Of a DNA stretch of 33,676 nt, positions 1 through 33,676 are shown piece by piece. Made by a program: the position numbers and the translations under genes. The notes beneath the pieces are model-generated. The model saw nothing but the letters and a program-made list of their open reading frames with translations. It did not search any database and was not told where the DNA came from. Location: positions 1 to 33,676 of the forward strand of contig JAHJSU010000023.1 in NCBI GenBank assembly GCA_018829985.1. The letters run 5' to 3'. Within the stretch, counting starts at the first letter, position 1. Each line of letters opens with the position of its first letter. This DNA is from Elusimicrobiota bacterium. GTDB taxonomy: Bacteria > Elusimicrobiota > Elusimicrobia > Elusimicrobiales > UBA9959.

Positions 1-2115
1 AATCCGCTTGCGCGTCAAAGAATAGAGTCGGCGGCACAGTGGGCGCTCGGGCACGCAGAAATACTTATTGTCGTCATTGGCGTGCTCTGGCTGTTGGCCA
101 AATACTGGCTTCCCCTGGGGGCTGGCAGAAGCCTCCTGCTCAATGCGGTATTTGTCACCATGCTGGTGGGCCTTATTTTAGGGGTGTTCTCGCTGCTGGA
201 GCATTTCTACAAACCCATACTGAAATGGTGTCTGGATAATAAGGCCGCTTTCCTTTTGATTCCTGCTCTTTTAATTCTTCTCGGAGCAACCACCTGGCTC
301 GGGTTTAACTCTGTTTTTGGCTTTGCAGCCAGAGGGTTTGATATTGCGGGCTGGAATATCCGCACTACCGGAATCTGGTCCGGGTTAACCCGCACATTCC
401 CGGGTATCGGGAAGGAATTTATGCCTTCGCTCAATGAAGGCAGCTTCCTGCTGATGCCCACTTCCATGCCGCATTCGGGTCTTGAATACAACCGGAAAGT
501 GCTGGGGCAACTGGATATGCTGCTGACCAATATTCCGGAAGTGGAACTTGCAGTGGGGAAATTAGGAAGAGTGGAGTCCGCGCTCGACCCCGCGCCTATC
601 TCCATGTATGAAAACGTAATTAATTACAGGCCGGAATATATGCTTAACGACAAGGGGCATCGCGTCCGGTTTAAGGTGAACAGAAAGGATCACTTTATAC
701 TTAACACCGGGGAGGCCGTTTCAAATGAAGAAGCCCTGAAGCGGGGCGTCACCAGCCGGGAACTGATACCGTCGGATAACGGGAATTATTTCCGCAATTG
801 GCGCCCGCACATCAAATCGCCGGATGAGATCTGGGAGGAAATAGTGCGGGTGAGTAAAATTCCGGGCGTTACCTCCGCCCCTAAGCTGCAGCCTATCGAA
901 ACCCGGCTGGTAATGCTCCAGACCGGCATGCGCGCGCCTATGGGGATAAAAGTGTATGGCCCCGACCTCAAAACCATCGAGCGCTTCGGGCTCCAATTGG
1001 AGGAGATCCTCAAAGAGGTCCCTTCGGTAAAAGCCGAAGCGGTGTTTGCCGACCGGATAGTCGGAAAACCGTATCTTCACCTCAATATAAACCGTGATGA
1101 GATCTCCCGCTACGGCTTAAGCGTAGAGGACGTGCAGCAGACCATAGAAACGGCTATCGGAGGCATGAAGATCACCTCCACCGTGGAAGGCCGTGAGCGG
1201 TTCCCGGTCAGGGTCCGCTACCCCCGAGAGCTCCGTGACGATCCCGACTCACTGGGAAAAATCCTGATGCCGACTCCCACGGGGGCGCAGATCCCCCTCA
1301 GCCAGGTGGTTGATTTTGAATATTTACGGGGGCCCCAGGCTATCAAAAGTGAAGAGACCTTCCTGGTGGGCTATGTCTTGTTCGATAAAAGAGGCGGCTT
1401 TTCGGAGGTGGGCGTGGTTAATGACGCTCAAAAGACCATCCAGGACAAAATTGATTCCGGCGAATTAAGCGTTCCGGCCGGGATCAGTTATAAGTTCTCA
1501 GGCAGTTATGAAAACCAGGTGCGCGCCGAGAAGCGCCTCTCCCTCATCGTTCCGCTGGTCCTGGCGGTTATCTTTCTCATCCTGTATTTCCAGTTCAAGT
1601 CGGTCACCACCTCCCTGATGGTATTTTCCGGCGTCGCCATGGCGTTCAGCGGCGGCTTTCTCATGTTATGGCTTTACGGCCAGGGCTGGTTCGCCGATGT
1701 CTCCATATTCGGCGCCAACATGCGGGAGCTGTTCCAGATGCATACCGTCAATCTGAGCGTGGCCGTCTGGGTGGGCTTTATCGCGCTCTTTGGCATCGCT
1801 ACCGACGACGGGGTATTGATCGCCACTTATCTGGACCAGAGTTTTGTACGGAACAGGCCCGGCAATTTAAAAGAAGTCAGGGAAGCGGTGGTCCAGGCCG
1901 GGCTGAGAAGGATACGGCCGGCGCTGATGACAGTAGCCACCACCATGATCGCCCTGCTGCCCGTGCTGACCTCTACCGGGCGCGGAGCCGATGTTATGGC
2001 GCCTATGGCTATCCCGTCGTTCGGCGGAATGGCCTTTGCCCTGGTGAGTATTTTCATTGTCCCTGTGCTGTATTGTCTGAGGGAAGAGAGAAAATTAGAA
2101 AAGAAACAATCATGA
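1..2115 (+). CDS. cusA: Heavy-metal efflux RND transporter, CusA/CzcA family (5' end outside window)
   Basis: Frame +1 is open from base 1 (NPLARQRIESAAQWALGHAEILIVV...) into ORF 82-2115. RND-type porter and TM segments, e.g. FMPSLNEGSFLLMPTSMPHSGLEYN, SGSYENQVRAEKRLSLIVPLVLAVIFLILYFQFKS, ATDDGVLIATYLDQ. Confidence 0.93.
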   Translation, partial: NPLARQRIESAAQWALGHAEILIVVIGVLWLLAKYWLPLGAGRSLLLNAVFVTMLVGLILGVFSLLEHFYKPILKWCLDNKAAFLLIPALLILLGATTWLGFNSVFGFAARGFDIAGWNIRTTGIWSGLTRTFPGIGKEFMPSLNEGSFLLMPTSMPHSGLEYNRKVLGQLDMLLTNIPEVELAVGKLGRVESALDPAPISMYENVINYRPEYMLNDKGHRVRFKVNRKDHFILNTGEAVSNEEALKRGVTSRELIPSDNGNYFRNWRPHIKSPDEIWEEIVRVSKIPGVTSAPKLQPIETRLVMLQTGMRAPMGIKVYGPDLKTIERFGLQLEEILKEVPSVKAEAVFADRIVGKPYLHLNINRDEISRYGLSVEDVQQTIETAIGGMKITSTVEGRERFPVRVRYPRELRDDPDSLGKILMPTPTGAQIPLSQVVDFEYLRGPQAIKSEETFLVGYVLFDKRGGFSEVGVVNDAQKTIQDKIDSGELSVPAGISYKFSGSYENQVRAEKRLSLIVPLVLAVIFLILYFQFKSVTTSLMVFSGVAMAFSGGFLMLWLYGQGWFADVSIFGANMRELFQMHTVNLSVAVWVGFIALFGIATDDGVLIATYLDQSFVRNRPGNLKEVREAVVQAGLRRIRPALMTVATTMIALLPVLTSTGRGADVMAPMAIPSFGGMAFALVSIFIVPVLYCLREERKLEKKQS

Positions 2116-3344
2116 AACTTATTATAAATACCATAGCTGTCATAATTCTGGGATTAGCAACGGGCTATGCCCAGATCCCGGATGACTATTTTAAGACAGC
2201 GGCCAAAAACAACCCCGGCCTCCAGGCCAAATACAAAGAATTTGAAGCCGCGCTCCAAAAGGCGCCCCAGGTGAGCGCCCTGCCGGACCCCGCACTTTCT
2301 TTCGGCTATTTCATTTCTCCGGTGGAAACACGGCTGGGCCCGCAGAGGGCGAAATTTTCGCTGACCCAGATGTTCCCCTGGTTCGGGACGCTTAAGGCGC
2401 AGGGGAACGCCGCGGCTTTAATGGCGGAAGCGAAATACCAGTCCTTTCTGGATGCGCGCAACAAATTATATTACCAGGTGGCGGCAGCTTACTATCCCTT
2501 ATACGAACTGAACCGGTGGCTGGTGATTGAACAGGAAAATGTCGACATCCTGCAATCTTACAAAGCCATCGCTAATTCCAAATTTAAAAGCGGGGCAAGT
2601 CCCATGGTGGATGTGCTGCGGGTGGACATTATGCTGAAAGATGCGGTCACGAATCTCAGCATCCTTGACCTGAAGGAAAAACCGCTGCTCTCCGCTTTCA
2701 ACAAACTGCTCGACAGGGATGAAGCCGAAGCGGTAACAATAGGCGATTCCCTGGCTACGGAATCCTTGCCCGAAAACTTCCGAAAAGACTCCCTGCTGGC
2801 CGGCAACCCTTTGCTGAAGGAACTGGAACTGAAAATAAAATCCGCCGAAGCGACCCGCCTTGCGGCCCGCAGACAGGGATTTCCCAGGCTCGGCCTCGGG
2901 CTGGAGTACGTGGCGGTAGGGAGGCGGACGGGGATGACCTTGCCTGACAACGGAAGGGATGTTTTAATGCCGATGGTTTCGTTAAGCCTCCCGCTTTTCC
3001 GGGGCAAGTACAAAGCTTCGGTAAAAGAGGCGCAATTAACGCGAGAGGTCTATTCCCTGCAAAAAAAAGAATACGCGAACTCACTTGATTCCGGTTACGA
3101 ACTGGCCTGGTTTGAAGTTCGGCAACAGCTGGAACTTCTCCGGCTGCACACCCGGCAGATCCAGGAAACAAACCAGGCCCTTAATCTTTTGTTTACCGCT
3201 TACGGCAATTCAGGGAAGGAGTTCGAAGAAGTGCTGCGCATGCAGCAACTGCTGCTCAAACACGAGAAAATGAAAGCCACGGCGGAAGTCGGATATCGTA
3301 TAGCTATCGCCAGACTCGGCTACCTGACCGCGAGGACACACTAA
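2112..3344 (+). CDS. TolC-family outer-membrane efflux protein (CusC-like)
   Basis: In-frame ATG at 2112 overlaps the RND stop (ATGA). Signal peptide MKLIINTIAVIILGLATGYAQ, then a TolC-like helical repeat (NPGLQAKYKEFEAALQKAPQVSALPDP). The listed ORF start at 1668 lies inside the RND gene. Confidence 0.9.
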   Translation: MKLIINTIAVIILGLATGYAQIPDDYFKTAAKNNPGLQAKYKEFEAALQKAPQVSALPDPALSFGYFISPVETRLGPQRAKFSLTQMFPWFGTLKAQGNAAALMAEAKYQSFLDARNKLYYQVAAAYYPLYELNRWLVIEQENVDILQSYKAIANSKFKSGASPMVDVLRVDIMLKDAVTNLSILDLKEKPLLSAFNKLLDRDEAEAVTIGDSLATESLPENFRKDSLLAGNPLLKELELKIKSAEATRLAARRQGFPRLGLGLEYVAVGRRTGMTLPDNGRDVLMPMVSLSLPLFRGKYKASVKEAQLTREVYSLQKKEYANSLDSGYELAWFEVRQQLELLRLHTRQIQETNQALNLLFTAYGNSGKEFEEVLRMQQLLLKHEKMKATAEVGYRIAIARLGYLTARTH

Positions 3345-3345
3345 A

Positions 3346-5130
3346 ATGAATACGAATATTAAAAGGATAAGCATGGCAGCAGCCGCATTGGCGGCGGGTT
3401 TATTGCTGGGCTGGCTGATTTTCGGGCGTTCGGGAAGTAAAACGGCCGGTGGACACCCGCATGATACGAAAATGGCGGGTGAAACGATCTGGACCTGCTC
3501 CATGCACCCGCAGATCCGCATGAACGAACCCGGCGATTGCCCCCTTTGCGGAATGGAGCTGATCCCGCTTGAAACAGGACAGGACAGCGAAATTGACCCT
3601 ATGGCAATCAGCATGTCTCCCACCGCCAGGCAGCTGGCAAACGTCAGCACTGCCTTGGCAGGGTCTATGGCTCCCGTAAAATCAGTCCGCTTAAACGGCA
3701 AGGTGCAGGCGGACGAACGCCTCGTTTTCTCCCAATCCTCGCACATCCCCGGCAGGGTAGAAAAACTGATGGTGAATTTTACAGGTGAATTTATAACTAA
3801 GGGGCAGGTGATCGCGTCCGTGTACTCCCCGGATCTGGTTGCCGCCCAGGAAGAATTATTCGAAGCCCGGAAGATCAAGGATACGCAGCCGGAGCTTTTC
3901 AATGCCGCCAAAGAAAAGCTGAAAAACTGGAAGTTCTCTGATAGCCAGATCGAACAAATGCTGCAAACAGGGACGTCCAAAGACGAATTTGACGTTCATG
4001 CGGATGTTTCAGGGTATGTCACGCAAAAAAAGGTAAACCTTGGCGACTACCTCCGTAAAGGGCAGGCTATTTACGAAATCGCCGACCTTTCAACGGTGTG
4101 GGCGCTTTTTGACGTCTACGAGTCGGACATAGCCTGGATTAAAAAAGGAGATCAGATAAGCTTTACCGTCGCCTCCATTCCGGGCGAAACCTTTAAGGGG
4201 ACCATTTCTTTCCTCGACCCGGTACTTGACCCCAAAACACGGGTAGCCAAGGCACGGGTGGAAGCCGTTGACAGCGGTCTAAAGCTCAAGCCGGAAATGT
4301 TCGCCTCCGGTACGGTAGCGGCCAGATTGCCCAGAAAGTCCGCCAGGATAGTTGTTCCCAAAACCGCCGTGATGTGGACGGGAAAGCGTTCGGTGGTCTA
4401 CGTAAAAAGCGCTTCAGATAAAGGTGTTAATTTTGTGATGCGCGAGGTAACCCTGGGACCCGCGCTGGGAGAAAGTTTTGTCATAGAAAGAGGCTTACAG
4501 AAAGGTGAGGAAATAGCGGTAAACGGCACTTTCAGCATTGACGCGGCAGCGCAACTGGCCGGAAAACCCAGCATGATGAACCAGGCAGGCGGCCCGGCCA
4601 TGACAGGCCACAAGCATGGCGGCACGGAGGCGCCGGCCTCAGCAGGTAAAACTTCGCCAGCGGCCGCTAAACCTGCAGCTATAAGCCGGAAAGCCAAGGA
4701 GGCCTTACAGCCCCTTTATGCAGAATACCTGAACTTCAAGGATGCCCTGGTGGCGGATAATTTAGCGGAAGCCCAAAAAGCGGCAGGTGAAATGCAGACG
4801 GCGCTTGCCAAAATAAAGATGTCGGTTTTTGCGGGGGAATCTCATAATTCCTGGATGGAATACAGCAGTGAGCTGAAGAATGCTCTGCAGCATGTTCCGC
4901 ACTACACAACAATAGAAGAAGTGCGAACGGCTTTCCTTAAAGCGTCTGAGGCAATGATCGCTCTGACCAGAGCATTAAACCCCTTTAACAGGTTTTTATA
5001 TATTCAACATTGCCCCATGGCGAATGGCAATAAAGGCGCGGACTGGATCAGCCTGGATAAAGAGATCAAAAACCCCTATTTCGGCAAAGCCATGCTGAAC
5101 TGCGGGGAAACAAAAACTATTATTAAGTAA
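3346..5130 (+). CDS. cusB: Efflux RND periplasmic adaptor (CusB-like) with N-terminal heavy-metal-binding domain and C-terminal DUF3347-like region
   Basis: WTCSMHPQIRMNEPGDCPLCGMELIPL (HMBD), membrane-fusion core (GRVEKLMVNFTGEFITKGQVIASVYSPDLVAAQEEL), C-terminal HCPMANGNKGADWISLDKEIKNPYFGKAMLNCG. Confidence 0.92.
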   Translation: MNTNIKRISMAAAALAAGLLLGWLIFGRSGSKTAGGHPHDTKMAGETIWTCSMHPQIRMNEPGDCPLCGMELIPLETGQDSEIDPMAISMSPTARQLANVSTALAGSMAPVKSVRLNGKVQADERLVFSQSSHIPGRVEKLMVNFTGEFITKGQVIASVYSPDLVAAQEELFEARKIKDTQPELFNAAKEKLKNWKFSDSQIEQMLQTGTSKDEFDVHADVSGYVTQKKVNLGDYLRKGQAIYEIADLSTVWALFDVYESDIAWIKKGDQISFTVASIPGETFKGTISFLDPVLDPKTRVAKARVEAVDSGLKLKPEMFASGTVAARLPRKSARIVVPKTAVMWTGKRSVVYVKSASDKGVNFVMREVTLGPALGESFVIERGLQKGEEIAVNGTFSIDAAAQLAGKPSMMNQAGGPAMTGHKHGGTEAPASAGKTSPAAAKPAAISRKAKEALQPLYAEYLNFKDALVADNLAEAQKAAGEMQTALAKIKMSVFAGESHNSWMEYSSELKNALQHVPHYTTIEEVRTAFLKASEAMIALTRALNPFNRFLYIQHCPMANGNKGADWISLDKEIKNPYFGKAMLNCGETKTIIK

Positions 5131-5141
5131 AGGAGAGTGTC

Positions 5142-5957
5142 ATGAAAAAACTGGTAAGTGCGTTATTAATGGCTTCGGCAGGTTTCCTGCTGGCCGCTAT
5201 GCCGGCCGCTGCAAAATCATGCTGTCCGGGCGGCGGGGAGGGAGCCAAGTCTGAAAAGCTCTGCCCCGAGCGCGTAGCGGGTGTTGAAACCGCAAAAAAG
5301 AAGCTGCCTGACGGCCTGGAACTAACTATGACCGCCGGCGACAAGGAAACAATAGAAAAGGTACAGGCGGCGGCCGCGGAGCATTACGCAGGCGGCGGCA
5401 AAAACTGCAAATGCGTGCCCAAAGGCGCCGAAGTTAAAGTGGAAAATCTTGAAAACGGCGTTAAGGTGATTATCACCGGAAAGACTCCGAAGCTGGTAAA
5501 AAAAATACAGGCCAAAGCCGCCAAAGCCCACAACTGCGCCGGGCATAAAAAAGCGTCCGGTAAAAAATGCGGGGTAAAGGCGGCGGCAAAAAAGCAGGCG
5601 AAGTATGTCTGCCCGATGGGCTGCGCGCAATCCGACAAGCCCGGCAAGTGCCCCAAGTGCGGCATGAACCTGGTAGAGAACAAGGAAGCGGCGGGAAAGG
5701 AGGCGGTTTGTCCCGTAACCGGTGAAAAGTTCAAAGTAACCAAAGAGACGGTCTCGGCCACTTATAAGGGCAAGGTTTATTACTTCTGCTGCCCCGGTTG
5801 CAACAAATCTTTCATCGCAGACCCTGGGAAGTATTTGAAAAAAAAGCAGGCGCCCAAGGCCAACCTATATGTCTGCCCGATGGGCTGCGCCCAATCCGAC
5901 AAGCCCGGCAAGTGCCCCAAGTGCGGCATGGGCCTGGTGGAAAAAAGCGACCTTTAA
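5142..5957 (+). CDS. Secreted heavy-metal-binding protein with HMBD-YHS-HMBD architecture
   Basis: SD aaaggag upstream; signal peptide; two copies of YVCPMGCAQSDKPGKCPKCGM flanking a YHS-like CPVTGEKFKVTKETVSATYKGKVYYFCCPGCNKSF. Confidence 0.85.
   Translation: MKKLVSALLMASAGFLLAAMPAAAKSCCPGGGEGAKSEKLCPERVAGVETAKKKLPDGLELTMTAGDKETIEKVQAAAAEHYAGGGKNCKCVPKGAEVKVENLENGVKVIITGKTPKLVKKIQAKAAKAHNCAGHKKASGKKCGVKAAAKKQAKYVCPMGCAQSDKPGKCPKCGMNLVENKEAAGKEAVCPVTGEKFKVTKETVSATYKGKVYYFCCPGCNKSFIADPGKYLKKKQAPKANLYVCPMGCAQSDKPGKCPKCGMGLVEKSDL
5604..5930 (+). repeat. 63-bp direct repeat (5604-5666 and 5868-5930) encoding the two HMBD motifs
   Basis: tatgtctgcccgatgggctgcgc(g/c)caatccgacaagcccggcaagtgccccaagtgcggcatg; 62/63 identical by eye. 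Confidence 0.95.
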
Positions 5958-6073
5958 TGACCATGTAGCTATTAAGACTCCGGAGTTAAAAATTAGCGCG
6001 CGGGCCCTTTGGCGGCTCCACTTAAACTGCTTCAGTAGCGATTAAAGAACCGCTATGTCAGGTAAGAAAAAGC

Positions 6074-6102
6074 TTGACATTCGCTTTTTATTCTGCTTTA
6101 AT
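6074..6102 (+). promoter_or_regulatory. Sigma70-like promoter upstream of the rrf2-cysK operon
   Basis: TTGACA (6074-6079), 17-bp spacer, TTTAAT (6097-6102). Confidence 0.6.
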
Positions 6103-6130
6103 ATGACTAAGTAGATACACTTACTCATAT
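6101..6130. promoter_or_regulatory. Candidate Rrf2-family operator (inverted repeat)
   Basis: ATATGACTAAGT-agatac-ACTTACTCATAT; arms 11/12 complementary; overlaps the -10 and ends 3 bp before the rrf2 ATG. Confidence 0.6.
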
Positions 6131-6133
6131 AAC

Positions 6134-6547
6134 ATGTTCACACTTACAACAAAATCAGGTTACGGTGTTGACGCTGTCCTGGACTTAGCCCGTCGCTACG
6201 GCGACGGACTCGTTCAGATTAAGGAAATAGCCGAGCGTCATGGCATCCCGGCGCCCTACCTCGTTCAGCTATTCAACCGCCTCACTCACGCGGGCCTGGT
6301 CCGGGCTTTTCGCGGCCAGCAGGGGGGGTATGCCCTTGCCCGTAATCCCCGGGAGACGAGTTTCCTGGATGTAATGGAGGCGTTGGAAGGCCCAATGGAA
6401 ATGACTAAAGGCCGGGCGGAGGAAGATGTTGTAAAGGATATTTATAGCCGGGCTGAGGTCGCCGCAAGGGAGGCCTTGGATGTCCCCTTGTCTGAGATCC
6501 TGGCCCGACAGGATCAGAAGACCGGAGCATTATTTTTTCAAATCTAG
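6134..6547 (+). CDS. Rrf2-family transcriptional regulator, lacking Cys (CymR-like)
   Basis: [70 protein letters not shown] is a typical Rrf2 wHTH; no cysteine in 137 aa. Confidence 0.88.
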
Positions 6548-6566
6548 AAATAAAAGGAGGCTTTTT

Positions 6567-7499
6567 ATGGGCCAGGTTTACACTGACATCAGCCGGACCA
6601 CAGGCCGTACGCCCCTGGTCCGCATCAACCGGCTGGGCATCGGGCTGGGCGCGACCATCCTGGCAAAGGTGGAGGCCTTCAACCCGCTCTCCAGCGTCAA
6701 GGACCGCATCGGCGTGGCCATTATCGACGACGCTGAGAAACGGGGCTTGATCAAGGAGGGCACCACCATCATCGAGCCTACCAGCGGCAATACGGGGGTG
6801 TCGCTGGCTTTTGTGTGCGCTGCGCGGAAGTACCGCCTGGTCCTGACCATGCCCGACACCATGAGCGTAGAACGGCGCCAGATTCTTAAGGCGCTGGGCG
6901 CCGAACTGGCGCTGACCGAGGGCCCCAAGGGTATGAAAGGGGCTCTGGAAAAGGCCGAGGAACTTCATAAAACTATCCCCAACAGTATCATCGCGGGGCA
7001 GTTTTCCAATCCCGCCAACCCCGAGATACACCGCCGCACTACGGCGGAGGAAATCTGGGCGGACACGGGGGGCAAGGTGGATTACTTCGTGTCGGGGGTG
7101 GGCACGGGAGGGACTATCACCGGCGTGGGCGAGGTTTTGAAGTCCCGCAACTCCGCCGTAAAGATTGTTGCAGTGGAGCCGGCGGATTCGCCGGTGCTTT
7201 CCGGCGGGAAACCGGGGCCCCACAAGATCCAGGGCATTGGAGCGGGGTTCATCCCCGAGGTGCTCAACCGCAAGGTCATCGACGAGATCATCGTCGTGTC
7301 CAACCCGGACGCGGGAGAAACCGCCCGGCAATTATCCAAAGAGGAGGGCCTTTTCGTCGGCATCTCCAGCGGGGCGGCCCTGTGGGCGTCCTTAATCGTG
7401 GCCAAACGGCCGGAGGCCCGGGGTAAAACCATCGTCACTGTCCTGCCCGACACAGGGGAACGGTACCTCTCCACGTGGCTGTTTGAGAACGTGAAATAG
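6567..7499 (+). CDS. cysK: Cysteine synthase A (O-acetylserine sulfhydrylase)
   Basis: SD aaggagg at 6554-6560; [19 protein letters not shown] (PLP Lys region), [29 protein letters not shown]. Confidence 0.94.
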
Positions 7500-7500
7500 A

Positions 7501-8598
7501 ATGACATTATCCAGGAACGAACTCATCCGCTATTCCCGACAGCTTGTCATCCCGGAGTTGGGGCCCGTCGGGCAGGAAAAGCTCAAAGCTGCGAAAGTGG
7601 CGGTTATAGGCGCGGGCGGGCTTGGGACATTAGTGCTCGGCTATCTGGCGGGGGCCGGGGCGGGGGAGATAGGTGTATTTGACTTCGGCCCGCTGGAACT
7701 TTCCAACCTGCACCGGCAGCTTATTTACAGGACCGGGGATATAGGCAAGCTTAAGACGGAGCTGGCGAAACAACGCCTGCTGGAAATTAACCCGGACATC
7801 AAGGTGAACGCGAACGAAGGTATTTTGACTGCGGAGAACATCAGGGGCGCGCTGGAGGGCTATGACTACATCGCCGACTGTACCGACAATTTCATAACCC
7901 GCGCCGCCATAAATAAAGCCTGCCTGGAGCTCGGGAAGACATATGTGTACGGAGCGGTTTATCAGTTCGAGGGGCAGCTGGCGGTCTTCGACCCGCGCGG
8001 CGGGCCCTGCCTTGGCTGCCTGGTCCCGGACGTGGAGTCCATGGAAAACCAGGCCTGCGCCGAAGCCGGAGTGATGGGCCCCGCCGCCGGCGCCGTGGCG
8101 TCTATGCAGGCACTGGAAGTCCTGAAGCTGATACTGGGCTTTGAAAACCTGAAAGGCAAATTCGCAATGCTGGACTTCCGGCTGGCGGATTTCACCGTCA
8201 TAGAACTAAAAAAGCGGGAGGACTGTCCCGCCTGCGGCGCCAAGGCGCGGCTGGATAAAAGATTTATAAACTCGCTCGCCGTAGAATTTATCACGCCGGA
8301 AGAGCTGAAGGCGCGGCTGGACTGCGCAGGCCTGCCGCGCGTGCTGGACCTGCGCTACGCCTGGGAGCACGACCTGGCCCACATCAAGGGCGACGCCTGG
8401 GTGGATTTCGACGAGCTTATAAAGAACGGCGCGGGGTTCCAGCCGGACGACGAGCTTGTGGTTTACTGTAAGGGCCAGAGCAAATCCACAACGGCCTTCC
8501 GCGCCCTCCGGGAAAAAGGTTTTAAAAATATTTACGTGCTCAAGGGCGGCATAGACGCCTGGGCGGAAAAGATAGAAAAAGGAATGCTTCGTTATTAA
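7501..8598 (+). CDS. ThiF/MoeB/HesA-family adenylyltransferase fused to rhodanese domain (MoeZ-like)
   Basis: VIGAGGLGTLVLGYLAGAGAGEIGVFDFGPLELSNLHRQLIY; zinc Cys pairs CLGC and CPAC; C-terminal ELVVYCKGQSKSTTAFRALREKGFKNIYVLKGGIDAW. Confidence 0.92.
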   Translation: MTLSRNELIRYSRQLVIPELGPVGQEKLKAAKVAVIGAGGLGTLVLGYLAGAGAGEIGVFDFGPLELSNLHRQLIYRTGDIGKLKTELAKQRLLEINPDIKVNANEGILTAENIRGALEGYDYIADCTDNFITRAAINKACLELGKTYVYGAVYQFEGQLAVFDPRGGPCLGCLVPDVESMENQACAEAGVMGPAAGAVASMQALEVLKLILGFENLKGKFAMLDFRLADFTVIELKKREDCPACGAKARLDKRFINSLAVEFITPEELKARLDCAGLPRVLDLRYAWEHDLAHIKGDAWVDFDELIKNGAGFQPDDELVVYCKGQSKSTTAFRALREKGFKNIYVLKGGIDAWAEKIEKGMLRY

Positions 8599-8740
8599 CC
8601 GGACTGCAGGACCTGCGCTGATTTTATCCCTTACCTTTGCGGCTGCCGCGCCAGCACCAGGATATCGGCCAAGGGTTGGTAAGTCCCGCTGCGCTTTTAC
8701 CCGCGGCATGTGCGGAGTAGAAGTAGAATTAGGAGAACTT

Positions 8741-9541
8741 ATGCGCGAAGCTGAGAACGTGATAAAGGAACTATCAAAAGCAATAGATGAAGGCCGCGCG
8801 GCGGCTTTCGTGACGGTAATATCGGCGGATGGCTCTACCCCGCGCGAAACCGGGGCAAAAATGCTGGTCTTCGAGGACGGCTCCATAAGCGGGACCGTGG
8901 GCGGAGGAATGCTGGAAGCGCTTTCCATGAAACAGTCGTTGGACTGCCTGAAAAAAGGTGAGGGCGGCAAATTCGTTTTCGACCTGACGCCCAAGGGAAA
9001 CACAGGCATGATCTGCATGGGCAGGGTGGAAATTTTCGTGGACGTTTATAAGGACGCCGTAAAGCTGCTGATAATAGGGGCCGGCCACGTGGGGATGAAG
9101 ATAGCCGAGGCCGCGCGCCTGGCGGGTTACCCTTACGCGGTGGTGGACGACCGCGCGGAATTCGCCAACGCGGAGCGTTTCCCCTGTGCTTCCCGGATAA
9201 TAATGGAAAGGCCGGATAAGGCGGTGCGGGCGGCGGGGGTGGACAAGGACACCTATGTAGTCATAGTCACGCGCGGCCACGCGCTGGACAGGGAAAGCCT
9301 TGAGGAAGCGATGAAAACGCCGGCTGCCTACATAGGCATGATAGGCAGCGCCCAAAAAGTGAAGGAAGTTTTCCGCATAATGGGCGGGAAGAAAATTTTC
9401 CCGGCAAAAGACCGGCGCGTACACGCACCCATAGGCCTGAATCTCGGCGGGAAAACCCCCGGCGAGATAGCGGTGTCCGTGATGGCGGAAATTATAAAGG
9501 TCCGCTACAGTCGCGACGCCGCCCACATGCGCGTTTCATAA
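8741..9541 (+). CDS. XdhC/CoxI-family protein
   Basis: SD aggag 5' of ATG 8741 (preferred over 8708); SADGSTPRETGAKMLVFEDGSISGTVGGGMLE, GAGHVGMKIAEAARLAGYPYAVVDDR, VTRGHALDRESLEEAMKTPAAYIGMIGSAQKV. Confidence 0.9.
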   Translation: MREAENVIKELSKAIDEGRAAAFVTVISADGSTPRETGAKMLVFEDGSISGTVGGGMLEALSMKQSLDCLKKGEGGKFVFDLTPKGNTGMICMGRVEIFVDVYKDAVKLLIIGAGHVGMKIAEAARLAGYPYAVVDDRAEFANAERFPCASRIIMERPDKAVRAAGVDKDTYVVIVTRGHALDRESLEEAMKTPAAYIGMIGSAQKVKEVFRIMGGKKIFPAKDRRVHAPIGLNLGGKTPGEIAVSVMAEIIKVRYSRDAAHMRVS

Positions 9542-9693
9542 CCGACTCCCGGAAGCGGGCAGGGATAAACCCCTGTTATTGACCGCCGTGAACCGGGGGG
9601 AAGCGCTTTATACAGCCGCCAGGGCGTCCGGCAATGCCGCCGCCGGGAAAATTATGGAAATCATTGACACGCTTCCCATAGAAATCGTCCCCG

Positions 9694-9918
9694 TTGACAG
9701 GGTTTATCGCCATAGGACAATTCGCGGCGGGAATCATTACCATCTCGCAGTTCGGCATAGGGGTTTTAAGCATAAGCCAGTTCACCATAGCGGGCTGGGC
9801 GCCGGCGCAGTTTGCGCTGGCTTATTCGCTGATAGCCCAGCCGGGTATTTACATCCACGAAGGGCACGGCCAGGCGGTAAGGAGCCTGCCTGAAATCATC
9901 AGGCTTTTGGGAATGTAA
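9694..9918 (+). CDS. Small hydrophobic decapeptide-repeat protein (possible gene remnant)
   Basis: TTG start; IGQFAAGIIT ISQFGIGVLS ISQFTIAGWA PAQFALAYSL IAQPG: Gln every 10 residues (Q9, Q19, Q29, Q39, Q49). No good RBS seen. Confidence 0.45.
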   Translation: MTGFIAIGQFAAGIITISQFGIGVLSISQFTIAGWAPAQFALAYSLIAQPGIYIHEGHGQAVRSLPEIIRLLGM

Positions 9919-9965
9919 TAGACCGCCGGCTGTAGGGATATGGAATGCTGACACCGACGCAATAG

Positions 9966-10463
9966 CTACTCTATCAGGGCGGTGAGGCTGTAATCCCAGC
10001 TGTAAGAGAAAAGGTTGTCGGCCTGCTTGCGCTCCTGGATCCTGAGGTAATACTTCCCCGCTTCCCCGGCCGGGATGCGCAGTTCATAGCCTGAACCCCG
10101 TTTCCCCGAAACTAAAACCCCTTTCGCCTGGGTTTCCGCCATCCAGGGGGGGTCTCCGCAGAATCCATGCTGTTCCTGGTAGAGCGTCGTCTCGTTGGGA
10201 CCCTGCACGGTGAATTCCGGGCAGTCCTCGTGTCCGCGGTGGCTCAGCTTGAAGATAATGGTCTTTCCGGCGGGCGCTTCAATGGAAAAGACATCGGGAT
10301 TGTCCTGGCCCACCGTGGCCAGTATTTCCACGCCGGCCATTACAGGCGTGGCGGTTTCGTAGGTGTCGTTCGGTTCGAAAGCGTCGTTATACCTGCAGCC
10401 CGCGGAAGGCAGGAGCAGGCAGAAGCCCGCGATAATGGCCGCGGCCCGGATCGTCTTTGTCAT
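9966..10463 (-). CDS. Lipoprotein with PPC-like beta domain
   Basis: Start at 10463 (MTKTIRAAAIIAGFCLLLPSAGC lipobox); FEPNDTYETATPVMAGVEILATVGQDNPDVFSIEAPAGKTIIFKL resembles pre-peptidase C-terminal domains; ATGA overlap with upstream gene. Confidence 0.75.
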   Translation of the reverse strand: MTKTIRAAAIIAGFCLLLPSAGCRYNDAFEPNDTYETATPVMAGVEILATVGQDNPDVFSIEAPAGKTIIFKLSHRGHEDCPEFTVQGPNETTLYQEQHGFCGDPPWMAETQAKGVLVSGKRGSGYELRIPAGEAGKYYLRIQERKQADNLFSYSWDYSLTALIE

Positions 10464-11779
10464 GGGGCTCCTTGACCGGCGCGGACCAGTTCCAGCGCCG
10501 CCCGCGCATATGCCGTTTCCTCCGGGGTAAGCCACTTTTTGCCCGCCGGGCGCAACTCGTCGGCCGCGAGATTGTCTATCACCGTGGCCTGTTGTTCGGG
10601 ATTGAGGTCCGCGAACGGAACGCCCCGGGCGGCCTGCGGCTTCCATTCGTAGGCCTTGTTGCGGCTGCCCTCGAAAATGGCGGCTTTCACATTGGCAAAT
10701 AAAGCTTTGTGCAGGTAGTCCCCGCCCCCGTGCTGGCTCTGCCAGACATGGCCGGTTTCATGGATCAGCGTGTTTCCGTCGTATGTCAGAGTGCCGTCGG
10801 CGTTCGTCAGCGGGCCGAGTTTATCCTTAAAATAGATAGTGTTCCCGATCACATGCGCCGGGAGGAACAGGTGCGACGAACTGTCCTGGCGGACGCGTAC
10901 CTTGTCCAGGTCGACGGAGCCCTTATAGACGCCGCTCAGCAGTTTTTTTTCCTCCGCGGTCAGCGCGCGCGGCAGGGGTTTCCCGAGCAGCGTCGTATCC
11001 ACTATATCCACCGCTCCGAGGACGACCTTGGCCACGGAGTCTACCACGCCGCCCGCTGTTCGCGTAGCGGCGTTTACAACGGCCCCGCCCGCGTCCTTGG
11101 CGGCGTCTTTAAAATTCCCCTTAAGGAGGTTTTTGCCCGCGCTGCCCAGGTCCCGGACTATGCCGGCAGGGACGTCCTTCACTACGCCGACGACATCCCC
11201 GACTATCCCCTTGCCGGTGTTAAGCGCGGTCCGTCCCGCTTCAGAGATGCGCGACAGGAATCCGCCCCAACCGCTTTTAGCGGTATCACCGCCGGCTTTC
11301 GCCGCTTGCCCCGTGGACGGCACGGCCGGCAGCGCTGAATTGGAGACGGACGGCGTTTTAGATGAGTTGAGGTTGGAAACCACGCCGGATTTACTATTCT
11401 TCAGGTCTATGCCGGCATCTTTGTCGGACCCGGTGTTCAAGCCTGAAAAAGACGACTTAAGCCCCTGCGCAAACGAGCACACACGAGTTACCGATTTCAG
11501 AGTCTGTTTTGCGCGGTTTAATTTGCGCTTGATCGTTGCGCATTCTTTAGCCGGTTTAGTCGCATTGCAAGTCTTTAACTGCCGTTCCAGCGCTGGTATC
11601 CGTTTATTCAGCTCTCCGATAAATTTGGTGCATTGCGGGGGGGTTTTTTCAGCGCCGGCATTTTTTTCCGTTCCGGTTTTTGCCGCCGTAGTCTTACTCC
11701 CGGCAGCCGGCTTGGCGCCGAAACAAGGCCCGGCCAGCAATAGAACCGCAAGGGCGCTATAGGATGTAATGCGTCGCAT
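10460..11779 (-). CDS. Secreted protein with HExxH metallopeptidase-like domain
   Basis: Signal peptide MRRITSYSALAVLLLAGPCFGA; coiled-coil-like Cys-containing region; Gly/Ala/Val-rich middle; NTLIHETGHVWQSQHGGGDYLHKALFANV...LNPEQQATVIDN. Confidence 0.72.
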   Translation of the reverse strand: MRRITSYSALAVLLLAGPCFGAKPAAGSKTTAAKTGTEKNAGAEKTPPQCTKFIGELNKRIPALERQLKTCNATKPAKECATIKRKLNRAKQTLKSVTRVCSFAQGLKSSFSGLNTGSDKDAGIDLKNSKSGVVSNLNSSKTPSVSNSALPAVPSTGQAAKAGGDTAKSGWGGFLSRISEAGRTALNTGKGIVGDVVGVVKDVPAGIVRDLGSAGKNLLKGNFKDAAKDAGGAVVNAATRTAGGVVDSVAKVVLGAVDIVDTTLLGKPLPRALTAEEKKLLSGVYKGSVDLDKVRVRQDSSSHLFLPAHVIGNTIYFKDKLGPLTNADGTLTYDGNTLIHETGHVWQSQHGGGDYLHKALFANVKAAIFEGSRNKAYEWKPQAARGVPFADLNPEQQATVIDNLAADELRPAGKKWLTPEETAYARAALELVRAGQGAP

Positions 11780-11797
11780 AATATTACCCTTAAGTAT

Positions 11798-11988
11798 CTG
11801 CGATTCAGACAGTACGGAGCATCCGACGGAGGCTCACCAGTTCCTCCCCCCTTGTGGGGGAGGATTTAGGTGGGGGGAAACATCGGCAGGCAGATCCGCC
11901 AGCCTATCCCCCCATCCTAACCTTCCCCCACAAGGGGGGAAGGAAAATAAGAACGGGCACTCACTGACAGCTACTGTCTGAATCGCAG
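11798..11988. mobile_element. MITE-like element 1 (191 bp, perfect 17-bp TIRs, 8-bp TSD)
   Basis: CTGCGATTCAGACAGTA (11798-11814) and TACTGTCTGAATCGCAG (11972-11988) are exact inverse complements; TTAAGTAT at 11790-11797 and 11989-11996. Confidence 0.88.
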
Positions 11989-12053
11989 TTAAGTATAACA
12001 ATATAGTCTACAGTACGGAGTCGCTTTCCGCAAGGGCCCAAAGGCCTGGCAAT

Positions 12054-12968
12054 TTAAAGCACCAGGGTCATGGCCCAATCGTAAAGGTAGAGGAGGGGGA
12101 AGAATATGAGAGTGGTGAACACTATGGATTGGGAGACGAGGTCCGCGTCAAAATCGAACTCCTTCGCAAGCACGTAATTCATCACCGCCACCGGCATACA
12201 CGCCTCAAGATACCCCGCCCGCGCCGCGCCGCCCTCAAAATCCAGCAACGACGCCAGCAGCAGATAGAACAAAGGCAGGACAAAAAGCTTCATCGCCGCT
12301 ATGAACGAAAGCTTCCCGGCGTTCCCGCCCACGCTTTTGCCGTAAAGACTGACGCCGATGGTAAACAGCGCGAGCGGCAGCGCCGTCTTCCCTATATCCG
12401 CAAGCGCCGTCCGCAGCAGCCCCGGCAAAGGCGCCGCGAACCATGACATCGCAAGCCCGGCTATGGAAGCCCAAAGCACGAAGTTGCGAAGGACCAGCCG
12501 CTTTAAGCCGGCCTTCACGGGGCAGCTCCCCTCGCATATAACGTTTATCAGCAAAAATCCCAGCGTGAATATCAGGATGTTCTGCACCGACGACGCCACG
12601 GCGGCATAGCCGATAGCCCATTCCCCCAGCCGCATGGAAACCACCGGAAAACCGAGATAAACCGTATTGCCCAGCGCCGCCGTTATCACCAGCAGGCGGG
12701 CGAACCGCCAGTCCAGGACGCGGGTAAGCCAAAGAAAGACTATCAACGCCATCAGCGCGGCTATAGGGAGGGTGTTGACCAGCAGAAAATCCGTCCCGAG
12801 GTCTTTAAGCGGAGTATCTATTATTTTAACGAAAGTAAGGGCCGGAAGGGCGGCGTAATAAAGATACCGGTTGAACGCTTTTTCGGCGCTTTCCGGGACA
12901 AGGCCGTATTTGCGGAAGGCCCAGCCCAGGGTGATCACGAGAAAAATATTTGCGATTATGTCTGCCAT
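12054..12968 (-). CDS. AEC (auxin efflux carrier) family transporter
   Basis: MADIIANIFLVITLGWAFRKYGLVPESAEKAFNRYLYYAALPALTFVKI...LGNTVYLGFPV...ACMPVAVMNYVLAKEFDFDADLVSQSIVFTTL. Confidence 0.88.
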   Translation of the reverse strand: MADIIANIFLVITLGWAFRKYGLVPESAEKAFNRYLYYAALPALTFVKIIDTPLKDLGTDFLLVNTLPIAALMALIVFLWLTRVLDWRFARLLVITAALGNTVYLGFPVVSMRLGEWAIGYAAVASSVQNILIFTLGFLLINVICEGSCPVKAGLKRLVLRNFVLWASIAGLAMSWFAAPLPGLLRTALADIGKTALPLALFTIGVSLYGKSVGGNAGKLSFIAAMKLFVLPLFYLLLASLLDFEGGAARAGYLEACMPVAVMNYVLAKEFDFDADLVSQSIVFTTLIFFPLLYLYDWAMTLVL

Positions 12969-12973
12969 TATTT

Positions 12974-13184
12974 GTAAACTGCCCAGATGGCGAGGCGGCG
13001 AGGCGGCTGGGCAGCTAGACCGCTCAACCGCTGGGCAGCTAGGCGGCTGGGCAGCTTTTTAAGGAGTTCTGTATCTTAGCCTGCTTCGCCGTCTAGCCGT
13101 CTCGCTGCCTAGCTGTCCTGCCGCCAAGCTGTCTAGCCGCCAAGCTGTCTCGCTGTCTAGCCGCCTAGCTACCTGAGTAGTTAC
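12974..13184. repeat. Quasi-tandem word palindrome E1 (GGCGGCTGGGCAGCTAG / CTAGCTGCCTAGCCGCC)
   Basis: Left half contains GGCGAGGCGGCGAGGCGGCTGGGCAGCTAG...; right half GCCGTCTAGCCGTCTCGCTGCCTAGCTG...; ends GTAAACTGCCCAG and CCTGAGTAGTTAC. Confidence 0.8.
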
Positions 13185-13349
13185 CATCATTTAATGAACG
13201 CCAGGACCATGACCTGCGCCGGGAACATGTCCATGCCTTAATTTTAGCAAAATGCAGGCTTGCCCCGCCGTCCTCCCCCGGAAGACTCACTAATCCGGCA
13301 GCTTTTTCCGGCAGCCTTTGTCCGGCTAAAAGTGGTAAAATGATTCAAT

Positions 13350-14381
13350 ATGACAAATGAAAAAACAGGCCCCGGCGCGACGCTGCTGATACTGCTGGCT
13401 GTTTTTTTATCGCTCTTCCTGGCCATGATCCGGCCTTACCTGATATCCATCCTGATGGGCCTGTTGCTTGCCATACTCAGCCGGCCGCTTTACGAACTGC
13501 TCTCCAGCCGCGGCCTGGGGCGCCGGACCGCCGCCGGGGTATCAATGGCCGTTATCTTGCTGGCCATAATCGCGCCTTTGACCGGCTTTGCCGTCACGGC
13601 GGTAAAACAGGCGATAGCGCTTGCCGCCTACCTGGCGGACGAGCGGGGAACTGATTTCATCCGCGCAGCGGTCGCGACGCTCACCGCTTTAAAGCCGGTG
13701 CGCTGGGTCATCGATAGTCCGGCGGACCTGCAGGCCAAGGGCCTGGAGTTCGCCCAGAGCGCGGGCGGCGCGCTCAGCCGCATCATACTGGTGCAGGCGG
13801 CCGCCCTGCCAGATTTGGCCCTTAAGCTGGTGATCTCGCTTCTTACCTGGTTCTTCCTGCTTTTCGAGGGGGAGGAGTTCCTCAAATGGCTTATGTCAAA
13901 GGTCCCGATGGAATCCGGCCTGCGCGTCCGCCTTACAGCCTCTTTCCGGGCCACGGCCGCTTCCACCGTCTGGGCCACCTCCGCTGCCGCGGCCGCCCAG
14001 GCGCTGGTCGTGATGCTGGGCTTCCTGCTGCTGGGCCTGCCGGCCGTTTTTCTCGCCGGGGGCGCGACCTTTATCTTCGCCTGGATACCGATACTGGGCA
14101 GCCTGCCGGTCTGCCTGGCGGGCGGGATTTACCTTTATTTCAACGGTTCGATGATCAAGCTGGCGCTTATGGGCGTTGTCGCGATAGTCGCCGGCCTGAT
14201 GGACAACGTGGTGCGGCCGATAGTCCTGAAAGGCCACGGGGATATGCACCCGCTGCTGGCCCTTATCTCCATCTTCGCGGGCATCCGGATGTTCGGCATA
14301 CTCGGCGTAATTTTCGGCCCCATAGTGGCCGCCATGCTGCTGGCCCTGCTTAACTCCTGGCAGGTTCCGCCCGAGGAATGA
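13350..14381 (+). CDS. AI-2E family transporter (PerM-like)
   Basis: Multi-TM; WIPILGSLPVCLAGGIYLYFNG...GLMDNVVRPIVLKGHGDMHPLLALISIFAGIRMFGILGVIFGPIVAA. Confidence 0.92.
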   Translation: MTNEKTGPGATLLILLAVFLSLFLAMIRPYLISILMGLLLAILSRPLYELLSSRGLGRRTAAGVSMAVILLAIIAPLTGFAVTAVKQAIALAAYLADERGTDFIRAAVATLTALKPVRWVIDSPADLQAKGLEFAQSAGGALSRIILVQAAALPDLALKLVISLLTWFFLLFEGEEFLKWLMSKVPMESGLRVRLTASFRATAASTVWATSAAAAAQALVVMLGFLLLGLPAVFLAGGATFIFAWIPILGSLPVCLAGGIYLYFNGSMIKLALMGVVAIVAGLMDNVVRPIVLKGHGDMHPLLALISIFAGIRMFGILGVIFGPIVAAMLLALLNSWQVPPEE

Positions 14382-14382
14382 A

Positions 14383-14397
14383 CGGGTTACTAACCCG
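14383..14397 (+). terminator. Short hairpin downstream of the AI-2E transporter gene
   Basis: CGGGTT-act-AACCCG just after stop 14381; no clear U-run. Confidence 0.4.
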
Positions 14398-14529
14398 AAA
14401 ATCGCGGTTAAAATCGTCCGTCTTAGGCGAATATCCGCGCAATTTTCGGAAGACTAAAAGATGAGAAAAAAAACAGAAAATCCGGAAAATTTTCCGTCCT
14501 TTAGCCCTTATCCTTTATCCTTAAGCCTT

Positions 14530-14609
14530 CCCGAAAAATTCGTCCGCTATTTCCTGCCTACCGGCAGACAGGCAGCGGGCGTCCGCCTAAGGCGGACGAA
14601 TTTTTCGGG
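14530..14609. repeat. Inverted-repeat element with 18-bp perfect arms
   Basis: CCCGAAAAATTCGTCCGC (14530-14547) and GCGGACGAATTTTTCGGG (14592-14609); nested GTCCGCCTAAGGCGGAC. Confidence 0.88.
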
Positions 14610-14622
14610 TTAACGGAGGACT

Positions 14623-16161
14623 ATGCCTTCCAGAACAGAAGCCCGCAACCCCTGGCTTTTCGTGCCCAGCGCTTATTTCGCCGAGGGCCTGCCTTACATC
14701 CTGATAAACTCGGTTTCCGTCATACTTTACAAGAACATGGGCGTTTCAAACGCCGAAATAGCCTTCTGGACCAGTTGGCTCTATCTGCCGTGGGTTATAA
14801 AAATGCTCTGGGGCCCGATGGTGGATATGTACGGCACGCGCCGCAGTTGGGTGATCTACACCCAGCTTATCATGGCCTGCTGCCTGGCCGCGGCCGCGCT
14901 CTCGCTGAGCGGGGAGCGCTTTTTCGCGATATCGCTGCTTACCTTCGCCGTGGGCGCGTTCATCTCCGCCACGCATGACATCGCCACCGACGGTTTCTAC
15001 ATGCTGGCGCTGACCAGGGAAAACCAGGCCTTTTTCGTGGGGATCCGCTCCATGTTCTACCGCTTCGCTATGATATTCGGCACGGGCTTCTTAGTGTTCC
15101 GGGCCGGCAAAATGCAGGAAGCCGGCGCCGGCGCCGCCGCCAGCTGGGGAACGATGCTGACGATCTCGGCGGCGTTCTTCCTGGCGCTGTTCATATATCA
15201 CAAGTTCATCCTCCCTTATCCCGCAGAAGACGTTCCTAAAGCGAAAGCCGGGCCCGGCGTGATATTGCGTTCAATTGTCACGCTGGGAGGCTACCTTGCC
15301 GCGGCCGGACTGCTTATCTGGCTGTTCACCAGCCTGCACGGCGTATGGCAAAAGCTCGGCGCGGCCGCGCTGCTTGTGACGGCGCTGGTCGTCATATGCC
15401 GCAAATACCTGTTCCCATATTTGAAGTTTAAAATGGCGGAGGAGGGAAGCTCTTTCAACGAGGCGTTTATTTCTTATTTTACCCAGGACGGCATAGGCTA
15501 TATCGTGGCCTTCATCCTTTTATACCGCCTGGCCGAGGCCATGTTTTTAAAGCTCACCCAGCCTTTTTTGCTTGACGCGGTGAACAAGGGCGGGCTGGGC
15601 ATTCCGACTTCGGAGGTGGGCATAATATACGGCACTACAGGCATGATAGCCCTTATCACGGGGGGAGTGCTGGGCGGCTGGCTTATTTCAAAATACGGCT
15701 TCCGCCGCTGCCTGTGGCCGATGGTGTTTGCGCTCAACGCGCCCGACGTGTTCTATCTTTACATGGCATACGCCCAGCCGGAGCTGCAGAAGGTTACCCT
15801 CAGCCTGGGCTGGCTTGCGAATCTGCCGCTTGCGGGCGAATGGCTGGCGCATGCAGCCGGGGCCGGTTTCCAGATACCCGCCGGCACGATACCGCTGCTG
15901 GTAGCGGTGGAACAATTCGGCTACGGTGCGGGCATGACGGCCTTCATGGTGTACCTGATGATGATCTGCAGGGGGAAATACAAGACCGCGCATTTTGCCA
16001 TCTCAACCGGCATCATGGCGCTCGGCATGATGGTGCCGGGCATGATAAGCGGAAAGCTCCAGGAAGCGCTGGGCTACAGGCACTTTTTCCTGGCCGTGTG
16101 CTTCCTGACCATCCCGGGGATATTAGTCATTTTTAAGCTGCCGATAAAGGACGAGGAATAA
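14623..16161 (+). CDS. MFS transporter, AmpG-like
   Basis: SD acggagga; NPWLFVPSAYFAEGLPYILINSVSVILYKNMGVSNAEIAFWTSWLYLPWVIKMLWGPMVD...ATHDIATDGFYMLAL. Confidence 0.88.
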   Translation: MPSRTEARNPWLFVPSAYFAEGLPYILINSVSVILYKNMGVSNAEIAFWTSWLYLPWVIKMLWGPMVDMYGTRRSWVIYTQLIMACCLAAAALSLSGERFFAISLLTFAVGAFISATHDIATDGFYMLALTRENQAFFVGIRSMFYRFAMIFGTGFLVFRAGKMQEAGAGAAASWGTMLTISAAFFLALFIYHKFILPYPAEDVPKAKAGPGVILRSIVTLGGYLAAAGLLIWLFTSLHGVWQKLGAAALLVTALVVICRKYLFPYLKFKMAEEGSSFNEAFISYFTQDGIGYIVAFILLYRLAEAMFLKLTQPFLLDAVNKGGLGIPTSEVGIIYGTTGMIALITGGVLGGWLISKYGFRRCLWPMVFALNAPDVFYLYMAYAQPELQKVTLSLGWLANLPLAGEWLAHAAGAGFQIPAGTIPLLVAVEQFGYGAGMTAFMVYLMMICRGKYKTAHFAISTGIMALGMMVPGMISGKLQEALGYRHFFLAVCFLTIPGILVIFKLPIKDEE

Positions 16162-16166
16162 ACCGG

Positions 16167-16253
16167 AAGTTGATAGAGTTGATACCGTATGGGATAAAAC
16201 CGATCAACTTTATCAACTGTCGTTTCCTACTCTATCAACTGAAGTTTTCGGTT
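16167..16253. terminator. Inverted repeat spanning the convergent MFS/CDF gene ends
   Basis: ggaagttgatagagttgata versus atcaactttatcaac...ctctatcaactgaag...ttcggtt lie between and overlap the 3' ends of convergent genes. Confidence 0.45.
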
Positions 16254-17181
16254 CGGCGCAGTTGGGCAGGCACTCTTCGGGACACTTCTTCTCGCAGGGC
16301 TCTATATGGATGGTGACCTTTGCGTCGGCAAATGCCCGCCCTATATCCGCTATGATGTAATCGGTCAGAGCGTGGGCGTCTACCACCGACATTCCTGAAT
16401 CCACCAGTATCTCGGACTCTATGAACCGGGTCGCTCCGGCTTTTCTTGTCTTTAAATTTTTAAAGCTTATCACGCCTTTCTGCGCGCTTATAAGCCCCTC
16501 TATCTTCGTGTTGTCCTCTTTCGGCAGCGAACCGTCAAGCAGGTCGCCCATGGACTGCGCCGTAAGGTTATACGCCGCTTTTATTATCAAAAGAGCCACC
16601 AGGATGGCTATGACCGGGTCTATCCAGTGGACATGGTGTCCCACCCAGACGAGCTCTATAAGCCAGATAAGGAACAGCCCGGCCATGACGCCCAGGGAAG
16701 TATAAACGTCGGTCCTCAAATGCCAGGCGTCGGCCTTTATGGCTATGGAATCGGTGGCGTTGCCCACTTTAAAAAGCATCTGCGAAACCACCATATTGAC
16801 AAAAGCGGAAAGCCCCATGACCAGGATGCCCCAGCCTATCAGTTCTATAGCCTGGGGGTGGATGAGCTTTTTAACCGCTTCGTAAATTATCCAGGCGGCC
16901 GCCAGGAAGATCAGGACCGCCTCTATGAACCCGGAGATGTTCTCGAACTTGCCGTGGCCGTAATGGTGGTCTTTGTCGGCCGGCTTGGCGGAGGAACGCA
17001 CCGCGACATACGCGATAAGCGCCGCGACAAGGTCTATGCCGGAATGTATGGCCTCCGAGAGCACCGACACGGAACCGATGACAAGCCCCGCTATCAGCTT
17101 GAATATCACCAGGACCGTGTTGGAAACCACGGAAAGCTTCACCACGTGCAGTTTAGCGGTATTGGCGTTTTTGACATTCAT
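16213..17181 (-). CDS. Cation diffusion facilitator (CDF) family transporter
   Basis: KLIAGLVIGSVSVLSEAIHSGIDLVAALIAYVAVRSSAKPADKDHHYGHGKFENISGFIEA; C-terminal cytoplasmic domain; Cys-rich tail CEKKCPEECLPNC. Confidence 0.93.
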   Translation of the reverse strand: MNVKNANTAKLHVVKLSVVSNTVLVIFKLIAGLVIGSVSVLSEAIHSGIDLVAALIAYVAVRSSAKPADKDHHYGHGKFENISGFIEAVLIFLAAAWIIYEAVKKLIHPQAIELIGWGILVMGLSAFVNMVVSQMLFKVGNATDSIAIKADAWHLRTDVYTSLGVMAGLFLIWLIELVWVGHHVHWIDPVIAILVALLIIKAAYNLTAQSMGDLLDGSLPKEDNTKIEGLISAQKGVISFKNLKTRKAGATRFIESEILVDSGMSVVDAHALTDYIIADIGRAFADAKVTIHIEPCEKKCPEECLPNCAEPKTSVDRVGNDS

Positions 17182-17189
17182 ACGTTAGC

Positions 17190-17233
17190 CCGAAAAATTC
17201 GTCCCCCCAAGCTTGGGGGGACGAATTTTTCGG
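17190..17233. repeat. Perfect 44-bp palindrome
   Basis: CCGAAAAATTCGTCCCCCCAAG|CTTGGGGGGACGAATTTTTCGG, zero-loop; shares CCGAAAAATTCGTCC with the 14530-14609 element. Confidence 0.95.
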
Positions 17234-17303
17234 ATCAGACGGCCAAACTCCCTCTTGCCCCAGGTAAAAATTTTTGCGGCAAAAATTTTTAAAAGTCAGT
17301 CTG

Positions 17304-17489
17304 CTATTCTAACTTAATGCAGGTCACCGGACAATTGGTGGCCGCCGTTGTGCAGGCCTCTTCTTTGCCGGCGGGAACGGAATCGCCTATCACCACGGCT
17401 TTTTCGTCTTTCTGTTCGAACACTTCAGGGCAGTCGCTGGCGCAAAGCCCGCAGCCTATGCACGCTTCGGCATCGATAACAGCTTTCAT
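17304..17489 (-). CDS. Ferredoxin
   Basis: Start 17489 preceded by SD (cggaggt); MKAVIDAEACIGCGLCASDCPEVFEQKDEKAVVIGDSVPAGKEEACTTAATNCPVTCIKLE. Confidence 0.92.
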   Translation of the reverse strand: MKAVIDAEACIGCGLCASDCPEVFEQKDEKAVVIGDSVPAGKEEACTTAATNCPVTCIKLE

Positions 17490-17548
17490 TTTTACCTCCG
17501 GTTCAGGAACCGCTAAATTTTTCACCTGTCTAAATTATACCTAAAATT

Positions 17549-17887
17549 GTAACTGCTCAGCTTCCGTATACGGTTGATCTTGATTTTAACCGCAAAGAAC
17601 GCAAAGCAAACGCAAAGGACACAGAGTGAATCTGTTTGGAGAGATTACAGCGATAAATTGAAGAGATTACACTATAAGAGAGTTTACGTTAACGGCTTGC
17701 CCGCCAAACGGCGGGTCCGCCTCAGGCGGATAACCTTTGCGTTCTTAGCGTAAACCCTTTGCGTTCTTGGCGGTTTCCTCCGAAGCAGTAAAGGTGAGAC
17801 TTAAAATTAAAGAGGTCAGAAATCAGAAGTAAGAGGCAGGAGGTAAGGAAGCATACTTCTATCACTGACCTCTGCCTGTTTAGTTAT
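17549..17887. repeat. Composite word-palindrome E4 (CGCAAAGAACGCAAAG arms with nested GATTACA words and CCGCC hairpins)
   Basis: AACCGCAAAGAACGCAAAGCAAACGCAAAGG (from 17588) versus AACCTTTGCGTTCTTAGCG...CCCTTTGCGTTCTTGGCGGTT (17732-17775); left end GTAACTGCTCAG; weaker right end CCTGTTTAGTTAT. Confidence 0.75.
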
Positions 17888-18980
17888 TGATCCGTTGCTG
17901 CGTTTTTTTGTCAAAGACATGCATATTCCGGTAATTGAACCTGACGGACACCTTGCTGCCCGGGCTTTGGTTGAAGAAGGCCTCCACGGTGGCCAGGACC
18001 CGGTTTTCGCCCGCTTTGATATAGAGGTTTTCCCTGTGGCCCAGCAATTCGCTGACTTCCAGGACGCCCTCTATCTTTTCGGAGCAGTTCTCCCTGGTCC
18101 CGGAACCGACCAGCACATCGTCGGGCCTGATTCCCAGCACCACCTCCCGCCCGGCGTTCCTGGCGCCGTCCGCCAGAAGGAACGGGGGAATGTACAGGGT
18201 AAGGGAGTCATTTTTTAAAAACAGCTTTTCGCCTTCCGCGGACAGCTTGCCGTGCAGAAAATTCATGGTTGGGCTGCCGATAAAGCCCGCGACGAAAAGA
18301 TTATCGGGCTTGCGGTAAACTTCTATGGGCGTCCCTGTCTGCTGGATGATCCCGTGGTTCATCACCACTATCCTGCCGGCGAGCGTCATGGCCTCCACCT
18401 GGTCATGGGTGACATAGATGATAGTGGCGTTCAGGCGCTGATAGAGCTTGGCTATCTCGACGCGCATCTCTTCCCTGAGCTTGGCGTCCAGATTCGAAAG
18501 CGGCTCGTCGAAAAGAAAAACCTTCGGCTTTCTGACTATCGCGCGGCCTATGGCTACGCGCTGGCGCTGACCGCCGGAAAGCTGCTTGGGCATCCGTTTG
18601 AGGAGTTTCGTCAGCTGCAGTATGGCCGCCGCCTCATGCACCCTGGCGGAGATCTCGCGCTTGTCCATCTTCATCAGGCGCAGCGCGAAGCTCATGTTCT
18701 CTTCCACGGTCATATGGGGGTAAAGGGCGTAATCCTGGAAAACCATGGCTATCTGGCGTTTGCTGGGGTGTATGTTGTTGACGAGGATATTATCTATGTG
18801 GATATCGCCGGCCGTTATTTCTTCAAGGCCGGCAAGCATCCGCAGCAGAGTCGTCTTGCCGCAGCCCGAAGGTCCGACTATCACCACGAATTCATGGTCT
18901 TTTATTTCCACGCTCACGCCGTTCAGAATCACGTTTTCGTTGAATTTTTTTGTGACCTTTAAAAATTTGACGTCAGCCAT
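17880..18980 (-). CDS. Sugar ABC transporter ATP-binding protein (MalK/UgpC/MsmK type)
   Basis: GPSGCGKTTLLRMLAGLEEI, LSGGQRQRVAIGRAI, VFLFDEPLSNLDAKLR, C-terminal OB-like domain; SD aaaggag. Confidence 0.96.
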   Translation of the reverse strand: MADVKFLKVTKKFNENVILNGVSVEIKDHEFVVIVGPSGCGKTTLLRMLAGLEEITAGDIHIDNILVNNIHPSKRQIAMVFQDYALYPHMTVEENMSFALRLMKMDKREISARVHEAAAILQLTKLLKRMPKQLSGGQRQRVAIGRAIVRKPKVFLFDEPLSNLDAKLREEMRVEIAKLYQRLNATIIYVTHDQVEAMTLAGRIVVMNHGIIQQTGTPIEVYRKPDNLFVAGFIGSPTMNFLHGKLSAEGEKLFLKNDSLTLYIPPFLLADGARNAGREVVLGIRPDDVLVGSGTRENCSEKIEGVLEVSELLGHRENLYIKAGENRVLATVEAFFNQSPGSKVSVRFNYRNMHVFDKKTQQRINN

Positions 18981-19000
18981 AAAAGAACTCCTTTGTTATG

Positions 19001-19104
19001 CTGGGCGGCTTGACTGCCAGGCGGCTAGACGGCTTGGCAGCCATAAGGTCTGCAAACCTTAAAAAGCCGTCTAGCTGTCCAGCTGCCCAGCCGCCAAGCA
19101 GCCG
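19001..19104. repeat. Word palindrome E2, same word family as E1
   Basis: ctgggcggcttgactgccaggcggctagacggcttggcagcc ... gccgtctagctgtccagctgcccagccgccaagcagccg between ABC genes. Confidence 0.8.
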
Positions 19105-19112
19105 TTTTTGCA

Positions 19113-19967
19113 TTATCCTTTAACGCTGCCCAGCGTCAGCCCCGACAGCAGCCATTTGGACGAATATAAAAACACCATCAGCACCGGCACGGTCACCAGC
19201 ATGGAGCCGGCGGCGAACATGCCCCATTGCGTTATATACTGGCCCTGCAGCTCAAAAAGTCCCAGGGTCCAGGTGTACTGCTTGGCGCTGAAAAGCACCA
19301 CCCGGGCCACCAGATATTCGTTCCAGGCGGTGGTAAAATTGAACAGGAAAGCTATGCTCAGGGCCGGGGTGGAAAGCGGCAGGATGATGCGGTAGAACGC
19401 CCCTATCTGGCTGGTTCCGTCCACCAGCGCGGCCTCCTCGAGCGAGCGGGGGATGGTATCGTAATAGCCTTTGAGTATCCAGATGCTGAACGGCAAAGAA
19501 GACACCGAATACGCGATTATCATGCCGAGGTAGGTATTCATCAGGCCCAGCTTCATTATCATCAGGAAAAGGGGCAGTATCAGCATGCCGGCCGGTATCA
19601 TCTGCGTGGAGAGCAGGAGTATCATCCCGGACTTTTTGCCCGGGAACTTGAACCGCGAGAACGCGTAGGCGGCGGTGGAGGCCAGGCTTACCCCGATAAA
19701 GGACGTGACGACGGTTATTATAAGCGAATTCCAGAGCCAGCGCAGGAACATCGTGTCTTTTAACAGCCTCAGATACGCGGCGAAATCGGCCCCTGACGGG
19801 ATAAGCGACAGGTCGGTGGAGATCACCCTGTCACCCGGCCTGATAGAGATAGACAAGATGCGCAAAAGCGGATAAACGCAGACCACCACGACGGTGATAA
19901 TGACCGCGTGGATCAGCAGGTATTTCAAAAGTTTCTTTCTTCTGTAAACCGCGGCTTCTTTGTTCAT
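19113..19967 (-). CDS. Carbohydrate ABC transporter permease (MalG type)
   Basis: SLASTAAYAFSRFKFPGKKSGMILLLSTQMIPAGMLILPLFLM and EEAALVDGTSQIGAFYRIILPLSTPALS (EAA loop). Confidence 0.94.
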   Translation of the reverse strand: MNKEAAVYRRKKLLKYLLIHAVIITVVVVCVYPLLRILSISIRPGDRVISTDLSLIPSGADFAAYLRLLKDTMFLRWLWNSLIITVVTSFIGVSLASTAAYAFSRFKFPGKKSGMILLLSTQMIPAGMLILPLFLMIMKLGLMNTYLGMIIAYSVSSLPFSIWILKGYYDTIPRSLEEAALVDGTSQIGAFYRIILPLSTPALSIAFLFNFTTAWNEYLVARVVLFSAKQYTWTLGLFELQGQYITQWGMFAAGSMLVTVPVLMVFLYSSKWLLSGLTLGSVKG

Positions 19968-19987
19968 AATTTATAAGTTTTTGCCAT

Positions 19988-20020
19988 ACACTAACCACTA
20001 GCCACTATTCACTATCCACT
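19988..20020. repeat. Quasi-tandem word ACACTAACCACTAGCCACTATTCACTATCCACT
   Basis: About 7-8-bp imperfect units filling the malF/malG-type gap. Confidence 0.7.
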
Positions 20021-20024
20021 GCTG

Positions 20025-21221
20025 TTACCGTTCGTCCTTCGCCGCGTCGAAAGTCTTCAGATAGAACACCGAAATGAAGAATAAAATGGCGAATATCACT
20101 ATGGCGAAAGCCGCTGAATAACTGTACCGGTTATAGGTAAAAGCCGCTTTATACAAGGCCGAAACCAGAATATCCGCCCGCTCGGTGCCCCCGGACTGCC
20201 CGGTCACCAGGTAAATAACGTTGATGTTGTTGAATGTCCAGACCGTGCCCAGCGTCACCGCGGGCATCAGCACCGGCCTGATAAGCGGTACGGTTATATA
20301 GCGCAATTTCTGAAAATAAGAGGCGCCGTCTATATCGGCGGCATCGTAATAGGAGGAGGATATTGATTGCAGGCCGCCGAGTATTACCACCATCATGAAC
20401 GGTATGCCAAGCCAGATGTTTATCAGCGTGCAGGTAGCAAGCGGATGATCGCTCAGCCACTGAACGGGACCAAACCCCATCGCGGCCAGAGCGGGGAAAG
20501 CTACGGCGAGTTTACCCAGCATGATATTAACGAACCCGTACTGTGAGTGAAATTCTCCGCGCATGGCCAGCACGGCCACGACCTGCGGCATTGCCCATGG
20601 TATCACCAAAAGCGTCCGGTAAATACCCTTGAACCTTATATTATTGTTCAACAGCAGGGCCAGGGCGAAACCGCCGGTCACATGGAAGAACACGTTTATA
20701 AAGGTCCACCAGACCGTGCGCAAAAGAAGAGCCCAGAAAGACACTTCCGACAGGGGGGAGGTGGTGAAGACGTTTATATACTGCTGGATGCCGACGAAGG
20801 GCAGATGGCCGGTATTCTTCCAGGCCATAATGGTGGTCAGTTTCAGGTCGTGGAAGGAAAGATAGATCTGAAAAACGAATGGATAAACCAAAAGCAGCGC
20901 CAGGCCCACGAAGGCGGGGGCAAGCAGCATGTAAGGGAGGGAGAACCGGCCCTTTATAATATGTTTGAAAAACAGATTTATGATAACCTGCGTTATAAAG
21001 AACCAGGCCCAGAGCTCGCCGCTGCCGGCGCCCTGGACAAGGCCGACATAGCGGCACAGAAGAACCGCGGCAAGCGGGAAAAAAACCGCCGAAACGGCCA
21101 TAAACCATTTTCTGTCGTGTAATTTGAAGTGATAATAGAAATAGCCTTCTATGGCCGCTATGCCGGCGGCCACTATCAGGACGAACCACAGCACTTCGTA
21201 TATAGAATAAAGGATATCCAT
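20025..21221 (-). CDS. Carbohydrate ABC transporter permease (MalF type)
   Basis: YMLLAPAFVGLALLLVYPFVFQIYLSFHDLKLTT; YYDAADIDGASYFQKLRYITVPLIRPVLMPAV (EAA loop). Confidence 0.94.
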   Translation of the reverse strand: MDILYSIYEVLWFVLIVAAGIAAIEGYFYYHFKLHDRKWFMAVSAVFFPLAAVLLCRYVGLVQGAGSGELWAWFFITQVIINLFFKHIIKGRFSLPYMLLAPAFVGLALLLVYPFVFQIYLSFHDLKLTTIMAWKNTGHLPFVGIQQYINVFTTSPLSEVSFWALLLRTVWWTFINVFFHVTGGFALALLLNNNIRFKGIYRTLLVIPWAMPQVVAVLAMRGEFHSQYGFVNIMLGKLAVAFPALAAMGFGPVQWLSDHPLATCTLINIWLGIPFMMVVILGGLQSISSSYYDAADIDGASYFQKLRYITVPLIRPVLMPAVTLGTVWTFNNINVIYLVTGQSGGTERADILVSALYKAAFTYNRYSYSAAFAIVIFAILFFISVFYLKTFDAAKDER

Positions 21222-21235
21222 ATAAAAAAAGCAGA

Positions 21236-21442
21236 TAGTTGCTCCTGAAAAAGTCGCAACTAATGATTACAGTGATAACAGAAACGATTACAGTAATGAG
21301 AAAGAGATGACGGTGATAGTAAGGAATATCAGATTACCGAATTATTGCCGTATCACTGTAATCGTGTTGGTTTATCACTGTAATCTCTTTATTTAAAATC
21401 ACCGTAATCATAGTTAGTCCTTAAGTTTTTCAGGACTAACTA
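21236..21442. repeat. Inverted-repeat element E3 (GATTACAGTGATA words, TAGTTRSTCCTGAAAAA ends)
   Basis: TAGTTGCTCCTGAAAAA (21236-21252) versus TTTTTCAGGACTAACTA (21426-21442), 15/17 complementary; interior ATGATTACAGTGATAAC... and ...TATCACTGTAATC...CACCGTAATCAT. Confidence 0.78.
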
Positions 21443-21446
21443 GCTA

Positions 21447-21533
21447 GTAGTGTGTAGGTAGTAGATAGGGGAATGCGGAGTTGAGGTTCTTAAATATCTG
21501 TTCCCCACCTACTACCTACTATCTACAACCTAC
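21447..21533. repeat. Word palindrome (GTAGGTAGTAGATAGGGG / CCCCACCTACTACCTACTATCTAC)
   Basis: gtagtgtgtaggtagtagataggggaat versus ttccccacctactacctactatctacaacctac; abuts SBP stop. Confidence 0.8.
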
Positions 21534-21534
21534 T

Positions 21535-22794
21535 TCAGCGATTCATCTCCGCGATCCTGGAGTCGGCGTTCTCCTGCATTTTGCGCGTGGCGTCCTCAAC
21601 GCTCAGTTTCCTTGACATGGCCAGGCCCAGGTAATTGCGGGCCGAATCCCAAACCGCGCGCATTTCGGTGGCCATGGACATGGGCCTGCCTTTGGAGATC
21701 TCATCCATGGACACCCTGGACACCTCCGTAGCCGTTATTTCCGGCGCTTTGGAGGCCTCGGTCAGAGCCGGCAGGCGCTGAAGCTCCTTGAACTGTCTTA
21801 TCTGGTTTTCCCGGTTGGTGTAAAATTCCATAAGCCGCTTTATCAGCTCAAGTTTCCCGGGTTTCACGCCGGAGCTGACCATGAAATACTTTCCGCTTAC
21901 CATGGGCGAGGGATAGAGGCCGGTCTTTGAGAGTTTTGGAATGAGGGCCAGACCGAAATTTGTTTTAAAATGCTGCTGATAGCCGGACAGCGCCCAATCT
22001 CCGTTTATTATAAAAGCGGTCTTGCCTTCCTTAAAAAGCGAGTCCATGCAGTTATAATCGCATTCCGGCGGCACGTATTTTTTGGCGTATTTAAGGTCCA
22101 GGTAGAAATTTATGGCCGAACGCATGGCCGGGGTATCCAGCGTGGGGGTCTTATTGTCAATGGGCCAGCCGCCGAAAGCGCCGAGCCAGGGCGCGAGCCA
22201 GAAGGGTTCGCCCAGGTCGAAGGCCATGCAGAAATCAAGTTTATACTTAGGCGCCTCCCTGGCGCAGAAATTAAAAAGTTCGTCGGTATCTTTCGGCGGG
22301 GATTTGACGAATTTTTTATTATAAAAAAACATCAGGTGGTTGCCGTTCGAGACCGGCACGCCCCAGACATGGCCGTCCAGGCTTATGGCCTGGACCACGG
22401 CCTTGTTGTACCTGGACATGTCCATTAACCCGTCCACGTGGCTGATGAAACCGGAAACGGCGTAAAGCCCGGCTGTGTCCGAAGGCCCCATCAGCAGGTC
22501 CGGCGGAACGCCGGCCAGCGACGCAGCCTGGAACTGAGAGCGCAGATCTTCGGTCTGGTAATGGGTCCGGGTTATTTCCAGGCCCGCGTTTTCCGGAAGT
22601 TTTTTGAAGGCGTCGAGAACGGAATCTATATAGGGGGCTACCTGGGCGTCTTCCTGCTCCCACAGGACTATGGAAGCGGCATCGGAAAGCGGCTTCGGCC
22701 GCGAGCAGGCGGACAGAAGCAAGAGGAGAGCGAATAGCGAATAGCGAATAGCGAATAGCGGTGGAAACTTTGGCCAAACCCTTGATTTTCCCAT
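21535..22794 (-). CDS. Sugar ABC transporter extracellular solute-binding lipoprotein
   Basis: LLLLLSAC lipobox; family 1 SBP features: ASLAGVPPDLLMGPSDTAGLYAVSGFI, YKLDFCMAFDLGEPFWLAPWLGAFGG, FKEGKTAFIINGDWAL. Confidence 0.92.
   Translation of the reverse strand: MGKSRVWPKFPPLFAIRYSLFALLLLLSACSRPKPLSDAASIVLWEQEDAQVAPYIDSVLDAFKKLPENAGLEITRTHYQTEDLRSQFQAASLAGVPPDLLMGPSDTAGLYAVSGFISHVDGLMDMSRYNKAVVQAISLDGHVWGVPVSNGNHLMFFYNKKFVKSPPKDTDELFNFCAREAPKYKLDFCMAFDLGEPFWLAPWLGAFGGWPIDNKTPTLDTPAMRSAINFYLDLKYAKKYVPPECDYNCMDSLFKEGKTAFIINGDWALSGYQQHFKTNFGLALIPKLSKTGLYPSPMVSGKYFMVSSGVKPGKLELIKRLMEFYTNRENQIRQFKELQRLPALTEASKAPEITATEVSRVSMDEISKGRPMSMATEMRAVWDSARNYLGLAMSRKLSVEDATRKMQENADSRIAEMNR
22730..22760. 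repeat. 7-bp tandem repeat (GCGAATA x4.4) within the SBP signal-peptide region
   Basis: gcgaata gcgaata gcgaata gcgaata gcg. Confidence 0.95.
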
Positions 22795-22817
22795 ACTCTT
22801 GGTTTTTGCCGTAATTC

Positions 22818-22955
22818 GTAACTGTTCAGGTTATCAGGTTCAAGGTTCAGGGTTTAAGGTTCAGGGTTCAGGGTTATTTTTTCATAATCTTTTTATGTTC
22901 CCTGATTTTCAACCGTTGAACCGCTGAACTGTGAACCTGGAACCTGGGCAGTTAC
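22818..22955. repeat. Word palindrome E5 (GGTTCAAGGTTCAGGG / CCTGAACC-type)
   Basis: GTAACTGTTCAGGTTATCAGGTTCAAGGTTCAGGGTTTAAGGTTCAGGGTTCAGGG ... CCCTGATTTTCAACCGTTGAACCGCTGAACTGTGAACCTGGAACCTGGGCAGTTAC; ends exactly before the stop codon at 22956. Confidence 0.85.
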
Positions 22956-23192
22956 CTAATCTTTTGAAATGTTCGTTATCGCCGCGAGCAGCGCAACAAG
23001 GACGGAAAGCTTCAGCGCCGTCCACCAGGAGATCTTAGCGGCCACGTGTCCCGCGGCTACCGCTCCGGGCAATAATTCCGGGATAGTCCACATCCAGAAC
23101 CATTTTATAAGGAAAACACCCAGAACGAATATGCCCATTACCCAAACCACGATCGCGGGGATACCCAGCAGCAGCATCTTGCGCAATTTCAT
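22956..23192 (-). CDS. Small membrane protein (2 predicted TM), uncharacterised
   Basis: MKLRKMLLLGIPAIVVWVMGIFVLGVFLIKWFWMWTIPELLPGAVAAGHVAAKISWWTALKLSVLVALLAAITNISKD; start could be 23234. Confidence 0.55.
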   Translation of the reverse strand: MKLRKMLLLGIPAIVVWVMGIFVLGVFLIKWFWMWTIPELLPGAVAAGHVAAKISWWTALKLSVLVALLAAITNISKD

Positions 23193-23284
23193 TACAAAAA
23201 TTCTAACAAATAAGACCGGCGCGAATAAAGGCATTTTTAAGTATAATAAGCATAGCGGGAAACGAGAAGGAGGGAAAGAACCAT

Positions 23285-23731
23285 ATGAAAAAATTGCTTA
23301 TTGCAGGGATACTGGCGGCGGTTTCGGGCTATGTTTATGCCCAGGCCCCGGCCGTCGAAACTAAAGCGGCCCCGGCTCCGGCCTCCGGCATAAAAGTGGA
23401 AAAAATAGTCACCGCAGCGTCGGTGGAGAACAAAGAGCCGGTCGACGAGACCTCGGCCTTTGACAAAGACACGGTAAAGGTCTATACCTGGACAAAAATC
23501 ACCGCCGCGGCCACTCCGGCAAAGATATGGCACGTTTACTATTTTAATGAAAAAAAAGCGGCCGAAGTGGAGCTTCAGATCGGCGGCAGCCCCTGGAGAG
23601 TCTGGAGCGCCAAGAACGTCCGCCCCGGCAATTGGAAAGTGGAAGTCACCGATGAGAACGGCGCGGTTCTGGCCGCGGCCGTATTCACCGTGACCGAAAA
23701 CCCAAAGGCCGAAGCGCCGACGACTCCGTAA
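23285..23731 (+). CDS. Secreted DUF2914-like protein
   Basis: SD gaaggagg; signal peptide; DKDTVKVYTWTKITAAATPAKIWHVYYFNEKKAAEVELQIGGSPWRVWSAKNVRPGNWKVEVTDENGAVL. Confidence 0.75.
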   Translation: MKKLLIAGILAAVSGYVYAQAPAVETKAAPAPASGIKVEKIVTAASVENKEPVDETSAFDKDTVKVYTWTKITAAATPAKIWHVYYFNEKKAAEVELQIGGSPWRVWSAKNVRPGNWKVEVTDENGAVLAAAVFTVTENPKAEAPTTP

Positions 23732-23746
23732 TCCGGAAACCAAAAG

Positions 23747-24094
23747 TCAAGGCCTGCTCTCTATTGCGGATTTATCCGGAAGGTTTAAAGTGGTGCTTGC
23801 GTTAAGGGTGCGCATATACATGAATCCGCCGCATTGTTTATCCAGCCCGGCGAGTTCATGGATCAGGGAAAAAATCCCGCCGGAGACGCTTTCCTCCACG
23901 ACGCACGTTACGATTTCGATCTCTGTCTGCACCGGGTCTCCCTTTCGATCGACGGGCCCTCCCGGAAAGGAGCCCCGGGCATGCTGAAGGTCCACCATTT
24001 TAAGCCCCCGCGAAAAAAGGCTCTCCACAAGCGGCATCCCTTTTCCGGGAAATGTATTCAGAACGATCGCTTTATGCCCCGCGCCGGCCTTCAT
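23747..24094 (-). CDS. P-II family signalling protein (second of tandem pair)
   Basis: GHKAIVLNTFPGKGMPLVESLFSRGLKMVDLQHARG...TEIEIVTCVVEESVSGGIFSLIHELAGLDKQCGGFMYMRTL; ATGA overlap with upstream PII gene. Confidence 0.68.
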   Translation of the reverse strand: MKAGAGHKAIVLNTFPGKGMPLVESLFSRGLKMVDLQHARGSFPGGPVDRKGDPVQTEIEIVTCVVEESVSGGIFSLIHELAGLDKQCGGFMYMRTLNASTTLNLPDKSAIESRP

Positions 24095-24510
24095 CGCTCC
24101 CCCTGCGCCCCGCCCCCGTGCGAAGAGCCCGGGCTTTTTCCCCGGCCCGCCCCGGCCTGAAGCTTCTCCAGGAGGGCCTGCGGAATATACGTAGCCGCCT
24201 TATCCAGCGGGGCCGAGTAAATAAACCCCATGCCCGGAGTATCCAGTTTCCCGGCCAGGAACATTTTCTCGAAGACATAGTCCACCTGGTCCGTGGCGAC
24301 GACGATATTGATAACTTCCTTCTCCACCTCGACCGCTACGCCGAGGACCCCGAGCCGCTCCCGGACGCCGGTCCCGCGGGCGAAGTACACCGTCGCGCCC
24401 TGCGCTCCGGCGTCCCGGGCGGCCTTGACGATCGCGTCCGCCACGCCCCGCTGCACAATGCAGGTGATCAGAGACACATCAGTAAGAACCGTTAGATTAC
24501 GGCGACTCAT
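24091..24510 (-). CDS. P-II family signalling protein (first of tandem pair)
   Basis: LITCIVQRGVADAIVKAARDAGAQGATVYFARGTGVRERLGVLGVAVEVEKEVINIVVATDQVDYVFEKMFLAGKLDTPGMGFIYSAPLDKAATYIP. Confidence 0.82.
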   Translation of the reverse strand: MSRRNLTVLTDVSLITCIVQRGVADAIVKAARDAGAQGATVYFARGTGVRERLGVLGVAVEVEKEVINIVVATDQVDYVFEKMFLAGKLDTPGMGFIYSAPLDKAATYIPQALLEKLQAGAGRGKSPGSSHGGGAQGER

Positions 24511-26285
24511 AGTATAACCTCCTGGGCGCCGGCCTGCTGCTCAGACGGATTTTGGGCCGTTTTTTCCGCTTTCCGCTGAACGTACGCTCCGCAGGACAGA
24601 ACCGCAAGTATCGGAAAAAGCGAGGCCGCCGCAATAATTCCAAAACCTTCTATCGCGCCTACGGCGTTCCCGAAACCGAGCCCCATGGCCAGGACCAGCG
24701 GAACGGTGACCGGGCCGGTCGTCACTCCGGCGCTGTCCCAGGCTATGTTCACGAACTCTTCCGAATTCATGTAAGTCAGCGCCACGGCCGCGCCGTAGCC
24801 CGGGATCAGGATATATGTGAGCGGGATCGTATAGATGATCTTGGCGACGCCGGCCGCGATCCCGAAGCCCACGCCGATCGCGACGGAATACATCAGCAGC
24901 GATTTTTTGAAAGCCCCGTTGGTTAAATTCTCGACGGTAAGGCCCAGCGCGTTCAGCGCCGGTTCCGCCAGTGTGGCCCCGAAGCCGAGGGCCCACGCGA
25001 AGGCGACCGCGATTGAAATCCCCAGAACCGCTCCGTAAAGCGGCGATCCCGCGATTTTTTCTATCTGGGTAAACGCGCCCGGGACCAGGCCGCCCGATTG
25101 GCCCCCAAGCTTGGCCAGTCCATAGGTGAGCCCCAGATTAAAAACGACCATGCCTATTACCGCCAATCCGATCCCGTACCGGACAGTTCCGGCGTCCCTC
25201 ATTTTCTCCTTTAAAACAAAAGCTAAAACCCCTAGAAGGAATATTACGAGGGGGACTATAGCTCTGACGCCCGTTACTATTTCCGCCCCGGGGGTCGTAT
25301 TATACCATTGAACCGGCATGTTCGCCGCTGCTGTTTTAGCGGCCCGGGCGGCTTCCAGGATGTCGGCCGGAGAAACCGTGCACGACAGGATAAACGCGAG
25401 GATCAGCACTCCCAGGATCGGGAACAGGGAGGCCAGCGTCACGATCCCGAAGCCGGAGAGAGAGGAATCCCCCTTGCCGACCGCCGACGCGACGCCTATT
25501 CCAAGCGCAAGGACGAGCGGCACGGTCACGGGTCCGGTTGTCACGCCGCCGCAATCCCAGGCAAGGCCTATAATCTTATGCAACTCGGGATGCGCCTGGG
25601 CCGCCGCGCTGATGAGCAGCGTAGGGATGAGGCTATAGTAGATCATGGGTTTAAGGCTCCAGCCGTAAATGAAACGCAGAGTCCCCAATACGGCGGCAAG
25701 TCCGACCCCGGCGCCGACCACCAGGACCAAATACCCGGAATAGGTCGTCAGCAGGCTGAACAGATAGGGGGCTTTTGCCGGATCCACGGTGCTGCCCGCG
25801 ATCTGCAGGGCGCCGATCGCAGGCTCCGCGAACGTCACGCCCACGCCGAGCAGGAACGCGATCGTCAGAACCACGGGCAGGGATGTTTTTTTGGGCAGTG
25901 TGTTTCCGATAGTTTCCCCAAAGGGCATCAGGCCGAGCTTTAAGCCCTCCATGAACAGCATAAGGCCGATCATGACCGCCAGCAGGCCGCCGCCGACTAT
26001 GGCGGCGTCAGACACCTTCTGGTTCAACACGAAATACTGAAACAGCCCCAAATAGACCGCCAGCGGCACGACCGCCTTGGCCTGCTCGATGAATCTGACG
26101 CTCACGTAAGGAGTTAAAAGCCGGTATACGTCCATGGCCTGGAGCTTAAGTTTAGGAGGCTGATACGGCTGCTGCCTGCCCTGCGCGTCAACCGCAAGTT
26201 TGGGCGTGAGATTCTTATAGCTGATCTCGCTATGATTGATCGCGATCTCCCTGATATAGTCGCCGTACCGGATTTGTGTTTCCAT
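24507..26285 (-). CDS. DUF1538-family membrane protein with two homologous halves
   Basis: METQIRYGDYIREIAINHSEISYKNL...; repeated FAEPAIGAL/LAEPALNAL and CGGVTTGPVTVPLVLALGIGVASAVG/SAGVTTGPVTVPLVLAMGLGFGNAVG. Confidence 0.88.
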   Translation of the reverse strand: METQIRYGDYIREIAINHSEISYKNLTPKLAVDAQGRQQPYQPPKLKLQAMDVYRLLTPYVSVRFIEQAKAVVPLAVYLGLFQYFVLNQKVSDAAIVGGGLLAVMIGLMLFMEGLKLGLMPFGETIGNTLPKKTSLPVVLTIAFLLGVGVTFAEPAIGALQIAGSTVDPAKAPYLFSLLTTYSGYLVLVVGAGVGLAAVLGTLRFIYGWSLKPMIYYSLIPTLLISAAAQAHPELHKIIGLAWDCGGVTTGPVTVPLVLALGIGVASAVGKGDSSLSGFGIVTLASLFPILGVLILAFILSCTVSPADILEAARAAKTAAANMPVQWYNTTPGAEIVTGVRAIVPLVIFLLGVLAFVLKEKMRDAGTVRYGIGLAVIGMVVFNLGLTYGLAKLGGQSGGLVPGAFTQIEKIAGSPLYGAVLGISIAVAFAWALGFGATLAEPALNALGLTVENLTNGAFKKSLLMYSVAIGVGFGIAAGVAKIIYTIPLTYILIPGYGAAVALTYMNSEEFVNIAWDSAGVTTGPVTVPLVLAMGLGFGNAVGAIEGFGIIAAASLFPILAVLSCGAYVQRKAEKTAQNPSEQQAGAQEVIL

Positions 26286-26728
26286 ATTGCCCCTGAATCG
26301 CCGCGGTGCGGGAACCTTCAAAAATCTTCCCCGCTCTTATGCCCTTAAACCTGTAATCGGAAGCATAACGCTTACTATTGTAATTTAACCCGCGGAAACC
26401 GATCCGCCCTTTGGCGAAATGCCTTTTTACACACGCAAGGTAATACAATACAATATAATGCAATATAACCGCAAAAAGGGCGGCCGGGAGGGCAGTCAGG
26501 CGGGTTTTCCAGCGAAAGCGAAAGGCGAAAGCACGCGAAAGGGTCTTGATTTTCAGCATTTTATGAGAGGTTGAAGGTATTGGTTTTATGGCATTGCCAA
26601 AAACCTTATTAGACTGACTCTCCGGCCGTCTTTTTGGTATTATAGCCTTTATGTTTCCCGCAGAGTTAACGCCGCACCTTCGTCTTACGGATATAACGGC
26701 GCGGGACATTTCATCGGAGGAATAAAAT

Positions 26729-27256
26729 ATGCTGCAAGGCCGCTGGGAAGAGGAGATACAATATGCGGTTCTGAATAATTATTTTGTCGAGGTGGAAAAA
26801 ATCCCCCGGAATAAAATCCATCGCGAGTTTTCAATTGAAACAAGAGAATTAGACCAGGGCAGGATAAAGGTGAAAATTTCCGCCGATTTTATCATAGACC
26901 GCGGGAACTATTATGAGCTGATAGAGTGTACGGGTTGGAATCATCCTGCTTTTAACATCGGCCCTGCGCTGGGGCAGGCCCTGGTTTACGGACAGCTGAT
27001 GGAAATGAATAAAAATTATCCGGCCGGCACGGAAAAACCCGTAAAACTGGGGCTATGCTTTGTTGATGAATTTAAAAGCGAATATGGCCGGTGGACGAAT
27101 GCGCAGGATGAATTATTGGCCGCTTTGGCAAAATCAACCGAACAAGAGCTCAGGGTCTATTTGGTAAAACCCAGGGAGGCGGAATTTGCCGAGGAAAAAT
27201 ACTGGTTTGAGAGCGCGAATTATTGTGTGGACCCGCAAGTGAAAGTTTTTAAATAA
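26729..27256 (+). CDS. Uncharacterised protein, possibly PD-(D/E)XK-like fold
   Basis: SD tcggagga; ISADFIIDRGNYYELIECTGWNHPAFNIGPALGQALVYGQLMEM; family call is inference. Confidence 0.55.
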   Translation: MLQGRWEEEIQYAVLNNYFVEVEKIPRNKIHREFSIETRELDQGRIKVKISADFIIDRGNYYELIECTGWNHPAFNIGPALGQALVYGQLMEMNKNYPAGTEKPVKLGLCFVDEFKSEYGRWTNAQDELLAALAKSTEQELRVYLVKPREAEFAEEKYWFESANYCVDPQVKVFK

Positions 27257-27292
27257 GCCGCCTGGCCCGGGATGTTTGGCGCAAAACAGCAC

Positions 27293-27348
27293 GGCGCCGT
27301 GCCCGCCGGGTTGTATTGGCGGGGGTCCGCCGGTATGTATGGCGGAAA
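27293..27348. repeat. CCGCC/GGCGG hairpin repeat, copy A
   Basis: ggcgccgtgcccgccgggttgtattggcgggggtccgccggtatgtatggcggaaa; near-identical to 31367-31423. Confidence 0.9.
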
Positions 27349-27378
27349 TTGTGCTTCGCACCCGCGATAACAGGCTTT

Positions 27379-27774
27379 ATGTCTCCTGCAACCGGAAAAA
27401 ACCTCATTCTCTCCGCGGCGCTGGCCTTTGCGGCCCTCGGCATTTTGCGCTATTATCTGAATTCGATGGACGCGGCCGAGGTTGTCCGCAGGCTTGCCGG
27501 CATGCGCACGGCCGTGGCGCTTTTCCGGCTTTCAAAGGGTTCCGCGCCCGTGAATTTTTACGACGTCGTCACAAGCGGCAGCCTCGAGGCGCCGCTGAAA
27601 CTGAAACTTAAATGGCACGGAGCCTCGTCAAAAGTCAGGCCCGCCCCGGTCCTTCAGACTACTGACACCGGCGGCTGGGGCTATGTCAACGACCCCAAAA
27701 GCCGGGATTTCGGAACCGTTTTCATTGATTGCGCCCACAGGGACGAAAAAGGCCGCTGGTGGAGCGAGTTCTAA
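27379..27774 (+). CDS. Pilin/pseudopilin-like membrane-anchored protein
   Basis: N-terminal hydrophobic helix; GGWGYVNDPKSRDFGTVFIDCAHRDEKGRWWSEF resembles pseudopilin C-termini. Confidence 0.5.
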   Translation: MSPATGKNLILSAALAFAALGILRYYLNSMDAAEVVRRLAGMRTAVALFRLSKGSAPVNFYDVVTSGSLEAPLKLKLKWHGASSKVRPAPVLQTTDTGGWGYVNDPKSRDFGTVFIDCAHRDEKGRWWSEF

Positions 27775-27804
27775 CCCGTCCGCCTAAGGCGGACGGGAGT
27801 TTTG
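27775..27804 (+). terminator. Intrinsic terminator-like hairpin
   Basis: CCCGTCCGCC-taa-GGCGGACGGG followed by agttttg. Confidence 0.6.
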
Positions 27805-27878
27805 AGTTATGAATTATGAGTTACGAGTCAAAGAAAACTTTCCGCCAAACAACCGGCGGGAGAACTTGGATATAATCC

Positions 27879-28151
27879 GTGTGATTCAGACAGTAGTGGA
27901 AGTCCATAAAGGGAAGTATCGGCCGTTTGATGAGCATAGCTCTTGTTACGGCACTGCCATAGGCTTGTAAAAATAATATGAAACCACAGGCAAACACAGA
28001 TGAACACAGCTACAATAGTTGCAATATAAAGGATTTGTAATTTAACTGTGTTTACCTGTGTTCATCTGTGGTTTGATTTGGCCGTCTGAAGGCCATAGGC
28101 CCTGATACGGCGCCTACGCAAGTATTGACATTTTTACTGTCTGAATCACAG
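27879..28151. mobile_element. MITE-like element 2, TIR family shared with element 1
   Basis: TGTGATTCAGACAGTA (27880-27895) and TACTGTCTGAATCACA (28135-28150) exact inverse; same ATTCAGACAGTA core as element 1; no TSD visible. Confidence 0.75.
27981..28074. repeat. Word palindrome (AACCACAGATGAACACAG type) inside MITE-like element 2
   Basis: aaaccacaggcaaacacagatgaacacag (27981-28009) versus ctgtgtttacctgtgttcatctgtggttt (28046-28074). Confidence 0.85.
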
Positions 28152-28166
28152 AAAATAATTAAAAAC

Positions 28167-29630
28167 ATGAAAGTCACAAGAAGCGCAAAAAAAATATTCT
28201 CGATATTTTTAACCGGCTTTTGTTTTTCAATTGCCAACGCGAAACCTGTCTCTATAGATAACGCTCAAAAAGCGGCTCAAACCCAAATATCCCGTAAAAA
28301 AAATAAAACGTTAAAATCCCCACGGGGAAAATCAAACGCTTTACATGCGAACTATTCCATAAAGCGGGCAAAAGAATTAATTGATAAGGATACCAGGCGG
28401 ATTTTGGCGTATGTATTGGATTTAGACCCCAAAGGCTATGCGGTAATTTCTCCCGACACGGACATTACTCCCGTTATCGCTTACTCTTTTAACAGCAATT
28501 TTGTGATGGAAGATTCGCCAAATAATATTTTGCTTCATATGGTCAGTTGGGATATGCAAAATCGCCTTAAAGCCGTTCCTCTTACTTCCGAGGACGTGAA
28601 AGATAAAAACAATGCGTTATGGGATAAATATCTGGAGGGAAAGAATTTTCTGCCGGCCGGAGCGGCAGTACTGGCGATTTATGGTCCGCTAATATCCACC
28701 ACGTGGGAACAGTCTGCTCCGTATAATAATAATTGTCCGATAGACCCGGATACAAGTTTAAGAAGCGTTACGGGCTGCGCAGCGACTTCAATGGCCCAGA
28801 TAGTGAATTATTTCCAATATCCAGGCGCCGTTACCTTTACCGCGGAAGACAATTATACCACCGATACAAGAGGCATAGATCTTAGCGCTCCGACGGCGAA
28901 TTTTTCAAACATGAGTTATCCGGTTGCCACGGATACCGGCAAAGCGGAATTGTCTTATGCCTGCGGAGTGGCGGCCAAAATGGATTATACCAGCAGTGAA
29001 TCGGGGACGTATCACATTTATTCAGCGGTCGCATTCAAGAAAAAATTCGGCTACTTTTCGGCGGATTATAAACCCTCGGGCGTTCCCGATTTTTATCCAA
29101 CGCTTCAAATAAACATGAAAAACGGACAACCCGCTCAACTTGGCATTTCGGGCGCTTCCGGCGGTCATTCGATAGTTTGCGACGGTTATGATTCTTCCGC
29201 GGGAGAGTATCATTTAAATTTTGGCTGGAACGGCGCTTCGGATGCGTGGTATATTCTTCCCGATGGGTTGGTTGGATTCAATGTTGTACTCGACGCCGTT
29301 CTCAATATTAAGCCATACGGCGACGGCGGCGTGAAATTAAAAGGACTCAAAGCCTATCCGAATCCTTGTTATTTTAATTCCTCTTATCTTACCATTGCCG
29401 GCATACCCGCCGGCGCCACGGCGCCGAAAGTATATATCTACAATGTGGCGGGGGAATTGGTTAAAACGTTGAAAGAGATTTTAGATATTCCCGGAATTGT
29501 TCCCGGAAACACCGCTTACTGGGACGGGAAGAACGAGAATAACGAGAAAGTTGCGAGCGGGCTTTATATTTACCTGGTTAAAACCGGAAATTACGGCAAG
29601 GGAAGCGGCAAGGTTTATGTTTTTTGGTAA
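28167..29630 (+). CDS. C10 (streptopain) family cysteine peptidase with C-terminal FlgD/T9SS-like Ig domain
   Basis: TTWEQSAPYNNNCPIDPDTSLRSVTGCAATSMAQIVNYFQYP (Cys), ASGGHSIVCDGYD (His), C-terminal LKAYPNPCYFNSSYLTIAGIPAGATAPKVYIYNVAGELVKTL...WDGKNENNEKVASGLYIYLVKTG. Confidence 0.9.
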   Translation: MKVTRSAKKIFSIFLTGFCFSIANAKPVSIDNAQKAAQTQISRKKNKTLKSPRGKSNALHANYSIKRAKELIDKDTRRILAYVLDLDPKGYAVISPDTDITPVIAYSFNSNFVMEDSPNNILLHMVSWDMQNRLKAVPLTSEDVKDKNNALWDKYLEGKNFLPAGAAVLAIYGPLISTTWEQSAPYNNNCPIDPDTSLRSVTGCAATSMAQIVNYFQYPGAVTFTAEDNYTTDTRGIDLSAPTANFSNMSYPVATDTGKAELSYACGVAAKMDYTSSESGTYHIYSAVAFKKKFGYFSADYKPSGVPDFYPTLQINMKNGQPAQLGISGASGGHSIVCDGYDSSAGEYHLNFGWNGASDAWYILPDGLVGFNVVLDAVLNIKPYGDGGVKLKGLKAYPNPCYFNSSYLTIAGIPAGATAPKVYIYNVAGELVKTLKEILDIPGIVPGNTAYWDGKNENNEKVASGLYIYLVKTGNYGKGSGKVYVFW

Positions 29631-29649
29631 TCTTATAAAAAATTGCGTT

Positions 29650-31257
29650 ATGATGAAAGGCATAGATAAAATTATTCAGGCGGTTTTTGGCGGCTTATCC
29701 GTCTTGAACGGACAATTTTATCAAGTTTCCGCCCCTAAACTCGCTTCCGGGGAGTCCTTTGATGCGCCGCACCCGGCTGTTTTGCAGCCGCCTCGGAAGC
29801 GGCGCCCGGCTTTCGGGGTGGTATTAAAAATATTATTCTTGTTGTTTTCAATACTTTTACCGGCTGCGAAAACGCTTACGGCTTCCGTCGGCGCGGAAGC
29901 GGCGCCTTTCCTGAAAATAGACGCGGGAGCCAGAGCCGCCGCACTGGGCGGAGCTTTTACCGCGATAGCCGACGACGCTTCTTCCATTTTTTATAATCCG
30001 GCGGGCGCGGGTTTAATGAAAAACGCCGAATTGTTTCTTTCCCATAATCAATGGATAGAAGAATTAAACACCGAGCATATATCCTATGTTCATCCGGTTT
30101 CGGAAAAACTCGCATGCTTCGCGGGTTTTTCGACTCTTTTCAGTCCGGCGATGAACAGCTATGATTCCGGCGGCAATAAAACGGGTTCCTTTAACGCCGT
30201 GGACAGAATGTTCGGATTGGGAGCGTCTTCAACCGGAAAAAATATTATCAGGGCTTTTTTCATAAAAGTCATAACACAGGAAGCGTATGATGAAAAGGGA
30301 ATGGCTTTTGCCGGAGATTTGGGGCTTATGAAGAATGACGAAGATTCCAGGTTCGGACTGTCGATTCAAAATCTGGGAACTAAAATGAAAATGCATGACG
30401 AAGAGTTTAAACTGCCGCTGACATATAAAGCCGGCTGGGCGTATAGATTTATGCATAAATACTGGTTTGCCGGAGAAGTCGCCGGCGGAGAAGCGGTTTC
30501 CGTCGCCTTCGGAGCGGAAGGAGAATTCGATTTAAGCCGAAGCGCTAAAGGTTATATTCGCTGCGGCTATAATAGCGGACGCTCGGAAAACACGGGTTCC
30601 GGGATTTCGGCGGGGCTTGGTTTCAAAGCGCTGAAATTCGCCCTTGATTACGCGTTTTCCCCTTTTGGAGATTTTGGAAGCGTTCACAGGATTACTTTCG
30701 GTTTAAGGTTCGGGGAAAACAGAGACGGCGTCTCTGCAGTAAAATACAATTCCTCCGAATTCAGGTCAAAACCCGTTGAAACCTATCAGGAGCCGGAAAT
30801 TGAACAAAGCGCCTATGCTTCCTCCCCCAAAGCCGCTCAAACCGCTTTGGCGGCTTCGGAACCCGGAACCTATGACGCTTACATGGAATACGCGGAAGAT
30901 TATCTCAGTCAAAGAGATTATGAAAACGCTTTTATTCAATACGGTAATGCCTCGAAATCCATTTCCGTGGATGATGAAAGGCAAGTGTATATTCTGGAAA
31001 GACAGGGTTTAACGCTGATAAAGAGGAAAAACTGCAAAAGAGCCAAAAGATTTTACGCCGCCGCGATCAGGATAGCGAAAAAACTCAAGGTTGCAGACAA
31101 AAATGTGGTTAACGCTTATTCGGGACTGGCATATTGCCAGGAAAAAAGCGGCAACACGGATTGGGCCGCAACCAATTACAAAAAAGCTCTTAAATTAACC
31201 GATGACGCGAACTTAAAAACGAAAATACTAAAGCGCCTTGAAAAACTTGCGGAATAA
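29650..31257 (+). CDS. PorV/PorQ-family outer-membrane protein with C-terminal TPR region
   Basis: FLKIDAGARAAALGGAFTAIADDASSIFYNPAGAGLMKNAELFLSHNQWIEELNTEHISYVHP; TPR-like C-terminus. Start uncertain (29650, or GTG 29818). Confidence 0.85.
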   Translation: MMKGIDKIIQAVFGGLSVLNGQFYQVSAPKLASGESFDAPHPAVLQPPRKRRPAFGVVLKILFLLFSILLPAAKTLTASVGAEAAPFLKIDAGARAAALGGAFTAIADDASSIFYNPAGAGLMKNAELFLSHNQWIEELNTEHISYVHPVSEKLACFAGFSTLFSPAMNSYDSGGNKTGSFNAVDRMFGLGASSTGKNIIRAFFIKVITQEAYDEKGMAFAGDLGLMKNDEDSRFGLSIQNLGTKMKMHDEEFKLPLTYKAGWAYRFMHKYWFAGEVAGGEAVSVAFGAEGEFDLSRSAKGYIRCGYNSGRSENTGSGISAGLGFKALKFALDYAFSPFGDFGSVHRITFGLRFGENRDGVSAVKYNSSEFRSKPVETYQEPEIEQSAYASSPKAAQTALAASEPGTYDAYMEYAEDYLSQRDYENAFIQYGNASKSISVDDERQVYILERQGLTLIKRKNCKRAKRFYAAAIRIAKKLKVADKNVVNAYSGLAYCQEKSGNTDWAATNYKKALKLTDDANLKTKILKRLEKLAE

Positions 31258-31261
31258 CTAA

Positions 31262-31289
31262 CCCGGAAGTTTCAGTTGAAACTTCCGGG
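31262..31289 (+). terminator. Near-perfect palindrome after the PorV gene
   Basis: CCCGGAAGTTTCA-gt-TGAAACTTCCGGG. Confidence 0.55.
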
Positions 31290-31366
31290 AAGTATGAGGG
31301 ATGAAGTATGAAGGATGAAAGCCTGCGGGGAAAACTCCTCTTTTTCATCCCTTCCGCCAAACAACC

Positions 31367-31423
31367 GGCGCCGTGCCCGCCGAGTTGTATTGGCGGGGGT
31401 CCGCCGAAGCTGTGTGGCGGAAA
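31367..31423. repeat. CCGCC/GGCGG hairpin repeat, copy B
   Basis: ggcgccgtgcccgccgagttgtattggcgggggtccgccgaagctgtgtggcggaaa. Confidence 0.9.
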
Positions 31424-31439
31424 ACGGCCGGCGGCCGTC

Positions 31440-32501
31440 CTACTCTTCCGGTTTTACACGCGGCGTATTGAGAGAGTCTTCATAGAGGCGTTCCAGCAGA
31501 TTGGCGACGGCCGGCACCGACATATTGAAGTTTACATGGTCGTACGCCATTTTGGATATGGCATGGCAGAGCTGGGGGTTCTCGATAAGATGGATTATTG
31601 ATTGGACGTACGCGTCGGCGTTGCCGGGTTCCACCAGCAGCCCGTTGCGTTCATGCACGGTGTAATCGCTCAGGCCCCGCACGCGCGGAATGACGCAGGC
31701 CACACCCGAGGCCTGGGCCTCGACAAGGGCCATTGACAATCCGTCGCGGACGGAAGTCTTCACGAATATATGCATCATGGCCATGACTTCCGGGATGTCG
31801 TTGCGCTCCCAGAGCACGTCCACTTTGTGACTGATGCCAAGCCCCCGGGCCATCTCCCTTATTTTATCGTCCCGCAAGCCCACCACCATAAAATTGGTTT
31901 CCGGCAGCGCCGCCAGGACCGTTTTGGCCACTTTGAGAAAGAACTCCTGCTCTTTAAGCGTGTGGTCCATGCTTATCACGCCGACTTTATACGGCCTTTT
32001 CAGGAACATGGCGGGCTTGATCAGCATGGCGCTTTCCCAGCGGCCGATATTTATGGCGGGCGGCACGACAAAAGTCCTGGCCGAAGCTATGACGGCTCTG
32101 CAAAAGTCATCCTGCACCGAGGGGCACGAGGCGATAAACCTCGTGACATAGGGCTCAAAAACCTTAAGCCGCTCAAGGGTCTTGGGACCGCCCAGCTTTA
32201 TCTGGCTCATGAATATTCTTGTGCTGGCCGATACTTTCTTTAACAGCATGACATTAGCCGAAGCGCAGTCGTAGATATGGATTATATCGTAAAGCGACTC
32301 TTCAAAGAAGCCAAGCCTCGCCCTGATGTTTAAAGCTCTGACGGCGAGCTTGTATTTCTGCGCTTCGCCGTAGAGCTTCGTATCGTCGGGACACATCAGG
32401 ATGACATTATGGCCTATCTTCTGCAGCTGGACCGACATATGCAGGGCCTGATAGGCCACTATGTCCCAGTCGCGGGAATCCAGGATATTGAGAATGTTCA
32501 T
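31440..32501 (-). CDS. Glycosyltransferase family 4-like protein
   Basis: MNILNILDSRDWDIVAYQALHMSVQLQKIGHNVILMCPD...DGLSMALVEAQASGVACVIPRVRGLSDYTVHERNGLLVEPGNADAYVQSIIHLIENPQL. Confidence 0.9.
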   Translation of the reverse strand: MNILNILDSRDWDIVAYQALHMSVQLQKIGHNVILMCPDDTKLYGEAQKYKLAVRALNIRARLGFFEESLYDIIHIYDCASANVMLLKKVSASTRIFMSQIKLGGPKTLERLKVFEPYVTRFIASCPSVQDDFCRAVIASARTFVVPPAINIGRWESAMLIKPAMFLKRPYKVGVISMDHTLKEQEFFLKVAKTVLAALPETNFMVVGLRDDKIREMARGLGISHKVDVLWERNDIPEVMAMMHIFVKTSVRDGLSMALVEAQASGVACVIPRVRGLSDYTVHERNGLLVEPGNADAYVQSIIHLIENPQLCHAISKMAYDHVNFNMSVPAVANLLERLYEDSLNTPRVKPEE

Positions 32502-32510
32502 AATTACTTC

Positions 32511-32646
32511 GTAAATATTCGGTGAACCCGTTATTTGCTCCTGTAGTGGCAAAGCTTGCTTTGCCCTTTTACGCAGAGCAAGCTCTGCAACTACATATAA
32601 GGCGACAAGAACCTACGAAAGATACACGGGTTTACCGAATATTTAC
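32511..32646. mobile_element. MITE-like element 3 (136 bp, 20-bp TIRs, exact 8-bp TSD)
   Basis: GTAAATATTCGGTGAACCCG and CGGGTTTACCGAATATTTAC (19/20); ATTACTTC at 32503-32510 and 32647-32654; nested GGCAAAGCTTGCTTTGCC and GCAGAGCAAGCTCTGC. Confidence 0.9.
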
Positions 32647-32654
32647 ATTACTTC

Positions 32655-32710
32655 AGTCTAAAGTCTAGAGTCTAAAGTGTAGAGATATTAAGCTGTTTAC
32701 TTTAGACTCT
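32655..32710. repeat. Quasi-tandem word palindrome (AGTCTAAAGTCTAGAGTCTAAAGT)
   Basis: AGAGTCTAAAGT (32667-32678) and ACTTTAGACTCT (32699-32710), exact 12-bp inverse. Confidence 0.8.
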
Positions 32711-32777
32711 CCACCTGTTAGATACGGTTGAATTGTGTCGCTTCGCTCCACCCTCGACTTGTGTTATTTACTCTCCA

Positions 32778-33542
32778 CTATCTGTACAATAGTTCGCCGC
32801 GTTCAAGTTTCGCTATCTCTTTTTTAGCGTTTTCAATATAAAAAGGGTCCCGCGTCGCGCCAAGAATGCTCTTATATATTTTATAGGCTGCCGCGTGATT
32901 GCCGGCTTTTTTATTCAGGAAAGCCGCAAGCTGGCGTATCATGACGGGGCAGTCCGGCTCCTCCAGGAGCGGCGCTATAAGCTGCGCCACCTTAGCCGGA
33001 TTTTTCGCCTTGCTGTAGCCGATCGCGGCCAGTATGCGCACATATTTCCATTCCTTCGGCGTATAGATAAGCGCCCAGTTCACAAGGCTTATCGCTTCCT
33101 CCGGCCTTGACAGATTAAAGGCGAGCGAGGCGGCGGCGTAAAGCCCCGCGTTCAAAAAATAAGGATCAAGCGACAAAATATGTCTTGCGTAGCCCAGGAA
33201 TTGGGGATACCTGCCCTCGCCGAAATGTATGCCTTCGCAGCGGTGGCCCTTATGGTAATGCACGCCCGCTTTATGCCCGTGCGGTTCTTCGCCGATATCA
33301 AATTCCATTTCAAGCTCGGACGTGCCGTAATACTGCATCATCCGCACGAACCAGACATCGGCCGCCAGCCTTCTTAAGCCGAGCGAAAGCGCCAGGGCGT
33401 CTTCGGCGGCGCTGGCCCTGACTTCCTTTATAAGATTGGCCGGCGGGAACGGCGAACTGTAGCTTTTGAACGCCCAGGTGCCGGCGAAAAACAGCGCGCA
33501 GGCCCCAAGCGTAGGGAGAATCAGGTAAAGGTGTTTTCGCAT
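32778..33542 (-). CDS. Membrane-anchored TPR-like protein
   Basis: MRKHLYLILPTLGACALFFAGTWAFKSY N-terminal TM; helical repeats (SLAFNLSRPEEAISLVNWALIYTPKEW). Confidence 0.72.
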   Translation of the reverse strand: MRKHLYLILPTLGACALFFAGTWAFKSYSSPFPPANLIKEVRASAAEDALALSLGLRRLAADVWFVRMMQYYGTSELEMEFDIGEEPHGHKAGVHYHKGHRCEGIHFGEGRYPQFLGYARHILSLDPYFLNAGLYAAASLAFNLSRPEEAISLVNWALIYTPKEWKYVRILAAIGYSKAKNPAKVAQLIAPLLEEPDCPVMIRQLAAFLNKKAGNHAAAYKIYKSILGATRDPFYIENAKKEIAKLERGELLYR

Positions 33543-33557
33543 TGTATCGTTACCACT

Positions 33558-33676
33558 CAGCCACAAAGTCACAAAGGCACGAAGGCAATCAGATAAGAAA
33601 TCGTTTAATCCAGCCACAAAGTCACAAAGGCACGAAGGCAATCAGATAAGAAATCGTTTAATCCAGCCACAAAGTC
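33558..33676. repeat. 53-bp tandem repeat, at least 2.2 copies, running off window
   Basis: cagccacaaagtcacaaaggcacgaaggcaatcagataagaaatcgtttaatc starts at 33558, 33611 and 33664. Confidence 0.95.

What the first reader, a model, noticed from the sequence alone, without database searches (positions are those of the whole stretch)
12974..22955. Unrelated word palindromes share a GTAACTGYYCAGG-like terminus
Outward-reading ends: E1 left GTAAACTGCCCAG; E1 right (rc) GTAACTACTCAGG; E4 left GTAACTGCTCAG; E5 left GTAACTGTTCAGG; E5 right (rc) GTAACTGCCCAGG; E4 right (rc, weak) ATAACTAAACAGG. The interiors are completely different (GGCGGCTAG, CGCAAAG and GGTTCAGG words). A common end with different quasi-repetitive contents is what one mobilising or generating machinery would leave.
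Basis: partly seen in the sequence, partly recalled or inferred. Interest (0 to 1): 0.78.

Follow-up and report, generated by a model that had tools for sequence, protein, structure and literature searches.

The report
IS66 tips on unrelated palindromes
Hundreds of short palindromic DNA pieces in this bacterium share the same 12-base ends because a transposase of the IS66 type has moved them around, although what lies between the ends differs; the palindromes themselves seem to be leftovers of a second, little-studied kind of element that carries one small gene.

Summary
The window's genome holds 369 exact copies of GTAACTRYYCAGS against 0 for the reversed control. In 1.00 Mb of that genome, 85 inward pairs occur. 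Of these, 42 are flanked by an exact 8-bp direct repeat and 6 more match at 7/8; unrelated flanks reach 8/8 in 0.4% and at least 7/8 in 1.2%. No other repeat length is enriched. The paired elements fall into about 12 unrelated interior families. In the sister species the same tips bound an IS66-family transposon (L113: DruA gene plus TnpC), and independent IS66 copies in the phylum also show GTAA ends with 8-bp duplications. So these are non-autonomous IS66-type elements. In the window E1 (tips, 7/8 duplication) and E5 (both tips) are members. E4 has one tip; E2 and E3 have none.

The interiors are a separate layer. Across bacteria, 74% of 103 GxxExxY genes lie between inverted tandem-word arms, against 1.3% of other genes. 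Four-helix-bundle (23S-IVS protein) genes do too, 68% of 28. Gene-less word palindromes are probably their deletion derivatives. How palindromes gained the tips is inferred only.

The parts
12974..13184 (.). E1: IS66-type non-autonomous element with CTAGC/GGCGGCTAG word arms
   Evidence: tips at both ends; 7/8 target duplication; absent from the syntenic site of the sister species; same-word element L060:4561-4697 with tips and 7/8 duplication
12966..12973 (.). E1 left target duplication CATTATTT (holds the start codon of ORF 12054-12968 on the - strand)
   Evidence: sequence; ORF table
13185..13192 (.). E1 right target duplication CATCATTT (7/8)
   Evidence: sequence
12974..12986 (+). E1 left tip GTAAACTGCCCAG (one inserted A)
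   Evidence: sequence
13172..13184 (-). E1 right tip GTAACTACTCAGG
22818..22955 (.). E5: IS66-type non-autonomous element with GGTTCAGG word arms
   Evidence: both tips exact; homologues L067:4734-4858 and L089:9214-9339 carry exact 8-bp duplications; E5 itself shows no duplication (3/8)
22818..22830 (+). E5 left tip GTAACTGTTCAGG
22943..22955 (-). E5 right tip GTAACTGCCCAGG
17549..17781 (.). E4: one-ended relative, CGCAAAG words, left tip only
   Evidence: left tip 1 mismatch; homologues in L039, L070, L097, of which L097:937-1128 is complete with duplication CAAAATTC
18999..19100 (.). E2: tip-less word palindrome (CTAGC words)
   Evidence: a different word palindrome sits at this place in the sister species
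21233..21445 (.). E3a: tip-less palindrome, GATTACAGTGATAA words, the same word as around a GxxExxY gene in a relative (L121)
21438..21535 (.). E3b: tip-less palindrome, GTAGGTAGTAGATAG words of the kind found around four-helix-bundle genes

Best explanation
The common terminus is the terminal inverted repeat of an IS66-family transposon. Short palindromic DNAs that carry a 12-13-bp copy of it at each end (GTAACTACTCAG and close variants) have been inserted as non-autonomous (MITE-like) elements by an IS66 TnpC acting in trans, each insertion duplicating 8 bp of mostly AT-rich target. Shown: enrichment, inward pairing, 8-bp duplications, near-identical copies at many sites, nesting, and the same ends on an IS66 element in the sister species. 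Inferred: that IS66 TnpC is the enzyme in this species (none is in its assembly), and how palindromes of unrelated sequence acquired the tips. The interiors are word palindromes, a separate element class that in its full form carries a GxxExxY nuclease-like gene or a four-helix-bundle gene between inverted tandem-word arms (association shown, derivation inferred).
For: Copy number 369 exact vs 0 control. 85 inward pairs, 42 exact and 6 at 7/8 with 8-bp duplications; no other length enriched. About 20 copies of one 113-bp element with a different duplication at each site. Nested insertions with their own duplication, e.g. L037:5529-5628 TAAAAATC. Within the family, PF03050 occurs only in sister species G001, where L113:32-2467 has left GTAACTACTCAGAT and right GTAACTGCCCAGGT, DruA (E 1.7e-34) and TnpC NF033517 (E 3e-83). 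The same tips with 8/8 duplications in G001 (L293, L294, L295) and G019 (L304). Other IS66 copies in the phylum have GTAA ends with 8-bp duplications: L311, L314, L319, L312 at 8/8, L317 at 7/8. Literature: IS66 has 8-bp repeats and TIRs starting GTAAGCG (PMC11946415).
Against: No IS66 transposase or DNA relic of the G001 element was found in the window's own genome (96% complete but 362 contigs, many ending at these repeats). L113 itself lacks a matching duplication, so its two ends may come from a recombined pair. Shared tips are 12-13 bp, shorter than the 20-30 bp usual for IS66. No long tip-bounded element with a duplication was found in the held 1.0 Mb of this genome (372 long pairs tested). 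37 of 85 inward pairs have no duplication at 7/8 or better, E5 among them.
Confidence: 0.9

Rival explanations
1. Another transposase family, present in this genome but not recognised here, moves the elements; the IS66 in the sister species merely carries similar ends.
For: No IS66 in the own assembly although copies look recent (113-bp copies nearly identical).
Against: GTAA ends and 8-bp duplications are the IS66 signature, shown on independent IS66 copies of the same phylum; three IS66 copies or remnants in the sister species carry exactly these tips.
Confidence: 0.07
2. The GxxExxY nuclease-like protein itself mobilises the elements and the tips are its recognition sites.
For: Both GxxExxY genes of the genome sit inside tip-bounded elements with duplications; L072:3351-3479 is an internal-deletion derivative of one.
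Against: GxxExxY loci examined in relatives lack these tips, and tips bound many interiors of unrelated type.
Confidence: 0.04
3. Chance or convergent word drift: the tip is only an accidental part of the words (CAGG, TCAG).
For: CAGG is part of some words, for example GGTTCAGG.
Against: 369 exact copies against 0 reversed; 8-bp duplications placed exactly outside the tip; tips on words that contain no CAGG.
Confidence: 0.005

Closest known systems
IS66-family insertion sequences and their non-autonomous derivatives (MITEs)
   Same: GTAA ends, 8-bp target duplications, and the same ends on a DruA+TnpC IS66 element in the sister species
   Different: Only 12-13 bp of end are shared; interiors are not deletion products of the IS but unrelated palindromes; about 12 interior families; hundreds of tips without a transposase in the assembly
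23S rRNA intervening sequences (IVS) with S23p/four-helix-bundle ORF, e.g. Coxiella burnetii (PMC4990558)
   Same: Small four-helix-bundle gene within an inverted stem, tandem heptamers (GACAGAT) before the gene; compare with the word-arm interiors
   Different: Word-arm elements here lie between protein genes, not in rRNA; many are gene-less; some carry GxxExxY instead
REP/BIME palindromes with RAYT transposases
   Same: Many short intercistronic palindromes scattered over a genome
   Different: 8-bp duplications and fixed GTAAC ends point to a DDE transposase; Y1 transposases were not searched for

Membership tests
IS66 family (as mobilising system) | Ends begin 5'-GTAA | tested here: met
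   GTAACTACTCAG and variants
IS66 family (as mobilising system) | 8-bp target duplication | tested here: met
   42 of 85 pairs exact, cross-element rate 0.4%
IS66 family (as mobilising system) | TnpC (PF03050/NF033517) between the same ends | tested here: met
   in sister species G001 only, L113
IS66 family (as mobilising system) | TnpC encoded in the same genome | tested here: not met
   none in the G000 assembly; the assembly is fragmented at repeats
IS66 family (as mobilising system) | Terminal repeats of 20-30 bp | tested here: not met
   only 12-13 bp are shared between interior families
MITE of a known IS | Short, no transposase gene, inverted ends, target duplications, many copies | tested here: met
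MITE of a known IS | Interior derived from the parent IS | tested here: not met
   interiors are word palindromes; no DNA match of the L113 element in G000
23S rRNA IVS / S23p elements (for the interiors) | Inverted stem around a four-helix-bundle gene | tested here: met
   68% of 28 PF05635 loci, 2% of shifted windows; the window palindromes themselves are gene-less
23S rRNA IVS / S23p elements (for the interiors) | Located in 23S rRNA | tested here: not met
   the window palindromes lie between protein genes; no rRNA family in the window
23S rRNA IVS / S23p elements (for the interiors) | Excised from the transcript by RNase III | not testable with these tools
   needs RNA work
REP/BIME | Companion Y1 (RAYT) transposase | not tested
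   no search for PF01797 was made

The most novel reading that the evidence does not exclude
Word palindromes are the gene-less remains of one widespread class of small selfish elements, of which 23S rRNA intervening sequences are the only part described so far: one small gene (GxxExxY or four-helix bundle) between inverted arms of a tandem 7-10-bp word whose letters differ from element to element but agree between the two arms. In this lineage IS66 has adopted them as cargo.
Probability: 0.5. Interest if true: 0.85.

Novelty: new variant of a known kind. Interest (0 to 1): 0.66.

Why it matters
It explains how unrelated palindromes can share one end: an IS66 transposase seems to need only about 12 bp at each end and carries whatever lies between. 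It also separates the moving machinery from the palindromes. The GxxExxY result gives a genomic context to a protein family that had none in the papers searched here (two papers use the name; the one read, mentions it only in passing), and it links that family to rRNA intervening sequences, whose origin is still described as unclear (PMC4990558).

Tried and rejected
Arm-to-arm copying as the way tips became symmetrical: the variable bases of the two tips of an element agree only slightly more often than shuffled (77% against a mean of 72%, shuffle maximum 83%), so no support. Tip-to-tip mini-elements as landing sites: only one pair below 80 bp, without duplication. Long autonomous element in the own genome: none found in 1.0 Mb. 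Clean empty sites in the sister species: E1 is absent there but adjoining sequence differs too; the E2, E3 and E5 places hold other word palindromes, so no base-exact empty site was obtained. Rfam: no family in the window. No solved structure matches the GxxExxY profile by sequence. A scan with the distant GxxExxY alignment was not possible for lack of conserved blocks; a consensus protein was used instead.

Full report
Observation. Both ends of E5, the right end of E1 and the left end of E4 are real. The E1 left end has one inserted base. The weak E4 right end is at chance level and lies outside the E4 palindrome as judged from its homologues. In the window alone the motif count is only moderately above shuffles (44 against 28.9 +/- 5.8 at up to 3 mismatches).

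Genome scale. The window is contig 203 of a 3.53-Mb, 362-contig genome. GTAACTRYYCAGS with at most one mismatch occurs 660 times against 19 for the reversed pattern; exact 369 against 0. Many copies lie about 126-139 bp from a contig end, so the assembly seems to break at them. I fetched 1.00 Mb of the genome. Inward pairs peak at 100-120 bp; outward pairs are rare. Of 85 inward pairs, 42 have an exact 8-bp direct repeat immediately outside and 6 more match at 7/8; flanks of different elements agree at 8/8 in 0.36% and at 7/8 or better in 1.2%. Tested over pairs shorter than 500 bp, no exact repeat of 5, 6, 7, 10 or 11 bp was seen and only one of 9 bp. The duplicated sites are 73% A+T in a genome of 44.5%. 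This is transposition.

Interiors. The 48 elements with duplications fall into 12 interior clusters: a 113-bp element with some 20 near-identical copies, CACAAAG/CACGAAG words (10), GGTTCAGG words, TAGACTG words, CTAGC words, CACGGAG words, CGCAAAG words, CGCAGATGA words and others. Most are clearly palindromic. Elements nest in each other with their own duplications.

Source of the ends. IS66 transposase (PF03050) is absent from the own genome and, within the family, found only in the one held sister species G001. There, L113 has GTAACTACTCAGATAC at the left, GTAACTGCCCAGGTCC at the right, a DruA gene (122-1009) and TnpC (1270-2451). L115 ends in the same right tip; L116 is an internally deleted relative with both tips. 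L113 and L116 lack a matching duplication, so these copies may be recombined. Other IS66 copies in the phylum have GTAA ends and 8-bp duplications (L311, L314, L319 with 14/14 end match and 8/8; L312 with 10/14 and 8/8; L317 with 13/14 and 7/8), as in the literature (PMC11946415; PMC3281130). Tip-bounded short elements with 8/8 duplications occur in G001 and in G019 of another genus, the latter with GGTTCAGG-type words as in E5.

Window elements. E1 (12974-13184) has tips and a 7/8 duplication CATTATTT/CATCATTT that includes the start codon of ORF 12054-12968; it is absent from the sister species. E5 (22818-22955) has exact tips but no duplication; homologues of it have duplications. E4 has only a left tip. 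E2, E3a and E3b have none.

Second layer. Both GxxExxY genes of the genome lie in tip-bounded elements (L040:902-1376, L088:1311-1854), and L072:3351-3479 looks like the first with most of its gene deleted. In relatives GxxExxY genes lack the tips but lie between inverted word arms, each with its own word; in L121 the word is GATTACAGTGATAA, as in E3a of the window. I tested this on 103 loci from many phyla: aligning 220 bp upstream with the reverse complement of 220 bp downstream, 74% score 28 or more, against 0.4% of 798 shifted windows, 7% of pairs taken across loci and 1.3% of 392 other open reading frames in the same loci. The loci were chosen by protein similarity only. The same test on 28 four-helix-bundle loci (PF05635) of this phylum gave 68% against 2% of shifted windows and 1.4% across loci, with different words; only 24 gene-boundary controls were available there, two of them at 29-30. 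In the own genome, where such repeats are common, 5% of 687 gene boundaries reach the score. Two PF05635 genes of the own genome show the arms plainly: AAGGGTCTAAGGG and GGTAATCGGTAATCAG words. The Coxiella 23S rRNA intervening sequence has the same plan: a four-helix-bundle ORF, tandem GACAGAT heptamers and a terminal stem (PMC4990558). I take the gene-less word palindromes as deletion derivatives of such elements; that is an inference.

Turnover. Between this genome and G001 (genes mostly 86-90% identical, one at 78%) every word palindrome compared differs: E1 is missing, and at the E2, E3 and E5 places and near 19,971 G001 has other words. Within the CTAGC family the loop is conserved between copies while the arms are reshuffled.

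How it works. Shown: ends, duplications, copy spread, ends shared with IS66. Inferred: IS66 TnpC in trans, and capture of tips by palindromes. How unrelated palindromes got symmetrical tips is not explained; arm-to-arm copying found no support. How tip-less word palindromes spread is unknown; no duplications or end motif were established for them.

Noticed in passing
L127-L228 (103 loci with L119-L126): GxxExxY (TIGR04256/PF13366) genes lie between inverted tandem-word arms in 74% of loci from many phyla, against 1.3% of control genes.
   Followed up: yes
L261-L290; L291; L292: Four-helix-bundle (PF05635, 23S IVP) genes lie between inverted word arms of other word types (68% of 28 loci, one phylum).
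   Followed up: partly
window 18985-19115, 19971-20050, 21233-21535, 22726-22957 against L241: At the same intercistronic places the sister species carries a different word palindrome although the neighbouring genes are well conserved.
   Followed up: partly
window 18999-19100 with L059, L061, L042; window 12974-13184 with L094, L110: In the CTAGC-word family the loop (e.g. CATAAGGTCTGCAAACCTTAAAAAGC) is conserved between copies while the word arms are reshuffled.
   Followed up: no
window 21233-21445; L060, L082, L032: E3a copies share outer blocks (TAGTTGCTCCTGAAAAAGTCGCAACTA and AGTTAGTCCTTAAGTTTTTCAGGACTAACTA) around interiors of different length, perhaps a further mobile family.
   Followed up: no
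L113:122-1009: A DruA (PF14236) gene takes the accessory place in this IS66 element.
   Followed up: no
window 17263-17296 and 14490-14542: The palindrome TAAAAATTTTTGCGGCAAAAATTTTTA and the block before CCCGAAAAATTCGTCC each match many places in the sister genome.
   Followed up: no
window 22728-22760: Direct repeat GCGAATAGCGAATAGCGAATAGC with no second arm, next to E5; possibly a lone arm of a word palindrome.
   Followed up: no
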